This document shows, one piece after another, positions 1 through 64,000 of a stretch of 64,000 bases of DNA. Under the pieces are notes generated by a model. The model ran no database searches. It saw only the letters and a program-made list of their open reading frames with translations, and was not told where the DNA came from. Origin of the DNA: an uncultured Clostridia bacterium (GTDB taxonomy: Bacteria; Bacillota; Clostridia; Oscillospirales; Ruminococcaceae); NCBI GenBank assembly GCA_947629335.1, contig CANRDI010000006.1, positions 34,105 through 98,104 of the forward strand, in the 5' to 3' direction. The stretch's first letter is position 1. The number at the start of each line of letters is the position of its first letter. The position numbers were made by a program, and so were the translations under genes.

Positions 1-1095
1 ATCGGTCATTGCTTCCTTTATGAAAACGTTTGTAACAGCCTTTTTGGTCTGATTGGCATAGCTCGCCTGTGTAGAAAAATTTGACGAAATAAACACAAGG
101 CAGTCGGAAATATCTTCCCATTTTACCGCTTTTTCGCCCTTGTTGTACTTGTTATTGTTCTTTAAATATGCGTCGATCTGCGACAAAAACGCCTTTTTCA
201 TCGCCTCGTCGGGAGAACCGCCGTGCTCAAGAAAACTTGAATTGTGATAATGCTCGACAAAATTTATTTCCTTACTGAAAACAAACGCGACATTCATTTT
301 CAGCTTATATTCCTCTTTGTCCTCGCGGTCTTTTCCGACGCGCTCGGCGTGCCAATACTGCGGCGTTGTAAGCGGATTTTCGCCGACAGCCTCTTTGAGA
401 TAATCAAAAATTCCCTCTTTATAGCAGAAAATCTTTTCGTCTTTAGTTCCGTCCTCGTTTTCGACAATTCTCAAAAACTCGACCCCGCCGTTTACGACAG
501 ACTGCCGTCTGAGCATATCATCAACATATTCCGTGCCGATGTCAATATCCGTAAAGACCTCTAAATCGGGCTTCCAGTGTATCTTCGTACCTGTTTCTGA
601 ACATTTTTCGCGGGTAAATCCTTTTTCATTTTCCGTAACGTTAAAGCCTTTTTCAAAGCGCAGAGTATACTTATACTCGCCGTTTTTGCTCTCGACTTCC
701 ATAAACTCGGAGGCAAACTGCGTTGCGCACAGTCCCAATCCGTTAAGTCCGAGCGCGAAAGAATAGTTCTCGCCCGCGTTGTTGTTGTATTTACCGCCCG
801 CGTAAAGAGTGCAGAACGCAAGCTCCCAGTTGTATTTTTCCTCACCTTTGTTGTAATCTATCGGTATTCCGCGCCCGAAATCCTCGACCGTAACGGACTT
901 GTCGGCATGGAGAGTTATTATAATGCGGTTTCCGAAGCCCTCTCTTGCCTCGTCGATTGAGTTGGAAATAATTTCAAAAACGGAATGCCTACAGCCTTCT
1001 ATACTGTCCGAGCCAAAAATGACCGCAGGCTTCAGCCGCACTTGATCCGGACCTTTAAGCGCTTTTAAATCGTTATAACCTGATTTTTTTGCCAT
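1..1095 (-). CDS. DNA topoisomerase IV / gyrase subunit B (truncated by window start)
   Basis: Reverse strand from ATG at 1095 reads MAKKSGYNDLKALKGPDQVRLKPAVIFGSDSIEGCRHSVFEIISNSIDEAREGFGNRIIITLHADKSVTVEDFGRGIPID..., a GHKL ATPase of the GyrB/ParE type. Open to the window edge, so absent from the ORF track. Confidence 0.9.
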   Translation of the reverse strand, partial: MAKKSGYNDLKALKGPDQVRLKPAVIFGSDSIEGCRHSVFEIISNSIDEAREGFGNRIIITLHADKSVTVEDFGRGIPIDYNKGEEKYNWELAFCTLYAGGKYNNNAGENYSFALGLNGLGLCATQFASEFMEVESKNGEYKYTLRFEKGFNVTENEKGFTREKCSETGTKIHWKPDLEVFTDIDIGTEYVDDMLRRQSVVNGGVEFLRIVENEDGTKDEKIFCYKEGIFDYLKEAVGENPLTTPQYWHAERVGKDREDKEEYKLKMNVAFVFSKEINFVEHYHNSSFLEHGGSPDEAMKKAFLSQIDAYLKNNNKYNKGEKAVKWEDISDCLVFISSNFSTQASYANQTKKAVTNVFIKEAMTD

Positions 1096-1321
1096 ATATA
1101 CCTCATCAGAATTGTATTTGCCAAATTATAGAACCACAACATATATTATACATCATATTTTTTAATTTGTCAAGATATGAACAGAATTATTATGCTTCCT
1201 TTAAACAAAAACACACTCTCCGAAACAGCGCGGAGAGCGTAAATTTATAATACTGCGCAAAGACATAAGACGGTCTTTGTACGGTAATGCCTTAGAGAAT
1301 AAAACATATACTGTTTGATTT

Positions 1322-1693
1322 TCAGATAGTAATTGCCGAAAGGACATTGGCGCGGAAAAGTAAATCAAGTATGAGAATACAAGCAAGCGCAACATTAAAA
1401 GCATTTGAGATCGATATATACGACGCTTTAGAACGTTTGCTCTCAATAATTGACGAACAAAAACCGAGAAGCGCCGCCTCAACCGCAACCGCCCCCACCA
1501 GTATCAGAATTTCTCCCAACACCGTTATCTGGGCATGGAAAAGTCTTTTTACGACCAATTCAAGCAAAACGTTTGTAAGCGGAAGTATTCCGAGCGGAAG
1601 TATCGCTAAGAACCACGATTTATGGTTTGTCCGCAGAAAAACAAGTCCCATGAGCAAAAACACGCCAATTATCACGATACATTCTATAACCAT
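1322..1693 (-). CDS. small integral membrane protein, unknown function
   Basis: 123 aa ORF with about 4 hydrophobic segments. Confidence 0.55.
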   Translation of the reverse strand: MVIECIVIIGVFLLMGLVFLRTNHKSWFLAILPLGILPLTNVLLELVVKRLFHAQITVLGEILILVGAVAVEAALLGFCSSIIESKRSKASYISISNAFNVALACILILDLLFRANVLSAITI

Positions 1694-1719
1694 AAAAACT
1701 TATTCCCTGAATTATTTTC

Positions 1720-2226
1720 TTATTTCAGAATTTCTTTAGCCTTTTCGTTGTTGTCACAAATAGCATAGATGACTGTTGTTCCGTTTACATCAACAAAATC
1801 GTCGTCAAAGCGGTACATAGCGTCGGGTGTGTAATCCTTAAAAGTATCGTACTGCGACTGAACGCGCTTTTCAATTCCCGCTTTAATTCTTGCGGCAGCA
1901 TCAGCGTCCTTTGCGATAAAAATGCCGAACTCATCGGGAGCAGCGCCCGTTCCGCAGCAATAAGCCGAAAATTCCGCAACATCTTCCGGTTCTATATTGC
2001 TGAAAAACGTGTCAAAATTTTCCGAGGTTATCTCTACCATACTCGGAAACTCTACCTCGTCTAAAAGCTGAGCTGTTTTTTCGGAAACAGTCTTTTCAGC
2101 CGTCTGTGAGCTTTGAGAGCTTTGAGAATTCTGTGAGCCTTGCGAGCTTTCGCCGTTTTCTTTGTCACAGCCGCAAAGCGATATGCAGAACAAAGCGCAA
2201 AGAGCGGCGCAAATCATCTTTTTCAT
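1720..2226 (-). CDS. DUF4358-like lipoprotein
   Basis: Lipobox signal (MKKMICAALCALFCISLCGC) and a DUF4358-like body. Confidence 0.65.
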   Translation of the reverse strand: MKKMICAALCALFCISLCGCDKENGESSQGSQNSQSSQSSQTAEKTVSEKTAQLLDEVEFPSMVEITSENFDTFFSNIEPEDVAEFSAYCCGTGAAPDEFGIFIAKDADAAARIKAGIEKRVQSQYDTFKDYTPDAMYRFDDDFVDVNGTTVIYAICDNNEKAKEILK

Positions 2227-2262
2227 TTTTTTCAGTTCCTTTCTTTTTTAATGATCTTAAAT

Positions 2263-3228
2263 TTATGAATATTTCTTCTGGAGCGCGGATAAAAGCACTT
2301 TGTAGGTGATCGGTTTGAAGTGCATTCCGTCGACTTCAGCATATTCTGTGAGGAAATACCCCTGCGAATCGCTCACGGAAGAATACAGATCGTAAAAACC
2401 AAGCCCCAGCGCCTTGCACTGTTGTTTCAGGTAATCATTCATAGCCACAATGTCTGAGTTTTTAATATTGGTATAATCGGTCACTCTTGCCGTTGGGGTG
2501 AGCGAGATACAGCAGATAGTTGTATCGGGAAGCTCGCTTATAAGCGTCGAAAGAAGGTTTGAATAGCTGTTTTTAAGAGAATCCAGACCGTTTCCTATAG
2601 CGTTGCTCCCGATAAGAATGAAAATACGCTTGGGTTGACGCTGTTTAGCATAATCAACAGCGGACAGATTTTTTTCGTCAAACGCTGTCGTCAGCGCGCC
2701 GTTTGGCGTATAACCAACTTTCGCGGCGACATTTGCCTTATCGATATAGCTGTACAGATAAAGTCCCGTAAAAATGCTGTCGCCGATAAATAAATCGTCC
2801 TCGAAAAACTCTTTGTTATAATTCGTCGGAAGCGTCTGACCATCGCCATCCGAAGAAGAACTGCTCTGCGGAGTTGAAGAATGGCTTTCGGCTTTGGACG
2901 AGCTTTGCGTTTTTGAAGAGCTGCTTTGCTTTGACGAAGAACTGCTGCTCTGCGACGATGAAGAAAATTCTGTTTCAGACGAGCTTTCGGGAACGCTGTT
3001 TTCGCTTTGCACCGAGCTTACAGACTCATCATTCGGGAGGATAAAGCCGCTGCTTGATGACGCGCCGTCGGCGCTTTTGCTGTCATTACCGCCGCCCAAA
3101 GTATTATATGTTACGATAAACACGACCGCGACCAAACCGAGAATTATTACTACCATTCCTATGTAAAGCGCGACAGTTGCCGCAGGAACTTTTCTTTTCT
3201 TCCTTCTGGCGGGATATTTTCTGTTCAA
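2263..3228 (-). CDS. membrane-anchored SGNH/GDSL hydrolase with Ser-rich linker
   Basis: N-terminal TM, poly-Ser linker, then FIGDSIFTGL, IGSNAIG and DGMHF motifs of SGNH hydrolases. Confidence 0.75.
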   Translation of the reverse strand: MNRKYPARRKKRKVPAATVALYIGMVVIILGLVAVVFIVTYNTLGGGNDSKSADGASSSSGFILPNDESVSSVQSENSVPESSSETEFSSSSQSSSSSSKQSSSSKTQSSSKAESHSSTPQSSSSSDGDGQTLPTNYNKEFFEDDLFIGDSIFTGLYLYSYIDKANVAAKVGYTPNGALTTAFDEKNLSAVDYAKQRQPKRIFILIGSNAIGNGLDSLKNSYSNLLSTLISELPDTTICCISLTPTARVTDYTNIKNSDIVAMNDYLKQQCKALGLGFYDLYSSVSDSQGYFLTEYAEVDGMHFKPITYKVLLSALQKKYS

Positions 3229-3421
3229 ATTCTACACTCCTTATAAAAATCCTTTTTATATTTTATCATAATCATATAAAAATTTCAAGCAGTTTTACCC
3301 AAAAAATTTATTACAATTTTGTTACTATCATCAATTGACAAATAAAAAAGAATAATTAAAACCGACAGTAACTCAACCTGTCTATAAAGCCTCAGATTTG
3401 ATTTTTATACAGTCTGAATAA

Positions 3422-4057
3422 CTATCTGAAATCATTTTCCGTTCTGTCAAGTATCCTTGTTCTCACAATTCTTGTTCCGAAAATTTTCCCGTACTCACGT
3501 TCAAATGCTCCTATCAGAAGCGCGGGATTTATGTTGAAATCGTTTCCCGCAGGCAGTCTGAGCATTATTTTATCTTTAACGTCTAAAGCATATATATACG
3601 GCTTTAAGTCTATCTGTGAGACACCTTTTTTTGTCTTTTTTTCGGTAATTATCGAAGTCCTTTCACAAAAATTACCGAATTTGTCATAATCAAAATTTCC
3701 TGTAATTTCATACTCGGCAAATGCTATATCCGTGTTTTTCATTTTCGGCTCTGCAACTTCAATTACGCGAATGTCAAACGGAAGCGCTTCGGACAGCCGT
3801 TTTGCTGTTTCATTATGCGGGATATCCTCCAAAAGCCGAAAATCGACCGCTTCGTGAAGTCCTTCTTGTCCGAGAGAAAGCGGAAGCATAAACTGTAGGT
3901 ATAATCTCGGACTTAATCCCTCGGTATACCAAACGTTCAGTCCCGATCTTCTCACCGCGCGCTGAAAAACGCCGTACAGATCGAGATGTGAAATAAACTT
4001 TGCGCGGTCGGTCTTGCTGAAAAACACGCGGGTATTTACTGTCGCCAAGTCCGTCAA
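3422..4057 (-). CDS. TIGR03936 family radical SAM-associated protein (DUF2344)
   Basis: FFSKTDRAKFISHLDLYGVFQRAVRRSGL...GLSPRLYLQFMLPLSLG; adjacent to its usual partner. Confidence 0.85.
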   Translation of the reverse strand: MTDLATVNTRVFFSKTDRAKFISHLDLYGVFQRAVRRSGLNVWYTEGLSPRLYLQFMLPLSLGQEGLHEAVDFRLLEDIPHNETAKRLSEALPFDIRVIEVAEPKMKNTDIAFAEYEITGNFDYDKFGNFCERTSIITEKKTKKGVSQIDLKPYIYALDVKDKIMLRLPAGNDFNINPALLIGAFEREYGKIFGTRIVRTRILDRTENDFR

Positions 4058-4065
4058 CTCCTTTT

Positions 4066-5916
4066 TCAGCCGGCTTTATGCACCGGACAATCTTTTACTC
4101 CGCAGCCCGAACATTTCTCCCGACAATTCGGCGTAGGCTCAAAATTATGAGCGCGCTCGTTTTCCTTTATCAGAAATTCCTTTGAAACAAGCATATCGAG
4201 CATGCTCCACGGGGAAATCTCATCATAGCTTCTGCGGCGATTTGCGTAGAACTCCATTGAAAGTCCGCATTCTTCAAACGCCAATTTCCACTTTTCAAAG
4301 CTGAAATGATCGTTCCAGCCGTCCATTACACACCCGCTTTTCCATGCGGTTAAAAGCGCCTTTCCGACGCGCCTGTCTCCGCGTGCGAAAACCGCCTCTA
4401 AAAGCGCGAGCTTGCTGTCGGAATACGAAATTGAGATCTTTCTGTCCTTTCTTGCGTCAAGAAGCAGCTTTACACGCCTGTTCATTTCATCGCCGCTTAT
4501 CTGCGGTTCAAACTCGAACGGCGTAAACGGTTTCGGTATAAACATCGAAAGCGATATTGAAACGCTCGGCGCTTTCCCTTTCGGACGGTTGGGATTTTGA
4601 TAAAACTGCTCTACAATTGCCTTGGCAAGATCGTAAATTCCGACGATATCCTCATCTGTTTCCGTCGGAAGTCCGAACATAAAATAGAGCTTTATCGCAC
4701 AATAGCCGCCCTCAAACGCTGTCTTAACGCCGTTTATGACATCCTCCTCGGTTATGTTTTTGTTTATCACATCACGAAGGCGCTGAGTTCCCGCTTCGGG
4801 AGCAAACGTAAGTCCGCTTTTCTTCACGCTTGAAATTTCCGTAAGTATTTGCTCGCTGAAACGGTCAATTCTAAGCGACGGAAGCGACAGATTTACGCGG
4901 TTTTCCTTTGTCCATTTGTTTAGGTCGCACAAAAGCCCCTCTATATCCGTAAAATCGCTTGTGGAAAGGCTCGACAGCGACACCTCGTCATATCCCGTAT
5001 TTTTGCAGATGGCAATTGTCTGCTCGACGACCGTTTCACGGGATTTTTCGCGCAGCGGTCTGTAGATAAATCCTGCCTGGCAGAACCTGCACCCGCGTAT
5101 GCACCCGCGCATAACTTCTTCTACCGCTCTGTTATGCACAATATCCACAAACGGAACTACAAAGTTATCGGGATAAAACGACTTGTCAAGGTCGCGTATA
5201 AAACGCTTTTTTACCTTTTGAGGAGCGCCGTTTTTAGGCGTTATCGAAGCGATTGTTCCGTCGGCATTGTACGAAACGTCATAAAGGCTCGGAACATAAA
5301 CTCCCTCTATCTGTGCCGCTCGGCGCAGGAACTCGGCTTTGGTGGTTTTTTCGCGCTTGCATTGTTCCATAAGGCGCATTATTTCGAGGTTCAATTCTTC
5401 TCCTTCGCCTATTGCAAACAGATCGAAAAAATCCGCGAGCGGCTCGGCGTTACATACGCACGGACCGCCGCCCATAACTATCGGAGTAAGCCCCGTTCTT
5501 TCGCTCGCAAGCACGGGAATCCCCGCAAGGTCGAGCATTTCGAGAATGTTTGTATAGCACATCTCGTACTGTATTGTAAAGCCCAAAAAATCGAACTCTT
5601 TTACAGGGTCGAGACTTTCAAGTCCATACAATTCCATACCGTTTTCGCGCATTTTTTCACGCATATCGGGAAGCGGCAAAAAGCACCTCTCACACCAATA
5701 ATTCGGCACGGAATTTTTCAGCGCATACAGAATTTTCATTCCTAAATGCGACATTCCTATTTCATATGTATCGGGAAACGCAAACGCAAAGCGTATATCA
5801 ACGTTTTCCTTATCCTTACAGATACTGCCCGGCTCTCCTCCGATATAGCGCGCGGGCTTTTCAACTTCAAGGAGAAAGCTTTCGAGCTTTTGAAGGGTTT
5901 CTTTGTTTCTGTACAT
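4066..5916 (-). CDS. TIGR03960 family B12-binding radical SAM protein
   Basis: 616 aa with RGCIRGCRFCQAGFIYRPLREKS radical SAM cluster motif. Confidence 0.9.
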   Translation of the reverse strand: MYRNKETLQKLESFLLEVEKPARYIGGEPGSICKDKENVDIRFAFAFPDTYEIGMSHLGMKILYALKNSVPNYWCERCFLPLPDMREKMRENGMELYGLESLDPVKEFDFLGFTIQYEMCYTNILEMLDLAGIPVLASERTGLTPIVMGGGPCVCNAEPLADFFDLFAIGEGEELNLEIMRLMEQCKREKTTKAEFLRRAAQIEGVYVPSLYDVSYNADGTIASITPKNGAPQKVKKRFIRDLDKSFYPDNFVVPFVDIVHNRAVEEVMRGCIRGCRFCQAGFIYRPLREKSRETVVEQTIAICKNTGYDEVSLSSLSTSDFTDIEGLLCDLNKWTKENRVNLSLPSLRIDRFSEQILTEISSVKKSGLTFAPEAGTQRLRDVINKNITEEDVINGVKTAFEGGYCAIKLYFMFGLPTETDEDIVGIYDLAKAIVEQFYQNPNRPKGKAPSVSISLSMFIPKPFTPFEFEPQISGDEMNRRVKLLLDARKDRKISISYSDSKLALLEAVFARGDRRVGKALLTAWKSGCVMDGWNDHFSFEKWKLAFEECGLSMEFYANRRRSYDEISPWSMLDMLVSKEFLIKENERAHNFEPTPNCREKCSGCGVKDCPVHKAG

Positions 5917-5930
5917 TACGGTTTCCTTTA

Positions 5931-8828
5931 TTACTCATTTCTGAGCTTTCGCTCGTACCATTCCTGCTTTGTCATAAGTACCTGACGGGGTTTTGAGCCT
6001 TCAAACGCTCCCACAATGCCCATTTTCTCCATTGTGTCTATAAGCCGCGCGGCGCGTCCGTAGCCAAGTTTCAGCCGTCTTTGCAAAGCCGAGGTGCTTG
6101 CTTGTCCGGCGGTCACGACAAACTCTATTGCTTCTTCGAGCTTTTCGTCGGTCTCGCCGTCGTCAAATTCTTCATCTCCGCTCTTTGACTGCTGTTCAGC
6201 CTGTTCAACTCTCCGCTCTATCTCGGCGATTATATTCTCGTCATATTCCGCGGCAAACGTCTGTTTTATGAAATCAACTACCCGCTCGACTTCTTCGTCC
6301 GAAACATAACAGCCCTGAAGTCTTATCGGCTTTGGAACTCCCACAGGCATATACAGCATATCGCCGTTTCCGAGCAGCTTTTCCGCTCCCGAAGCGTCAA
6401 GTATAACGCGACTGTCTATCTGCGAAGCTACCATAAGCGCAATGCGGCTGGGGATATTGCCCTTTATAAGTCCCGTAACGACCTGAACGGTAGGCTTTTG
6501 TGTTGCGATAACGAGGTGCATTCCTGCGGCTCTCGCCTTTTGAGCAAGGCGGACAATGCTGTCCTCAACGTCCTTTGGAGACGCCATCATAAGATCCGCC
6601 AGCTCGTCAATGAATATCACTATCCTCGGCATAAGCTCGCCGTCTGTAAAGCCTTTTTCGACAAGCTCATTATATCCGTCTATATTTCGGACATTATTCT
6701 CACTGAAAAGCGTATAACGGTTGTCCATTTCGGTAACTGCCCAAGCCAGCGCTCCCGCAGCCTTTTTCGGGTCTGTTACAACAGGAATGAGCAAGTGAGG
6801 TATGCCGTTGTACATCATAAACTCGACTTGTTTCGGGTCTACCATTATCAGTCTTACGTCAGACGGCGTTGATTTCATAAGTATACTCATTATAATAGAG
6901 TTTACGCAGACGGATTTTCCCGAACCCGTTGTTCCCGCAATAAGCAGGTGCGGCATTTTCGACACGTTGCAGCGCACCGCTTCGCCGCTTATATCTTTTC
7001 CGAGAACAGTATCGAGCTTGTTTGAAAACGTCTTTTTAAAGCTCTCCGTGTCTACAAGCTCACGGAAGAACACCGTGTCGCGTATCTTGTTAGGAATTTC
7101 AATTCCGACAGCCGCCTTATCCGGAACGGGCGCAATTCTTATGCCCGAAACAGCTAAATTAAGCGCAAGATCATCAGCAAGTCCCGAAATCTTGCTGAGC
7201 TTTACGCCCGGAGCGGGCTGAAGCTCATAGCGCGTTACGGACGGTCCGCGGGCAGCTCCCATATATGAAGCCGAAACGCCGAAGCTTTTAAGAGTATTTA
7301 CAAGCTTGTCCGCATTCTGACGTATCTCCTGTTCTACATCTGCGGGCTTTACCGCCTTTTTCGCCTCGTCAAGCAGCGTTACAGGAGGTATAGTATATAC
7401 CTCAGAAAGCGTGGGGCGGTGATGTTCGGAACTTTGGCGAGGGGTTTCGGCAGCTCTTTGATGTTTTACGGCATTATCAGATGTCTGAGGCTCATTTTCC
7501 TGCGTTCCCTCGTTTACAATATCCTCGAAGTCAAGCTCAAGCTCCGCTTCATCACTTTCGGAAACTGCGCTTTGATTTTCGTCGGAATTTGTACGCTTTG
7601 AAACCGGCGCGTCCACTATCTTTGAAACACGCGCGGGAGATTTTTCAGCATTCAGCTTATCCAGCGCGTCTGCAAGCGGAACAAGATCCGCGTCGTTGTC
7701 CACAAAACTGTTGGGATCTGTTGGCACGGGCTTTCTCAGGATAGGGTGCTTTTTCTCCATATATTTCTTCAAAGGCTCTCGATAATCTCTAATCTGCTCG
7801 TTTTCAGCATCATTCTGTGAAAATTCGCCGACGTCCTGTACGCTCGGTACATTCGGCACATTCTTTTCGTCGGCATTTTCGTTTTCTTTTCCGTGATACT
7901 TGTCCAATATCCTGCGGAAATTACGGCTGTCCTCCGACTGAGCTTCCACAAATCTTGTATTATCGCGGTTCGGCGGCATTTTTACGGGCGGAACGGTCTT
8001 TTCCTTTTTCTCCGAAGGCGCTTCGTCTTTCCCTACCGAATCCTTTATATTTTTCAGATCTTCTATGCGGCGCTTCTTTTCATTAAGCTCGACCTGTTTG
8101 CGTATCTCCTTTTCGGCGCGGCGCTCGGCTCTGATGCGCCTGTATTCTTCGTCTGCGGCGGCGCTTTCCTCGCGGTGAGTTTTTATTTTATCGGCTGTTT
8201 TACGCCCGACATTCTGTGCGCCGCTGCCTATACGCGAAAACATTTCGCCGAGCGGTATCTTTATCAAAAGCAGCACAAGCACAAGCATAACGATTATTAT
8301 CGCTATGACAGCTCCCACTTTTCCAAGCAGCAAAAGCGGTACTCCCAATACAAGCGCAAAAACGCCTCCGCCGTTAACAGCCGAACCGTTCTGATATAAA
8401 TTTGAAATTATCTCGCCGAAATTTTCTCCCGAAAGTTTGTCGCGTGTAAATATCTCAAAAGCCGCGCACGCTACCAACTGGATGATAACGAAAAAAATAA
8501 TATTCGACCTTAGTTGTGCTTTAGTAAGATCGGTCGATATCATTATCGCCGAGGCTGCCGTAAAAATGCCGACAGTCAGCGACGGTATTCCGAACAATCC
8601 GTATACAACATTATGTAAAGCAAGCCAGCCCTCGCTTCCGGGTATCAGCGTCAGAAGCACAAGCAAAAGTCCGACGGCAAAAAGAACTACGGAAACGACC
8701 CTGCGGCGGGCCTGACTTTTTCTTAGTGCTTCTTCGCGGCGGCGCTTTTCTTCAAGCGCTTTTTTCGAGCGCGACGCCGACGAAGAAGTCTTTGTTTTGC
8801 CTGTTTTTACATTTTTTCTTTCCGCCAT
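5931..8828 (-). CDS. ftsK: DNA translocase FtsK/SpoIIIE
   Basis: N-terminal TM region, Walker A (LIAGTTGSGKSVCVNS), C-terminal gamma winged helix. Confidence 0.93.
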   Translation of the reverse strand: MAERKNVKTGKTKTSSSASRSKKALEEKRRREEALRKSQARRRVVSVVLFAVGLLLVLLTLIPGSEGWLALHNVVYGLFGIPSLTVGIFTAASAIMISTDLTKAQLRSNIIFFVIIQLVACAAFEIFTRDKLSGENFGEIISNLYQNGSAVNGGGVFALVLGVPLLLLGKVGAVIAIIIVMLVLVLLLIKIPLGEMFSRIGSGAQNVGRKTADKIKTHREESAAADEEYRRIRAERRAEKEIRKQVELNEKKRRIEDLKNIKDSVGKDEAPSEKKEKTVPPVKMPPNRDNTRFVEAQSEDSRNFRRILDKYHGKENENADEKNVPNVPSVQDVGEFSQNDAENEQIRDYREPLKKYMEKKHPILRKPVPTDPNSFVDNDADLVPLADALDKLNAEKSPARVSKIVDAPVSKRTNSDENQSAVSESDEAELELDFEDIVNEGTQENEPQTSDNAVKHQRAAETPRQSSEHHRPTLSEVYTIPPVTLLDEAKKAVKPADVEQEIRQNADKLVNTLKSFGVSASYMGAARGPSVTRYELQPAPGVKLSKISGLADDLALNLAVSGIRIAPVPDKAAVGIEIPNKIRDTVFFRELVDTESFKKTFSNKLDTVLGKDISGEAVRCNVSKMPHLLIAGTTGSGKSVCVNSIIMSILMKSTPSDVRLIMVDPKQVEFMMYNGIPHLLIPVVTDPKKAAGALAWAVTEMDNRYTLFSENNVRNIDGYNELVEKGFTDGELMPRIVIFIDELADLMMASPKDVEDSIVRLAQKARAAGMHLVIATQKPTVQVVTGLIKGNIPSRIALMVASQIDSRVILDASGAEKLLGNGDMLYMPVGVPKPIRLQGCYVSDEEVERVVDFIKQTFAAEYDENIIAEIERRVEQAEQQSKSGDEEFDDGETDEKLEEAIEFVVTAGQASTSALQRRLKLGYGRAARLIDTMEKMGIVGAFEGSKPRQVLMTKQEWYERKLRNE

Positions 8829-8865
8829 TTTTTAAGTCCTTTTCTCAATTGGTTTTAATTGCTGT

Positions 8866-9735
8866 TCAGCCTGTAATAAGCTCTCTTATGGGCGTTTGCG
8901 AAACAATCTCATACACGCCTGCGGCAATGCACAGAACGCCTAAAACCGCCGTATAGATCCCGAATATTTTAAATCTGTTCTTTTTCAGCAGCCAATCGAC
9001 GAGCTTTATTGCCAAAAATCCCACAATCGCCGAGATGACAAAGCCTATTCCGAGCATTACCCAATCTATATCGGTTTCGCTATGCACTGCGTCCCCAAGC
9101 TCTAAAACGCTTCCGCCCAAAATCGCGGGAATGCCGAGTATAAACGCGAATGTTACAGCCGTTTGCTTTGACAGTCCGCAGAACAGCCCCGCGGCTGTCG
9201 TAGAGCCCGACCTCGAAACTCCCGGAAACAGCGCTACGCACTGAAATGCTCCCACAACAAGCGCGTCACTTATCTTCATATCCTTTCCGAGTTTTTGACC
9301 CGTGCATCTGTCGGACATAAACAGTATGATCGAGGTAAACAAAAACGCCGCTCCCTCGAAAATTATGTCGCCGTCGCCCTGACGCGAGGTAAAGAAATCC
9401 TTTACGAGATAGCACGGTACAAGCATAAGCGTCGCAAATATCACCATAAACATCATTCTGCGGTCGGAGTTCATTTTCTTCCACGAGAATTTTCCCGTGA
9501 AAATATCCTTTATTGTAAGGAAAAACTCTTTTATCATTCCCCAGATTGTACTCCGAAACGCGATAAATACCGCAAGAAGCGTTCCGAGGTGGAGCGCAAT
9601 AGACAAAATAAGCGCGGCTTCTCCGTCAACTCCCGTCAAATGCTGGATAACAGAAAGATGCCCTGAGCTTGAAACAGGCAGAAACTCCGTCAGTCCCTGC
9701 ACTACCGCCTGAATTATTACAGTTATGTAATCCAT
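8866..9735 (-). CDS. uppP: undecaprenyl-diphosphate phosphatase
   Basis: MDYITVIIQAVVQGLTEFLPVSSSGHLSV and PGVSRSGSTTAAGL motifs; start chosen at 9735. Confidence 0.93.
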   Translation of the reverse strand: MDYITVIIQAVVQGLTEFLPVSSSGHLSVIQHLTGVDGEAALILSIALHLGTLLAVFIAFRSTIWGMIKEFFLTIKDIFTGKFSWKKMNSDRRMMFMVIFATLMLVPCYLVKDFFTSRQGDGDIIFEGAAFLFTSIILFMSDRCTGQKLGKDMKISDALVVGAFQCVALFPGVSRSGSTTAAGLFCGLSKQTAVTFAFILGIPAILGGSVLELGDAVHSETDIDWVMLGIGFVISAIVGFLAIKLVDWLLKKNRFKIFGIYTAVLGVLCIAAGVYEIVSQTPIRELITG

Positions 9736-9761
9736 TTTTCCTCCGTCAATTTTCCTCCGCC

Positions 9762-9793
9762 AAAAGCCGCGATCTCCCACAGGCGCGGCTTTT
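9762..9793. terminator. intergenic hairpin between tepA-like gene and uppP
   Basis: aaaagccgcg...cgcggctttt inverted repeat. Confidence 0.5.
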
Positions 9794-9822
9794 CGGCAGT
9801 CTGAAGTTCTGTTTTTGCTGAT

Positions 9823-10554
9823 TTACTGTTTTTTCTTTCGTTCTATTTGGGAATAGAGGCTGTTTATCGCGTCCGAAAGCGAGCCAAGCTTATCTATAAG
9901 CCCCTCTGCCACAGCCGCTTTTCCGTCAAGCACCGTTCCTATGTCGAGTACAAGCTCGTCGCGCTCCATCATAAGCTCGGTAAACCGTTCGGGCTTGATA
10001 TTGCTGTTTTTTGCAACAAAATCCGTTATTCGCTCCTGCATTTTCTCAAAATAGCGCATTGTCTGTGGTACTCCGAGCATCATTCCGTTCATTCTTACGG
10101 GATGAATGGTCATAGTCGCGCTCGGCACTATAAAACTCTCCTTTGCAGATACCGCAAGCGGAACGCCTATCGAGTGTCCTCCGCCAAGCACTATCGAAAC
10201 CGTCGGCTTGCTCATTCCCGAAATAAGCTCGGCTATGGCAAGTCCCGCCTCAACGTCTCCCCCGACCGTATTCAGCACGATAAGAAGTCCTTCGACTGTC
10301 GTATCCTGCTCAAACATGGCGAGCGCGGGGATAATATGCTCGTATTTCGTGGATTTTGTGTTTTGCGGAAGCTCGTAATGTCCCTCGATCTGTCCGATTA
10401 TTGACAGGCACTGGATATTATGCGGCGCGTTTTCGGCTTTTGTTATGCCGAAATCGCTCAGGACATTGCTTTGCTGTTCCGAAAGCGGAGCTTCGTTTTC
10501 TTCGGTATTTTCTTTTTCTGCTTTAAAGCTTGATTTAACGTGTTTTTTACTCAT
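9823..10554 (-). CDS. ClpP-family serine protease (TepA-like)
   Basis: NTVGGDVEAGLAIAELISGMSKPTVSIVLGGGHSIGVPLAVSA; start chosen at MSKKHVK. Confidence 0.8.
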   Translation of the reverse strand: MSKKHVKSSFKAEKENTEENEAPLSEQQSNVLSDFGITKAENAPHNIQCLSIIGQIEGHYELPQNTKSTKYEHIIPALAMFEQDTTVEGLLIVLNTVGGDVEAGLAIAELISGMSKPTVSIVLGGGHSIGVPLAVSAKESFIVPSATMTIHPVRMNGMMLGVPQTMRYFEKMQERITDFVAKNSNIKPERFTELMMERDELVLDIGTVLDGKAAVAEGLIDKLGSLSDAINSLYSQIERKKKQ

Positions 10555-11001
10555 AATCCCACCCCTTTTCCATATTATGCTCAAAATGGACAGGATTATT
10601 CGTTTTTGCATTATGTATCATGCTTTGAAACAAAATCGCACAAGAACACATTATATTGTATCACAAAAATCAGGAAAAATCAAGAGGTTTTATTTATTAT
10701 CGGACAATTATAGTTTTTATTTGTCAATAAAAGGCGATATGGAAAAAAATCAAGTTTCTTTGTCCAAAAACAAAAGTAATTTTCATTTTACATTTCTGCG
10801 CTTGAATTGAAATTTTTTACAATTTAAAAAATCAGGCTGTTGTCCGAAGTATCAGTTTGTGTAAAAACCACAAAATCGGGCTGTAGAGAAATCCGCAGCC
10901 ACGCTGACAACTCGGACTCGGCTTTATCGGCAAACTGAAATGATCCCTCAGACTATTGTCCGAGGGATCTTCTTTTGGTTATTCAAGAATTAAGGTAAAA
11001 A

Positions 11002-11181
11002 TTACTTGTTAGAACCCTTCTCGTAACTTTCTACCATCTTTTTTACCATCATTCCGCCTACAGAACCTGCCTGTCTTGCGGTGATGTCGCCGTTATAACC
11101 GTTTGTAAGATTTACGCCTACTTCATTTGCAGACTGCATCTTGAGGTTTTCGAGACTTGCTTTAGACTGTTTATTAGACAT
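11002..11181 (-). CDS. alpha/beta-type small acid-soluble spore protein
   Basis: 59 aa: MSNKQSKASLENLKMQSANEVGVNLTNGYNGDITARQAGSVGGMMVKKMVESYEKGSNK; just below the ORF-track length cutoff. Confidence 0.93.
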   Translation of the reverse strand: MSNKQSKASLENLKMQSANEVGVNLTNGYNGDITARQAGSVGGMMVKKMVESYEKGSNK

Positions 11182-11524
11182 AGTTATTCTCCTTGATCAA
11201 ATCATTACTGCAAAGTTTTAAGAATAAATCAATAAATGATTTGTTCGCCTTTGCTGTATTATTATTTTCTCCCGTATCAAAAATATTAAAGGGAATTGTT
11301 TGCGAATTAGTAAAAAACTGACTTGAAAAAAATTTGCGAATGATATATAATAAAATCAGATCGTAATTTTTTTACGAAATTTTTTTCTTATGCTGTCGGC
11401 GGTATACATCACAGATCATTTGCCGCAAGTTTATATGTGGTTTTATCCGCCGACCGCTGTTATACAACAGTTTTGCAAAAACAAAACCGATATCCGACTA
11501 TCTTAAACTATAAGGAGTGATATT

Positions 11525-12778
11525 TTGAAGAAATTAAAGAACATCATCAGCGTTATTCTGTGCGCTTCGATCTGCATATCGGCGGCAGGCTGTGAGAGGA
11601 CAAGATTTAAAAGGAAAGATACCTCAGACGAGTCGTCATACAGCAGCGAAAATTCGGAAAACATTTCCGACCCCGACAGCTCGGATAACAGCTTTGAAAA
11701 CGTTGATGACGACGAAATGAATGTGTTTGAAATGGTCGAGGATATGAAAATAGGCTGGAATTTAGGAAACACATTTGACGCGAGCGATTGTACATGGCTT
11801 TCGGACGAGATGCAATATGAAAGCGCATGGAACGGAGTAATGACCCGCGAAGAGCATATACTGACGCTTAAAAACGCGGGATTTAACGCGATAAGAATAC
11901 CCGTTTCATGGCACAACCATGTCGACGGAAATTATAACATAAGCGAGCCTTGGCTCGACAGAGTTGAAGAAGTCATAAATTGGTGTCTGAACTGCGGTAT
12001 GTACGTTATACTTAACATTCATCACGACAACAGCACGCAGTTTATGTATCCCAACAGTCAATATCTTACGCAATCGGTAAATTATGTCACTAAAATCTGG
12101 GAGCAGCTTTCAGAACGCTTTAAGAACTACAGTCATAAACTGATATTCGAGAGCATGAACGAGCCGCGTCTTGTCGGACATAACAACGAATGGTGGATAG
12201 ACCCGAACAATGCCGACTGTAAAGATTCAATATCCTGCATAAACGAGATAAATCAGGCCTTTGTAAACACCGTCAGAGCCTCCGGCGGCAACAACGCGAC
12301 GCGCTTTCTTATGTGTCCCGGATATGACGCGTCGGCTGACGGAGCGCTGAACAGCGGATTTATTCTGCCGACAGACCCTGTTTCCGAAAACGAAAACCGC
12401 ATAATTGTAACCGTTCATGCATATGTTCCCTATGAATTTGCGCTTAATAAATGGGGAACAAACTCTTGGTCAGCGTCAAATCAGAGCGACGCGGACGGAG
12501 TTACCGTCTTTATGGATAATCTTTACAATAAGTTTATCAGCAACGGCACAGCCGTCATAATCGACGAATTCGGCGCTCTCGACAAATACGGAAATCTTGA
12601 TACGCGGACAGAATTTGCGGCATTTTATGTCAAAGCCGCCCGCGAACGAGGAATGACCTGCTTTTGGTGGGACAACAACGCCTTTGATACCGACGGCGAG
12701 AACTTCGGACTGCTTGACAGAGCTTCAAACAGTTGGAGAAATGACAGCATAGTAAAGGCGCTGGTCGAAAACTCTTAG
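11525..12778 (+). CDS. glycoside hydrolase family 5 (endoglucanase-like) lipoprotein
   Basis: Lipobox (CISAAGC); MKIGWNLGNTFDAS, FNAIRIPVSWHNH, FESMNEPR, VIIDEFGA motifs. Confidence 0.9.
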   Translation: MKKLKNIISVILCASICISAAGCERTRFKRKDTSDESSYSSENSENISDPDSSDNSFENVDDDEMNVFEMVEDMKIGWNLGNTFDASDCTWLSDEMQYESAWNGVMTREEHILTLKNAGFNAIRIPVSWHNHVDGNYNISEPWLDRVEEVINWCLNCGMYVILNIHHDNSTQFMYPNSQYLTQSVNYVTKIWEQLSERFKNYSHKLIFESMNEPRLVGHNNEWWIDPNNADCKDSISCINEINQAFVNTVRASGGNNATRFLMCPGYDASADGALNSGFILPTDPVSENENRIIVTVHAYVPYEFALNKWGTNSWSASNQSDADGVTVFMDNLYNKFISNGTAVIIDEFGALDKYGNLDTRTEFAAFYVKAARERGMTCFWWDNNAFDTDGENFGLLDRASNSWRNDSIVKALVENS

Positions 12779-12811
12779 TTCTTCAATGAATTTAAAAACA
12801 GAGGAAAATCT

Positions 12812-13609
12812 ATGCACCCGATTTTGATTATTTTGATACTGAGTTTGATATGCTCAGTCGCGCTGTCCGTTATTATAGGAAATTCATGGCTGATATTGCC
12901 GATTTTCTGCGGAGCGGCGGCGGGATTGGGATTGTTGTTCTGGCTGATACTTCTGGCATTTTCCGCGGTCGTGCCTCACGGGAAAATTTACCGCGAACCG
13001 TCGAAGCTGTATTTAAGACTGCTGAACCTTGCGTATGCGTTCGTATGCGAAGGCGCAAGAGCAAGAATAAATGCAAAAGGACTTGAAAAACTGCCCGAAA
13101 AACCGTTCCTGCTCGTTTCAAACCACCGCTCGCAGCTTGACAATATGGTTCAGAGCCTTGTTTTAAGACCGAGAAAGATAGCGTTTATTGCAAAAGCCGA
13201 GCTGTTTAAAATCCCTATCGTAAGAGGAATGATAACGCGCTGCTGTTATCTGTCGCTCGGCAGGAAAAGCACAAAGGGAGACCGAAGCGCCGTTGAAACA
13301 GCAGAGGACTATATAAACAGAAATGTTTTGTCAATTGGCGTATATCCCGAAGGACACCGCTCGAAAGACCGACAGATGCTGAAATTTCATGCGGGGAGCT
13401 TTAAAATTGCCATTGACACGGGCTGTCCTATCGTTGTTTCGGCGGTCATGGGAACAGAAAAAGTCCACAAACGCTTTCCGTTTAGAAAAACAGACGTTTA
13501 TTTTGACATTATCGACGTAATCGACCCAAATGGCAGAAAATCGGTAGAGCTTTCCGAGGAGATACATGAAATAATTCAAAAATATGTGAATGATAATGAA
13601 AAGGAGTAA
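12812..13609 (+). CDS. lysophospholipid acyltransferase (PlsC-like)
   Basis: SNHRSQLDN (HX4D-like) and YPEGHRSKD motifs. Confidence 0.85.
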   Translation: MHPILIILILSLICSVALSVIIGNSWLILPIFCGAAAGLGLLFWLILLAFSAVVPHGKIYREPSKLYLRLLNLAYAFVCEGARARINAKGLEKLPEKPFLLVSNHRSQLDNMVQSLVLRPRKIAFIAKAELFKIPIVRGMITRCCYLSLGRKSTKGDRSAVETAEDYINRNVLSIGVYPEGHRSKDRQMLKFHAGSFKIAIDTGCPIVVSAVMGTEKVHKRFPFRKTDVYFDIIDVIDPNGRKSVELSEEIHEIIQKYVNDNEKE

Positions 13610-13611
13610 AA

Positions 13612-14478
13612 ATGGTAGTTTATTACAATCCGCTTGCGGCAAACGGAAAAGGTCTTGAAAATGCCGAAAAAATAAAGGAATATACCGACGCCGAGCTTAA
13701 ATTCAAGGATATTCGGGGAATTGACTTCAAAGAGATACTCAAATCCGAAGAAAAGATAGTTTTATGCGGTGGCGACGGAACAATAAGCAGCTTTGTAAAC
13801 AGCGTCGGCGAAATCCCCGACGAGCGGGAAATATACTATTTCCCCGCAGGAACGGGAAACGATTTTACCAGAGATATAGAAAAAGACGGACTTATACTTT
13901 TAAATCCCTACATAAAAGACCTTCCGACAGCAGAGATAAAAGGAAGGACATATAAAGTCCTGAACGGTATAGGATACGGGATCGACGGATACTGCTGCGA
14001 ACAAGGCGACAAACAGCGCGCAAAATCGGACAAGCCCGTAAATTACACCGCCATTGCGATAAAGGGCGTGCTTATAAACTTTAAACCCGCAAATGCCGTT
14101 GTTACTGTGGATGGGAAGAAATACGAGTATAAAAAAGTGTGGCTTGCACCGACAATGAACGGCAGATATTACGGCGGAGGAATGTGCGTAACGCCAAATC
14201 AGGACAGACTGAACAAAGACCGAAAGATAACGTTTGCCGTATGGCACGGCGCAGGCAAACTGAAAACCCTTATGCGTTTTTCTTCGATATTCAAGGGCGA
14301 GCATATAAAATATAAAGAAATGTTTGAAATGATTGAAGGATACGACGTTGAGGTAAGATTTGACCGTCCGACGCCGCTCCAGGTTGACGGCGAAACTATC
14401 TCGAATGTCGAAAGCTATACAATGAAAAGCGCCGCAGCGGCTGCCAACAAAAAGCCTGCGGACAGCAAAAACGCTTGA
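13612..14478 (+). CDS. diacylglycerol/lipid kinase catalytic-domain protein
   Basis: VYYNPLAANGKG...CGGDGTISSFVNSVGE...FPAGTGNDFTRD. Confidence 0.88.
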   Translation: MVVYYNPLAANGKGLENAEKIKEYTDAELKFKDIRGIDFKEILKSEEKIVLCGGDGTISSFVNSVGEIPDEREIYYFPAGTGNDFTRDIEKDGLILLNPYIKDLPTAEIKGRTYKVLNGIGYGIDGYCCEQGDKQRAKSDKPVNYTAIAIKGVLINFKPANAVVTVDGKKYEYKKVWLAPTMNGRYYGGGMCVTPNQDRLNKDRKITFAVWHGAGKLKTLMRFSSIFKGEHIKYKEMFEMIEGYDVEVRFDRPTPLQVDGETISNVESYTMKSAAAAANKKPADSKNA

Positions 14479-14531
14479 TGATAAGAGATATTTCTTATTC
14501 AGGCGGACAGTGAGGTTTTCGCGGAAATTTT

Positions 14532-15563
14532 TCAGCTTATCCTTGCGACCTTAAATTCGGAGTTTTCGTTTATCTCAAATTTTTCAAATATACCGTCCGT
14601 AACTCGGACGGTATTGTCATTGACGACAAAAACTGCCTCAAAATTACCGTATTCCCTCCAAAAGCGCTCCGCTTTTTCGTATCCCATAACGAACAGAGCT
14701 GTCGAAAGCGCGTCGCACAGCTCTCCGTTATCTGCGATTATCGTCACCGAAAGCAGGTCGTTGTTTACGGGATATCCCGTTTCGGGGTCAATTATATGTC
14801 CGTAAACCACATCATCTTCAATAAAATACCGCTGATAATTTCCCGAAGTCACCGCCGCGCAGTCCGAGACCGAAAGAACGCCTATATTGTTATTTGGGTC
14901 AAGAGGGTCGGCTACGCCGATTTTCCAGGGAGTGCCGTCGGGTTTGTTTCCGACAAGCTGAATATTTCCGCCGAGGTTTATCAGAGCGGAATTTACGCAG
15001 TTTTCTCTGAGTATTTTCGAACATTCCTCGCCTGCATAGCCCTTTGCGACCGCGCCAAGATCAAGCATAACGCCGCTTTCGAGGGAAATTTTATTTTCAT
15101 TTTTATGCACTTTATCTGCGCCTATATTTTTCAAAAGTTCTGCAATTTCTTCATCATTCGGAATGCGGTATTCGCCCGTTGTAAATCCCCATTCACGAAG
15201 TATCGGGTAAATAGTAGGGTCAAGCGCGCCGCCTGTCTTTTCCGACATTTCGAGCGCGAAACCTATAAGTTCGGCGGATTCGGGGCTGAGTTCGGCAGTT
15301 CCCGCGCTGTTCAGCTTAAATATCTCGCTATTTTCATCTGTCACGGAAAACAGCTTTTCAAGTTCCGTCACACGTTCTTTTGCTTTTTGCGCAGCTCCCT
15401 CATCTCCGCCGTATGCTTCTATGGTCATATATGTATCCATAGCGAAGAATGAAACAGATGTTTTCTTGTCCTCGGATTTGCATGACGAAAGAACAAGGCT
15501 CATTATTATCAATAATAAAGGTATAAAACGTTTCACAAATTTGCTCCCGAAAATTTTATTCAT
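14532..15563 (-). CDS. apbE: FAD:protein FMN transferase
   Basis: AMDTYMTIEAYG...LDLGAVAKGYAGEE...INLGGNIQLVG motifs. Confidence 0.9.
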   Translation of the reverse strand: MNKIFGSKFVKRFIPLLLIIMSLVLSSCKSEDKKTSVSFFAMDTYMTIEAYGGDEGAAQKAKERVTELEKLFSVTDENSEIFKLNSAGTAELSPESAELIGFALEMSEKTGGALDPTIYPILREWGFTTGEYRIPNDEEIAELLKNIGADKVHKNENKISLESGVMLDLGAVAKGYAGEECSKILRENCVNSALINLGGNIQLVGNKPDGTPWKIGVADPLDPNNNIGVLSVSDCAAVTSGNYQRYFIEDDVVYGHIIDPETGYPVNNDLLSVTIIADNGELCDALSTALFVMGYEKAERFWREYGNFEAVFVVNDNTVRVTDGIFEKFEINENSEFKVARIS

Positions 15564-15677
15564 GCTGTCGATAAAGCCGCATCGTGTCGTCAGACTCAGA
15601 TCCGACTATTTTTACAGTCATTTATGCTTTATGATAACATAATTAAAAAATTTTGTCAATAATTTTTTTAAAACCCC

Positions 15678-15706
15678 TTGACAATTTATTTCCTATGTGC
15701 TATAAT
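15678..15706 (+). promoter_or_regulatory. sigmaA-type promoter of rplJ-rplL
   Basis: TTGACA (15678-15683), 17-bp spacer, TATAAT (15701-15706). Confidence 0.75.
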
Positions 15707-15707
15707 A

Positions 15708-15868
15708 TCATTGCTGTTCTAAAGACAGCAGGTTGACGAATGGGTCTATAATGCGTTATGCGCCTGCCGAAGAATGGGAATATGTATATTAAAGGCTGTT
15801 ATGCGGTTAATAGAATTGTTCTCTCTTCTTGTCTTAAAACAAGAAGATTTTGTTTTTTTGACAGCAAA
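15708..15868 (+). ncRNA. ribosomal protein L10 leader with terminal attenuator-like hairpin
   Basis: About 160-nt leader before rplJ ending in TCTTCTTGTCTTAAAACAAGAAGATTTTGTTTTTTT. Confidence 0.7.
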
Positions 15869-15891
15869 ATTCTACAGAAGGAGTGAATTTA

Positions 15892-16401
15892 ATGCCAAGT
15901 CAAATCGTTCTCTCTAAAAAGCAGGAATTCGTAAACGAGCTTGCAGAAAAGCTTAAAAACTCGGTTTGCGGCGTTCTGTTTGATTACAAGGGCATTACGG
16001 TTGAGGACGACACGAAGCTCAGAAAAGAGCTTCGTGAAAGCGGCGTAGACTATTTTGTAGTCAAGAACACGCTGCTCAAGCGCGCGTGCGATATGGTCGG
16101 TCTTGAGGGGCTTGAGCCTGCTCTCGAAGGCACTACGGCTATCGCGCTTTCTGCCGAGGACATTATAGCGGGTCCGAAAATTCTTAACAAAAAGGTTGAG
16201 GATTCTAAGGGTCAGTTTGCTATAAAGCTCGGCTTTGTAGAGGGCAAAGTCATTTCCAAGGAAGAGGTAGAGGCTTATGCAAAGCTCCCGTCCAAGGAAA
16301 CTCTGCTTTCTCAGCTTGTATTTATGCTGCAGTCGCCTATGCAGCGTCTTGCTATCGCAATAAGCGAGATCGAGAAGAAACAGGGCGGAGAGTCCGCATA
16401 A
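15892..16401 (+). CDS. rplJ: 50S ribosomal protein L10
   Basis: MPSQIVLSKKQEFVNELAEKLKNSVCGVLFDYKGITVEDDTKLRKELRE; RBS aaggag. Confidence 0.95.
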   Translation: MPSQIVLSKKQEFVNELAEKLKNSVCGVLFDYKGITVEDDTKLRKELRESGVDYFVVKNTLLKRACDMVGLEGLEPALEGTTAIALSAEDIIAGPKILNKKVEDSKGQFAIKLGFVEGKVISKEEVEAYAKLPSKETLLSQLVFMLQSPMQRLAIAISEIEKKQGGESA

Positions 16402-16461
16402 ATGCGCGGCTTTTTAAACTTTTACGAATTTTAAGACAAAACATAATGGAGGTAAATTAAA

Positions 16462-16839
16462 ATGGCTTCTGAGAAGATCACAAAAATTATTGACGAAGTA
16501 AAAGAGCTTTCTGTTCTTGAACTTAATGAGCTTGTAAAGGCTCTTGAAGAGGAATTCGGCGTTAGCGCGGCGGCTGTTGCGGCTGCTCCTGCTGCGGGCG
16601 GCGCGGCTGCTCCTGCTGCTGAGGAAAAGACCGAGTTTGATGTAGTTCTTACATCGTTCGGCGACGCGAAGATGGCTGTTATCAAGGCTGTTAAGGAGGC
16701 TTGCGGGCTCGGACTTAAAGAGGCTAAAGAGCTTGTTGAGGCTGCTCCTAAGGCTATCAAGGAAGGCGCTCCCAAGGCTGAGGCTGAAGAGCTTAAGAAG
16801 AAGCTCGAAGAAGCAGGCGCAAAGGTTGAGCTCAAGTAA
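16462..16839 (+). CDS. rplL: 50S ribosomal protein L7/L12
   Basis: [48 protein letters not shown]... Confidence 0.97.
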
Positions 16840-16860
16840 TTTTGTTGCTTTAACAAAACT

Positions 16861-16892
16861 AATCCGCTCTCAAAAGAGGGCGGATCTTTTTG
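16861..16892 (+). terminator. Rho-independent terminator of rplJL
   Basis: ccgctctcaaaagagggcggatcttttt. Confidence 0.8.
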
Positions 16893-17035
16893 TATTAAGA
16901 AGACAAATAAAGTGCATTTCCATTGTCGCTTCAGCACATAAAGACAGGGCACAGGGGCGCGTGCCGCGCCTTGCGGTGCTGTCGGATAGCAAAAGTGCCG
17001 TTCGATTTGCAATTCTTACCTCTTACCTCTAACAT

Positions 17036-17794
17036 TCACATCGGTGTAATGAGATATCCGTTATTCTTCCAATATTCTATGACCTTCGGCAACACCTTTG
17101 TATTCGTTTCGGAAACGGCGTGAAGCAGATAAACCGCGCCGTTATGCGTTTTTGATGTGATTTTGTCAAACGCGGATTGTTCTGACGGCTGTTTGTCGGT
17201 GAGCCAATCCTCATAGGCAAAGCTCCAGAGTACAGTCGTATAACCAAGCTCTCTCGCCGCGGCAAGCACTTTTTCGGAAAACTCGCCCTTCGGTGGACGC
17301 ATAACGTACATATCATAGCCGAAATTCTCGCTTATATATTCGTGCAGCTTTGAAAGCTCGTCAAAAATCTCCTCGTCGGTACATTCGGGAAGCGACGGGT
17401 GGGTGTAGGTGTGATTTCCGACTGTATGTCCCTCGTCTATCATTCTTTTCACAAGTTCGGGATTTTTCTCAGCATAATCATATGTCACGAAAAAAACCGC
17501 CTTTACGTTTTCTTTTTTTAGAGTGTCAAGTATCCGCGCCGTACAGCCGTTTTCATAGCCCTCGTCAAACGTCAGCCAAAGGCGCTTGTTTTCGGCTTCT
17601 CCAATGAAAAGCGCGCCCATGTCGCCGTATTGCGCCTGCGCCTGAATTGCGCCGAGCGGACGGTTTTCGCTGTCTGTTTCAACGCCCATTCCATAAGCGA
17701 TTTTTTCGTTTCGGTATCCCGAAATGTCCGCGTGCGCCGCAGAAGTTTGTGATATAAGTGCTGCGGCAAGAATTGCCGTAAATAATTTCTTCAA
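17036..17794 (-). CDS. polysaccharide deacetylase family (PdaA-like)
   Basis: LTFDEGYENGCTARILDTLKKENVKAVFFVT...GNHTYTHPSLP...RPPKGEFS. Confidence 0.88.
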   Translation of the reverse strand: MKKLFTAILAAALISQTSAAHADISGYRNEKIAYGMGVETDSENRPLGAIQAQAQYGDMGALFIGEAENKRLWLTFDEGYENGCTARILDTLKKENVKAVFFVTYDYAEKNPELVKRMIDEGHTVGNHTYTHPSLPECTDEEIFDELSKLHEYISENFGYDMYVMRPPKGEFSEKVLAAARELGYTTVLWSFAYEDWLTDKQPSEQSAFDKITSKTHNGAVYLLHAVSETNTKVLPKVIEYWKNNGYLITPM

Positions 17795-17954
17795 TTTTGC
17801 TCCTCCTTTTTTAAAGTCCGATAGTTATTTTGCTTTTAATTGCGCGATTTATTTTGGGAATTTTTGTGCAGTTTGCCGCATATTTTTTGTTGCATTTTTT
17901 GGCAATTTATGATATAATTTTGAATATGAATTGTTACATAATTTAGGAGTTATT

Positions 17955-18719
17955 ATGAAAAAATCAGTTTTTTCAGCCGCCCTCGCGGTGATTTTATTGG
18001 CAGGGTGCGCGCAGAGCGAGAACAGCTCGGCTGAAAGTTCGCAAAGCAGCTCGGCGGCTGAGGGAAGTTCAAGCGCTGTTCAGAGTACTGAAAGTTCGCA
18101 AAGCACGTCAGGCGCTGAAAGCAGTTCAAGCAGCACGAAAACTTCTTCAAGCTCGTCAAGTCTGAGCAGCTCATCGGCTGCGGTAAGTTCAGGCGCTGCT
18201 CAGAGTACCGAAAGTTCGCAAAGCTCGTCAGGCGCTAAAAGCAGTTCGAGCAGCAAACCCGCTCAATCAAGCAGCAAGGCTTCATCTTCCAAGCCCGCGC
18301 AGTCAAGCAGTCAAAAGCCTGTTCAGAGTTCGTCGAGCAAGCCTGCTTCGTCATCTGCCACGGAAAGCAAGCCTGCTGTTTCAACGGGAAAATTAGCGCC
18401 GGAAAATAATCCGCTCCCCGATTATAAATATATAGAAGATCCCGATGCAAAAGGGGCAATTGTTTACGGAATAAGAACAAACGACCCCAAACAAGGTACA
18501 TATACGCCCACTGATGTATCTAATTTACCGCCTGAAGCTTTCAAGGAAAATGGATTTCCTTATCCAAATGCCGTACAAAATGAAGTATTTGTAGATAAGA
18601 ACGGTGTCAAATGGGTATATTCTGCCGTAACTGATTGGTATATAGATGGTACGGAACCTGATGTAAGTCACGAAGCTGCACCAGGATTTGGCGGCGGTCA
18701 AATACCCGGAGCTTATTGA
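17955..18719 (+). CDS. Ser-rich lipoprotein, unknown function
   Basis: Lipobox (MKKSVFSAALAVILLAGCAQ), about 110 aa Ser-rich linker, then a small C-terminal domain. Confidence 0.7.
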   Translation: MKKSVFSAALAVILLAGCAQSENSSAESSQSSSAAEGSSSAVQSTESSQSTSGAESSSSSTKTSSSSSSLSSSSAAVSSGAAQSTESSQSSSGAKSSSSSKPAQSSSKASSSKPAQSSSQKPVQSSSSKPASSSATESKPAVSTGKLAPENNPLPDYKYIEDPDAKGAIVYGIRTNDPKQGTYTPTDVSNLPPEAFKENGFPYPNAVQNEVFVDKNGVKWVYSAVTDWYIDGTEPDVSHEAAPGFGGGQIPGAY

Positions 18720-18731
18720 TATTGAATATTA

Positions 18732-18765
18732 AGACCCTCGGCTTAAAGCCGAGGATCTTTTTTTG
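18732..18765 (+). terminator. Rho-independent terminator
   Basis: gaccctcggcttaaagccgaggatctttttttg. Confidence 0.8.
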
Positions 18766-18922
18766 TGCAGTGCAAAAAATTTCAGAAGCGATACTGCTGA
18801 AACTTAAAATCGGGAAAAAAATTTTAAAATATTCATTTTACCACTTGAATAATTTTTGCAAATATGTTACAATGAAGTTAATATGTGGGCATATTCTAAA
18901 GTCCAAAAATAAGGAGCCGCTT

Positions 18923-19912
18923 ATGACGCAGGAATTACAGGAGCTTATATCTGTTCTCAAAGGTCATCGTGTTTATATACAAACTCATAATTTCCCCGAC
19001 CCCGACGCAATCGCAAGCGCGTATGGACTTCAAGTTCTGCTTGAACATTTCGGGGTAATTACCATTATCTGCCACCACGGAGTTGTAGAGCGCGCTGCGA
19101 CAATGGATATGGTTTTTGAATTTAAAATTGATATGACCACCGACAACGATCTTATATATATGTCCGCAAATGATTATATCGTAAATGTTGACAGCCAGAA
19201 AGGAAACGCAAATATCCGCGACCTTATCGGAAAAGAAGTCGCAGTCATAGATCACCACCCCGTTTTCACCGAAATTGACGACTATAAATTCAAAGATATA
19301 CGCATGGTGGGAAGCTGTTCGACAATAATTGCGGATTATTTCAGACAAAATAATGTCGAAATGACCGAATCGGTAGCGACGGCTCTGCTTTATGGTCTCA
19401 AATGCGATACGCATAATTTTACGCGCGGCGTGAAGTCGCTTGATGTGGAAATATTTTCCTATCTGTTTCCCTATGCAAATCACCAGCTTATAAGGCGCTT
19501 TCAATCGGGCGAAATTCTCTATTCGGAAGTAAACGCTCTGGCGGACAGCCTTAAAAGGGTAGAGATAGTCGACGGAGTTGCGTTTGCATTTCTTGATTTT
19601 CCCTGCCCCGACGCTTTTATAGCGATGATCTCGGATTTTCTTATGCAGATAGATGTTGTTTACTTCTCGGTCGTTTTCACGCACAGAGATAACGGCTTTA
19701 AATTTTCGGTGCGCTCGGAGTTTGACGAGCTTGACGCAGGACGAATTGTTTCGGACGCTCTTATCGGTATTGGTTCGGGCGGCGGTCATAAATCAATGGC
19801 GGGCGGTTATGCCTCAGAAGAAAAACTCAGCAGGATAGGCACTGACTACAGCAAAACCATTCAGCACCTTTTTTTGAACATTATAAGATCAAAATACCAT
19901 AACGAGAAATAA
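18923..19912 (+). CDS. DHH-family phosphoesterase (NrnA-like)
   Basis: THNFPDPDAIASAYGL, NVDSQ, VIDHHP and C-terminal GSGGGHKSMAGG (DHHA1); start chosen at 18923. Confidence 0.85.
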   Translation: MTQELQELISVLKGHRVYIQTHNFPDPDAIASAYGLQVLLEHFGVITIICHHGVVERAATMDMVFEFKIDMTTDNDLIYMSANDYIVNVDSQKGNANIRDLIGKEVAVIDHHPVFTEIDDYKFKDIRMVGSCSTIIADYFRQNNVEMTESVATALLYGLKCDTHNFTRGVKSLDVEIFSYLFPYANHQLIRRFQSGEILYSEVNALADSLKRVEIVDGVAFAFLDFPCPDAFIAMISDFLMQIDVVYFSVVFTHRDNGFKFSVRSEFDELDAGRIVSDALIGIGSGGGHKSMAGGYASEEKLSRIGTDYSKTIQHLFLNIIRSKYHNEK

Positions 19913-19989
19913 TATAAACAGTCATACTGTCGATAAAGCCGAATTTCAGGCTTTATCAATAGCCAGAACATCTTTTTATTATAAAAAAT

Positions 19990-20086
19990 ACCGTCGGAAA
20001 TGCTCTGACAGCCGCTCGAACAGCCGTTTTTGCTTTCGCAGAACGGCGGGAACGCAAGGAGCAATATCGGCGGTCGCTTTTTTTAT
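19990..20086 (+). ncRNA. candidate structured RNA or extended terminator
   Basis: ACCGTCGGAAATGCTC pairs with GAGCAATATCGGCGGT (14/16 incl. GU), inner hairpin GCCGTT...AACGGC, ends at a T tract. Confidence 0.4.
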
Positions 20087-20114
20087 TGACAAAAATCACA
20101 TATCATGCTATAAT
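20086..20114 (+). promoter_or_regulatory. sigmaA-type promoter upstream of the radical SAM / ruv gene cluster
   Basis: TTGACA, 17 bp, TATAAT. Confidence 0.7.
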
Positions 20115-20256
20115 AAAAGTAGTCGGCTTTATAATTTCGGCGCAGACTGCGGGTGCATTTCGGATTTTTTTGCAGCAATCGGATATCGCGCCTTACAAAA
20201 CTGCGGTTTCGCTGCTCACTTTAAAACCGAATAAAATAATTGACGAGGAATAAAAA

Positions 20257-20874
20257 ATGACGATATTTTATAAATTTGAAGGAAAAATGTATATCAACAT
20301 CACTAACGGCTGTCCGTGCGACTGTGTTTTCTGCATAAGGAAAAATGCCGACAGCATAACCGACAACGACAGCCTCTGGCTTGAACACGAGCCTGATTTT
20401 GAGGAAATAACCGCGGCTTTTGACAAATTTGACAAGGCGGGAATGTCAGAGGCGGTTTTCTGCGGATACGGTGAGCCGACCGTGAGAGCGGATATGCTTT
20501 TGAAAACTGCCGAGTATATAAAGGCAAATTCGGACTTTAAAATCCGATTGAACACAAACGGGCTCGTAAGGCTGATACACAAGGACTTTGACATTTCGCG
20601 CTTTAAGGGACTTATTGACAGCGTTTCGATAAGTCTGAATGCAGACAACGCAAAGCGTTATAACGAGATAACGCGTCCGTCGTTCGGAATATCCGCATTT
20701 GACGAAATGCTCAGATTTGCGAGGGAAATGAAAGACCTCGGCATTAAAACGGGATTTACGGTAGTTGACGTCATTACGGCGGACGAAATAAAAAAATGCC
20801 GTGATATTGCCGAAAGCATGGGAATACCCCTTCGCGTAAGGCATTATGTAACTGACAACGAGAGCTATACCTGA
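20257..20874 (+). CDS. TatD-associated radical SAM protein (TIGR04038-like)
   Basis: MYINITNGCPCDCVFCIRKNADSI...LWLEHEP. Confidence 0.8.
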   Translation: MTIFYKFEGKMYINITNGCPCDCVFCIRKNADSITDNDSLWLEHEPDFEEITAAFDKFDKAGMSEAVFCGYGEPTVRADMLLKTAEYIKANSDFKIRLNTNGLVRLIHKDFDISRFKGLIDSVSISLNADNAKRYNEITRPSFGISAFDEMLRFAREMKDLGIKTGFTVVDVITADEIKKCRDIAESMGIPLRVRHYVTDNESYT

Positions 20875-21380
20875 TGAGAATTTTGGGAATTGACCCCGGA
20901 TATGCAATTGTCGGATATGGGGTTCTGGATTATGACAATGTACAGTTCAGAGTTGTGAACTACGGCGCGATAACTACTCCCGCAGATATGCCTTTTGACA
21001 GGCGGCTTTGTGAGATATTCGGCGATATGAATACACTGCTCGATAAATTCAAGCCCGACTGTATGAGCGTAGAAAAACTGTATTTTAACACCAACACGAC
21101 TACTGCTATTGACGTTGCACAAGCGAGAGGGGTAATACTGCTTGCGGCGGCGAAAAAGAGCATTCCTGTTTTTGAGTATACGCCGCTTCAGGTTAAAGTC
21201 GCGGTGACGGGATACGGGCGCGCCGAAAAACACCAAATGCAGGAAATGACGAAAAATATACTTCATCTTGAAAGCATACCTAAGCCCGACGACACCGCCG
21301 ACGCGCTTGCAATAGCGATTTGCCACGGGCATACGGGCGGCTCAAGACTTTCGGAGATCATTAGAAAAAACAAGGAGTAA
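20874..21380 (+). CDS. ruvC: crossover junction endodeoxyribonuclease RuvC
   Basis: MRILGIDPGYAIVGYGVLDYD. Confidence 0.95.
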   Translation: MRILGIDPGYAIVGYGVLDYDNVQFRVVNYGAITTPADMPFDRRLCEIFGDMNTLLDKFKPDCMSVEKLYFNTNTTTAIDVAQARGVILLAAAKKSIPVFEYTPLQVKVAVTGYGRAEKHQMQEMTKNILHLESIPKPDDTADALAIAICHGHTGGSRLSEIIRKNKE

Positions 21381-21383
21381 CAT

Positions 21384-21971
21384 ATGATATACAGCTTACG
21401 CGGAAAACTTATCGAAACAGGACAAAACCTTGCAGTTGTAGAGTGCGCGGGGGTGGGGTATGCGTGCAGGACGACTTCGAACACGCTCGCAAAGATACGT
21501 GAGCTTGACGAGGTGTTCTTATATACATATCTGCACATAACCGAAAACGCGGTTGATCTGTTCGGTTTTGCGGACAGCGCGGAGCTTTCGTGTTTCAAAC
21601 AGCTTATCTCCGTTTCGGGGGTAGGTCCGAAGGCTGCGCTTTCGATACTTTCGGACATTACTCCGTCGAAACTTGCGCTTTGTATTGCGACAGGCGACAG
21701 CAAGACGCTTACAAAAGCTCCGGGTATCGGCACGAAGATTGCGCAGAGAATTGTGCTGGAACTTAAAGACAAGATCGCAAAGGAACAGCATTTTTCCTCC
21801 GCCGAGCTTATAAGTGTTCCGAATATGAGCGGGAACAATGTCTCGGAAGCAATGGAAGCGCTCGCCGTACTCGGATTTGCGCCCGCGCAGATAAACTCGG
21901 CGCTTACGGGAGCAGACCCGAATGCTTCGGTTGAAGAACTGATAAAGCTCGGACTGAAAAACCTCGCCTGA
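21384..21971 (+). CDS. ruvA: Holliday junction branch migration protein RuvA
   Basis: MIYSLRGKLIETGQN...ISVSGVGPKAALSILS...APGIGTKIAQRIVLELKDK. Confidence 0.95.
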   Translation: MIYSLRGKLIETGQNLAVVECAGVGYACRTTSNTLAKIRELDEVFLYTYLHITENAVDLFGFADSAELSCFKQLISVSGVGPKAALSILSDITPSKLALCIATGDSKTLTKAPGIGTKIAQRIVLELKDKIAKEQHFSSAELISVPNMSGNNVSEAMEALAVLGFAPAQINSALTGADPNASVEELIKLGLKNLA

Positions 21972-21988
21972 ATAAAATACTCACAAAC

Positions 21989-22936
21989 ATGCAAAGGAGG
22001 TTCTCCTTGAACAATAAAAACAACAATAACAAACAGCCTGCCGCTCACTTGGCGTCGTTTTTCGCCGGTATTTTTATGGGAATATTGTTTATAATTTCAA
22101 TGTATGGCGTTGACGGAAAGTTCGGCGACATAATGCTTAAAACAACAATATTTGCGGCGATTGGAGCAGTCGCCTGCCTTTTGACAGTGATCATAAGAGA
22201 ATTTATTCAACCGTATCTCAGCCGAAGAAAAGCGGCGATAAAAGCGCTCGGAAAGGACGGAATGAGGATACTTCGGCACGACAAGACCGCGCGGCTTGCA
22301 TATAAAGGGATCTACGCAATAATAAACGGAAATTATCCCGAAGCGGAGGATAATCTGTATCAGGCTTTAGCAAATTCGGAAGTAAGGCAAAATCAAAAAT
22401 TCTGCATAGAGTGGCTCGTAAAACTTTATGAAACGACAAAAGACAATCCTAAACTTATGTGGTGTTTCAGAAAAGCGGTAGAATATTCTCCCGATGATGC
22501 AGAGGCTCAATCGAGACTTGGTTTCGCGTATTTTATGGATGGAGATCTGGACAGGGCGGAATACTGTCTCGGTCAGGCGATAAAATACAACCCGAACAAC
22601 GGCTATTCGTACTATAATCTCGTAAAAATACATCTTATGCGGGGAGAGTATGAAAAAGCGCGCGAAACTCTTGAAACGCTTATGAAAATAAATGCAAACC
22701 ATCCGCTCGCCCATGCGGAGTATGCAAACTATTACGCCATGACGGGAGAACGCGAAAAGGCACAGGAAGAATGTAAAAGAGCTCAGCTTTGCGGATATAA
22801 AGACCCCGACGAGCTTAACCGCAGGATAAACGCAATGCTGAATTTCGAGGAAACAAAATTCAGCGCGGACGATCTTCCTCAGCTTTACTACCGGAAAATT
22901 GAAAAAAGAACGGAAAGCGGTGAAAAAAATGCTTGA
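21989..22936 (+). CDS. tetratricopeptide repeat membrane protein
   Basis: Two TM segments followed by TPR motifs. Confidence 0.75.
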
Positions 22937-23984
22937 AATGTCAGATGAGGAATTTGATTTTAAAGAGCGTGTAGTAGAGCCGAGAGCCGTTGAGCTTGAC
23001 AGCGACACAGAGCTTACTCTCCGCCCGAAATCGCTCGCGGAATATATAGGTCAGGACAAAGTAAAGGAAAATATGGCGGTTTATATCGAAGCGGCAAAAA
23101 AGCGCGGTGAATGTCTTGACCATGTTTTGCTGTACGGACCGCCGGGGCTTGGAAAGACAACGCTTTCTTGCATTATCGCAAACGAAATGGGGGTAAATAT
23201 CCGCATAACGTCGGGTCCTGCGATCGAAAAAGCGGGAGATCTTGCGGCGCTTTTGACTAATTTACAGCCGAACGACGTTCTGTTTATCGACGAAATACAC
23301 CGCCTGTCGCGGCAGGTAGAAGAAGTCCTCTACCCCGCTATGGAAGATTATGCGCTCGATATTGTTATGGGAAACGGACCTGCGGCGCGCTCGATAAGAA
23401 TTGACCTGCCGCATTTTACGCTTATCGGAGCGACGACCCGTTCGGGACAGCTCTCCGCGCCGCTTCGTGACAGGTTTGGAGTTGTGCAGAGGCTGGAACT
23501 CTATACTCCCGAACAGCTTTGCGACATTGTACAGCGATCGGCGGTAATTTTGGGAATACCGTGTATGAAAGACGGCGCGTTTGAAATAGCGAGGCGTTCA
23601 AGAGGAACTCCGCGAATAGCAAACCGCCTGCTGAAACGCGTCCGCGACTTTGCGGAAGTTATCGGAAACGGAAAAATAACGCGAGATATCGCAGATACAG
23701 CCCTGAAAAAGTTGGAGGTTGACGAGCTGGGACTTGACAGCTTGGACAGAAATTTTCTCGAAATGATAATCAAAGGCTATAACGGCGGACCTGTGGGGCT
23801 TTCAACACTCGCTTCGGCGCTGAATGAAGAAGCGGTAACGCTCGAAGACGTCTGCGAGCCGTATCTTATGCAGCTCGGATTTGTGGCGAAAACTCCGAGA
23901 GGGAGAATTGCCACGGCGCTTGCGTACAAGCACCTCGGAATTGCGTATAACGAAAGCGACCAGCAGACGCTTGAGGATACCTGA
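22929..23984 (+). CDS. ruvB: Holliday junction DNA helicase RuvB
   Basis: [20 protein letters not shown]...[20 protein letters not shown]. Confidence 0.95.
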
Positions 23985-23995
23985 ACGGAGATATT

Positions 23996-24355
23996 ATGAT
24001 TTTATGCGCTAATAATGGGAATTTTCCCGCAAACAACTCCGAAGAGCTAAGAGTTGCTCTGAACGCCGCCTGTGGTGAGATGTGGCTCGGCGAGAGCGAG
24101 GACAGCTATCCGTGCATTGCGATATTATGCTGTGAAGAGGGAGCGTCTTTAAACTATTTTGCAAGCGAGGGCGGGGATATGTACGCTTCTGTCGGCGACA
24201 GAACGCTTGGCGGCTCGATTGAGGCAAATATTGACGGAGAAGTGTATCAGATAGAGCGCTGTCAGATAATTCCGTTTGAAAAAGTCTTTCCCTGTGCAAA
24301 TGAGTTTATAAATAATGCCGTTCTTCCCTCCTGCATAGAATGGGAACAACTGTGA
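23996..24355 (+). CDS. hypothetical protein
   Basis: 119 aa ORF between ruvB and dprA, same strand, close spacing. Confidence 0.6.
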   Translation: MILCANNGNFPANNSEELRVALNAACGEMWLGESEDSYPCIAILCCEEGASLNYFASEGGDMYASVGDRTLGGSIEANIDGEVYQIERCQIIPFEKVFPCANEFINNAVLPSCIEWEQL

Positions 24356-25293
24356 CAAAGCGGGGTGATTTTACGGCAAGCTCTGCTGAAGTATGGATAT
24401 GGCTGCTGCTCGTTATGCAGCCGTACAATTACAGAACGGTCGAAATTCTCGAACAATACGGTTTTAACGCCGAAAAAGCCGCCGCAGCTATCCGCGACGG
24501 AAAAGTTATGCTTACCGAAGATGAGAAAAAGCGCGCAAAAGATACTCGAAACGAAGCTGTGCATAAAGTTATGAAAACCTGCTTTAACAGTGGCGTTCGG
24601 ATCATAACATTTGACGACGAAGAATATCCCCCGCTTTTAAAGGAAATTTACAATCCGCCGATAGTTCTTTTCTGCGCAGGAAGCCTTAAAGGTCTAAGCG
24701 GCGCGCTGACCCTTTCGGCAGTAGGAACGCGAAAACCCTCGAACTACGGCATAGCCGTTACAAAGCGGCTTATTTCACAGCTTTCACAAGCGGGAACAGT
24801 TATAACGAGCGGTCTCGCCTTAGGGATAGACGCCGCGGTACACAGAGCCTGTATAGACAGCGGCGGACAAACTTTCGGAGTTTTAGGCTGCGGTATCTTA
24901 GTAAACTATCCCGCAGACAATGCACAGCTTAAACGGGATATTATCAAAAGCGGCGGCGCAATAATAAGCGAACTTCTTCCGTTCACAAAACCTTCGGCGG
25001 ATTATTTCCAACACCGAAACCGAATAATTTCGGGGCTGTCCAAAGGGACGCTCGTTCTTGAAGCAGACGAAAAAAGCGGAGCGCTCATCACCGCCAACCA
25101 TGCCTGTGAACAAGGCAGAGAGGTGTTTTTCGTTCCGCCGCACGATATACTTTCGCCGCGCTTTATGGGCGTAGCTTCTCTCGGCAGAGACGGCGCAACG
25201 CCTGTTTTCAGTTATCTTGACGTTCTGTGCGGGATAATCGGTACGTCGGATCTCGGCAGTTTTATAAGCCGTGAGCTTAAAAATAAGCCTTAA
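24340..25293 (+). CDS. dprA: DNA-processing protein DprA
   Basis: VGTRKPSNYGIAVTKRLISQLSQAGTVITSGLALGIDAAVHRACIDSGGQTFGVLGCG. Confidence 0.93.
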   Translation: MGTTVTKRGDFTASSAEVWIWLLLVMQPYNYRTVEILEQYGFNAEKAAAAIRDGKVMLTEDEKKRAKDTRNEAVHKVMKTCFNSGVRIITFDDEEYPPLLKEIYNPPIVLFCAGSLKGLSGALTLSAVGTRKPSNYGIAVTKRLISQLSQAGTVITSGLALGIDAAVHRACIDSGGQTFGVLGCGILVNYPADNAQLKRDIIKSGGAIISELLPFTKPSADYFQHRNRIISGLSKGTLVLEADEKSGALITANHACEQGREVFFVPPHDILSPRFMGVASLGRDGATPVFSYLDVLCGIIGTSDLGSFISRELKNKP

Positions 25294-25484
25294 TCAAGAT
25301 AATATTTATCATCCTCGGAAATTTCTTTTTCATTTGCTTTCTCGGTCTCATCTATGGCGTCGTCAAGTCCCGTTAATGCCGCGAACGACAGAAATTGTGC
25401 CGCCCGATCGAGAACGGGCATTCTTTTCTCCGTTTTCGGGCGGGAACATTTTATGATGTCGTCATATTTCTTCGTCATTTTCAC
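25290..25484 (-). CDS. small YolD-like protein
   Basis: MPVLDRAAQFLSFAALTGLDDAIDETEKANEKEISEDDK resembles YolD-like small proteins. Confidence 0.5.
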   Translation of the reverse strand: MKMTKKYDDIIKCSRPKTEKRMPVLDRAAQFLSFAALTGLDDAIDETEKANEKEISEDDKYYLD

Positions 25485-26028
25485 TGTTTAACGCCTTCTT
25501 TTTAAATTCGATATTGTTTGCGACCATTTCGTCAAATGTCACGGGAAAATAGTTATTTACATCTACTCCCGCATTAAACATAACTTCGCTTTTTGCAATA
25601 TAATCCCAGCAATCCGTTTTCGTGTCGTTATGGATATGTCCGAAAACCATATAACATTTCTTATGGTGAGGCCATAAAAGCATGGGATAATGACAAAGCG
25701 TACACTGAACCTTTCCCGTAGTCATATACAGAAGATTATCGACGCTCACAAAATACTTTTTCAGAAGTTCGTCATTTATCCACGAAAGATCGTGATTTCC
25801 GATAATAAGGTGCTTTCTTCCTTTAAGCCGCTTTAAATAATATTCGGGAGAATTTGTATTTTTGAATATAAGGTCGCCGAGTATGTAAATATTATCGCCT
25901 TCGCTTACGCGGGCATTCCAGTTTTCAATAAGCGTTCTGTCCATTTCTTCAACACTTGAAAAAGGACGGTTACAGTGCTTTATTATATTTGCATGACCAA
26001 AATGCAGGTCGCTTGTAAAGAAAACCAT
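25462..26028 (-). CDS. metallophosphoesterase family protein
   Basis: FFTSDLHFGHANIIKHCNRP...IYILGDLIF...HLIIGNHD...VFGHIHND. Confidence 0.85.
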   Translation of the reverse strand: MVFFTSDLHFGHANIIKHCNRPFSSVEEMDRTLIENWNARVSEGDNIYILGDLIFKNTNSPEYYLKRLKGRKHLIIGNHDLSWINDELLKKYFVSVDNLLYMTTGKVQCTLCHYPMLLWPHHKKCYMVFGHIHNDTKTDCWDYIAKSEVMFNAGVDVNNYFPVTFDEMVANNIEFKKKALNSENDEEI

Positions 26029-26083
26029 AGTCTCTCCTCTATTCATTATTACAATATTATAAGTCGCTGACGACGCAGATGAT

Positions 26084-26227
26084 TTATCGACAGGATAAAG
26101 GGCGATCTTCGCGCATAAGCCTTGATTTTCCGCTTATTATTTCAACAGCACCCTCATGCGGGCATTTTCACATATCCCAACAGCCGTTACATTTTCCTTC
26201 GTCAATATGTATAATTTTTCTCGTCAT
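26084..26227 (-). pseudogene. 4Fe-4S ferredoxin remnant
   Basis: Frame reads MTRKIIHIDEGKCNGCWDM*KCPHEGAVEIISGKSRLMREDRPLSCR*, with ferredoxin-like CNGC and CPHEGAVEI but an internal stop and no second cluster. Confidence 0.65.
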
Positions 26228-26358
26228 TTTTCTACTTTACCAAAAAAATTTTTTTGGAAACCTTTTAATACATTCTAATCCCCATTATACAATATTTATA
26301 TGTAAAAATCAAGTAGGAATTTATTGTCCGGTCGGTTTGTAAAAATTATAAAAAGCTA

Positions 26359-26387
26359 TTGACAAAAGAGATAAAATACTATATAAT
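26359..26387 (+). promoter_or_regulatory. sigmaA-type promoter of nrdD
   Basis: TTGACA, 17 bp, TATAAT. Confidence 0.7.
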
Positions 26388-26408
26388 AAACTTACGCACG
26401 ATTTTTTT

Positions 26409-26422
26409 ACAAGATATTGTGT
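26409..26422 (+). promoter_or_regulatory. NrdR-box-like site
   Basis: ACAAGATATTGTGT about 32 bp from a second AT-rich half-similar site (ATACTATATAATA) overlapping the -10, directly upstream of nrdD. Confidence 0.45.
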
Positions 26423-26462
26423 GCCAAGCTAAATAAGCAAACGGATAGGAGAACATAAGGAA

Positions 26463-28718
26463 ATGTCAATGATTACCATGATAAAAAAGCGCGACGGACG
26501 CGAAGCGCCGTTTAACATCGAAAAGATCGCAAAAGCAATTTACAAAGCCGCACAGTCTGTCGGAGGACGCGACTATGCCGAGGCAATGGAACTGGCTGAT
26601 AAAGTCTGCCAGCAGCTTTCCGAGTCAATTATCGGCAGAAATCCCTCGGTAGAAGAAGTTCAGGATATGGTCGAAAAGGTGCTTATTGAAACAGGGCACG
26701 CAAAGACTGCAAAGGCGTTTATTCTCTACCGCGCCGAGCGTACAAGAGCGCGCGAAATGAACACACAGCTTATGAAAACCTATGAAAATCTTACGTTCAA
26801 ATCGGCGGGAGATTTCGACCTCAAGCGCGAAAACGCCAATATTGACGGCGATACCGCTATGGGAACGATGCTTAAATACGGAAGCGAGGGCGCAAAACAG
26901 TTTAACGAGCTTTATGTTCTTGACGCTCAACATTCCGAAGCTCATATAAACGGTGATATTCATATACATGACCTTGATTTTTTGACGCTGACGACAACGT
27001 GCTGTCAGATAGACCTGCAAAAGCTGTTTCATAACGGCTTTTCTACGGGTCACGGCTTTTTGCGCGAACCGAACGATATTTCGAGCTATGCGGCTCTCGC
27101 GTGTATAGCTATCCAGTCCAACCAGAACGACCAGCATGGCGGTCAGAGCGTTCCGAATTTCGACTATGCCATGGCGGACGGCGTGAGAAAGACTTTTCGC
27201 AGACTGTATACCGCAAATCTTATAAAGGGCGTGTGGTATTCATTCGGCGGAGATTATAACGAAATAAGCGATAAGTTTAAAGCTGTCACGAAAAAAATTT
27301 ATGAAGAATATGGTCTTTGCCCCAAACTTCAGAACAATGATGAATACAAATCGAAGGAATGGGAACTTATCGCGTCCGAATACGGCGACAAGTTTTCTAA
27401 ACTTCAGGACGAGGCAGAATGTCTCGCGGAAAAAGAGACTGACCGCGCGACTTTCCAGGCTATGGAGGCGCTCATACATAACCTCAATACAATGAACTCG
27501 CGCGCGGGCGCTCAAAACCCGTTCTCGTCAATAAACTACGGAACAGACACCTCTCCCGAAGGCAGAATGATCACAAAAAATGTTCTTCTTGCGGAAGAAG
27601 CGGGACTTGGAAACGGCGAGACCCCCATATTCCCTATCCATATCTTTAAGGTAAAGGACGGAGTAAACTTTAACGAGGGAGAACCTAACTACGATCTGTT
27701 TAAACTCGCTATGCGCGTTTCAGCTAAGAGAATGTTCCCGAATTTCAGCTTTATTGACGCGCCGTTTAACCTCCAGTACTATAAAGAGGGCGACTGTAAT
27801 ACTGAGATCGCATATATGGGATGCAGAACGAGAGTTATCGCAAACAATCACGATAAATCCCGTGAGATCGTTACGGGGCGCGGAAACCTGTCGTTTACGA
27901 CCATAAATCTTCCGAGGCTCGGAATTGAGGCGCACGGCGATATAAACAAGTTCTACAAGAGCCTTGACGAGAAAATGGATATGGTTTTCCAACAGCTTTT
28001 GGACAGACTTAGTATTCAGTCCAAAAAGCGCGTTAAAAACTATCCTTTCCTTATGGGTCAGGGCGTGTGGATCGACAGCGAAACGCTTTCCGAAACTGAC
28101 GAGGTAGGCGAGATACTTAAACACGGAAGCCTTTCGACAGGATTTATAGGACTTGCGGAAACGCTTGTGGCGCTTATAGGCAAACATCACGGCGAGAGCG
28201 AAGAAGCGCAGAAGCTCGGTATGGAAATAATAACGCATATGCGCGAAAAATGCGACAGGAAGGGCAAGGAAACGGGACTTAATTTCACGCTCTTAGCTAC
28301 GCCTGCTGAGGGACTTTCGGGACGCTTTATCGCTATTGACAAAAAGCGCTACGGCATTATCCCCGGAATTACAGACAAGGATTTCTATACAAACTCGTTC
28401 CATATCCCCGTTTACTACAACATAAGCGCGTTTAAGAAAATAAAACTCGAAGCGCCGTATCATGCGCTCACAAACGGTGGTCACATAAGCTATATCGAGC
28501 TTGACGGAGATCCGCTCAAAAACCTTGACGCATTTGAAAAAATTGTACGCTTTATGAAAGAACAAGGTATCGGCTACGGCGCGATAAACCACCCTATCGA
28601 CCGCGACCCATGCTGCGGATTTACGGGAATTATCGACGACGAATGTCCGCACTGTCACAGAAAGGACAGCGAAGTCGTTATCGACAGAGTTGAGCGTCCG
28701 AAGAGATTTATGGTGTAA
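26463..28718 (+). CDS. nrdD: anaerobic ribonucleoside-triphosphate reductase
   Basis: ATP-cone, INGDIHIHDLD, C-terminal glycyl-radical region and CPHC zinc site. Confidence 0.95.
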   Translation: MSMITMIKKRDGREAPFNIEKIAKAIYKAAQSVGGRDYAEAMELADKVCQQLSESIIGRNPSVEEVQDMVEKVLIETGHAKTAKAFILYRAERTRAREMNTQLMKTYENLTFKSAGDFDLKRENANIDGDTAMGTMLKYGSEGAKQFNELYVLDAQHSEAHINGDIHIHDLDFLTLTTTCCQIDLQKLFHNGFSTGHGFLREPNDISSYAALACIAIQSNQNDQHGGQSVPNFDYAMADGVRKTFRRLYTANLIKGVWYSFGGDYNEISDKFKAVTKKIYEEYGLCPKLQNNDEYKSKEWELIASEYGDKFSKLQDEAECLAEKETDRATFQAMEALIHNLNTMNSRAGAQNPFSSINYGTDTSPEGRMITKNVLLAEEAGLGNGETPIFPIHIFKVKDGVNFNEGEPNYDLFKLAMRVSAKRMFPNFSFIDAPFNLQYYKEGDCNTEIAYMGCRTRVIANNHDKSREIVTGRGNLSFTTINLPRLGIEAHGDINKFYKSLDEKMDMVFQQLLDRLSIQSKKRVKNYPFLMGQGVWIDSETLSETDEVGEILKHGSLSTGFIGLAETLVALIGKHHGESEEAQKLGMEIITHMREKCDRKGKETGLNFTLLATPAEGLSGRFIAIDKKRYGIIPGITDKDFYTNSFHIPVYYNISAFKKIKLEAPYHALTNGGHISYIELDGDPLKNLDAFEKIVRFMKEQGIGYGAINHPIDRDPCCGFTGIIDDECPHCHRKDSEVVIDRVERPKRFMV

Positions 28719-28930
28719 ATTCTGATGTTGTTTTTTTAAGACAATTGAAAGAAGGCTCGAAAAGGCGAAATAACCGATCAGCATAATTAAAAATATCGAT
28801 AAGTAAGCAGGATCTTGGGAATAATATCTGCCGAACTTAAAAATAACAATTCACTGCCGCGCTTAGCGAGGATTTACGACCTTCAGCATAAGCGCGGTGT
28901 TGAATGTTGAAGGGAATTAGTAAAAAAACT

Positions 28931-29437
28931 ATGGAAATTAGGATCGCGGGTACAGTGAGCGAGTCGATAGTTGACGGACCGGGACTAAGATATGTTGTGT
29001 TTACACAGGGCTGCCCGCATAACTGCGAGGGTTGTCAAAATCCCGAAACGCACGATTTTTCGGGCGGCAGGGTTGTTGATACAGACGATTTGTACAAAGA
29101 ATGTACAGACGACCCTCTTCATGACGGCGTTACGTTTTCCGGCGGCGAACCGTTCTGTCAGGCTGAGGCGCTGTATCAGCTCGGTTTGAAACTGAAAAAA
29201 CACGGACTTCATCTTATGTGTTACAGCGGGTGGACATTTGAAGAATTGATGAAAAAAGCCGAAAATGAGGAATATGTCGGAAAGCTGATGGCGATAACCG
29301 ACATTCTTGTCGACGGAAGATTTGAAATAGAAAAGCGCTCGCTTTCTCTTAAATTCAGAGGCAGCGAAAACCAGCGGCTTATTGATGTACCAAAAAGTCT
29401 TGAAAACGGAAAAGCAATTGAGATAAATATCAGTTAA
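28931..29437 (+). CDS. nrdG: anaerobic RNR activating protein
   Basis: MEIRIAGTVSESIVDGPGLRYVVFTQGCPHNCEGCQNPETHDF; start chosen at 28931. Confidence 0.93.
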   Translation: MEIRIAGTVSESIVDGPGLRYVVFTQGCPHNCEGCQNPETHDFSGGRVVDTDDLYKECTDDPLHDGVTFSGGEPFCQAEALYQLGLKLKKHGLHLMCYSGWTFEELMKKAENEEYVGKLMAITDILVDGRFEIEKRSLSLKFRGSENQRLIDVPKSLENGKAIEINIS

Positions 29438-29455
29438 ATCTATTCGGAGTATAAC

Positions 29456-31039
29456 GTGAAAAAAATATTCAGCATAATTTTGGCGGTTTTTATGTGTCTT
29501 GTTTCACTGAGCGGCTGTTCGGACGACGGACTTGACGCGGTTTTTGCGTGTGACATTCCCGAAAACCCTAAAACGCTCGACCCCCAGCAAGTCGGCGATT
29601 CAAACTCGGCGCAGATAGTACTGAACGTATTTATGGGACTTATGAGATACGGCGCGGACGGTTCTATAGAATACGGAACAGTCGAAAACTATACCAAATC
29701 AGACGACGGTTTGATATATAATTTCAAGCTGCGCGAAGACGTCTACTGGACGAACTGTGAGGGGTTCAGCAGTCAATGCACGGCAAAAGACTATGTATTC
29801 GGATTTCGCAGGCTTTTTTCTCCAAATACAAAAGCTCCACGCGCAAACGAATATTTGTGCATTAAAAACGCTGAACAGCTTTTAAACGGGAAAACGGTAA
29901 GTGAAAAATCATTCGGCGTTAAAGCATTAAGCGATTTTGAGCTTGAAATAACACTCAGCGTTGATAATCCGAGATTTTTACAGCTTTTATGCGAAGCTCC
30001 CGCAATGCCCTGTAACGAAGAGTTTTTCGGCGAGACCCGCGGAAAATACGGACTTTCTGCGGAATGTACCCCCTCGAACGGCGCGTTTTATGTAAGACAA
30101 TGGCATTTTGACCCGTACGCCTATACCGACGTAAATAACGTCATTCTGGCGAGAAACTCAAAAAATGCCGAGGCATTTGACGTATCGCCCTCCGCCGTTA
30201 AATTCTTTATCGAGGACAAAGAAGATTTTATCGGGGATTTTCTCAGCGGCGATACAAACTGTATAGCTGCCTCAAACGAAGAGAGATCTAAGTTTTCGGG
30301 AGCTTATAACTGCGAGGAATTTTCGAGTATTACTGTAGGACTTATGTTCAACGAAAATTATTCGCTGTTCAAAAATGCTGATTTCAGAAAGGCTCTTGCG
30401 TTTTCAATTCCTACAGATAAAATACTGCAAAACTTGAAAGATTTTGAAGCGGCAGACGGAATCGTCCCCAAAAGGACGACTGTTTCGGGGGAAAACTACC
30501 GCGAAAATGTCGGATCGTGCAAGACATTAGATTATGACGCGGGCGCTGCTTCGGAATATTTCAAAAATGCAAAAAACTCTATAGACACGACGCTTTTGCG
30601 CGGCGCAAGAATTATCACAAAAAGTACGGACGCATATAATGCCGCTCAATATATTATTCAGGAATGGCAGCGGCTCGGATTTTACTGTCAGCTCGAACAG
30701 CTCACCGAAAGCGAATTTATACGCAGGCTCTCTGCGGGGACATATGAAATAGCCGTATCTGAACTCACCGGAGGATACGACAGTCCCGAAGCATATCTTG
30801 AACAGATCTCTACGGCGCTTTTGGACGAAGAAGTGATCTCAATTCTTGACTATTCAAATTCTTCGGAAAGCGGAAGATCTCAGGCATATTTTACGGCTGA
30901 ACAGATCCTTATAAATAACATTGCATTTATACCGCTCTACTATAAGAACCAATATTTTTTCACCTATGAAGAGATTTCGGGAATAATTTATAATCCTTTT
31001 ACGAAAACGATTGATTTTTCGCATGGAAAGATGAAATAA
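29456..31039 (+). CDS. peptide ABC transporter substrate-binding lipoprotein (OppA-like)
   Basis: GTG start, lipobox (CLVSLSGC), IPENPKTLDPQQVGD SBP_bac_5 motif. Confidence 0.88.
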   Translation: MKKIFSIILAVFMCLVSLSGCSDDGLDAVFACDIPENPKTLDPQQVGDSNSAQIVLNVFMGLMRYGADGSIEYGTVENYTKSDDGLIYNFKLREDVYWTNCEGFSSQCTAKDYVFGFRRLFSPNTKAPRANEYLCIKNAEQLLNGKTVSEKSFGVKALSDFELEITLSVDNPRFLQLLCEAPAMPCNEEFFGETRGKYGLSAECTPSNGAFYVRQWHFDPYAYTDVNNVILARNSKNAEAFDVSPSAVKFFIEDKEDFIGDFLSGDTNCIAASNEERSKFSGAYNCEEFSSITVGLMFNENYSLFKNADFRKALAFSIPTDKILQNLKDFEAADGIVPKRTTVSGENYRENVGSCKTLDYDAGAASEYFKNAKNSIDTTLLRGARIITKSTDAYNAAQYIIQEWQRLGFYCQLEQLTESEFIRRLSAGTYEIAVSELTGGYDSPEAYLEQISTALLDEEVISILDYSNSSESGRSQAYFTAEQILINNIAFIPLYYKNQYFFTYEEISGIIYNPFTKTIDFSHGKMK

Positions 31040-31107
31040 CAATCAGGTTTTCTCAACAGCCTGAGATTTGACTTTTTAATTCTGATAACAATATGATATT
31101 GATAGAA

Positions 31108-31139
31108 CAAACGGCGGAGCGTTATTGCTTCGCCGTTTG
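31108..31139 (+). terminator. Rho-independent-like terminator hairpin
   Basis: caaacggcggagcgttattgcttcgccgtttg. Confidence 0.6.
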
Positions 31140-31238
31140 CTTAAAGTATGCAGTTTATGTGCGATCCCCTCGCAGATATTAACTCACGTTCAATAACTTT
31201 ATTAGACTGAAACAACTTGGTTTTTCACTTACATCCGC

Positions 31239-34200
31239 TCACTTGCCGCCTATAACCGCGCTCATCGCCGAAATTGTCGTTTTCATTACCTCAAGCGGCG
31301 GCTGATCCTTATCAGGAAGCACCGTAAAACGCGGTTTTCCTACAGTTTCTACGCGCATTCTTTTTCCGAGAACGCTCCCCGCCGCTGCAAGGCAATTTGC
31401 GTCTATCTCGGAAAGGAAAAACGTAAGCTCCTCGCCGACCTGTGTTATCTCGCTTATCTTACAGTCAGCCGCAAGATTTCTCAGCCTTGCCACTTCGATA
31501 AGCCCCACTACGCTTTCGGGCGGCTCGCCATAACGGTCGATAAGCTCGTCTGTCATATCGAGCGCGTCCTCTTCGGTTTTTACTCTTGCTATTTTCCTGT
31601 AACAATCTACCCGCTGTGACTGATTGGATATATAATCTTCGGGAATGAAAGCGTTTATACGGACATCTACAAGACACTCCGCCTTATGAACATTCTTTTC
31701 GCCGCGCTCTTCGCGCACTGCTTCATCAAGAAGCTGTAGGTACATATCATAGCCGATATTTAAAAGATGTCCGCTCTGAGATGAACCGAGAATGTTTCCC
31801 GCTCCGCGTATTTCGAGGTCGCGCAGAGCAATTCTGAAACCGCTTCCGAACTGGGTAAACTCGCGTATTGCTTCCAGACGGCGGTGAGATATTTCAGTGA
31901 GTATCTTTCCGGGCTTATAGGTGAAATAAGCATAAGCGCGCTTGTTTGTGCGTCCTACACGACCGCGAAGCTGATGAAGCTGCGCCAGACCCATATAGTC
32001 CGCGTCCTCAATAACAAGCGTGTTGACATTCGGCACATCAACGCCCGTTTCAATTATTGTCGTACATACAAGCACGTCAATTTCCCCGTCCAAAAGCCTG
32101 CGCCAGACTTCAAGAAGCTCGTTTTCGGGCATTCTTCCGTGTGCAACTCCAATCTTCGCTTCGGGAAGCATTGTCTGCAATTTATCGGCACAGCCGTAAA
32201 TACTGTCAATGCGATTATGGATATAGTAGACCTGACCGCCGCGCCGAAGCTCTTTTTGAATTGCCGCGCAGATAACGCCCATATCGTGTTCAATAACGTA
32301 GCTTGAAACAGGCTGTCTGTCCTGAGGCGGCTCGTCAAGAACGCTCATATCGCGTATTCCGCTCATAGCCATATTAAGCGTGCGCGGAATGGGAGTTGCG
32401 GAAAGGGAAAGAATATCGACCCCTGTAAAGCTCTCCTTGAATTTATCTTTATGAGCAACGCCAAAGCGCTGTTCTTCGTCGATAATTACAAGTCCCAGAT
32501 CTTTAAATTTCACGTCGTTCTGAACGATACGGTTCGTTCCGATAACAAAATCAATTCTCCCCGACGCAAGTCCTTTCAGTATCTCCTTTTGCTCTTTCGG
32601 AGTTTTATAACGGGACAATAATGCGATATTTATAGGAAATCCTTCCATTCGGGAGGTTGCGGTCTGATAATGCTGCCACGCGAGAACTGTCGTCGGAGCT
32701 AAGAGAGCGCACTGTTTTCCGCCTTCAATGCACTTAAATGCCGCTCTTAAAGCAACTTCTGTCTTTCCGAAACCTACGTCTCCGCACAAAAGCCGCTCCA
32801 TAGGCTGTTCGCGCTGCATATCGGATTTTATTTCATCAATGCACCTGAGTTGTGAATTAGTTTCAATATACGGGAAATGCTGTTCAAAATCTTCCTGCAT
32901 TTCGTCGTCCTCAGGAAACGCAAATCCTTTGCACTTCATTCTTGCGGAATAAAGCTCTATAAGCTCCGCCGCCATTTCTTTTACGGCGGCTTTCGCCTTT
33001 GCCTTTGATTTCTGCCACTGTTCCCCGCCTAATTTATTCAGCTTTACCGAAGAATTATCCCCCGCTCCGATATATCTCGAAACAAGGTCGAGCTGGGTTA
33101 CGGGAACGTGAAGAACATCCGTTCCCGCGTATTTTATGCGGATATAATCCTTTGAAACGCCGCCCGCTTCTACCTTATGAACTCCGTCGAAAATGCCGAT
33201 ACCGTGAGCATAATGCACGACAAGATCTCCGACTGAAATATCTTCGAGCGAACGTATCTCCTCTCCTTTTTTCTTTTTCGGGAGCTTTCGTCTTGCCGCG
33301 TGAACGGGCGTATGTGTAAATACCGCGAGGTTTCCGTACTCAAAGCCTGCGGAAAGCGTTCCTTGCGTAATGATTATCTTTTTTTTGACAACATTTTCGG
33401 GAGCGGTGTAATATTCCGCGTCAAAGCCGTCCTCACGAAGATCTGCGGCAAGGTTCTGCGCGCCCTTTTGAGTTCCTGCAAAGATGAAACAGCATTTTTC
33501 CCCATCAATATAATGCCTCAGTCCGTCCTCAAGTATTTTATATTCTCCGCCCCAAGGCGAAGTCTGGACAGCGTTTATTATGTTTACAGAAACCCCAAGC
33601 TCCAATCCCCCGCCGCTCAGAAAACTATCAAAATATATTCTTGTCATCGACTTTATCATCTCAGTAAATTCGTTTTTGGACAGCATAAAGCGATCTATGC
33701 CCTTACAGAGCTTTCCGTCTTCAACAAGTATTTTCAAATCTTCCGTATGCTGGACAAAAGCCGCGCGAAAGCTCTCGCGGACAGCGCTGTTTTCACAGAC
33801 AAATACGCTCTTTGCATAGTCGAAAACTGTCGTTTCATTGCTGTAGCAAAGCGGAAAATATTTGTCCTGACACAAAAGGTCCGCTCCCCCGCGAAGGCGG
33901 TCAACGTCATTTTCGAGATTTTTCTTTAGCTCTGCGGCATTTTTAGAACGCAGTTTTTTCATTATTGCTTCGATCTTATCGGCAAGCGCCTCGCTGCTGT
34001 CGAAAAGCGTTTCTTTTGCGGGAGATATTTCAATGCTTTCCAAAGTATTCGTTCGGCGCTGACTTTCAACCTCGAACTCGCAGAGGCTGTCAATTTCATC
34101 ACCGAAAAACTCTATTCTTATAGGTAATTTACTGTTCGGTGAAAATACGTCAACTATACCGCCGCGCACTGAAAACTGTCCGCTGCCTTCGATCTGGTCG

Positions 34201-34700
34201 CACTTTGAATATCCTGCGGAGTAAAGCAGCGAAACAAGTTCATTTTTTTCGATCTCACCGCCTGATGAAAGCGTTATTGTATGTTTTTTAAGCTCGTCCT
34301 GAGGAATAGTGAACTGCGCGGCGGCAGACGAGGAACATACTGCCGCAAGGCATTTTCCGCTCTGCATTGCACAAAGCGTTTCTATGCGCTTGTGCTCGTA
34401 TTCGAGCGAAGCCGCGTCAGCTCCCGTAAGATTTAAGTCTTTTTCGGGATATAAAAAAGCCGCTTCTTCTCCGAGCATCATATTGACATCTGAGATCAGC
34501 TTTACCGCGTCGCTCTCGCTCTCGGTTATTATAAGCGCGGGCAACGCAGCCGAGCGCTTTAAGATTGCCGCTATAAAATATGCCTTATGGATATGTGAAA
34601 CGCCCGTAACCAGCGCGGGCAGAGCATTTTCACCCTGTATATAGCTCAACAGCCGCTCGAAATCCTTATTTTGTTCAGCCGCATTTACAAAAAAGTTCAT
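31239..34700 (-). CDS. mfd: transcription-repair coupling factor
   Basis: 1153 aa; CarD-like domain (ISVGDLVVHYAHGIGIFDGV), RecG-like helicase motifs, TRCF C-terminus. Confidence 0.95.
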   Translation of the reverse strand: MNFFVNAAEQNKDFERLLSYIQGENALPALVTGVSHIHKAYFIAAILKRSAALPALIITESESDAVKLISDVNMMLGEEAAFLYPEKDLNLTGADAASLEYEHKRIETLCAMQSGKCLAAVCSSSAAAQFTIPQDELKKHTITLSSGGEIEKNELVSLLYSAGYSKCDQIEGSGQFSVRGGIVDVFSPNSKLPIRIEFFGDEIDSLCEFEVESQRRTNTLESIEISPAKETLFDSSEALADKIEAIMKKLRSKNAAELKKNLENDVDRLRGGADLLCQDKYFPLCYSNETTVFDYAKSVFVCENSAVRESFRAAFVQHTEDLKILVEDGKLCKGIDRFMLSKNEFTEMIKSMTRIYFDSFLSGGGLELGVSVNIINAVQTSPWGGEYKILEDGLRHYIDGEKCCFIFAGTQKGAQNLAADLREDGFDAEYYTAPENVVKKKIIITQGTLSAGFEYGNLAVFTHTPVHAARRKLPKKKKGEEIRSLEDISVGDLVVHYAHGIGIFDGVHKVEAGGVSKDYIRIKYAGTDVLHVPVTQLDLVSRYIGAGDNSSVKLNKLGGEQWQKSKAKAKAAVKEMAAELIELYSARMKCKGFAFPEDDEMQEDFEQHFPYIETNSQLRCIDEIKSDMQREQPMERLLCGDVGFGKTEVALRAAFKCIEGGKQCALLAPTTVLAWQHYQTATSRMEGFPINIALLSRYKTPKEQKEILKGLASGRIDFVIGTNRIVQNDVKFKDLGLVIIDEEQRFGVAHKDKFKESFTGVDILSLSATPIPRTLNMAMSGIRDMSVLDEPPQDRQPVSSYVIEHDMGVICAAIQKELRRGGQVYYIHNRIDSIYGCADKLQTMLPEAKIGVAHGRMPENELLEVWRRLLDGEIDVLVCTTIIETGVDVPNVNTLVIEDADYMGLAQLHQLRGRVGRTNKRAYAYFTYKPGKILTEISHRRLEAIREFTQFGSGFRIALRDLEIRGAGNILGSSQSGHLLNIGYDMYLQLLDEAVREERGEKNVHKAECLVDVRINAFIPEDYISNQSQRVDCYRKIARVKTEEDALDMTDELIDRYGEPPESVVGLIEVARLRNLAADCKISEITQVGEELTFFLSEIDANCLAAAGSVLGKRMRVETVGKPRFTVLPDKDQPPLEVMKTTISAMSAVIGGK

Positions 34701-34717
34701 ATAAGCCTCGTGTTTCT

Positions 34718-35344
34718 TCAGGAGTTGAATTTATTCATTGCCTCGTCAATTTTTCCGTTTACCATAAGTTCAATTGACGAAACGGCGTTTTCAAAGCACT
34801 TTTCGAGAGCTTCGCCGTCCTCTTTCTTAAAACGCCCCAACACCCAATCCGCAAGATTATAGTCGGGGTGCGGCTTTGCGCCTACTCCCATTTTTATTCG
34901 CGGAAACATATCGCTTCCCGAAAGGTAAATTATGCTCTTTATGCCGTTATGACCGCCGTCGCTTCCCTTTCGGCGTATCCTCAAATGACCCGGTTCGAGC
35001 GAAATGTCGTCAAACACGATTATAACCCGTTCCGGCGGGATCTTGTAAAACTGCATTGCCTCTGTAACGGCTTCGCCGCTATTGTTCATAAAAGTGTGCG
35101 GCTTCATTATAAGGCAGCGCCTGCCCGAAATTACCGCGTCGCAGGTCAGCGACTTAAACCGCACTTTTTTGCAGCTCAGCTTGTACTTCTCGCAAAGCGC
35201 GTCTATTGTCATAAAACCTATGTTATGGCGGGTGTTTTCATACTCCGTTCCGGGATTTCCAAGTCCGCAGATTATATATTCCACCGCGCCCTGAGGCTCT
35301 TTTTTTTCGCTTTCGAGTTTATTGAAAATATCGAATATCGACAT
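34718..35344 (-). CDS. pth: peptidyl-tRNA hydrolase
   Basis: YIICGLGNPGTEYENTRHNIGFMTIDAL...KPHTFMNNSGEAV. Confidence 0.95.
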   Translation of the reverse strand: MSIFDIFNKLESEKKEPQGAVEYIICGLGNPGTEYENTRHNIGFMTIDALCEKYKLSCKKVRFKSLTCDAVISGRRCLIMKPHTFMNNSGEAVTEAMQFYKIPPERVIIVFDDISLEPGHLRIRRKGSDGGHNGIKSIIYLSGSDMFPRIKMGVGAKPHPDYNLADWVLGRFKKEDGEALEKCFENAVSSIELMVNGKIDEAMNKFNS

Positions 35345-35427
35345 ATTTTCTCCTTTTCCTCACGACTAAACCCGCCCGAATTGCTCCGAGCGGGGGTAGT
35401 TATTTTGCCGAATATTATCAGATTTTA

Positions 35428-35964
35428 TCAGGCAATGCGGATGATTTTACAGTCTTTAGCCAACGGATGAGTTTCAAGAACGGGTTTGACAAGTTTTTCC
35501 ATCTTTTTAAATGAATCTCCGTAGAAGTAAAGCGCGGTAAATTCGTTATGCTCGCGCCAGCTTCTGAGCACACCGTTTTCACCTAAAGCGTTTTCAAGCT
35601 TTTCTATAAGGTCGTTTATGTCGTTGTTTTCATAGACTTCTTCAGGCAAATCAACGCTAAGATAAATCCCCATTCCCTTGTAACTTCCCACAGGGATTTT
35701 TTTACCGCCGTCAACTTCAAGCTCGGAGCCTTTCGCAATATTAAGGTGGTTGATATAGCCTTTGAATCGCTCGAATGCGTCATCATCGCCCGAAAACTCT
35801 ATGTCGATATCACAGGACTTTATCTCGCCGTTTTTCTCCATTAAAGTCCCGCCGCCCGTGATTTCGCCGAGATTGTGCTCCTTCAAAGCCTTGTCAATCA
35901 TATCTTCAAGCGGGAAACGATGTTTCGGCTGGAGTTTTTCGTTTAAATGCAGAACGATAAGCAT
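35428..35964 (-). CDS. hypothetical protein
   Basis: 178 aa ORF, good length and context. Confidence 0.65.
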   Translation of the reverse strand: MLIVLHLNEKLQPKHRFPLEDMIDKALKEHNLGEITGGGTLMEKNGEIKSCDIDIEFSGDDDAFERFKGYINHLNIAKGSELEVDGGKKIPVGSYKGMGIYLSVDLPEEVYENNDINDLIEKLENALGENGVLRSWREHNEFTALYFYGDSFKKMEKLVKPVLETHPLAKDCKIIRIA

Positions 35965-35973
35965 TTTTGCTCC

Positions 35974-37296
35974 TTATACGATGTCGTTTGAATCGAACGG
36001 GTCACCGCATTCGGGGCAGAATTTCGGCGGATTTGCGGGGTCTTGCGGCTCCCAGCCGCACTTATCGCACTTGAACAGCGGAACTCCCGCAGGCTTCGGC
36101 TTTCCACAGTCCATACAGAACTTTCCTTTGTTCTGCGCTCCGCAGGAACAAGTCCAGAAGTTTCCGTCAGCAGGCTTCGGCTTTCCGCAGGACGCGCAGA
36201 ATTTTCCAGTGTTCCCCGTTGCTCCGCACGAGCAAGTCCAGCCCGCGTTATTGTTCTGCTGCTGAGCATTTGACTGTTGGTTCTGCTGCTGAGCAGCCAT
36301 AGCGACCATATTCTGCGGGGTAATACCGTTTGCCTGCTGTGCCATATTCATTCCCATAAAGCCCATCATTGCTCCGCCCGAATTGCCCGCGGCAATTTTC
36401 ATAGCTTCGCTTTGCGACATAGCATAATTCGCTGCCATCATACCCGGATCGCGCATAGCTGCGGTTTTCTGGAACTGCTGAAGCAGATCCTTGTCCTCCT
36501 CAGACATGGACGGCGAGTTCATACTGAATGAGCTTACGGTTATACCGCGAAGGTCGCCCCACTTCTTGCTTAAAATTTCGTTCAGCGCGTCGCATATTTC
36601 AAGCGTGTGCGTCGGAAGCTGGCTCGGTCTTACGCCGGTGTCTGAAATTTTGCCGAGAGCGGGCTGAAGCGCGGTGACAATTTCGCTTTTAAGCATACTG
36701 TCGAGGTTTTTCTTGTCATATCTGTCGGAAAAGTTTCCGCAGACGTTTGTATAAAACAAAATGGGGTTTGAAATTCTGTAGGAATATTCGCCGTTGCAGC
36801 GAAGCGAAATATCGATATCGAGGTTTGCTTTCGTATCCACCACTCTGAAAGGAATGGGCGTCGCCGTTCCGTAAAGATTGTTCATTATTTCCTTTGTATT
36901 TATATAGTAAACTCTCTGGTCGGTAGACTGCTGACCGCCAAACGAAAAACGCTTTCCGATTTCTTTAAATGTCGCGGCAATGGAGTCTCCGAGATTTCCG
37001 TAAAAAATGCTCGGCTGAGTCGAAGAATCATAAACAAACTCTCCAGGCTCTGCGCAGACCTCTGCTACCTTTCCGCTTTCAACGATAAGAACGCACTGTC
37101 CCTCGTTTACGTTTATTATCGAGCCGTTTGAGATAACGTTGTCCGAACCTTTTTTGTTCGAGCTTTTTCCTCCGACCTTTTTATAGCCGCGCACAGCGAG
37201 CGTAGAGCCGTCTATCGCGTCGCAATAGAAATAATCTCTCCAGCTGTCCGCCAAAACTCCCGAAAGAGCGCCTATTCCTGCTTGAAGTAAACCCAT
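35974..37296 (-). CDS. SPFH domain / virion-core-like protein with C-terminal zinc ribbons
   Basis: N-terminal SPFH-like domain; three CxCG/CxxC zinc-ribbon units at the C-terminus. Confidence 0.8.
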   Translation of the reverse strand: MGLLQAGIGALSGVLADSWRDYFYCDAIDGSTLAVRGYKKVGGKSSNKKGSDNVISNGSIINVNEGQCVLIVESGKVAEVCAEPGEFVYDSSTQPSIFYGNLGDSIAATFKEIGKRFSFGGQQSTDQRVYYINTKEIMNNLYGTATPIPFRVVDTKANLDIDISLRCNGEYSYRISNPILFYTNVCGNFSDRYDKKNLDSMLKSEIVTALQPALGKISDTGVRPSQLPTHTLEICDALNEILSKKWGDLRGITVSSFSMNSPSMSEEDKDLLQQFQKTAAMRDPGMMAANYAMSQSEAMKIAAGNSGGAMMGFMGMNMAQQANGITPQNMVAMAAQQQNQQSNAQQQNNNAGWTCSCGATGNTGKFCASCGKPKPADGNFWTCSCGAQNKGKFCMDCGKPKPAGVPLFKCDKCGWEPQDPANPPKFCPECGDPFDSNDIV

Positions 37297-37411
37297 TTTA
37301 AAACTCTCCTTTTCAAATGTATTAAAATAATCAAGCTATTTTTATTATACAACGAAATTGCAATAAAGTCAAGCAAAATTAAACAATATTTCGGGATTTT
37401 TAAAAAAATTT

Positions 37412-37438
37412 ACCGCCATGCCCAGCATGGCGGCTTTT
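37412..37438. terminator. hairpin terminator
   Basis: accgccatgcccagcatggcggctttt. Confidence 0.55.
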
Positions 37439-37443
37439 CAATA

Positions 37444-39180
37444 TCAACCGTAGACAGAAACATCAAAGACCTTTGCCGTTATCGACAGAGCCATTATCTC
37501 ATATTCAGACCAGCTCTGCCTGCGCGAAGCGGATTTTGCGAACATAACATAGCCCCAGAAAGCTCCTCCGCGGTTTATGCGGTAGAATATTGCGGAATTT
37601 ACGTCCTTTTTCTTCAGGCACGCCGAAACATCGGCGCATTTCCCGTCAAGTTTATAAAGTCCGTCAAGGACAAGAAGATTGTCCTTATTGAAAAGCTTGC
37701 CGAAATCCTCTTCCGGCTTAAAGTAAGCGATCTTTTCTATATCGGACTTCACACATTCGGGCGTCCACTGAAACGCCGTCGTGAAATTCTCGAACACCAC
37801 TAATATCTCGCTCAGTTCAAACGCCTTTCCTATCTCGGAAAAGATTATCTCGTTATTACAGGAATGAAGCGTAAGATAGTTGTCCACAAGTCTGTGCATA
37901 ACGGCAATCTTGTCGTTTACGAAATCACTTGACGGAGCGCTTTCGGGAACATCTGACGCGTCGCCGATATATCTGCGGTGAAGTTCGGGAGTATAGATTA
38001 TATAGCGGTTCTTTCCCTTTTCTTTTGCAATATACAACATTTTGTCGCAGATCGAATAGACTGTCTGAAAATCGTTTCCATAATCGGGAAAAGCGCATAC
38101 GCCCATAGAACACGTCACGTTCAAAGCGCGAGGGTCATTCTTAAATCTCCACTCGACGGTCGCTCTGATACTTCTGAGCATATTTCTGAGTTCCGTCTGA
38201 TTTCTTATGGACTCGGTAACGATAAGTATCTCGTCTCCGCCCATTCTCCCGACAATTCCCCGTCCCGCGACCTTTTCGTTTATTATCTTTGTAAACATCG
38301 TAAGAACTTCGTCTCCGACAATATGACCGAACGTATCGTTTACGTTCTTGAAATTATCGAGATCAAGCAGGATAAAATAGTTGTTTTTAAGACCGCGCGA
38401 CATTATCCTCTCCGCCTGTTCTTTGACAGCGCGCTTATTGAGCATATCCAAAAACGCGTCTTTATCGTTTATGAGGTCGATGTTTACGTCCTTCATCTTA
38501 TTTTTATTTTCTGTTTTTATACAGCCGATGACCTTTTTGCCCACGACCTTGCATTCGATTATGCAAAGCCCGCCTTTAAGCTCGTCTGTTTTTTCAATTT
38601 TGAGCTTTACTCTGAAACTTTTTTCGGCTGTCTGTATATTTTTCGTAAACTCGTCAAACTCGTCGAGATATTCGCTTGCGATATGTTCTCTTATCCTGCG
38701 TATACATTCTTCGTGCTTTCCGGCGGTGAGATAATGTTTTCGGGAATCGTTTACATAATACACCTCAAGCAGATCGTCTGCGCGGTCGTATTCCAAAAGG
38801 ATATCCCCCAAAATGTCGAAAATAGCGGCGGTAATATTTTTCATCTCTTTTATCAGCCGCTCGTTGTCGAGAAGGCAGTTTACATCCGTAAACGCAATGT
38901 GTATATATATCTCTCCCGTATCTTTGCCCGCGAGCGCTTTCATCTCGGCGAGAAACGGCTTATATGTCCCGTTATCGTCGCGCACTCTCAGCACAACGGA
39001 AAACGGACCTTTTTGAAGCCTCTCTTTTGAATTTACAAGCAGAGGCAAATCGTCTTTATTTATTGCGTCCTCTATAGACGCGTTCATATCAAGACCCGTA
39101 AATTTCAAAAAGCCATAATCGGCGGCTTTAAGATAAAGATGTTCTGTTACTGTTATTTCCCCTAAAAAAGCTTTTTCCAT
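37444..39180 (-). CDS. GGDEF-domain diguanylate cyclase-like protein
   Basis: LDNFKNVNDTFGHIVGDEVLTMF...VGRMGGDEILIV (GGDEI). Confidence 0.85.
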   Translation of the reverse strand: MEKAFLGEITVTEHLYLKAADYGFLKFTGLDMNASIEDAINKDDLPLLVNSKERLQKGPFSVVLRVRDDNGTYKPFLAEMKALAGKDTGEIYIHIAFTDVNCLLDNERLIKEMKNITAAIFDILGDILLEYDRADDLLEVYYVNDSRKHYLTAGKHEECIRRIREHIASEYLDEFDEFTKNIQTAEKSFRVKLKIEKTDELKGGLCIIECKVVGKKVIGCIKTENKNKMKDVNIDLINDKDAFLDMLNKRAVKEQAERIMSRGLKNNYFILLDLDNFKNVNDTFGHIVGDEVLTMFTKIINEKVAGRGIVGRMGGDEILIVTESIRNQTELRNMLRSIRATVEWRFKNDPRALNVTCSMGVCAFPDYGNDFQTVYSICDKMLYIAKEKGKNRYIIYTPELHRRYIGDASDVPESAPSSDFVNDKIAVMHRLVDNYLTLHSCNNEIIFSEIGKAFELSEILVVFENFTTAFQWTPECVKSDIEKIAYFKPEEDFGKLFNKDNLLVLDGLYKLDGKCADVSACLKKKDVNSAIFYRINRGGAFWGYVMFAKSASRRQSWSEYEIMALSITAKVFDVSVYG

Positions 39181-39281
39181 ACTAACCCCCATTTATATAA
39201 ATCGTCAATATCCGCACAGCAGACCTTTGAAAAAGATCAATGTCAGCAAACGGCATAAAAGCCCATATTTAAAAGCATTTT

Positions 39282-39369
39282 ATAATTTGCCGATACGCAC
39301 GGAGTGAACGAAGAGAACGAATGTGCGAGGCATTGAAATCATATAATAATCACCCTGTGATTATTATAT
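39282..39369. repeat. intergenic repeat unit, copy 1
   Basis: 88 bp ataatttgccgatacgcacggagtg...ataatcaccctgtgattattatat; near-identical copy 107 bp downstream. Confidence 0.85.
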
Positions 39370-39388
39370 CATATCCGCAGGATATGAT

Positions 39389-39476
39389 ATAATTTGCCGA
39401 TACGCACGGAGTGAGCGAAGCGAACGAATGTGCGAGGCATTGAAATCATATAATAATCACCCTGTGATTATTATAT
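39389..39476. repeat. intergenic repeat unit, copy 2
   Basis: 88 bp, 2 mismatches to copy 1. Confidence 0.85.
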
Positions 39477-39734
39477 CTCAAAAAATATTTTTTGTCAATA
39501 AAACACATAGCCATATTTGTTTTTTTGTAAAATATTACAAATTCATAACAAATAGATTGTATAATAATCTTCATCTTTTCAACAATCCTCGGCTCGAATG
39601 TTGAACATTTGCTGAAAATATACAATGTACGGTAAAAATTAAATTACAAACCTCTTTAAAAAAATGCTCTTGACTATTTTATGATTTTATGATAGAATAT
39701 AATTGAACCGATTTTAATGAAGGAGTGTTTTAAA

Positions 39735-40952
39735 ATGTCTGTCTATGTAAAAGAAACTGCCGATCGCTGTCTCGGATGTAAGGTACCGATGTGTTCAAAG
39801 GGCTGTCCCGTGCATACCGCTATTCCGCAGGTAATCAGCCTTTTTAAAGAAAACAGGCTCCGTGAGGCAGGCAAAATATTATTTGATAACAACCCCATGT
39901 CCCTCGTCTGCTCGATCGTATGCGATTATGACCAACAGTGCAGAGGAAACTGCGTTCTGGGCAAAAAGGGAGTTCCTGTAAACTTCAATGCTATCGAAAA
40001 GTTCGTTTCTGACGCTTATTTCGACAGCATGACTATTGATAAAAAGCCGCCCAAAGGCAAAAAGATTGCCGTTATCGGAGGCGGTCCCGCGGGCATTACC
40101 GTGGCGTTTAAAATGATAGCGGAAGGATATGACGTGACTATTTTCGAGGCGCGCGACGGAATTGGCGGAGTATTGCGCTATGGTATCCCCGACTTCCGTC
40201 TTCCCCGCTCGATATGCGACCGTTATACAAAGAAACTGCTTGAAACGGGTGTAAAGATCCGCCCGAATACAACTATCGGCGGCGCGCTTGAAATAAGCGA
40301 TTTGTTCAGAGACGGATATTCGGCAGTCTTCGCGGGTACGGGCGTTTGGCGTTCAAAAACGCTCGGAATAAAGGGAGAGAGCCTTCCGAACGTTCACTAC
40401 AGCATGGATTATCTCGTAAATCCGAACGGATATAACCTCGGAGAAAGAGTGGCGATAATCGGCGTCGGAAACGCGGCAATGGACGTGGCGAGAGTTGCGC
40501 TGAGGCACGGCTCGACGAGCGTTACGCTTTATGCAAGAAGCAAACGCATTACCGCAAGTCCGCGCGAAGTTGAATACGCGACAATGGAAGGCGCGGAGAT
40601 GATTTTCGGAAAAGAGATAGTTGAAATTACGGAAAAGGGTCCTGTGTTTAAAACGGCAATTCTTGACGAAAACAACAAAGTTATCGGTTATGAGGACGGT
40701 CTCGATCAGGTTGAGGTCGATTCGACGGTAATTTCCATCAGTAACGGTCCGAAAAACAAGCTAATCCTTACGACCGAGGGACTTCAGGCAAATGAACACG
40801 GTCTGCTTGTTACTGACGAAAACTGTATGACGACTGTTCCGGGAGTATTCGCGGCGGGCGACGTTGTTCAGGGCGCGCATACGGTCGTTCATGCCGTAGA
40901 AGAAGCAAAGAGAGCCGCAGAAGGTATGATGAAGTATCTTGAACAGAACTGA
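39735..40952 (+). CDS. NAD(P)-dependent oxidoreductase (GltD / glutamate synthase small-subunit-like)
   Basis: CLGCKVPMCSKGCPVHTAIPQ, VIGGGPAGITVAFKM, C-terminal GVFAAGDVVQGAHTVVHAV. Confidence 0.88.
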   Translation: MSVYVKETADRCLGCKVPMCSKGCPVHTAIPQVISLFKENRLREAGKILFDNNPMSLVCSIVCDYDQQCRGNCVLGKKGVPVNFNAIEKFVSDAYFDSMTIDKKPPKGKKIAVIGGGPAGITVAFKMIAEGYDVTIFEARDGIGGVLRYGIPDFRLPRSICDRYTKKLLETGVKIRPNTTIGGALEISDLFRDGYSAVFAGTGVWRSKTLGIKGESLPNVHYSMDYLVNPNGYNLGERVAIIGVGNAAMDVARVALRHGSTSVTLYARSKRITASPREVEYATMEGAEMIFGKEIVEITEKGPVFKTAILDENNKVIGYEDGLDQVEVDSTVISISNGPKNKLILTTEGLQANEHGLLVTDENCMTTVPGVFAAGDVVQGAHTVVHAVEEAKRAAEGMMKYLEQN

Positions 40953-41035
40953 ATACAAGCACATATCAGTTCATAACTCTTGGCGCAAAGTCTCCGAAAC
41001 CGACAAAAGATACAGAAAGCAAAGGACATATTGAA

Positions 41036-42094
41036 ATGAACGTTCCCGTAATAATTCCTACATTCAATCCGAAAGAAAAGATCATTGAAGTTATAGACGG
41101 TCTTAATAACAAAGGCTTTAAAAACATAATCATAATTGACGACGGAAGCAAGCCCGAATGTGCGAATATTTTCAGCGAGATTGAGAAAAAAAGCTGTTGT
41201 ACGCTGCTGCGGCACGAAGTAAACCGCGGAAAAGGGCGCGGGCTTAAAACGGGATTTGAATATGTCATTAAAAACTTTCCCGACTGTGACGGCGTTGTGA
41301 CGACCGATGACGACGGACAGCACACGCCCGACGATATTATGCGGTGCGCGGAAATTATGGCGCGGGACAAGGTAGCGGTTCTCGGCGCAAGAGATTTCTC
41401 TCAGGATAACGTTCCTCCGAAAAGCAAATTCGGAAACAATATGACCCGTATCGTTTTCAGAATTGTCTGCGGAATAAAGATTACAGACACCCAGACGGGG
41501 CTGAGAGCTATTCCGCTCGGCTATCTTGAACAGCTGTGCAAGATAAGCGGAGAACGGTTTGAATACGAAACGAATATGCTTCTTGAAATGAAAAAGCAGG
41601 GGCTTGAATTTAAAGAAGAAACGATCTCGACAATTTATTCGGACAACAACTCCGGAACGCACTTTAATCCCCTCACGGACTCGATAAAAATTTATGCGAT
41701 AATTTTAAAATATGCGTTAAGCTCACTTATCTGCTCGCTTATCGACGTGGGGATATTCACGCTTGTAAACCTGCTTACGATCTCGTTTTTCGGCGAAAAC
41801 GAGTCGCTGAGGGTTTTCGTGGCGACAGCTACGGCAAGAGTTGTTTCTTCGCTTACAAATTATTTTGTAAACCAGCGCGGCGTTTTCCAGTCAAAACAGT
41901 CCGTAAAGAAAAGCATTGTAAAGTATTATATACTCGCGGTCATTCAGCTTGTCGTATCGTTCTTGCTGGTAAACGGGGTCTCAATGCTGTTCGGCGTGGA
42001 GAGCAGCGGCTGGCAGACGCTTATTAAAGCGGTTATCGATACTATTTTGTTCTTTTTCAGCTTTTCTATTCAGAGAGACTGGGTGTATAAGTAA
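41036..42094 (+). CDS. glycosyltransferase family 2 fused to GtrA-like membrane domain
   Basis: IPTFNPKEKIIEVIDGL...DDDGQH GT2 motifs, then 4-TM GtrA-like C-terminus. Confidence 0.87.
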   Translation: MNVPVIIPTFNPKEKIIEVIDGLNNKGFKNIIIIDDGSKPECANIFSEIEKKSCCTLLRHEVNRGKGRGLKTGFEYVIKNFPDCDGVVTTDDDGQHTPDDIMRCAEIMARDKVAVLGARDFSQDNVPPKSKFGNNMTRIVFRIVCGIKITDTQTGLRAIPLGYLEQLCKISGERFEYETNMLLEMKKQGLEFKEETISTIYSDNNSGTHFNPLTDSIKIYAIILKYALSSLICSLIDVGIFTLVNLLTISFFGENESLRVFVATATARVVSSLTNYFVNQRGVFQSKQSVKKSIVKYYILAVIQLVVSFLLVNGVSMLFGVESSGWQTLIKAVIDTILFFFSFSIQRDWVYK

Positions 42095-42109
42095 ATCCCG
42101 AACACAAGC

Positions 42110-42142
42110 AAAACAGTGCGCCAAAAAGCGCACTGTTGTTTT
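42110..42142. terminator. bidirectional terminator hairpin
   Basis: aaaacagtgcgccaaaaagcgcactgttgtttt. Confidence 0.75.
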
Positions 42143-42150
42143 ATGCGGAA

Positions 42151-43257
42151 TTAAACGGCGAGGTCGGGGCTTTGGGGCAGCTTTACGCAAAACCTCGTTA
42201 TTTCATTTTCGCTTTGAGCAATAATTTTTCCGCCGTGAAGCTCGGTTATCTGCTTTGCAATTGCAAGTCCCAAACCCGCGCCGCCGCTTTGTGTCGCGCG
42301 GGAGCTGTCAAGCCTGAAAAACTGCTCGAAAATTCTGTCAAGTTTGTCGGAAGGAATTGTCGCGCCGCTGTTTGAAAAGAATATGTAGACAAAATTGTCG
42401 TCCGTAATGACGCGTATTTCTATCTCGGAATTTTCATAGCCGTAATTTACCGCGTTTCTCAGAATGTTGTCAAACACCCGCGAGAGCTTGTCGGGGTCGC
42501 ATCTGAGCATTATCTTTTTTTCAGTATACAGCTTTGCGGTGAGTTCTTTTTTTGCAAATACAGGTTCAAACTCATTTAAAAGCTGTTCGAGCATAAGATT
42601 AAGATTTATCGTTTGAAACTCAAGCGTCAGTTTTGACAGGTTGAACCGCGTTATCTCAAAAAACTCATTTACAAGCTCTTCTAACCTTTCCGCTTTTTCA
42701 AGTGCGATCTGTGTATATTTTTCGCGCGTTTGGGGAGAAATGTCCGTTTCGTCCTTTAAAAGCGAAAGATATCCTATAACGCTTGTAAGCGGTGTTTTAA
42801 GGTCATGGGCAAGATAAACAACAAGGTCGTTTTTGCGCTGTTCGGCGTCTTTTGCCTGAGCGGCGCTTTTTATTGAACGTTCACGGACAGAATTAAGCTC
42901 GTCCTGTATTCCTTTAAGTTCGTCCGAAAGATGAACGGGTTTTGAGTCTGGGTCGGCAAGCTTTTCAGCCTCAAACGTTATTTCATTAAGATATTTCAGC
43001 GCGCGCCTTAAAATGATGTAAAAAATCACTATCCATCCTGCTAAGATAACGGTAGGAATTATCCAATTTATATTGTTTTCAACAAATTGAAGAGGTTTGT
43101 ACAGAGGTTCATTACCATGCCATATAAAGCTTCTGCAAACAGCGTAAGATAATTGCAGAAGAATTATAACGGCGACCGCCCACGCTATCATTAAAAGCGC
43201 GCTCGTAGTCATAAGTTTTCGCGCAATAGAGCTGTATTTCAGTTTTTTCTTATTCAA
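42151..43257 (-). CDS. sensor histidine kinase (VanS-like)
   Basis: Two TM segments; YLAHDLKTPLTSVIGYLSLL H-box; N and G boxes. TTG start overlapping the regulator stop proposed. Confidence 0.85.
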   Translation of the reverse strand: MNKKKLKYSSIARKLMTTSALLMIAWAVAVIILLQLSYAVCRSFIWHGNEPLYKPLQFVENNINWIIPTVILAGWIVIFYIILRRALKYLNEITFEAEKLADPDSKPVHLSDELKGIQDELNSVRERSIKSAAQAKDAEQRKNDLVVYLAHDLKTPLTSVIGYLSLLKDETDISPQTREKYTQIALEKAERLEELVNEFFEITRFNLSKLTLEFQTINLNLMLEQLLNEFEPVFAKKELTAKLYTEKKIMLRCDPDKLSRVFDNILRNAVNYGYENSEIEIRVITDDNFVYIFFSNSGATIPSDKLDRIFEQFFRLDSSRATQSGGAGLGLAIAKQITELHGGKIIAQSENEITRFCVKLPQSPDLAV

Positions 43258-43957
43258 TCGTATAGCCAACTCCCCACACGGTTTTAATAAATTTCGGGTT
43301 TCTCGGCGGTTCGTGAAGTTTTTCACGAAGCCGCGCTATATGCGCCATAACGGTGTTGTTTGCATTTATAAACTTTTCGCCCCATACGTTTTCAAAAAGC
43401 TCCTCGGAAGAAACGACCGCTCCCCTGTTAAGACACAGATAAAGCAGAAGCGAAAATTCAATAGGAGTAAGAGAAATCTGCTCGCCGAAAAGAGTACATT
43501 TATGCGCGGATTTGCTTATCACAAGCCCGCGTATATCTATTTCGTCCGAAACAGGCTCAGGCTCTGCGGAGTTATAGCGCTTGTACCTGCGAAGCTGTGT
43601 TCTTACGCGGGCAGTCACTTCGAGAGGATTAAAAGGTTTTGTTATATAATCGTCCGCACCGATAGTAAGACCGAGTATTTTATCGCTGTCCTCAACTTTT
43701 GCGGTGAGCATAATTATCGGAAAGAAATGCTTTTCGCGGATAGTTTTAACAAGTGAAAATCCGTCTGTATCTGGAAGCATAACATCTAAGACCGCAAGGT
43801 CTATCTGCTCGTTTTCCACGCATTTTATCGCGTTGCTGCCGTTATAGAATTTTCTTACTTCACAGCCGTCGTTTTCAAGATAAAGCGCTATAAGATCGGC
43901 AATCTCTTTTTCATCATCAACCACAAGAATTTTCGGCGGTTTTTTCTCTTCTGTCAT
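43250..43957 (-). CDS. OmpR/VanR-like response regulator
   Basis: ILVVDDEKEIADLIALYLE..., trans_reg_C winged helix (GVGYTIE). Confidence 0.92.
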   Translation of the reverse strand: MTEEKKPPKILVVDDEKEIADLIALYLENDGCEVRKFYNGSNAIKCVENEQIDLAVLDVMLPDTDGFSLVKTIREKHFFPIIMLTAKVEDSDKILGLTIGADDYITKPFNPLEVTARVRTQLRRYKRYNSAEPEPVSDEIDIRGLVISKSAHKCTLFGEQISLTPIEFSLLLYLCLNRGAVVSSEELFENVWGEKFINANNTVMAHIARLREKLHEPPRNPKFIKTVWGVGYTIE

Positions 43958-44134
43958 ATATTTTCCCCATTTTTTTGTAAAGTAATTTTTATTATGCTGA
44001 TTTTATTATAGCGCAATTTATTTTTTTAGTCAAGACAATGTGATAATTTGTCACAAATTTGTAAGAAATCGGTTGTTTAAAAACAACGACCCGTCTATAT
44101 ACCTGTGTTATCAAAAATGGGGATATTATACATT

Positions 44135-45061
44135 TTATGAATAATCTCCGAAAAGATATTTTTCGACCGAATAAACTGCGCTTGCGCCGTCGGCTGCCGC
44201 GGTTATTACCTGACGCAAGGGTTTTGTGCGGACGTCGCCTGCCGCGAAGATACCTCTTGCAGACGTAATACAGTCCTCTTTCGCAGCGACATATCCGCCT
44301 GGCGAAAGCTGGGCAATGCCCTTTAATAGCGAACTTTCAGGAGTTGTTCCGACGGCAATGAAAATTCCGTCTGTTCTTATAAGTTCAGTTTTTCCGTCAT
44401 GAGCGATCTTTATCTGTTCCGCCCTGTCGCCGCCGATTATTTCCAATATCTCAGCATTCAGCACGACAGTTATATTATTCTTTGACCTTATGCGCTCCTG
44501 CAAAGCCTTGTTGGCTCTGAAGCTGTCCCTCCTGTGGACAAGAAATACTTTTTTTGCAACATCAGAAAGATACTCCGCCTCGCCAAGCGCCGTATCTCCC
44601 CCGCCTATTACGGCGACTGTCCTGTCCTTATAAAATGCGCCGTCGCATATTGCGCAATATGAAACGCCCTTTCCCGAAAACTCGGTCTCACCTTTTACAT
44701 TAAGCATTTTATGTTTTGCGCCTGCGGCATAAATTATTGTTTTAGATAAAATTTCCTTATCCGAAACGACAAGCCTATATCCGTTCGTATCAGGAATTAT
44801 CTCTTTAAGCTCGCCGTTATAGAACTCAGTTCCAAGCTCAACGGCATGGTTTCTAAACTTCTCGCCGAGGTCAAAACCGTTTTCTCCGTAAAGTCCGAGA
44901 TAATTATCCACACATTCGCTTTCGGAGATCTGACCTGTACCTTGATATTCCTTTTCTACAACAATGAAATCAAGTGTGGCTCTTTTCGCATAAACAGCTG
45001 CCGAAAGTCCCGCAGGACCGCTTCCGACAATAACCGTATCATAAATTTTATTTTCGTTCAT
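44135..45061 (-). CDS. trxB: thioredoxin reductase
   Basis: VGSGPAGLSAAVYAKRA, CAICDGAFY, GIFAAGDVRTKPLRQVITAAADGA. Confidence 0.92.
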   Translation of the reverse strand: MNENKIYDTVIVGSGPAGLSAAVYAKRATLDFIVVEKEYQGTGQISESECVDNYLGLYGENGFDLGEKFRNHAVELGTEFYNGELKEIIPDTNGYRLVVSDKEILSKTIIYAAGAKHKMLNVKGETEFSGKGVSYCAICDGAFYKDRTVAVIGGGDTALGEAEYLSDVAKKVFLVHRRDSFRANKALQERIRSKNNITVVLNAEILEIIGGDRAEQIKIAHDGKTELIRTDGIFIAVGTTPESSLLKGIAQLSPGGYVAAKEDCITSARGIFAAGDVRTKPLRQVITAAADGASAVYSVEKYLFGDYS

Positions 45062-45118
45062 TATTTTCCTCCACACCGCGCCAAAAGGCGCGGCACAAAA
45101 GTTTTTTGAAAGGGGAGT

Positions 45119-45158
45119 TTGAGGGGAAAACTTTTTTTCAAAAAAGTTTTCCCCTCAA
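45119..45158. repeat. near-perfect palindrome P1
   Basis: TTGAGGGGAAAACTTTTTT/AAAAAAGTTTTCCCCTCAA arms. Confidence 0.9.
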
Positions 45159-45179
45159 ATATTACGCGAACTGCCGACA

Positions 45180-45217
45180 TTGGAGGGGAAACTTTTTGAA
45201 AAAAGTTTCCCCTCCAA
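45180..45217. repeat. palindrome P2
   Basis: TTGGAGGGGAAACTTTTT/AAAAAGTTTCCCCTCCAA. Confidence 0.9.
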
Positions 45218-45281
45218 GCCTCCCCTTTAAAAACTTTTGTACTTCCGCCTATGCGTTATTTAAGTTTTTTGAAAAGGGAGC

Positions 45282-45321
45282 TTGAGGGGAAAACTTTTTT
45301 TCAAAAAAGTTTTCCCCTCAA
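45282..45321. repeat. palindrome P3 (same sequence as P1)
   Basis: ttgaggggaaaactttttttcaaaaaagttttcccctcaa. Confidence 0.9.
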
Positions 45322-45343
45322 ATATCACGCGAACGCCAAAATT

Positions 45344-45661
45344 TCACATCATATTTTCAATTGCCGAAGAATACTCTGACTTATTTGCCGCTCCGACAAT
45401 TCTTCCTGTCTCTTCGCCGTTCTTGAAAAAAACAATTGTGGGAACTGCCCCGACAACATATTTCCTCGCAAGTTTTGCGTCAAGATTTACATTTATTTTA
45501 GCGAGCTTTATCTTGTCGCCGTAATCCTCCTCGATCTCCGCAAGAACCGGCGATACCCTTTTACAAGGTCCGCAGGTATCCGAATAAAAATCCGCGAGAA
45601 CTATTCCCTTTGCTTTGAGTACTTCGCTGTCAAAATTTTCATTATCAACACTTATCGACAT
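45344..45661 (-). CDS. trxA: thioredoxin
   Basis: VLADFYSDTCGPCKRVSPVLAEI (CGPC); start chosen at 45661. Confidence 0.92.
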   Translation of the reverse strand: MSISVDNENFDSEVLKAKGIVLADFYSDTCGPCKRVSPVLAEIEEDYGDKIKLAKINVNLDAKLARKYVVGAVPTIVFFKNGEETGRIVGAANKSEYSSAIENMM

Positions 45662-45956
45662 ATTATCACCTTTAAAAATACGGCGTTTGCCGTTATTGAA
45701 AATTATTCTTATCTGAGAAATATTTTTCTCGGCTTTATCTTTTCCCACACAAACGGCTGTATTCTTAAACAAAGTCATTCTCATATATTTCAAAAAATGC
45801 TCCGCAAATAATTCTACCCGTTCTATTTTAAGCTATAAAACTGCCGCATTTTTTTCCTCAATTATTTATTTCTAATTTTTTGACACGAAAAATTTTTTAA
45901 CACAAAAAACTCAAGTTCTTCTGACGAAATTCTGCTAAATCTGATGTCAACTGACG

Positions 45957-47321
45957 TCAATTTTTATCAAGCTCCGCGTCGGTTTTCGGAAGTCTTCGGT
46001 AAAGCGTAAACCACATTGTTAGGAAACATGCAAGTCCCCCGATAACATTTGAAACAGGCTCGGCGGTAAATACTCCGTCCTCGCCCATTCCAAGTCTCGG
46101 AAGTATTATGGTAAGAGGAACTACAATAATTGCCTTTCGGAGAAGAGAGAAAAATATCGCTCGTTTTGTACAACCCAAAGCGGTAAATGATGACTGTCCC
46201 GTGAACTGCAATGCCATAAAGCAAAATCCGAAGAAATATATTCCGAGTGCATGAGAAGCCGCGTCTATCATCTCCTTATCCGAGGTGAATATCGAAACAA
46301 TAACATGCGGCAGCGTCAGCACAAGTATCCATGCCGCGACCGTATAAATTACTCCCACACATGCCATAAAAAATATGCCCTTTCTTACGCGCGTAAACTT
46401 TTTCGCGCCGTAATTATAGCTTATAACAGGCTGTGAACCGCCCGTGAGCGACTGTATCGGAAGTGTGAAAATGTCGCGGACAGAATTTATTACCGTCATT
46501 ATCCCTACATAAAGGTCTCCGCCAAACTCATGCAGAGTGGCTGTACATACCGCCTGTACCATACAGTTCGTTCCCTGAACGATAAATCCCGAAAGTCCGA
46601 GCGATGTAATTTTCCCTATCGTCGCAGCATTTGGTATGAGATTTTGCTTTTTGATATGATAGAGCGTTCTTTTTCCGAAAAAGAAAGATACCGCCCAAAT
46701 TGCAGACGCCGCCTGACTTATGACAGTAGCAAGCGCCGCGCCCTCGATCCCAAGTCCGAAGACAAAGATGAAAAGCGGGTCAAGTACAAGGTTCATTGCT
46801 GCGCCGATAAAAATAGTCAACATTCCCGTGCGCGGAAATCCCTGAGCATTTATAAAACCATTCAGTCCTGTAGAAAGCATTGAAAAAGTCGTTCCGAGCA
46901 GATATATTTTAAGATAGCGGTCAGCAAAAACATAAGAACCGTCGCTCGCTCCGAAAAGATACAGAACGGGTTTTCGGAATATCATACAAAAAGCGCAGAT
47001 AATAAACGAACTTACCGTAAGAAGCATAAACGACTGTCCGAGAATATGCTCGGCTTTTTTTTGGTCGCGTGCGCCGCGCGCTATTGAAAACAAGGGAGTT
47101 CCGCCTTGACCGAAAAGGTTTGTAAACGCCGCAATAAGACTTGTCAGCGGGAAAGCAAGTCCTATCCCTGTAAGCGCCATATTTCCTATTTCGGGAAGAT
47201 GTCCTATATAGATCCTGTCTACAACATTATAAAGTAACTGTACAAGCTGGGCGAACAGAAGCGGCACAGACTGTGCCAAGATATTTTTCCACACAGCACC
47301 CTGTGAGAAATCATTTTTCAT
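45957..47321 (-). CDS. MATE family efflux transporter
   Basis: 454 aa polytopic protein; VPLLFAQLVQLLYNVVDRIYIGHLPEIGNMALTGIGLAFP. Confidence 0.92.
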   Translation of the reverse strand: MKNDFSQGAVWKNILAQSVPLLFAQLVQLLYNVVDRIYIGHLPEIGNMALTGIGLAFPLTSLIAAFTNLFGQGGTPLFSIARGARDQKKAEHILGQSFMLLTVSSFIICAFCMIFRKPVLYLFGASDGSYVFADRYLKIYLLGTTFSMLSTGLNGFINAQGFPRTGMLTIFIGAAMNLVLDPLFIFVFGLGIEGAALATVISQAASAIWAVSFFFGKRTLYHIKKQNLIPNAATIGKITSLGLSGFIVQGTNCMVQAVCTATLHEFGGDLYVGIMTVINSVRDIFTLPIQSLTGGSQPVISYNYGAKKFTRVRKGIFFMACVGVIYTVAAWILVLTLPHVIVSIFTSDKEMIDAASHALGIYFFGFCFMALQFTGQSSFTALGCTKRAIFFSLLRKAIIVVPLTIILPRLGMGEDGVFTAEPVSNVIGGLACFLTMWFTLYRRLPKTDAELDKN

Positions 47322-47618
47322 TTTTTAGTCACCTTGATTTTTCCGTAAAATATAAAAAACAATGATCCGTCGAAAATTACGGACAATCCGCTTTTAAAAT
47401 ATCAGAATAAATTCTTATAATATTGTAGCACATCTGACAGGATATGTCAAGCGCGAACCTCAGATTTTATAATATTCCGCGGCATTATGTCTGTTTTAAT
47501 GCGGTCAATATCGGAACTATAGCGGCGCAATTTCCTGATTTTTCGCACATTTCAGACAACTTTTTCATATTATGGTGAGGATAGCAATATCCGAATAACC
47601 ATGAAAGGCAGAGGAAAA

Positions 47619-48128
47619 ATGAACAACAATGAAAACAAAAATAAAAGCGACCGCAAACTGCCGATAATCATATTTCTTATAGCAGCGGTAATTCTGCTCG
47701 GAATTACCGTTGGATATCTCAGCATAAGAAAACTGTCCGATTATCCCGGAGGCATAGGTTTTACGATAGATTCCGTAAATAAGGACAAAAATGACGTCAA
47801 TGAGCAAAATGTCACTATACCCGGAATAACTGCCATGCATATAAAATCGGGAGAAGACAGATTAGTTACGGGACTTTACAATCCTGTTGAAAACAGCGGG
47901 TTATATTACCTTACATTTGAGCTGAGTGCAATTATTGACGGGAAAAGCGAGCTTTTATACTCTTCGGGACTTGTAGAACCGGGAAACGGTATCTATGAAA
48001 TAAAGCTGAACAAAACATTTGAAAAAGGAACTTATAATGCCGTTGTGCATATACAGCCATATCGCATGGACAAAGAACGTACTCCGACTAACAACGCGGA
48101 TATTATAGTGGTAATAATTGCAGAATAA
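47619..48128 (+). CDS. membrane-anchored extracytoplasmic protein of a conserved small surface-protein pair
   Basis: N-terminal TM; IPGITAMHIKSG...FYNP-like...LYYLTFELS...GLVEPGNGIYEIKL...YNAVVHIQPYRMD. Confidence 0.65.
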   Translation: MNNNENKNKSDRKLPIIIFLIAAVILLGITVGYLSIRKLSDYPGGIGFTIDSVNKDKNDVNEQNVTIPGITAMHIKSGEDRLVTGLYNPVENSGLYYLTFELSAIIDGKSELLYSSGLVEPGNGIYEIKLNKTFEKGTYNAVVHIQPYRMDKERTPTNNADIIVVIIAE

Positions 48129-48139
48129 AAAGGAGGGCT

Positions 48140-48640
48140 ATGACGATCCTTATGAAAAAAATAAAATGGACAATATTTTTGATCGCCGCCGTGCTTATGT
48201 TTATTACCGCTCATTTCGCCGTATTTTCGGCAGCAGAAATTACTACTGAAGGCAGCCGCACCGTCAGCATAGATTATAACGCGGAAGTTTCATATAAAGT
48301 GACTATTCCCGCAAGCGTTATTTTTTCAAAAGAAGAAATGACGGCTGAAAGAGCCTTACAGGCAAGCGACGTTGTGCTGAATGAAGGAGAATATCTCAAT
48401 ATTTATGTCGAAAGTATGAACGGTTTTAAAATGGTAAACGAAAGCGGTTTTATAGAATATGATATGAAAGTAAACGGACAGAAAATGTCGGGTCAGGAAA
48501 GTATAAAAATACTTTCTGTTGCCGCAGGAGAAAAATCAGGCTGGGCTGTACTAAACTTCAGCACAAATCTTTCAAATGAAAACATAAGATTTGCAGGAAA
48601 TTATTCCGATACCCTTACATTTACAGTTCAGATAGCATAG
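48140..48640 (+). CDS. secreted beta-sandwich-like surface protein
   Basis: Signal peptide; YKVTIPASVIFS...GNYSDTLTFTVQIA. Confidence 0.65.
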   Translation: MTILMKKIKWTIFLIAAVLMFITAHFAVFSAAEITTEGSRTVSIDYNAEVSYKVTIPASVIFSKEEMTAERALQASDVVLNEGEYLNIYVESMNGFKMVNESGFIEYDMKVNGQKMSGQESIKILSVAAGEKSGWAVLNFSTNLSNENIRFAGNYSDTLTFTVQIA

Positions 48641-48644
48641 CTGT

Positions 48645-48832
48645 CAGTGTACAGTTTACAGTGTATAGTGCAAAGTTAAGGTATCCGTTGCGCGGATAAT
48701 ATTTAATTGTTTTAAGTTAATAGAATTAGGCTTGAACCCAAGTGAGTTCAAGCCTATGCGTTCTAATTCCGAAACAATCTGATAAAATCCGCAAAGCGGA
48801 TACCTATTACTGTTTACTGTGTACTATAACTT
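48645..48832. repeat. MITE-like element (about 188 bp) with long imperfect terminal inverted repeats and central hairpin
   Basis: Left cagtgtacagtttacagtgtatagtgcaaagttaaggtatccgttgcgcggat versus revcomp of right atccgcaaagcggatacctattactgtttactgtgtactataactt; core AGGCTTGAAC...GTTCAAGCCT. Confidence 0.6.
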
Positions 48833-48865
48833 CTTTTCCTATACTTAAGGATACCACAAAGTTAC

Positions 48866-50485
48866 TTAATCGATTTTCCCGACAAATCGGTAGAAGATCT
48901 CGATTTCCTGTGTTCTACTGCCGTTCTCATCGTTCTCCGCTTGATGAACCACGATCTTGTCGATCAACTCGTTCAGCAGCGGCGCGGTGAGCTCCGTCAG
49001 TTCGGTGTACTTGCGGATAAGCGACAGCCATTTTTCTGCTCCGTCGGCATCCTGCGCCGATTTATCAAGCTTGGCTTGAAGTTCCTGCGTTTTGTTTTCA
49101 AGCTGCGTTTGTTCCTCTTGGTACTTCGCCGAGAGCATTGCGAAGTTGCGTTCGGTTATGGCTTCCTTTGCTCTGTCCTCGTACATCTTAGCGAACAAGT
49201 TATCCAACTCCTGCAGACGCTTTTCGATTTTCAACAGTTCCTTTTTGGCGCTTGCGTTTTCCTTTGCCCACTGCTTATCGCCGCATTTCAGCAACCGTTG
49301 AAGAAGCTCGCCATCGTTCTTTTCGTGCGCTTGAGATATCCAATATTGCAGTCTGCCGAGTACAACGGCGTATATCACATCATACCGAATATAGTGGCTC
49401 GAGCATTTATCCTTGCCGTATTCGCTATAGTTCGTACACATATAATATTGTCTTTCCCTTGACCTTGCGGTTGCATTTCTGCGCATATACCGCAATACCC
49501 GACCGCAGTCGGCGCACTTCAGAAGTCCCGCGAAAATTTGCGTTTCACCGCTTTTTTTAGGACGTTTTCGGCTTTCAATATGAGCGTGAGCCCGATCCCA
49601 GACATCCTTTGAAATAATAGGCTCGTGAGTATTTTCTACGGTATACCACTCGTCTTTTGGTCTGAGTACCTTTTTCTTATTCCTGAATGATATAGCGGTC
49701 TGCTTGTTGTGAACGCTGTTCCCGATGTACACTTCGCTTGAGAGGATCGCTTTGACAATAGCCGTTGACCATTGATGCCGTTTGTTTTCCGGCTGACCCT
49801 CGAAAACGTGAGCGAACGTTCCGTACTTTTGATAGTTCAGCCACGCGGGAGTCGGGATATGCTCATCGTCAAGCGTATGGCGGATTTTGGATGCTCCAAC
49901 CCCGTGCGCGGCGAGATCGAATATCTTTTCAACTATCCACCGCGCGTCCTCATCGGGAATGATTTTTCCCTTGATTTCGGGATGCCATTTGTAGCCTATC
50001 GGAGCGCATGGACTATAATACGCTCCGTTCAAAAAACGCGTTTTCATTGCCGCTTTGACCTTTTTGCTCGTCTGCCGTGCGTGCATTTCGTTGAGTATGT
50101 TCAGGAACGGCGCGATCTCGCTTTCGCCTTTCTCGCTGTCCACGCCGTCGCTGACCGCGATATATCTCACGCCCTTTGACGGGAAGTAAATGTCGGTATA
50201 TTGCCCCGTGAGAACATAATTTCTGCCGAGCCTTGACAGGTCTTTTGTGATAACGCAGTTGATTTTTCCGTCCTCGATATCATCGATCATGCGCTGAAAG
50301 CTCGGTCTGTCGAAATTTGTGCCGCTCCAGCCGTCGTCAACATACTCTCCGATAATGTTGAGATTTTGTTCTCTGCAATATTGAGTAAGCATATCACGCT
50401 GTGTGGATATGCTGCCGCTCTCGCCTTTCAGTTCGTCGTCGCGGCTAAGCCTCAGATAAAGTGCCGTGTTATATTGTTGTTTCAT
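48866..50485 (-). CDS. large serine recombinase (resolvase/recombinase/DUF4368)
   Basis: ALYLRLSRDDELKGESGSISTQRDML...ITKDLSRLGRNYVLTGQY; Cys cluster CADCGRVLRY; C-terminal ELIDKIVVHQAE. Confidence 0.92.
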   Translation of the reverse strand: MKQQYNTALYLRLSRDDELKGESGSISTQRDMLTQYCREQNLNIIGEYVDDGWSGTNFDRPSFQRMIDDIEDGKINCVITKDLSRLGRNYVLTGQYTDIYFPSKGVRYIAVSDGVDSEKGESEIAPFLNILNEMHARQTSKKVKAAMKTRFLNGAYYSPCAPIGYKWHPEIKGKIIPDEDARWIVEKIFDLAAHGVGASKIRHTLDDEHIPTPAWLNYQKYGTFAHVFEGQPENKRHQWSTAIVKAILSSEVYIGNSVHNKQTAISFRNKKKVLRPKDEWYTVENTHEPIISKDVWDRAHAHIESRKRPKKSGETQIFAGLLKCADCGRVLRYMRRNATARSRERQYYMCTNYSEYGKDKCSSHYIRYDVIYAVVLGRLQYWISQAHEKNDGELLQRLLKCGDKQWAKENASAKKELLKIEKRLQELDNLFAKMYEDRAKEAITERNFAMLSAKYQEEQTQLENKTQELQAKLDKSAQDADGAEKWLSLIRKYTELTELTAPLLNELIDKIVVHQAENDENGSRTQEIEIFYRFVGKID

Positions 50486-50588
50486 TAAATTAACCTCCTC
50501 GTTCCGAAACAACCCGCATTACAACACATTGCTTTCAACAACACTATACCATAATGCGGGCGTAATGTCCAGCGGTTTTTTGAGAAAA

Positions 50589-50840
50589 TTATCCCGCTGC
50601 TTGGGTGCGTTTCTCGTACCTGATCGCGCTTTCCACAAGGTCAAGAGCCGTCACCTTTGTTTCGGCAAAGTGTTCCTTGATTTTGATCCTCGTCTTGCCG
50701 CTGATGTAATATAACACGTTATCTATCACTGAAAATCCGTCTTTCACGGGTGTCGAATTTTCGATTCTTGCCTCGGCTCGTCTGCTGAAAAATAGCAGAC
50801 AGGACTTAAAAAATATTTTCATTCTGTTAAATTGGGTCAT
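50589..50840 (-). CDS. small element-encoded protein (TnpW-like)
   Basis: 83 aa; TPVKDGFSVIDNVLYYISGKTRIKIKEHFAETKVTALDLVESAIRYE; overlaps the upstream RHH gene by 4 bp. Confidence 0.4.
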   Translation of the reverse strand: MTQFNRMKIFFKSCLLFFSRRAEARIENSTPVKDGFSVIDNVLYYISGKTRIKIKEHFAETKVTALDLVESAIRYEKRTQAAG

Positions 50841-51325
50841 ATATCATCCTCCATAAAATCATAATCGTCTACTGTATATTTGTCAACAATTGTATCATCC
50901 GTGCTGCCCGTTGCGGATAATTTTTGCTCCGTGAACTCCCGATTATTTCTCGCGATCAAGTCATCAAGATTTATTTTTCCGCGCGTTCTGCGGACATTTC
51001 GGATCGCTTCTTTTCGATATTCCTCCATGATTTCGGGAGGAATATTTGCCAGCTCCGATAGTATCATGATGATCATCTCGACTTCGACAGCGTAACGGAA
51101 AAGCCCCTTTGAGATTTTTGTAACGCCCGCTTCGCTGCCCTTGACAATCTCTCCGGCAAGCTCCTTTGCGATGATATTTTTCTGCTTGCCAAGTTCAAGA
51201 TCGGAGACATATTTCTGAATTGCTGTCGCGATAAATTCAGAACGTGACCTTGAATGTTCCGCTGCATACTTGTCGCATAGCTGCAATGTTTCCTTGTCCA
51301 GACTGATACCTATTTTTTCTGCCAT
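50837..51325 (-). CDS. ribbon-helix-helix (CopG-like) protein of a mobile element
   Basis: IGISLDKETLQLCDKYAAEHSRSRSEFIATAIQKYV; start chosen at 51325. Confidence 0.75.
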   Translation of the reverse strand: MAEKIGISLDKETLQLCDKYAAEHSRSRSEFIATAIQKYVSDLELGKQKNIIAKELAGEIVKGSEAGVTKISKGLFRYAVEVEMIIMILSELANIPPEIMEEYRKEAIRNVRRTRGKINLDDLIARNNREFTEQKLSATGSTDDTIVDKYTVDDYDFMEDDI

Positions 51326-51723
51326 TGAACCTCCATTTCCTGCGGTATGACCTTTTTGTGTCACCGCATTTCCTATTGTTGTCGCGTTTACGGTGTTTTT
51401 TCTTTCGAAGTGACACCTATGTTTCATACTTTTGCTTTTCTTGACATCAAACTTCACCTCCTGCGAATGGCTCTACAATGCGGTCGGCTTTGCCGTCCGC
51501 TGTGATTGCAGCACCGCTGCTTTAACCTGCATCAGAATAATGCGCACCAATTTGCCCGAATTTGCCGTGAAATATCTGCGCTATCTGCTTGCAATTTGCT
51601 CTGAGAACCGCCATGCTCAAACTCGCGCAGAAACGGCTCAAATTTTGCTCCGAATCTGCTCGGCGAGGAGTTATTCTACTCTGCTGAAACCCTCTCTCAA
51701 ATCGGCGGAAATCCGCCCAAACA

Positions 51724-51868
51724 GCCGTCACTATTTTGGGGCAGTGCCGTCACTCTCGCAACAGCCGTCACTATCTGTAATTCGCATAGGTAAAGCGTTT
51801 GTAAGGTGCGGAGTGACGGCAGTGACGGCTATTTCTACCCACAGTTGACAGCTGTCACTGCTGTCACT
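51724..51868. repeat. iteron-like 9-mer cluster
   Basis: gccgtcact at 51724, 51746, 51764; agtgacggc at 51812, 51821; gctgtcact at 51851, 51860. Confidence 0.6.
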
Positions 51869-52825
51869 TTCACGGTCATATTTAAGAATTATAAACCGCT
51901 GTCCGCACGATCTTTTTATTTCAAAGGTCACGCCGAATGATTTCAGTTCGATTCCGTGCTGAACCAGATTTTGAGTGATCTTATTTGACGGAATCTCAAC
52001 GCCGAATTGCATTTTCAACTCGCCGACAAGCATTGTAGCCGAGCCTTTGAAATGTTTTTTCTCCAACATGAAATCGTGTATCATGAAAGAAAAATTATCG
52101 CGCGGCTTAGGCATTATTTTTTCCTCGGCAATCCAACGAGAGCCTTCGCGTTTCAAGTGCAGTTCCAGATTTTCGATATCGCGACCTACGCAATACAGAA
52201 TAACTTCGCCGCTGCCTCGCTGCTTTTCAATCATCACCATACTCCCGTCAACGCAGCCGCTAATTCCTGTCGTTCCGGATATCATGTTGAACGGATCGCT
52301 GTCGCGGCACTTGCGGGTATGATGAACCAACAAGATCGCGATTCGCAGTTTGTCCGCGAGATTTTTCAGCACGGAAAGTTCTTTATAGTCGGAAGCGTAA
52401 CTTGTATCATCGCCCGAACGGATTTTCTGCAAAGTATCGATGATGATTATTTTCAGATCCGGGTGCTGTAACTTGAAGTTCTCGATCTGCTTTTCGAGAA
52501 CACCACCGAGCGTTCCTGCCATAATAGCAAAGTGAAGATTCTCACTCGGCTCGCTTGTGAGTTCGAACAGTCTGTTCTGTATTCGAGTGTAGCTGTCCTC
52601 CAAGCAAAGGTAGAGCGCGGTGCCGCGTTTGGTTTCCCGTCCGAGTACCTTTTCTCCTTTCGCAATGCTGAGAGCCATATCCAGCGCAAGCCACGACTTT
52701 CCGACTTTTGGCGATCCCGCCAAGATGAACAGTCCCGTTGAGATCATTCCGTCAACACAGAATTCAATCGGCTTGAGCGGTGTGGTCATAAGTTGTTCGC
52801 AGTTTACTGTTTTGAGTTCGTTCAA
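51731..52825 (-). CDS. RepA-like AAA/RecA-fold ATPase (mobile-element replication helicase)
   Basis: LFILAGSPKVGKSWLALDMALSIAKGEKVLG Walker A; KIIIIDTLQKIR Walker B; ILLVHHTRK. Confidence 0.82.
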   Translation of the reverse strand: MNELKTVNCEQLMTTPLKPIEFCVDGMISTGLFILAGSPKVGKSWLALDMALSIAKGEKVLGRETKRGTALYLCLEDSYTRIQNRLFELTSEPSENLHFAIMAGTLGGVLEKQIENFKLQHPDLKIIIIDTLQKIRSGDDTSYASDYKELSVLKNLADKLRIAILLVHHTRKCRDSDPFNMISGTTGISGCVDGSMVMIEKQRGSGEVILYCVGRDIENLELHLKREGSRWIAEEKIMPKPRDNFSFMIHDFMLEKKHFKGSATMLVGELKMQFGVEIPSNKITQNLVQHGIELKSFGVTFEIKRSCGQRFIILKYDRESDSSDSCQLWVEIAVTAVTPHLTNALPMRITDSDGCCESDGTAPK

Positions 52826-53003
52826 TAACTTGCCCTCCTTTTAGATGTTAATTGGTGGTTAATAAAAATATATTAACATAGTTTTGCCAAAAATAAATAT
52901 GGAATGAAACTCGGCATTTTTCGCAAAGTTTCATTCCGGACATTTATATTTATTTGATAGATGGATTTTTATTCTAACATATTTCTTTTTATGGCTATCC
53001 CTT

Positions 53004-53876
53004 TTAATCATCAACCGTAAACGCCATCATAGAAATTATAAGACGGTCAAATAAAGAAGTAAAGTTACGTCTGCTAAAACGAAAGCAAAATTCTGCAAGA
53101 TAAGAGGAAAGATTTTTTTGAGGAAGCCCATGATAAGTTCCAAGAATAAATGCTTTCGCATTACTAATCATAATATGCAGCCAATGCAGAGCTTCACCTT
53201 TTGGAGTATATTTTACAGGCTCGTGAACAAAATCAGTCAGTGCAGGTCCAAAACTACGATAGCCATCACTTTTAATCGTACTGCCTTTTGCAATGTGTTT
53301 AACCGCAAATTCTTTCACTGACTTTTGTTTGATATCTTTTGTTGTTTTCATTTTCAAATATAGGGGACTTCCTTTGTTATCCAACGATAAAGCGACAAAA
53401 ACCTTTGCTTTTTCGGTTCCCCTTCCGCGCTTCTTACCTACCGTTGGTCCTCCGAAAAAAGCATCATCAAACTCAATAATACCCTTCAGCTGATGAGTAT
53501 CATCTCGATTTTCCATAGCTTTTCTGATGCGTGAAAGCATATACCATGCTGTTTTGTAGGTGACACTAATCTGGTATTGTAACTGCAATGCTGAAATTCC
53601 TCTTTTGTCATTAGAAACTAAGTACATTGCCATAAACCATTTTGTCAATGGAGCATGTGTGCGGTGCATAATGGTTCCCGCCGTCACACTTGCTTGATAT
53701 CGGCAGTTTGTACATTGATAACGACCGTTTGACATAGTATACGCATGTTTACATCCACATTTTGGACATACAAAACCTTGCGGCCAACGCATTTGAAATA
53801 AATACTCTCTGCATTTTTCTTCTGTTCCAAATCTCTCAAGAAATTCTTGTAGTGAGATTTTTCTCTTTTTTGCCAT
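53004..53876 (-). CDS. IS1595-family transposase
   Basis: CPKCGCKHAYTMSNGRYQCTNCRYQASVTAGTIMHRTHAPLTKWF zinc ribbon; EFDDAFFGG and SDGYRSF catalytic region. Confidence 0.92.
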   Translation of the reverse strand: MAKKRKISLQEFLERFGTEEKCREYLFQMRWPQGFVCPKCGCKHAYTMSNGRYQCTNCRYQASVTAGTIMHRTHAPLTKWFMAMYLVSNDKRGISALQLQYQISVTYKTAWYMLSRIRKAMENRDDTHQLKGIIEFDDAFFGGPTVGKKRGRGTEKAKVFVALSLDNKGSPLYLKMKTTKDIKQKSVKEFAVKHIAKGSTIKSDGYRSFGPALTDFVHEPVKYTPKGEALHWLHIMISNAKAFILGTYHGLPQKNLSSYLAEFCFRFSRRNFTSLFDRLIISMMAFTVDD

Positions 53877-53916
53877 TTTCTCTTCCCCTTTTTTTCTTTA
53901 TTATACTATTTTTGAT

Positions 53917-54011
53917 AGGTTTTGTAAAGATGATTTAAATAGGTTTTGTAAAGATGATTTAAATAGGTTTTGTAAAGATGATTTAAATAGGTTTTGTAAA
54001 GATGATTTAAA
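53917..54011. repeat. tandem 24-bp repeat, 4 units, inside the IS right end
   Basis: aggttttgtaaagatgatttaaat repeated in tandem; the last unit runs into the IR. Confidence 0.92.
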
Positions 54012-54099
54012 GGGATAGCCATATTTCTTTTTATATGTCAATAGTGCAAATTGCTTAAAACGGATATATTGTTTTTGTGCACATTGTCAGTTCACTTAA

Positions 54100-54327
54100 G
54101 AAACTTCTTGGGAAGGTATTGACCAGCGCTCGGTTAGCTTTATCAAGAACGGTAACTGTGATTTACCTAATCCTGCCACCATTGCAGATGTGTTCGGGGT
54201 AACGCTAGATTACATAACAAAGCGATTCGACGACCGCGTCGATACGATCAAAAATCCGGCTGAAATTGACTTTCTTATTTTAGAGCGGTTTAAGAGTCTT
54301 TCAAATCCTGAAAAGAAAGGTTATTGA
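54100..54327 (+). pseudogene. 5'-truncated XRE/Cro-type regulator remnant
   Basis: Frame reads ETSWEGIDQRSVSFIKNGNCDLPNPATIADVFGVTLDYITKRFDDRVDTIKNPAEIDFLILERFKSLSNPEKKGY*. Confidence 0.55.
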
Positions 54328-54506
54328 AACATCTTAAACTTGACAGATCATTGAAGATCAACAGTGGCGCATAAATACAATACTCCCTAAACCAATCTTG
54401 CTTTGAGAGGCTTTTTTGAAAAAAATGTCGATGCCATACGGCATCGACATAATTTACTTCACAAATTATAATATTGCTATAGCTTAAAAACAACTTAAGT
54501 GATAAG

Positions 54507-54884
54507 TTAATATATATTTTTGATCTTAACAATTGTATTATAGCGTATAACAACATCATACACCATGCCCTTATGCAACTTGGAGAACACTTCGTCAGTG
54601 CAATTTAAGGTGTGTGTAACCTTCTTGCCATTGTACACGAAATCAACCGTCTTATGCTCAAATGTTGCATAATTACTATTGTTAAATCGTGTGTAACTAA
54701 AGTTCAGCATTTCCCTCGAAGTTGTTCTTTTGTTTACAATTTTTACACGTCGGACATGCCCCTTATAGAATTTGCTGGAAATAAGGGGGATGAAAATAAC
54801 CAGAATCACAACCCCGAGAAAAACCCAACCTATACATTCAGTCAACGTATCGTTGGCGAGTTGAACATTTGTATTATCGCTCAC
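54507..54884 (-). CDS. small membrane protein cotranscribed with VWA protein
   Basis: GTG start (VSDNTNVQLANDTLTECIGWVFLGVVILVIFIPLI...) overlaps the VWA stop by 11 bp; one TM segment. Confidence 0.65.
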   Translation of the reverse strand: MSDNTNVQLANDTLTECIGWVFLGVVILVIFIPLISSKFYKGHVRRVKIVNKRTTSREMLNFSYTRFNNSNYATFEHKTVDFVYNGKKVTHTLNCTDEVFSKLHKGMVYDVVIRYNTIVKIKNIY

Positions 54885-57800
54885 GAACTTTGCCAGCCTC
54901 CATATCCAAAATCTTATTCCATGCATTGAGGAAGAAGAGATCACCTTCCTCGTTGATTCCCAAATACCAACTTTGCGTGTACGAACTGTCGTTCCCGTTC
55001 CTTGGAGGATATGTAATATAAAAGCTTGCGCTGGCGACACATTCTCCTGAAGAACTCTCTTTTAAAGCTATGCTTAAATTGTACGTTTCAGAACCCTGCT
55101 GAAGCAAGTCCAATATAAGAGAGGTAAACAAAAACCCATTAGCTTTGTTATAACCTTTATTTACGATGTCGCTTTTTATATCGTGTATCTTGTTACCAGC
55201 AGCGTCATATTGGATAAATTCATTTACAGGCACATCAGTTGTATTTAAGTTACCTGTCATTGCATTAACCCAATCGAAATTGTATTTGCTTTTTTTAAAT
55301 ATAGCAACGGTTTTATAGCTTCCTATAAGCCACTGACGCCCATCTGTAACATCCAAATAGGATATAGGGTAAATTTTTTCATCATATACAACAGACCCTA
55401 ACGGATTATATGTTCCCGCTTTTCTTAAGATAAAATCATCTTTATCCAATTTCGTTGGGTTTTCCGATATTGAAGCATAACCCATATATTCATGGTTTTG
55501 ATAATACGCATTTACATTACGGATATAGCCACAATTGGAACAACGATAACTAACTACTAATGATTCGCCTTCTGATTTTTGTTTTACCATATGATGGATA
55601 TTTACATCATCGGGATCGTATTCTCCATACAAGCATGGCGTTTCAACATCTATCTTTAAGAACTTGTGTGGATCATACTTATCCATAATTCCATCTTCGT
55701 CACTGTCTCCCTTAGTTGGATTACTGGTAACATCAAATCGGAATTTAAAAACCATATCTTGAATAGGTGTTGAAAGAGGAATTGATGTATCTCTGTAAAG
55801 TTTTCCAACTTCATCGCCATCAGATAGTCCATCTTTATCTGTATCACGGTCGTTTGGATCAAGGAAAACTAACGTACCATTGGGCATAGGTACGCCCGAT
55901 ATCTCAATGTCATCCGGAACACCATCATGATCCGAATCAGAGAAATAATCAAAATTGAGTTGATTATTTGCTGAAAGTTTATCATAAATCTGCTCTAACC
56001 CAGCAGATGTTTTTACAATAAAAAATTCACCGCCAGTTTCTGTAGCATATCCCGCTAACGCATCACTATCCGCACCCGCGCCCAAAGCAACAGTATGTAT
56101 CTTAATATCATTGTCTTTTGCTATCTTAATATTGGAGCTTGAAACATTGACATCACCATCAGACATTAAAATAATACTTTTATTGCCTACGGCTTCTTTA
56201 AGCTCGGCTAGTGCTATGCTGATTGCAGCATTTGCATTTGTACCACCATTGCTGTAGAATTTTGCTTTTTTTATCAGAAGATTTTTATCACTGGTCAGTG
56301 CACATATTTCCCTTGCGGAATAGTCAAAAGTAATGATACTTGTTTTATCCGTATCAAACATCGCATGCGCAAATTGTTGAACCGCCATATCTCGATAACA
56401 TGTGGTTATATAATCAAGAATATTGAAGTGAGGATCATTGCTGCTCATACTTCCCGAACAATCAACACATATGGATGTAATGGATGGCAGTTTACTCGAT
56501 AAATTTTCAAATCTTTCGTAAATTTTACGCCAATTATCAAACCACGCTTGCCTATTCACTACCATATACTTGCTAAAATGGGTAGTTACAACACTTACTG
56601 TCCCATTATCTGTGTCATATACGGTGTCAAGTTCATCAAACCTATTTTCTTCCTCATTATACCACAAAAAGAGCAGATTGTCAAATGGAATTTCACCGAG
56701 CTTATCCTTATCGATTTTGAAAGTAAGGGTAGCCTTGTCAAACTCGGAGGTTGTTTCGATCTCAAATGGCTCGCCGACAAGCCCTACAACGTCAGTGCAG
56801 AGAATGTCCGTATTCATAACGCTTTCGACAGAGGTGGTTCTGTTAATGTTGCCTGTACATTCCATATCAACAATAACCTCGGTTACGGCGCAGTCCTCGT
56901 TCTTTACCTTATGGGTAAATGTCTGCTGAATTTTCTCCTTGCTGTCGATAATACCATCACCGTCTGTATCCTGTACCAACGGATTTGTGCCAAGAACTAT
57001 CTCGTCGCCATCGTCCAAGCCATCGCCGTCCGTATCAACAATCAGAGGATCTGTCCCATATATATTAACTTCATCGCCATCTGACAGACCATCACCATCC
57101 GTATCCGCTATATGGGGATTTGTTTTGTTTTCAAATTCTTTAATATTAGATAAACCGTCTTGGTCAAAATCCTCGTCACCATCGTTAATCCCATTGTCGT
57201 CAGTATCGACATTTATGGGATCGGTATTTGTGTCTGAGATTTCAAAGCTATCACTTAATCCATCGTGATCTGTATCCACGTTATTAGGATCAGTGCCGAT
57301 ATACTCCTCAAGAAAATCTAACAATCCATCACCGTCTGAATCAGGTAGTTTTTCCCAATTATCAATATCTTCATATAAATCTGGCAGCCCGTTCTCGTTT
57401 TCATCTTTCATGTACTGCCATTCGTCCTTGGGAATATTAAGCGGCTCGGCAACAGTCCCGACAAAATCCGCCACATTTGTGCTGTAATTTGCGTTAACAT
57501 TCGGGCAGTCGAAAACAATGCTGTCAGCGATGATGACAACATTATTGAGATTGAGGTTCATCGCCTTGACCTCAACACTGCCGAACGGAGCGTACACCAA
57601 GCCGTTCAGATTAACATTGGTGCTGTCAATGACAATATCTCCGTACTTTGAGTAAATCACGGAGTCGTTTGTATTCTTAACCTCGCCGTTCAGCGTAACG
57701 TCTTTGAACGCTTTCAGAGCGGTGTTTATGTTTATATTTCCCGTAAGCTCCGCTTCACCGAGAATCTCGGTAGGCTCGCTGATGTTTATGTTAAGCTCGT

Positions 57801-58155
57801 CAAGAACATAGTCCTCGGTATGCTCCTCAACATTATTTCCAGAGAAGTACTTGGAATCGATCTTGTCAAAAATATAAATCATGTCAAGACCTGCGTTTTC
57901 GGTCTTAGTGCCGTTAATATTCATATTTCCGGCTGCTGAGATCGTACCGTTTGTTGCTACGTTTCCGTTCACGCCGAAGTTAGACGCGGTAGTAGTTATC
58001 GCACCCTCGGAAGATGAACCCGCAAACAGGGTGTAGGGGTAGCGCCCTAGTTCCTCTGCCATAGCGGGAATTGCGGGAAGCATGGTTATTGCCGTTGCCG
58101 CGGCTACAAAGCCGGATATAAGTCTTTTTGCCTTTCCTTTAAATTTTTCGTTCAT
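54874..58155 (-). CDS. secreted VWA-domain protein with TSP3-like DxDxDGLxD repeats
   Basis: Signal peptide (...AMAEELG); about 7 repeats such as DTDGDGLSDGDEVNIYGTDPLIV; VWA with DCSGSMSSND (MIDAS). Confidence 0.88.
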   Translation of the reverse strand: MNEKFKGKAKRLISGFVAAATAITMLPAIPAMAEELGRYPYTLFAGSSSEGAITTTASNFGVNGNVATNGTISAAGNMNINGTKTENAGLDMIYIFDKIDSKYFSGNNVEEHTEDYVLDELNINISEPTEILGEAELTGNININTALKAFKDVTLNGEVKNTNDSVIYSKYGDIVIDSTNVNLNGLVYAPFGSVEVKAMNLNLNNVVIIADSIVFDCPNVNANYSTNVADFVGTVAEPLNIPKDEWQYMKDENENGLPDLYEDIDNWEKLPDSDGDGLLDFLEEYIGTDPNNVDTDHDGLSDSFEISDTNTDPINVDTDDNGINDGDEDFDQDGLSNIKEFENKTNPHIADTDGDGLSDGDEVNIYGTDPLIVDTDGDGLDDGDEIVLGTNPLVQDTDGDGIIDSKEKIQQTFTHKVKNEDCAVTEVIVDMECTGNINRTTSVESVMNTDILCTDVVGLVGEPFEIETTSEFDKATLTFKIDKDKLGEIPFDNLLFLWYNEEENRFDELDTVYDTDNGTVSVVTTHFSKYMVVNRQAWFDNWRKIYERFENLSSKLPSITSICVDCSGSMSSNDPHFNILDYITTCYRDMAVQQFAHAMFDTDKTSIITFDYSAREICALTSDKNLLIKKAKFYSNGGTNANAAISIALAELKEAVGNKSIILMSDGDVNVSSSNIKIAKDNDIKIHTVALGAGADSDALAGYATETGGEFFIVKTSAGLEQIYDKLSANNQLNFDYFSDSDHDGVPDDIEISGVPMPNGTLVFLDPNDRDTDKDGLSDGDEVGKLYRDTSIPLSTPIQDMVFKFRFDVTSNPTKGDSDEDGIMDKYDPHKFLKIDVETPCLYGEYDPDDVNIHHMVKQKSEGESLVVSYRCSNCGYIRNVNAYYQNHEYMGYASISENPTKLDKDDFILRKAGTYNPLGSVVYDEKIYPISYLDVTDGRQWLIGSYKTVAIFKKSKYNFDWVNAMTGNLNTTDVPVNEFIQYDAAGNKIHDIKSDIVNKGYNKANGFLFTSLILDLLQQGSETYNLSIALKESSSGECVASASFYITYPPRNGNDSSYTQSWYLGINEEGDLFFLNAWNKILDMEAGKVRER

Positions 58156-58234
58156 GATATTTCCTCCACGTTTTTTGATTTGGAGCGATCGATCATCTCG
58201 ATCGCTCCATGCCGTTGTAATAAGTACCCGCGAA

Positions 58235-58285
58235 TTACCTGCGACGCTTCCAGAACCAGAAGATATCGAAATCACAGAGTATCAT
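58235..58285 (-). CDS. candidate small ORF MILCDFDIFWFWKRRR
   Basis: ATG at 58285, RBS gggagg 8-9 nt upstream, TAA at 58235; lies between a sigmaA-type promoter and the VWA gene. Confidence 0.4.
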   Translation of the reverse strand: MILCDFDIFWFWKRRR

Positions 58286-58328
58286 TCAAGTCACCTCCCG
58301 TTATAAAATGGAAATTGCCTATGCTTTT

Positions 58329-58357
58329 GTTATAGCATAGGCAATAAAATTTTTCAA
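58329..58357 (-). promoter_or_regulatory. promoter of smORF/VWA genes
   Basis: Reverse strand TTGAAA, 17 bp, TATAAC. Confidence 0.65.
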
Positions 58358-58365
58358 GGTGTTTC

Positions 58366-58398
58366 CGGTGAACGGTAGCTATTTGGCGGTTTTCGGTA
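58366..58398 (-). promoter_or_regulatory. predicted LytTR-regulator operator, VWA promoter
   Basis: Reverse strand TACCGAAAACCG-N9-TACCGTTCACCG, 21-bp period, just upstream of the -35. Confidence 0.6.
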
Positions 58399-58447
58399 AA
58401 TAAATCCCATTTTATGGAAATTATTTGCTAAAAATAATGTAATTCGT

Positions 58448-59743
58448 TTATATTATGTTTGGAATAATCAATTCAGCCTCAAAATGTGTGTCCGAGCACT
58501 TGTAAGTCAATGTACCGCCGTTTTTTTCGGCACATATTATAGCGTTTCCCGAACCGAAACCATGTTGTTCTTTATCTTGCTTATCGGTTTTCAAAATATT
58601 ATTTTCAATCTCTACCTTGCGCAAGACTGTGTTCTTTATTATGAAGAACAAGTTCTCGCCGAGCAGCTTAACGGAGATCTCCACGGATTTCTTTTCAGAA
58701 CTCTGCGCAGCAGTGAAGGCGTTGTCAAACAGGTTGTAAAATATTGTGCAAACATCTGTGTTATCCAAGCGTATCGAAGAAGGCAGCTTACCTATGATGT
58801 CAACCGAAACTTCGGAATGCTTATCCGCAACGTCCTTTAAAATCGCGCTTATAAGGTCATGCCCGATTTGCAATTCCGAACGTAATTCCAATATCGAAGC
58901 TCCGATCCTATTAAAATAGTTCTCCAATTCGTCAAACTTTTTCTTCTTGAGAAGAAGCCTCATACAATTCAAATGATTGTTTATATCGTGACGGAATTTT
59001 CGTGTTTCCTCCTCTTTTTGAAGTAACATCGTGTAATATTGCTCCTGACTTTTGACAAGCTTCTCGTTTATTTCCGAAATCCCTTTATAGTAATTCTTTG
59101 AAAAATAATTTGTCACCATAATAAATGCTGTCAAAATGAACACCGCGCTTCCCACACCAAGCGCAATAGCCATAGCTTTATCAGCTCCTTCGATTGTGTT
59201 ATCATTAAGCTGAAAAATTGTCATGAACGACAACAGGGATATCTCCCCAAGAATAATAAGTATCAGATATGGCTTACCAACCTTTATCGGAATAATGTCG
59301 TTTTTCTTTGATGAAAGTTTTCTCGCTGCCAAGCAGATTACCGCAATTACTGCTATATTTAACGCGTTTATAGATAACCGTCCGAAGGTATCATCGATCA
59401 CTCGTTCATATGTATCTCCGCTAATCGCAAGGAATACGGTCGCTGTCAGCATATCAAGCAAACTTATTCCAAAAAATCCGGTAAGGGTATATAATATTCT
59501 GTTTTCACCTTTCACTATGAGAATGGTGAGAACGATTCCGAGGTATGAATAGATCGGCACATAATCCTCAATTCCACTAACGACCGCCAGCACCAGAACC
59601 GCAGCAGAGCAAACGCTTATAATCACGGTTCTCTTTATAGGTTGTATTTCAAATTTAAACGCAAACAGCATTATCGGAATAAGTTTCATCAGTTCGACCG
59701 CATATCCGAGAAACGCTTGAAGCAATTTATTCATAACGTCCAT
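58448..59743 (-). CDS. GHKL sensor histidine kinase (AgrC-like)
   Basis: About 6 TM segments, FRHDINNHLNCMRLLLKKKKFDEL, CTIFYNLFDNAFTAA N-box. Confidence 0.87.
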   Translation of the reverse strand: MDVMNKLLQAFLGYAVELMKLIPIMLFAFKFEIQPIKRTVIISVCSAAVLVLAVVSGIEDYVPIYSYLGIVLTILIVKGENRILYTLTGFFGISLLDMLTATVFLAISGDTYERVIDDTFGRLSINALNIAVIAVICLAARKLSSKKNDIIPIKVGKPYLILIILGEISLLSFMTIFQLNDNTIEGADKAMAIALGVGSAVFILTAFIMVTNYFSKNYYKGISEINEKLVKSQEQYYTMLLQKEEETRKFRHDINNHLNCMRLLLKKKKFDELENYFNRIGASILELRSELQIGHDLISAILKDVADKHSEVSVDIIGKLPSSIRLDNTDVCTIFYNLFDNAFTAAQSSEKKSVEISVKLLGENLFFIIKNTVLRKVEIENNILKTDKQDKEQHGFGSGNAIICAEKNGGTLTYKCSDTHFEAELIIPNII

Positions 59744-60456
59744 TACATTATCCTCGCATACTTTCTGATATAGTCAAAAAATCCGTTTCTGAACGGAACA
59801 ACATTTCTCCGCGATATGTCCAAAGGCTGTTTAAACCCTTTCATGACAACTTGTCCATCCTTTGAAATATCCGAAACATACAGGTATGATACAATAAATG
59901 ATTTATGTATTTGATAAAAATGCTCGGAGCCGATCTGTTCCTTCCAATATTTAAGCGGCTTATCCGTATCATAAACTATTCCCGTTTTGCCATAGATATA
60001 AGTTCCATCGCCGTATGCTTCAAGATAAACAATATCGGTTAATTTAAGGTAGACAGTTTTCCCGTTTCTATCGGACAACAGGATATGTTCCGTATTCATT
60101 ATTTCCTTTTTGGCTTCGGAAAACGCTTCGTTAAATTTTTCGCTGTCAAGAGGCTTGTCAAGGAATCGAAACGCCTTCACCTTAAAAGCGTCCGGCATGA
60201 ATTCAGTGTGGCTTGTAAGAAAGATGATCATTCCGTCAAACCCGCGCTCGCGCAAAGTGAAAGCCGCGTTTATTCCGTTGATCCCTGTCATCTCGATATC
60301 CAAAAAAATCATATCGAATTCCAGTGGGGAGTTTAAAAGATCCTCACCGGAGATGTATTCGGATATCTCACACTGCTCGCTTTGTTCCTTGAGCTTCTTT
60401 ACCACATCATCGACAAAGATCTGCTCGTCGTCGCATACTGCTATTTTGTATGTCAT
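59743..60456 (-). CDS. LytTR-family response regulator
   Basis: AVCDDEQIFVDDVVKKL receiver; FYQIHKSFIVSYLYVSDISK LytTR domain. Confidence 0.92.
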   Translation of the reverse strand: MTYKIAVCDDEQIFVDDVVKKLKEQSEQCEISEYISGEDLLNSPLEFDMIFLDIEMTGINGINAAFTLRERGFDGMIIFLTSHTEFMPDAFKVKAFRFLDKPLDSEKFNEAFSEAKKEIMNTEHILLSDRNGKTVYLKLTDIVYLEAYGDGTYIYGKTGIVYDTDKPLKYWKEQIGSEHFYQIHKSFIVSYLYVSDISKDGQVVMKGFKQPLDISRRNVVPFRNGFFDYIRKYARIM

Positions 60457-60484
60457 ATTCAGTCCCCCTATCGTCTATATTTCT

Positions 60485-60513
60485 ATTATATAGCATTTCT
60501 GGCTAAAATGCAA
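60485..60513 (-). promoter_or_regulatory. promoter of LytTR regulator
   Basis: Reverse strand TTGCAT, 17 bp, TATAAT. Confidence 0.65.
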
Positions 60514-60524
60514 TAGCGCGGATA

Positions 60525-60557
60525 TACCGTTCACCGCGCAGATGCTACCATTTACCG
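60525..60557 (+). promoter_or_regulatory. predicted LytTR-regulator operator, TCS promoter
   Basis: TACCGTTCACCG-N9-TACCATTTACCG, 21-bp period, upstream of the TCS -35. Confidence 0.6.
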
Positions 60558-60591
60558 AAACTTTCACGGAAGTCGGTTTAAATACAAAGAA

Positions 60592-60640
60592 AAGACCACG
60601 AGAGTTTTTTCGTGATCTTCTCTTTGTTATAAGCAATGCT
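60592..60640. terminator. hairpin terminator upstream of TCS
   Basis: aaagaaaagaccacgagagttttttcgtgatcttctcttt. Confidence 0.55.
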
Positions 60641-60717
60641 GTTAAAATGCGGGTTCAGCTTGGTATCCTTAAATATGGTATACGTTCGTTTGCATACGTG
60701 AGGCAGTGAAACTTTGT

Positions 60718-60879
60718 TCACATACAATCCACAAAGCTGTAATACACGGTGATAGTTTGGGTAAACAACTTTCTGCCTTTGACCCTATCATTCACAACAA
60801 CCTTGTCAATCAGGAGATTTTACAGCTCTTTGTCAAGCGTTTCAATTCGCTCATATTCGTCTGTGTTGTCAATAGACAT
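60718..60879 (-). pseudogene. C-terminal remnant of a second serine recombinase
   Basis: MSIDNTDEYERIETLDKEL*NLLIDKVVVNDRVKGRKLFTQTITVYYSFVDCM*, compare ELIDKIVVHQAENDENGSRTQEIEIFYRFVGKI in the intact recombinase. Confidence 0.6.
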
Positions 60880-60934
60880 GGTTTAAAAATGGAAAATTTT
60901 CTAATTAACTTTTAGCGCTCGCCAAAAGTTTCTC

Positions 60935-61228
60935 TTGCAATATTTCATGAAAAATGTCTGCATCATTTTATTATTGCTCCAACACAAAACTCTAACTCTG
61001 CTGATTGCAATTGAACTTTTCGGTCAGGAGAATTTTGACTGCAAAAATAAAAAGCTGCGAAGTAATGATGAATTTAAGAAATTATCATTTAAAGCTGTAA
61101 ATGTCAGCTATGACAACTGCATGACAAATGAAGCTATTAAAGAAGCGTTAAAAAATGAGAACAAGTTGAATGCGCTTAAATCTGAGTTGGAAGGAAAAAT
61201 ACTCGGCGCTATTCATGACGCTGACTAA
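60935..61228 (+). CDS. hypothetical protein, possibly a remnant
   Basis: 97 aa ORF followed by a terminator at 61272-61298. Confidence 0.25.
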   Translation: MQYFMKNVCIILLLLQHKTLTLLIAIELFGQENFDCKNKKLRSNDEFKKLSFKAVNVSYDNCMTNEAIKEALKNENKLNALKSELEGKILGAIHDAD

Positions 61229-61271
61229 CATATCAACAAAATTACCTGTGACTAAAATAAGTTATAATTAA

Positions 61272-61298
61272 AAGACCGTCCTGCCGACGGTTTTTTTA
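61272..61298 (+). terminator. Rho-independent terminator
   Basis: gaccgtcctgccgacggttttttt. Confidence 0.7.
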
Positions 61299-61327
61299 TC
61301 ATTTGATAAAATTTGTAATATACAGTG

Positions 61328-61426
61328 CTTCAGCTTATTGGGCTTATAAAACTGTGTCTAATCTGCGCCGTTTCAACGAGCTTTGTTTGTTTTCCGAGCG
61401 CATTATTTTAGTTCGTCCAAACCTTG
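61328..61426 (-). pseudogene. decayed copy of the PBECR4-protein C-terminal tail
   Basis: QGLDELK*CARKTNKAR*NGAD*TQFYKPNKLK aligns with QGLEDLKERARKINEARKNGIDQTQNHKPNKPKH at 62207+. Confidence 0.7.
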
Positions 61427-61450
61427 GATAAGGCTCTTTTTCATAGGCTG

Positions 61451-61982
61451 CTAATACGAAAGCCTTTTTTCGAGAACTTGTTCAAGTTTTTTGAAATCAC
61501 AGCAGCGATGGGTGAGTCTTTTACTTTTTTCGGGAGTTTCTGTAATCATTTTATATAATTTGTTTGCTTTTCGTGTAATGATTTCTATATTGTCATTGCA
61601 CCAGTACAATTGATTGTTGAGTAAGTTTTTACGGAGCATTTCAGCTTTATTTTCATTTTTGTTTGGATTTACGTAAATTTGTTCAATTACACTTTTGTGT
61701 ACTGGTATCATATTATTAAAATTGAGTGCGCCAATCAAGTTACCATTTTTATCAACAATTTTAGAAAAATCAACATCATTTTTCATATATTTATGCTTTT
61801 ATTTTTGTCGATGTAGGCGGTATGCAGTATTCCTTATTATTAGTCATAACAATAATACCTACAAAAGGTCTGGTTTCTTTATGCTCTTGAGGTGAAACAG
61901 ACATAACCTTATCATCGACTTTAGCCAAATCTCTTATTTATTTAATATCAACTGTATAAAACTTTAGACCACTTTTTTGCAT
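61451..61982 (-). pseudogene. type III TA toxin ToxN/AbiQ family, inactivated
   Basis: MQKSGLKFYTVDIK*IRDLAKVDDKVMSVSPQEHKETRPFVGIIVMTNNKEYCIPPTSTKIK[frameshift]HKYMKNDVDFSKIVDKNGNLIGALNFNNMIPV...KRLTHRCCDFKKLEQVLEKRL. Confidence 0.75.
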
Positions 61983-62010
61983 TAAATTTTATTCCTTTCA
62001 AATTTGAAAG

Positions 62011-62030
62011 GGCTATGATTGTTCATAGCC
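62011..62030 (-). terminator. terminator-like hairpin between antitoxin RNA and toxN pseudogene
   Basis: GGCTATGAACAATCATAGCC on reverse strand. Confidence 0.6.
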
Positions 62031-62040
62031 CCTTCCTTTT

Positions 62041-62116
62041 AAAACTCCCACTCACAGTAGGGTCCACTGCTTTTAACAAAAACGAAAACCGTTTCCATAC
62101 ACGAGCATTTCTGCTC
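62041..62116 (-). ncRNA. degenerate type III antitoxin RNA (one repeat)
   Basis: Promoter TTGACA-N17-TATACT (62151-62123), GAGCAGAAATGCTC leader hairpin, one repeat AAAGCAGTGGACCCTACTGTGAGTGGGAGTTTTAA. Confidence 0.6.
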
Positions 62117-62188
62117 ACTCATAGTATAGCATAATCTAAAGGTTTTGTCAAGTGTTTTCCATAAATTTCTCAAAATTGAAAAGAAAAT

Positions 62189-62224
62189 GTGCTATATGTA
62201 GCACAATCAGTGTTTCGGCTTGTT
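62189..62224. repeat. direct repeat copy A
   Basis: gtgctatatgtagcacaatcagtgtttcggcttgt; same sequence near 63635-63669. Confidence 0.9.
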
Positions 62225-63313
62225 TGGTTTATGGTTCTGCGTCTGGTCTATGCCGTTTTTGCGAGCTTCGTTTATTTTCCGAGCGCGTTCTTTAAGATCT
62301 TCAAGACCTTGAGAAAATGATTTGGAAGAAGATGTTTCGGTATGTATCTGACTTGATTTTATATTTGCAACTGTATTTTTAACAAGTTCATTTTGCGTTA
62401 CATCAAATATTGACTTATTTTCAACCTTAGGCTTGAGCTCGGCATTTTCCTTTTCATTTACAATAATTGTTTTATTATTAGGGAGTTGTTTGTCGTAACT
62501 AACAAGAGCCTTGTAAAATTTTTTGTGTATTTTAGAATTGTATAAATGGTCTTTTATTCTTCCAAAAAAGTCCGAAACAGCTTGTCCAAACGTATAATGG
62601 GGTTTAGTTAGAACATCAACAAATTCATTTTGTCTATTTAATGATTTAAATCTGATAATTTTTATATTGCCTACATTTACCTCCGGTGGATCATATTTTG
62701 GGTGTTTATACAATATTTGTTGTTGCTCCCTCTCTTTGCTCAATGGTGTTATGGCTGCATATAATAGGGTATTGGGTGTATGACCTTTTGCAAAATCGTT
62801 TTCTATTTCCAAATTTCTTGAAAAAATAGATAACCCAAAATATTTATTATCAGCATTTCTATGTTTTTTCAGGACAAAATATATTGTTTTATTATCAGGT
62901 GCTTGTATTTTTAAAAGATAATCTCCCTTAATTTTTGAAAAGGGATTTGCGTTATTATTATATTTGAAAATGTTAATATTAGATTTTTTCAAAAAATCAT
63001 TTAACAAGCTACTTAGATTTGCAACTGCACTTATTCTATCTGCAATACCGTGTAGTTTATAATTTTCGCTTGTTTCTATATCTTTTTGAGTAATCTCTCC
63101 GTTTAACACACTATTTAGTGCTTTGGAGGAATTGGAAAGCTCATTTATCTTTGAAACATCTCTAAGATATTGAAATCCACATAAATGAAAAAAGTTATCT
63201 TCAAAAAAACGTAAGTTAATACTGCTACTTTTATTTTTATAGCCCAAAACAATGGTATATTCATAATTCTTAAGTTTTTGAAACTGTAAAGCCGCATCGT
63301 ATAATGTATCCAT
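62207..63313 (-). CDS. PBECR4-like (Barnase/EndoU/ColicinE5-D/RelE-type nuclease superfamily) domain protein
   Basis: INLRFFEDNFFHLCGFQYLRDVSKI...ENYKLHGIADRISAVANLSSLL...IKGDYLLKIQAPDNKTIYFVLKKH...NKYFGLSIFSR. Confidence 0.6.
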   Translation of the reverse strand: MDTLYDAALQFQKLKNYEYTIVLGYKNKSSSINLRFFEDNFFHLCGFQYLRDVSKINELSNSSKALNSVLNGEITQKDIETSENYKLHGIADRISAVANLSSLLNDFLKKSNINIFKYNNNANPFSKIKGDYLLKIQAPDNKTIYFVLKKHRNADNKYFGLSIFSRNLEIENDFAKGHTPNTLLYAAITPLSKEREQQQILYKHPKYDPPEVNVGNIKIIRFKSLNRQNEFVDVLTKPHYTFGQAVSDFFGRIKDHLYNSKIHKKFYKALVSYDKQLPNNKTIIVNEKENAELKPKVENKSIFDVTQNELVKNTVANIKSSQIHTETSSSKSFSQGLEDLKERARKINEARKNGIDQTQNHKPNKPKH

Positions 63314-63329
63314 CAAATTACCTCACAAT

Positions 63330-63360
63330 AAAAAAGCTCTGTATTAAACAGAGCTTTTTT
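63330..63360 (-). terminator. Rho-independent terminator (symmetrical)
   Basis: aaaaaagctctgtattaaacagagctttttt. Confidence 0.85.
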
Positions 63361-63550
63361 GCATATTTTCTTTTTCGATATAAAATCTAGCCAATTTGTG
63401 GTTTGATATGCAAACCCCCCTGGGAGCTCCACGGATCACCGCATATTGGCGCGACCACCCGCTTCATCACTCAGCGCAACACTCCCGCTTTCGCTTCGTT
63501 GTCCGCTCGACAGCTCCTGCCGTCTGTCAAACAGTATTATCACTGTTTCT
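63330..63550 (-). ncRNA. candidate structured RNA upstream of PBECR4-like gene
   Basis: Strong promoter at 63585-63557; hairpins AAACAGT/ACTGTTT and GGTTTG/CAAACC; ends in terminator 63330-63360. Confidence 0.55.
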
Positions 63551-63556
63551 AGTATT

Positions 63557-63585
63557 ATTATACGCGATTTATCTTCATTTGTCAA
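63557..63585 (-). promoter_or_regulatory. consensus sigmaA-type promoter
   Basis: Reverse strand TTGACA-N17-TATAAT. Confidence 0.8.
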
Positions 63586-63634
63586 CACTTTTTTGAAAAA
63601 TATTTAAAATATTTCAAGATTGAAAAGAAAAATG

Positions 63635-63669
63635 GTGCTATATGTAGCACAATCAGTGTTTCGGCTTGT
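63635..63669. repeat. direct repeat copy B
   Basis: gtgctatatgtagcacaatcagtgtttcggcttgt. Confidence 0.9.
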
Positions 63670-63686
63670 AAACCTCCTAAACAAAG

Positions 63687-63712
63687 AAAGGCTACGGAAA
63701 CCCGTAGCCTTT
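63687..63712 (-). terminator. terminator after antitoxin-like repeat array
   Basis: aaaggctacggaaacccgtagccttt. Confidence 0.8.
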
Positions 63713-63718
63713 AGAATA

Positions 63719-63858
63719 ACTTCCACTTACGGTAGGACTCACCGCTCTTATGACTTCCACTCACAGTAGGACTCACTGCTCTTATGACTTCCACTTACGG
63801 TAGGACTCACCGCTCTTTACAGAAACGGAAACCGTTTCCATACGCGAGCATTTCTGCT
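63719..63858 (-). ncRNA. type III antitoxin-like RNA with three 34-nt tandem repeats, no adjacent toxin
   Basis: Units at 63719-63752, 63753-63786, 63787-63820; same leader hairpin as the 62.1 kb copy. Confidence 0.65.
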
Positions 63859-63865
63859 CACTTAA

Positions 63866-63894
63866 AGTATAGCATATTCTAAAAAAATTGTCAA
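63866..63894 (-). promoter_or_regulatory. promoter of repeat RNA
   Basis: Reverse strand TTGACA-N17-TATACT. Confidence 0.75.
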
Positions 63895-64000
63895 GAGATT
63901 TCCATAAATTATTTTCAAGTCTGATGTTCATTTGTCAATGATATGTTACACTATTCTCAAAAAAATTATAATGTTAATAACTAAGATTGAAATCAGCCGA

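What the first reader, a model, noticed from the sequence alone, without database searches (positions are those of the whole stretch)
62207..63585. Promoter - structured RNA - terminator - PBECR4-like nuclease gene: possible RNA-regulated toxin
A consensus promoter (TTGACA-N17-TATAAT) drives a GC-rich RNA of about 220 nt with several hairpins, ending at a strong terminator. An RBS and a PBECR4-like ORF follow immediately. The layout mimics type III TA loci and lies between two type III antitoxin arrays. An alternative is that the GC-rich segment is an oriT or leader of a mobile element.
Basis: inference. Interest (0 to 1): 0.75.

Follow-up and report, generated by a model that had tools for sequence, protein, structure and literature searches.

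The report
Drum RNA paired with toxin-like gene
A strongly promoted, folded RNA already catalogued as an orphan ("drum") sits with its own stop signal directly in front of a toxin-like gene, and because the same pair recurs across many bacteria and plasmids it is most likely a toxin held in check by an RNA antidote, which would give the drum RNA its first proposed job.

Summary
A perfect sigma-70 promoter, a ~220-nt RNA, a terminator, an RBS and a PBECR4 gene lie between two decayed ToxIN units. The RNA is Rfam's orphan "drum" motif (73 bits). It is not an oriT and has no tandem repeats.

The pairing is general. An RNA-pattern search of 85,488 genomes, which used no protein information, found 69 drums. 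Of 64 that could be judged, 36 are followed directly by an intact PBECR4 gene and 20 by a broken one. Every intact drum-subfamily PBECR4 locus found from the protein side has a promoter, structured RNA and terminator in front (one, G597, is drum-like only by eye). RNAs outlive their toxins. Drum has a strongly covarying apical-loop pseudoknot and a conserved 5' hairpin outside the Rfam boundary. PBECR4 genes of the other subfamily, on enterococcal plasmids and a streptococcal phage, carry ~55-nt tandem repeats instead, which is classical type III layout.

Best reading: a type III-like toxin-antitoxin pair in which one large pseudoknotted RNA replaces the repeat array. Toxicity, RNase activity and RNA binding are inferred, not shown; PBECR4 matches no solved structure.

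The parts
63557..63585 (-). sigma-70 promoter TTGACA-N17-TATAAT, 12/12
   Evidence: chance level
63473..63550 (-). 5' part of the RNA, two hairpins including GACAGACGGCAGGAGCTGTC, probably the counterpart of the conserved 5' hairpin of other drums; about 50 nt longer here than usual
   Evidence: sequence; other loci; promoter distance
63356..63472 (-). drum RNA core (Rfam RF02958): P1 63472-63469/63427-63424 with the kink turn, P2 63462-63451/63442-63431, pseudoknot GCCAAT 63450-63445 with ATTGGC 63395-63390
   Evidence: Rfam; covariation on 67 drums
63329..63361 (-). intrinsic terminator between RNA and gene
63321..63326 (-). ribosome-binding site GTGAGG, 7 nt before ATG
   Evidence: sequence
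62207..63313 (-). PBECR4 gene, 368 aa: domain about residues 1-200, disordered and helical C-terminal extension
   Evidence: Pfam 2e-21; model; alignment
62210..62320 (-). 37-aa C-terminal tail, repeated in decayed form after the ToxN remnant
63635..63894 (-). upstream orphan ToxI unit: promoter 63894-63866, three 34-nt repeats 63817-63719, terminator 63712-63687, RBS, then only a 35-nt 3' end (63669-63635) identical to that of the PBECR4 gene; toxin deleted
61325..62151 (-). downstream decayed ToxIN unit: promoter 62151-62123, one ToxI repeat 62074-62044, hairpin 62031-62010, broken ToxN 61967-61469, tail remnant 61435-61325

Best explanation
The locus is a two-part, type III-like toxin-antitoxin system. 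The promoter makes an abundant ~220-nt drum RNA; most transcription stops at the terminator, and limited read-through makes the PBECR4 mRNA, so RNA is in excess (inferred from layout). The drum RNA, held together by a kink-turn stem, a long hairpin and a loop-to-downstream pseudoknot, binds the PBECR4 protein and blocks it. When the RNA falls, for example on loss of the element or shut-off of host transcription by a phage, the freed protein, probably an RNase, stops growth. Shown: layout, conservation, structure, co-occurrence and the order of decay. Inferred: toxicity, RNase activity, direct RNA binding and the trigger.
For: (1) RNA to protein: a drum pattern scan of GTDB genomes gave 69 drums, sharply separated from chance hits by a covariance model. 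Of 64 not cut by a contig end, 36 have an intact PBECR4 directly downstream on the same strand, 20 a broken one and 8 none. (2) Protein to RNA: eight intact drum-subfamily chromosomal genes have drum by Rfam or covariance model (window, G092, G099, G108, G127, G262, G326, G519), and all four enterococcal/streptococcal plasmid loci tested by Rfam do too. (3) Fixed layout: 60/67 drums have a promoter of at least 10/12 (control 3%), mostly 33-35 nt upstream, and 50/67 a perfect-stem terminator right after (control 5%). (4) Order of decay: toxin broken or absent in 28/64 with the RNA kept; L073 has three drum units and one toxin; an E. gallinarum plasmid has an intact drum and a deleted toxin. (5) Pseudoknot: all six pairs change on both sides (for example CG 60/UA 7, GC 58/AU 9); covariation score for the whole structure 0.42 against 0.20 shuffled and 0.08-0.12 slid. 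Type III antitoxins are pseudoknots (PMC5086642). (6) PBECR4 of the other subfamily has two ~55-nt repeats upstream (E. faecium vanA plasmid 95%, phage Javan100 97.5% over 40 nt; shuffle maximum 62%), on the plasmid followed by a terminator. (7) No other neighbour recurs: at most 3 of 94 neighbouring proteins share a family.
Against: No experiment shows toxicity or neutralisation. Foldseek finds no solved structure like the confident PBECR4 model (best E = 0.29), so RNase activity rests on the Pfam family name. There is no tandem repeat in drum. The genome scan required a well-kept drum, so decay of RNA before toxin could be missed from that side. One PBECR4 of the other subfamily (L013) appears to have no RNA in front. 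Two chromosomal loci (L016, L021) have drum-like RNA only by eye.
Confidence: 0.74

Rival explanations
1. Drum is a cis-acting leader: it only tunes read-through into the PBECR4 gene (attenuator or riboswitch) and does not bind the protein.
For: It lies in the 5' leader, with a terminator between RNA and gene.
Against: The terminators differ in sequence between loci and lie outside the conserved fold, so no shared switch is visible. Eight drums keep the fold with no PBECR4 at all, most with promoter or terminator, which a leader would not be expected to do. The other PBECR4 subfamily uses tandem repeats in the same place.
Confidence: 0.12
2. Drum is a working cofactor or guide: RNA and protein form an active defence ribonucleoprotein, rather than toxin and antidote.
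For: Complex, conserved RNA with a kink turn; strict pairing; some loci lie beside AbiH or AbiE-like genes.
Against: A cofactor should decay together with its protein, but the RNA is kept when the protein is broken or gone in 28/64 loci.
Confidence: 0.09
3. The GC-rich segment is an oriT or another mobile-element end, and its place before PBECR4 is incidental.
For: Related loci are often on plasmids; a serine recombinase and an IS1595 transposase lie 10-15 kb away in the window.
Against: Rfam drum match, conserved promoter and terminator, pseudoknot covariation, and 87.5% pairing with PBECR4 or its remnant.
Confidence: 0.02

Closest known systems
Type III toxin-antitoxin systems ToxIN, CptIN, TenpIN (PMC5086642, PMC8860590)
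   Same: Promoter, pseudoknotted RNA, terminator, toxin gene in one operon; found on plasmids and chromosomes; decayed ToxIN units flank this very locus.
   Different: Toxin is PBECR4, which matches neither Pfam ToxN nor an NCBIfam TenpIN model; the RNA is one ~115-nt structured core without tandem repeats.
AbiF with its RNA antitoxin RCd22 in C. difficile (PMC12373285)
   Same: A catalogued RNA motif (RF03085) with its own promoter and terminator before a toxin gene, shown to neutralise the toxin by direct binding; the closest precedent for the mechanism.
   Different: Different protein family (Abi_2, Cas13-related) and different RNA (two short motifs).
drum RNA, RF02958 (kink turn studied in PMC8191799)
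   Same: The RNA here is a member by score and structure.
   Different: No partner or function was found in the papers held; here it gets a protein partner and a 5' hairpin beyond the Rfam boundary. The original motif paper was not available to me.
PBECR4 with ~55-nt repeats on enterococcal plasmids and phage Javan100 (found here)
   Same: Same Pfam family, with a repeat RNA and, on the plasmids, a terminator before the gene.
   Different: RNA is a two-copy tandem repeat of two small hairpins, not drum.

Membership tests
drum RNA (RF02958) | score above Rfam gathering cut-off | tested here: met
   73.4 bits against 43
drum RNA (RF02958) | P1 with kink turn, 12-bp P2, and the covarying loop pseudoknot seen here | tested here: met
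   alignment, pair counts; window pseudoknot GCCAAT/ATTGGC keeps six pairs with two compensated changes; kink-turn folding itself only from PMC8191799
PBECR4 (PF18813) | score above Pfam gathering cut-off | tested here: met
   77.6 bits against 27
PBECR4 (PF18813) | BECR-fold RNase | tested here: inconclusive
   model pLDDT 93 but no PDB match; only unnamed viral proteins match well
Type III toxin-antitoxin | single promoter, RNA, intrinsic terminator, then toxin gene | tested here: met
[quoted passage not shown]
   no tandem repeat in the drum segment; met in several loci of the other PBECR4 subfamily
Type III toxin-antitoxin | RNA pseudoknot | tested here: met
Type III toxin-antitoxin | toxin homologous to ToxN, CptN or TenpN | tested here: not met
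   Pfam and NCBIfam scans find only PBECR4; no fold match to any solved structure
Type III toxin-antitoxin | toxin is an endoribonuclease that is inhibited by, and processes, the RNA | not testable with these tools
   needs expression and RNA-binding assays
oriT | nicking site beside a relaxase gene | not tested
   no relaxase comparison was run; the segment is explained as drum RNA

The most novel reading that the evidence does not exclude
PBECR4 is a further type III toxin family whose members use two different RNA antitoxins, a ~55-nt tandem repeat array or the single large kink-turn and pseudoknot drum RNA, with the drum form being a type III-like antitoxin that needs no repeat array and no cutting into monomers by the toxin.
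Probability: 0.6. Interest if true: 0.82.

Novelty: new variant of a known kind. Interest (0 to 1): 0.74.

Why it matters
It would assign a partner and function to an orphan RNA family, add a widespread toxin family to type III-like systems, and show that the same toxin family can be held by either a repeat array or one large RNA. PBECR4 is common on enterococcal plasmids, including a vanA plasmid, so it bears on plasmid stability and phage defence. The claim is directly testable with standard toxin-antitoxin assays.

Tried and rejected
Searches in viral contigs for the drum pattern and for drum-subfamily PBECR4 found nothing; tblastn of drum-subfamily PBECR4 in phages found nothing. A diverse PBECR4 alignment was too variable for the search for related loci, so the RNA pattern was used, which gave the less biased test. 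PADLOC shows no meaningful hit for the PBECR4 proteins. Neighbourhood scan: no recurrent third gene. The C-terminal tail shared with the ToxN remnant was not found in 148 other family genomes, so its origin is unexplained. Minimum-energy folding of the window RNA alone does not show the pseudoknot, as expected of a method that excludes pseudoknots.

Full report
What is there. On the minus strand, reading 63585 to 62207: a perfect sigma-70 promoter, about 220 nt of GC-rich RNA, an intrinsic terminator, an RBS and a 368-aa ORF. The RNA is called by Rfam as drum, RF02958, at 73 bits. The ORF is PBECR4, PF18813, at 2e-21. The RNA folds more stably than all 200 dinucleotide shuffles (z = -3.5). The genome has only one drum and one PBECR4, both here.

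Flanks. Upstream is a promoter, three 34-nt repeats, a terminator and an RBS, after which the toxin gene is missing: the sequence goes straight to a 35-nt 3' end identical to that of the PBECR4 gene. Downstream is a promoter, one such repeat, a hairpin and a ToxN gene (PF13958) broken by stops, followed by a decayed copy (62%) of the PBECR4 tail. An intact ToxIN with a 34-nt repeat of the same kind lies in a genome of the same family.

Is the pairing general? In 298 genomes of the order, drum was found in eight and PBECR4 in nine; in six genomes drum lies about 50-70 nt directly before PBECR4. A phylum sample added another (G326), and one (G519) whose drum sits at the Rfam cut-off. On plasmids of Enterococcus and Streptococcus suis the same arrangement was seen in all four loci tested by Rfam and in two more by covariance model.

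The strongest test starts from the RNA alone. The pattern GGGTTGTGC-N24-46-GAAAGAAAATG was scanned over 85,488 genomes. A covariance model built from 12 drums split the hits into true drums at 55-103 bits and non-drums that the model did not report. Of 69 true drums, five run into a contig end. Of the other 64, 36 have an intact PBECR4, 20 a broken one and 8 none. The hosts are mostly Clostridia, with several Treponema. Among 94 neighbouring proteins of 24 loci no family recurs more than three times, so PBECR4 is the only consistent partner.

Layout. Among 67 aligned drums, 60 have a promoter match of at least 10 of 12, mostly 33-35 nt before the drum start, against 3% at random places; 50 have a perfect-stem terminator directly after, against 5%. 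A hairpin of the form GACAGGCA-loop-TGTCTGTC lies just after the likely start site in most of them, outside the Rfam boundary. In the window the part between promoter and drum is about 50 nt longer.

Structure. On the 67-sequence alignment the named structure forms 90.5% of pairs and scores 0.418 for covariation, against 0.203 for shuffles and 0.084-0.119 for slid versions. The P2 hairpin loop pairs with a strand some 50 nt downstream; all six pairs of this pseudoknot change on both sides somewhere. The window's own version, GCCAAT with ATTGGC, differs from the common GCCGGT with ACCGGC at two compensated pairs. The alignment was fitted to P1, P2 and the last hairpin, so those helices lean towards the model; the pseudoknot was not in the model, and it was first found by RNAalifold on a separate MAFFT alignment. 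The drum kink turn has been shown to fold by others (PMC8191799).

Order of decay. Toxins are broken or gone in 28 of 64 loci while the RNA keeps its fold. L028 and L097 keep scraps of the gene; L073 keeps three drum units and one toxin; an E. gallinarum plasmid keeps drum at 73 bits with an internally deleted toxin. From the protein side, no intact drum-subfamily gene lacked an RNA in the samples taken; one (G597) was drum-like only by eye. This is what an antidote predicts. The genome scan demanded a good drum, so it cannot by itself show that the reverse never happens.

The other PBECR4 subfamily. A PBECR4 that does not match the drum-subfamily profile (L013) led to relatives in phages and plasmids. 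No drum is found in the ones read (at most 9.6 bits). Instead, upstream of the gene, an E. faecium vanA plasmid (L139), an E. durans plasmid (L142) and phage Javan100 (L136) have two direct repeats at a spacing of 55 nt, 95-97.5% identical over 40 nt against at most 62% in shuffles. L. plantarum (L137) has two at 53 nt with 70% identity, where the stems differ in compensated fashion (CTAGG/CCTAG against GTGAG/CTCAC). Phage phi1605 (L135) reaches only 62.5%, which is weak. L137 and L139/L142 have a terminator-like hairpin and T run between repeats and gene. Phages D4840 and phiLC3 show no such repeat. L013 itself seems to have neither. So PBECR4 as a family sits behind RNA antitoxin-like elements of two kinds.

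The protein. The compact form models at pLDDT 93, but nothing in the PDB matches (best E 0.29), and only two unnamed viral proteins match well in BFVD. A distant phage family, phrog_3446 of unknown function, matches at 2e-7. The nuclease label is therefore from Pfam, not from my evidence. The window protein carries an extra C-terminal part, partly disordered.

Comparison. Type III systems are defined by a single promoter, a repeat-array RNA antitoxin that forms pseudoknots, a terminator and an endoribonuclease of the ToxN, CptN or TenpN families (PMC5086642, PMC8860590). The drum-PBECR4 pair meets layout and pseudoknot, and fails on repeats and on toxin family. I therefore do not file it as a member, but say it works like one. 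The AbiF-RCd22 pair (PMC12373285) is an experimental precedent in which a catalogued RNA motif before a toxin gene proved to be a neutralising antitoxin. No paper held mentions PBECR4, and the two found that mention the drum RNA concern structure prediction and kink-turn folding; a 2025 study that handled type III systems with Rfam mentions neither. The original motif paper is not in the library, so I cannot exclude that it remarked on the neighbour gene.

Verdict. Real, conserved and most likely an RNA-neutralised toxin, probability about 0.74; not yet shown by experiment.

Noticed in passing
window 61325-61435, 62210-62320, 63635-63669: The three neighbouring units share their 3' end: PBECR4 tail, a 62% decayed copy after the ToxN remnant, and 35 identical nt after the orphan ToxI array. 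This looks like exchange of RNA-plus-toxin cassettes in front of a common end; origin of the tail unknown.
   Followed up: partly
L139 801-1349 (E. faecium vanA plasmid); 76 Enterococcus plasmid records: PBECR4 genes; the two loci read (L139, L142) have two 55-nt tandem repeats and a terminator upstream: apparently an unrecognised type III-like system common on enterococcal plasmids.
   Followed up: partly
L038 3487-3583 (-): A second, very divergent drum (26 bits) with its own terminator lies just upstream of the good one.
   Followed up: no
L006/L075 (Pseudoflavonifractor); L037, L072, L074, L085, L103: Drum RNAs with no PBECR4 left, most with promoter or terminator: orphan RNAs.
   Followed up: partly
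L013 1309-1468: A PBECR4 gene of the repeat-type subfamily with no recognisable RNA in the 158 nt upstream.
   Followed up: no
L140 and L141 (lactococcal phages D4840, phiLC3): PBECR4 genes preceded by folded segments without clear tandem repeats; possibly a third kind of RNA.
   Followed up: no
window 48866-53876: Serine recombinase, AAA_25/DnaB-like ATPase and IS1595 transposase: likely remains of an integrated mobile element.
   Followed up: partly
window 53915-54011: Perfect 24-bp tandem repeat, four copies, just beside the IS1595 transposase gene.
   Followed up: no
window 39281-39477: 107-bp direct repeat, 1.8 copies at 97%.
   Followed up: no
window 54874-60456: Large VWA/TSP3-repeat protein next to a GHKL histidine kinase and a LytTR response regulator.
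   Followed up: no
window 15701-15862: Ribosomal protein L10 leader (RF00557), just above cut-off.
   Followed up: no

What the first reader, a model, noticed from the sequence alone, without database searches (positions are those of the whole stretch)
63687..63894. Orphan type III antitoxin-like RNA: three 34-nt repeats, own promoter and terminator, no toxin
On the reverse strand the order is TTGACA-N17-TATACT, leader hairpin GAGCAGAAATGCTC, three units (GAGCGGTGAGTCCTACCGTAAGTGGAAGTCATAA-like, unit 2 carrying compensating-looking substitutions), GC-rich terminator, RBS aggagg, then only KPKH*-stop. This is the toxI-terminator-toxN layout with the toxin coding region missing. The retained array could protect against an incoming ToxN (anti-addiction) or be a relic.
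Basis: partly seen in the sequence, partly recalled or inferred. Interest (0 to 1): 0.8.

Follow-up and report, generated by a model that had tools for sequence, protein, structure and literature searches.

The report
Toxin-less ToxI antitoxin RNA array
A gut bacterium still carries the complete RNA antidote gene of a bacterial toxin whose own gene has been deleted, and dozens of related gut bacteria do the same, some lining up five or six different antidotes in a row, which suggests they keep them as protection against incoming DNA that carries the toxins.

Summary
Window 63894-63687(-) holds a promoter, leader hairpin, three 34-nt units, a terminator and an RBS, followed only by K-P-K-H-stop. 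It is a ToxI-type array. A public MAG contig (L105, CANQOJ010000205.1) has the identical three units and terminator (137 nt identical) in front of an intact ToxN, so the toxin was deleted here. The units form a covarying pseudoknot. The broken ToxN at 61.5-62.0 kb is the partner of the second, one-unit array, not of this one.

It is not a lone accident. Among 110 loci in public genomes that carry such arrays, 66 arrays precede an intact ToxN, 15 a remnant and 34 nothing. Toxin-less arrays keep promoter, terminator and pseudoknot. Several sit in tandem "banks" of 3-6 RNA antitoxins with few or no intact toxins.

Next to the array lies drum RNA (function unknown), followed by a PBECR4 nuclease-like gene. 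Drum precedes PBECR4 genes repeatedly (12 of 20 in a class-wide sample), so drum is a candidate RNA antitoxin. PBECR4-associated RNAs also stand alone in banks.

Best reading: retained antitoxin RNAs that neutralise incoming ToxN. The recent-relic alternative is not excluded; nothing was tested by experiment.

The parts
63866..63894 (-). sigma-70-type promoter of array 1 (TTGACA-N17-TATACT)
   Evidence: 11/12 matches; hexamers kept in twin L105 with 8 of 17 spacer bases changed
63846..63859 (-). leader hairpin 1 (GAGCAGAAATGCTC)
   Evidence: position conserved in 8 arrays, stem varies in a paired way
63818..63842 (-). leader hairpin 2 (TATGGAAACGG..CCGTTTCTGTA)
   Evidence: both-sided changes at four of its pairs across 8 arrays
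63784..63817 (-). ToxI-type unit 1
   Evidence: identical in L105
63750..63783 (-). ToxI-type unit 2, compensatory change in stem 1
   Evidence: identical in L105
63716..63749 (-). ToxI-type unit 3
   Evidence: identical in L105
63687..63712 (-). intrinsic terminator of array 1
   Evidence: identical in L105
63673..63678 (-). left-over ribosome-binding site AGGAGG of the deleted toxN
   Evidence: the same RBS precedes toxN in L105
63653..63667 (-). left-over toxin tail K-P-K-H-stop
   Evidence: tail shared with the PBECR4 ORF end (D4)
63625..63669 (-). module-boundary repeat (tail + palindrome GTGCTACATATAGCAC), copy 1
   Evidence: D4, 91% to copy 2; similar in L105 and several times in L178
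63557..63585 (-). promoter of drum RNA (TTGACA-N17-TATAAT)
   Evidence: 12/12
63356..63472 (-). drum RNA (RF02958)
   Evidence: 73.4 bits, gathering 43
62207..63316 (-). PBECR4 nuclease-like ORF (about 368 aa), candidate toxin paired with drum
   Evidence: PF18813, 77.6 bits, residues 5-180; confident model over the domain
62179..62223 (-). module-boundary repeat, copy 2
   Evidence: D4
62123..62151 (-). promoter of array 2
   Evidence: 11/12
62041..62074 (-). array 2, single ToxI-type unit (CCC/GGG pseudoknot type)
61451..61981 (-). toxN pseudogene (internal stops and a frame change), partner of array 2
   Evidence: PF13958 in two pieces with TAA stops

Best explanation
Array 1 is the antitoxin RNA gene of a ToxIN-family (type III) toxin-antitoxin locus whose toxN was deleted from just after the RBS to the last four codons. 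(Shown: layout, exact twin with intact toxN, pseudoknot covariation.) The promoter, leader, three units and terminator are intact, so the RNA is probably still made. (Inferred.) If a mobile element brings a ToxN of the L105 type, that ToxN should cut the pre-existing precursor into 34-nt pseudoknots and be captured by them, so the cell is neither poisoned when it loses the element nor shut down by its abortive-infection response. (Inferred from known ToxIN chemistry.) Gut Clostridia repeatedly keep such toxin-less RNA antitoxins and collect several of different specificity in tandem. The window locus is one such cluster: toxin-less toxI, drum-PBECR4, and toxI with a dead toxN.
For: Twin L105: 137 nt identical across units and terminator, followed by an intact ToxN that matches solved ToxN chains. 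Upstream the -35/-10 spacer differs at 8 of 17 sites, ribosomal-region DNA of the two genomes is only 81-85% identical, and the toxN pseudogene is 67% identical at third codon positions to its intact relative, so the array is unusually conserved. No intact ToxN in the window's genome, rated 100% complete. Recurrence: 34 toxin-less arrays against 66 with intact ToxN and 15 with remnants in 110 loci; 29 of 35 toxin-less arrays (window included) have a promoter of at least 10/12 and 31 of 35 a terminator. Toxin-less units not fixed by the search pattern keep the pseudoknot pair in 43 of 43 cases. Banks: L102 (5 arrays), CANQZR010000009.1 = L087/L152 (6 RNA antitoxin genes, toxins gone or stubs, no ToxN in the genome), L108, G226. 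11 of 23 genomes with toxin-less arrays have no ToxN at all.
Against: No expression or neutralisation data. A recent deletion would leave the same intact array without any selection. Most records are MAGs, so absence of toxins elsewhere is not certain and binning may err. The search pattern selects intact arrays. Few toxin-less arrays lie in recognisable mobile elements within the 8 kb seen, and no viral contig matched, so what they protect against is not shown.
Confidence: 0.62

Rival explanations
1. Recent relic: the toxin was deleted by chance or because it was costly, and the RNA has simply not had time to decay. It has no present function.
For: The RBS and the KPKH tail are still legible; the twin array is identical, as expected for a young deletion. 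Toxin remnants behind 15 arrays show that toxin loss is common and stepwise.
Against: Toxin-less arrays are about half as frequent as complete loci and keep the pseudoknot in unconstrained units. Banks keep up to six RNAs with promoters while all toxins are gone. Array 2 beside a dead toxin has shrunk to one unit whereas array 1 has not.
Confidence: 0.25
2. Spare antitoxin dose: the stand-alone array raises the ToxI level for a resident ToxN, tuning a local system rather than protecting against incoming ones.
For: In Ruminococcus callidus (L070), L108, L141 and L178 a stand-alone array lies next to an intact toxIN.
Against: In those loci the stand-alone units are of a different type from the neighbour's; the window's genome has no intact ToxN; 11 of 23 such genomes have none.
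Confidence: 0.08
3. The array became a regulatory or decoy RNA with another partner (host RNA or another nuclease).
For: Leader hairpins are conserved beyond the units.
Against: The same leader precedes arrays with intact ToxN; no recurring non-ToxN gene was noticed behind the toxin-less arrays (not tested systematically).
Confidence: 0.05

Closest known systems
ToxIN family of type III toxin-antitoxin systems (toxIN Pa, toxIN Bt, AbiQ)
   Same: 34-36 nt tandem units, pseudoknot, own promoter, Rho-independent terminator, RBS position; the twin locus carries a ToxN related to solved ToxN structures.
   Different: No toxin gene; array stands alone or in banks; two conserved leader hairpins; no Rfam antitoxin family matches.
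pseudo-ToxI of phage TE (PMC3475682)
   Same: ToxI-like repeats without a toxin that neutralise ToxN when expanded.
   Different: Phage-borne, 1.5 imperfect repeats before expansion; here complete arrays in bacterial genomes, several specificities side by side; no viral contig matched.
RNA anti-CRISPRs (Racr, PMC10651486)
   Same: Solitary copies of a system's own RNA repeats used against that system.
   Different: CRISPR repeats on viruses and plasmids; here antitoxin arrays on bacterial contigs, function untested.
AbiF with its RNA antitoxin RCd22 (PMC12373285)
   Same: A structured RNA motif upstream of a toxic RNase gene that acts as RNA antitoxin, the precedent for drum-PBECR4.
   Different: HEPN toxin and abiF motif; drum and PBECR4 belong to other families and are untested.
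Anti-addiction antitoxins of type II systems
   Same: Proposed role of a toxin-less antitoxin against incoming toxin-antitoxin elements (recalled from general knowledge; reviews exist in the library, not read).
   Different: Protein antitoxins; here RNA.

Membership tests
ToxI antitoxin RNAs (ToxIN family) | Tandem units of about 34-36 nt | tested here: met
   Three 34-nt units
ToxI antitoxin RNAs (ToxIN family) | H-type pseudoknot per unit | tested here: met
   Stem and pseudoknot covary, (structure itself inferred)
ToxI antitoxin RNAs (ToxIN family) | Same units found in front of an intact ToxN | tested here: met
   L105
ToxI antitoxin RNAs (ToxIN family) | Own promoter and Rho-independent terminator | tested here: met
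   (consensus matches only)
ToxI antitoxin RNAs (ToxIN family) | Match to a described antitoxin family in Rfam | tested here: not met
   No such match up to E=10; not a defining feature of function, since known ToxI sequences diverge strongly
ToxI antitoxin RNAs (ToxIN family) | Neutralises ToxN | not testable with these tools
   Needs co-expression
Complete type III toxin-antitoxin system | Toxin gene directly downstream of the terminator | tested here: not met
   Only RBS and KPKH* remain
Type III-like RNA-toxin pair (drum-PBECR4) | RNA gene, terminator, then toxin-like gene, recurring in distant genomes | tested here: met
Type III-like RNA-toxin pair (drum-PBECR4) | PBECR4 is toxic and the RNA binds and silences it | not testable with these tools
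   No solved relative found by fold

The most novel reading that the evidence does not exclude
Gut Clostridia and neighbours keep banks of stand-alone RNA antitoxins against two unrelated families of toxins (ToxN and PBECR4), assembled by repeated capture of RNA-toxin modules and loss of the toxin, as RNA-based immunity to mobile elements; and drum RNA, of unknown function since its description, is the antitoxin of PBECR4 nucleases.
Probability: 0.5. Interest if true: 0.9.

Novelty: new variant of a known kind. Interest (0 to 1): 0.8.

Why it matters
Type III antitoxins are described as the first half of a toxin operon. Here nearly a third of the arrays of this type stand without a toxin, and some genomes line up five or six. 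That turns a proposed anti-addiction role into something directly testable with natural pairs (window array against L105 ToxN). The neighbouring drum-PBECR4 pair gives a testable function to an RNA family known only from comparative genomics, and the banks point to further RNA-toxin families: RNAs that sit in banks are candidates for antitoxins.

Tried and rejected
Rfam search for ToxI/CptI/TenpI-type antitoxins in the region: none up to E=10. Phage and plasmid collections: no similar DNA. Viral contigs: no match to the two-unit pattern or the leader pattern, so a phage-borne mimic is not supported. The broken ToxN at 61.5-62.0 kb as partner of array 1: rejected. First pseudoknot register was off by one, corrected. 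Pfam on short drum-downstream peptides gave only weak PBECR4 hits, better with a home-made profile (which includes one of them). Fold search of the PBECR4 model: no significant match. Weinberg 2017 paper on drum not held.

Full report
1. What is in the sequence. On the minus strand at 63894-63653 the order is promoter, leader hairpin 1, leader hairpin 2, three 34-nt units, terminator, RBS, K-P-K-H-stop. Downstream follow a perfect promoter and drum RNA (RF02958, 73.4 bits), a PBECR4-domain ORF (PF18813), then a second array reduced to one unit and a toxN pseudogene (PF13958 in two pieces with stops). The window's right end is the end of contig C6 and lies in a short element present at other contig ends of this genome. 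No intact ToxN exists elsewhere in the genome.

2. It is a ToxI-type array. An alignment of eight arrays from the same bacterial family shows two covarying leader hairpins. Nineteen units fit one pseudoknot: stem C(A/G)GT-AC(T/C)G and loop-to-tail pairing TCC-GGA or CCC-GGG, with both-sided changes at both helices. The covariation score is above all 500 shuffles and far above all slid controls.

3. The twin with a toxin. A scan of one genome per species (85,488 species) for a two-unit pattern gave 110 stretches; about one match would be expected by chance. L105 carries the same three units. From the first unit through the terminator 137 nt are identical, and the next gene is an intact ToxN of 178 aa related to solved ToxN structures. 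Upstream, 8 of 17 spacer bases differ. The two genomes are about 81-85% identical in a ribosomal-gene region. Array 1 is therefore toxI without its toxN. The deletion runs from just after the RBS into the last codons. The toxN pseudogene further down is related to another toxin (78% to the ToxN behind the matching array in L181, 59% to L105's).

4. Toxin-less arrays are common. In the 110 stretches I classified arrays by tblastn and a ToxN profile: 66 before an intact ToxN, 15 before a remnant, 34 with nothing recognisable although at least 650 nt were available, 9 at contig edges, 1 with ToxN 700 nt on. Toxin-less arrays have promoters and terminators as often as complete ones (29/35 and 31/35, window included, against 46/63 and 57/66). 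Their pseudoknot pairs are kept: CCC-GGG 53, TCC-GGA 26, TCC-GGG 1. Among units not fixed by the search pattern, all 43 pair. Half of them (17 of 35, window included) hold at least one unit identical to a unit in front of an intact ToxN elsewhere. Of 23 genomes with such arrays 11 show no ToxN at all. Caveat: most are MAGs, though Ruminococcus callidus ATCC 27760 (L163/L070) is an isolate.

5. Banks. L102 has five arrays of different types in about 1.4 kb, each with its own promoter and terminator, next to a zeta-toxin gene and a phage-integrase-family gene. On CANQZR010000009.1 (end of L087, start of L152) six RNA genes follow each other: a toxI with a 37-aa ToxN stub, a second type with another ToxN stub, a PBECR4-associated RNA, a five-unit toxI, a two-unit toxI, and a CptI-like array. 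A nucleotidyltransferase gene comes next. That genome has no ToxN. L108 has a complete toxIN followed by three stand-alone RNAs, one of them PBECR4-associated. G226 has three arrays between a tRNA gene and a HipA-like gene and no ToxN. L178 has two toxin-less arrays before a complete locus. The window is a cluster of the same sort.

6. drum and PBECR4. In the family sample 22 drum RNAs were found. At least six are followed within about 100 nt by a PBECR4-like gene, with two weaker cases. In a class-wide sample, 12 of 20 PBECR4 loci scanned have drum directly upstream (10 above gathering, two at E about 0.01). Most of the remaining ones are preceded by a promoter, another structured-looking RNA and a terminator. 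The commonest is a repeat-bearing RNA starting GGCTGACAC and ending TTGGCGGACAAC..CAGTCA, which Rfam does not match at E 0.1. This is the type III layout with unrelated parts. AbiF with its RNA antitoxin is a tested precedent (PMC12373285). Stand-alone drum and GGCTGACAC RNAs occur in banks too: G144 C12 has both with no toxin, and G144 C31 has a toxin-less toxI array directly followed by a toxin-less drum. Toxicity of PBECR4 is inferred from its family name and position only; its model resembles no solved structure significantly.

7. Mechanism and confidence. Shown: deletion of the toxin, intact RNA gene, conserved pseudoknot, recurrence, banks. Inferred: transcription, processing by an incoming ToxN, neutralisation, benefit. 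That ToxI-like repeats in trans can defeat ToxN is known from phage TE (PMC3475682), and Racr RNAs use the same logic against CRISPR-Cas (PMC10651486). I put about 0.9 on "toxI whose toxin was deleted" and about 0.6 on "kept because it protects".

8. Novelty. The review of type III systems (PMC5086642) describes them by antitoxin-terminator-toxin order and does not use the word orphan or solitary. Searches of the open literature found no description of toxin-less toxI banks or of PBECR4. These searches cover open-licence papers only.

Noticed in passing
window 63472-62207: drum RNA (function unknown) directly upstream of a PBECR4 nuclease-like gene; the same order recurs in many genomes (12 of 20 PBECR4 loci class-wide), so drum is a candidate RNA antitoxin.
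   Followed up: yes
L218 1265-1401, L222 1247-1390, L108 5498-5633, L152 7-142, L209 2196-2332: A structured-looking RNA family (GGCTGACAC ... TTGGCGGACAAC ... CAGTCA, often two repeats), matched by no Rfam family at E 0.1, precedes other PBECR4 genes and also stands alone in banks.
   Followed up: partly
window 63625-63669 and 62179-62223; L105; L178: A 45-nt module-boundary repeat (toxin tail KPKH* plus palindrome GTGCTACATATAGCAC) ends each module, and the ToxN pseudogene and the PBECR4 ORF share a C-terminal tail; suggests modules are shuffled by recombination there.
   Followed up: partly
window 63924-64000: The window ends in a multi-copy intergenic element found at the ends of several other contigs of this genome, which probably broke the assembly.
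   Followed up: partly
L152 1084-1413, L108 6740-7072: A small nucleotidyltransferase-domain gene sits beside two RNA-antitoxin banks; possibly a toxin-less protein antitoxin of the MntA kind.
   Followed up: partly
L102 2416-3414, L181 2983-3960: Zeta-toxin-family genes lie directly upstream of array clusters in two genomes, as in a toxin-antitoxin island.
   Followed up: partly
L209 1940-2140: A third RNA gene with promoter and terminator lies between the GGCTGACAC RNA and drum; a similar piece lies between two drums in G112 contig 7.
   Followed up: no
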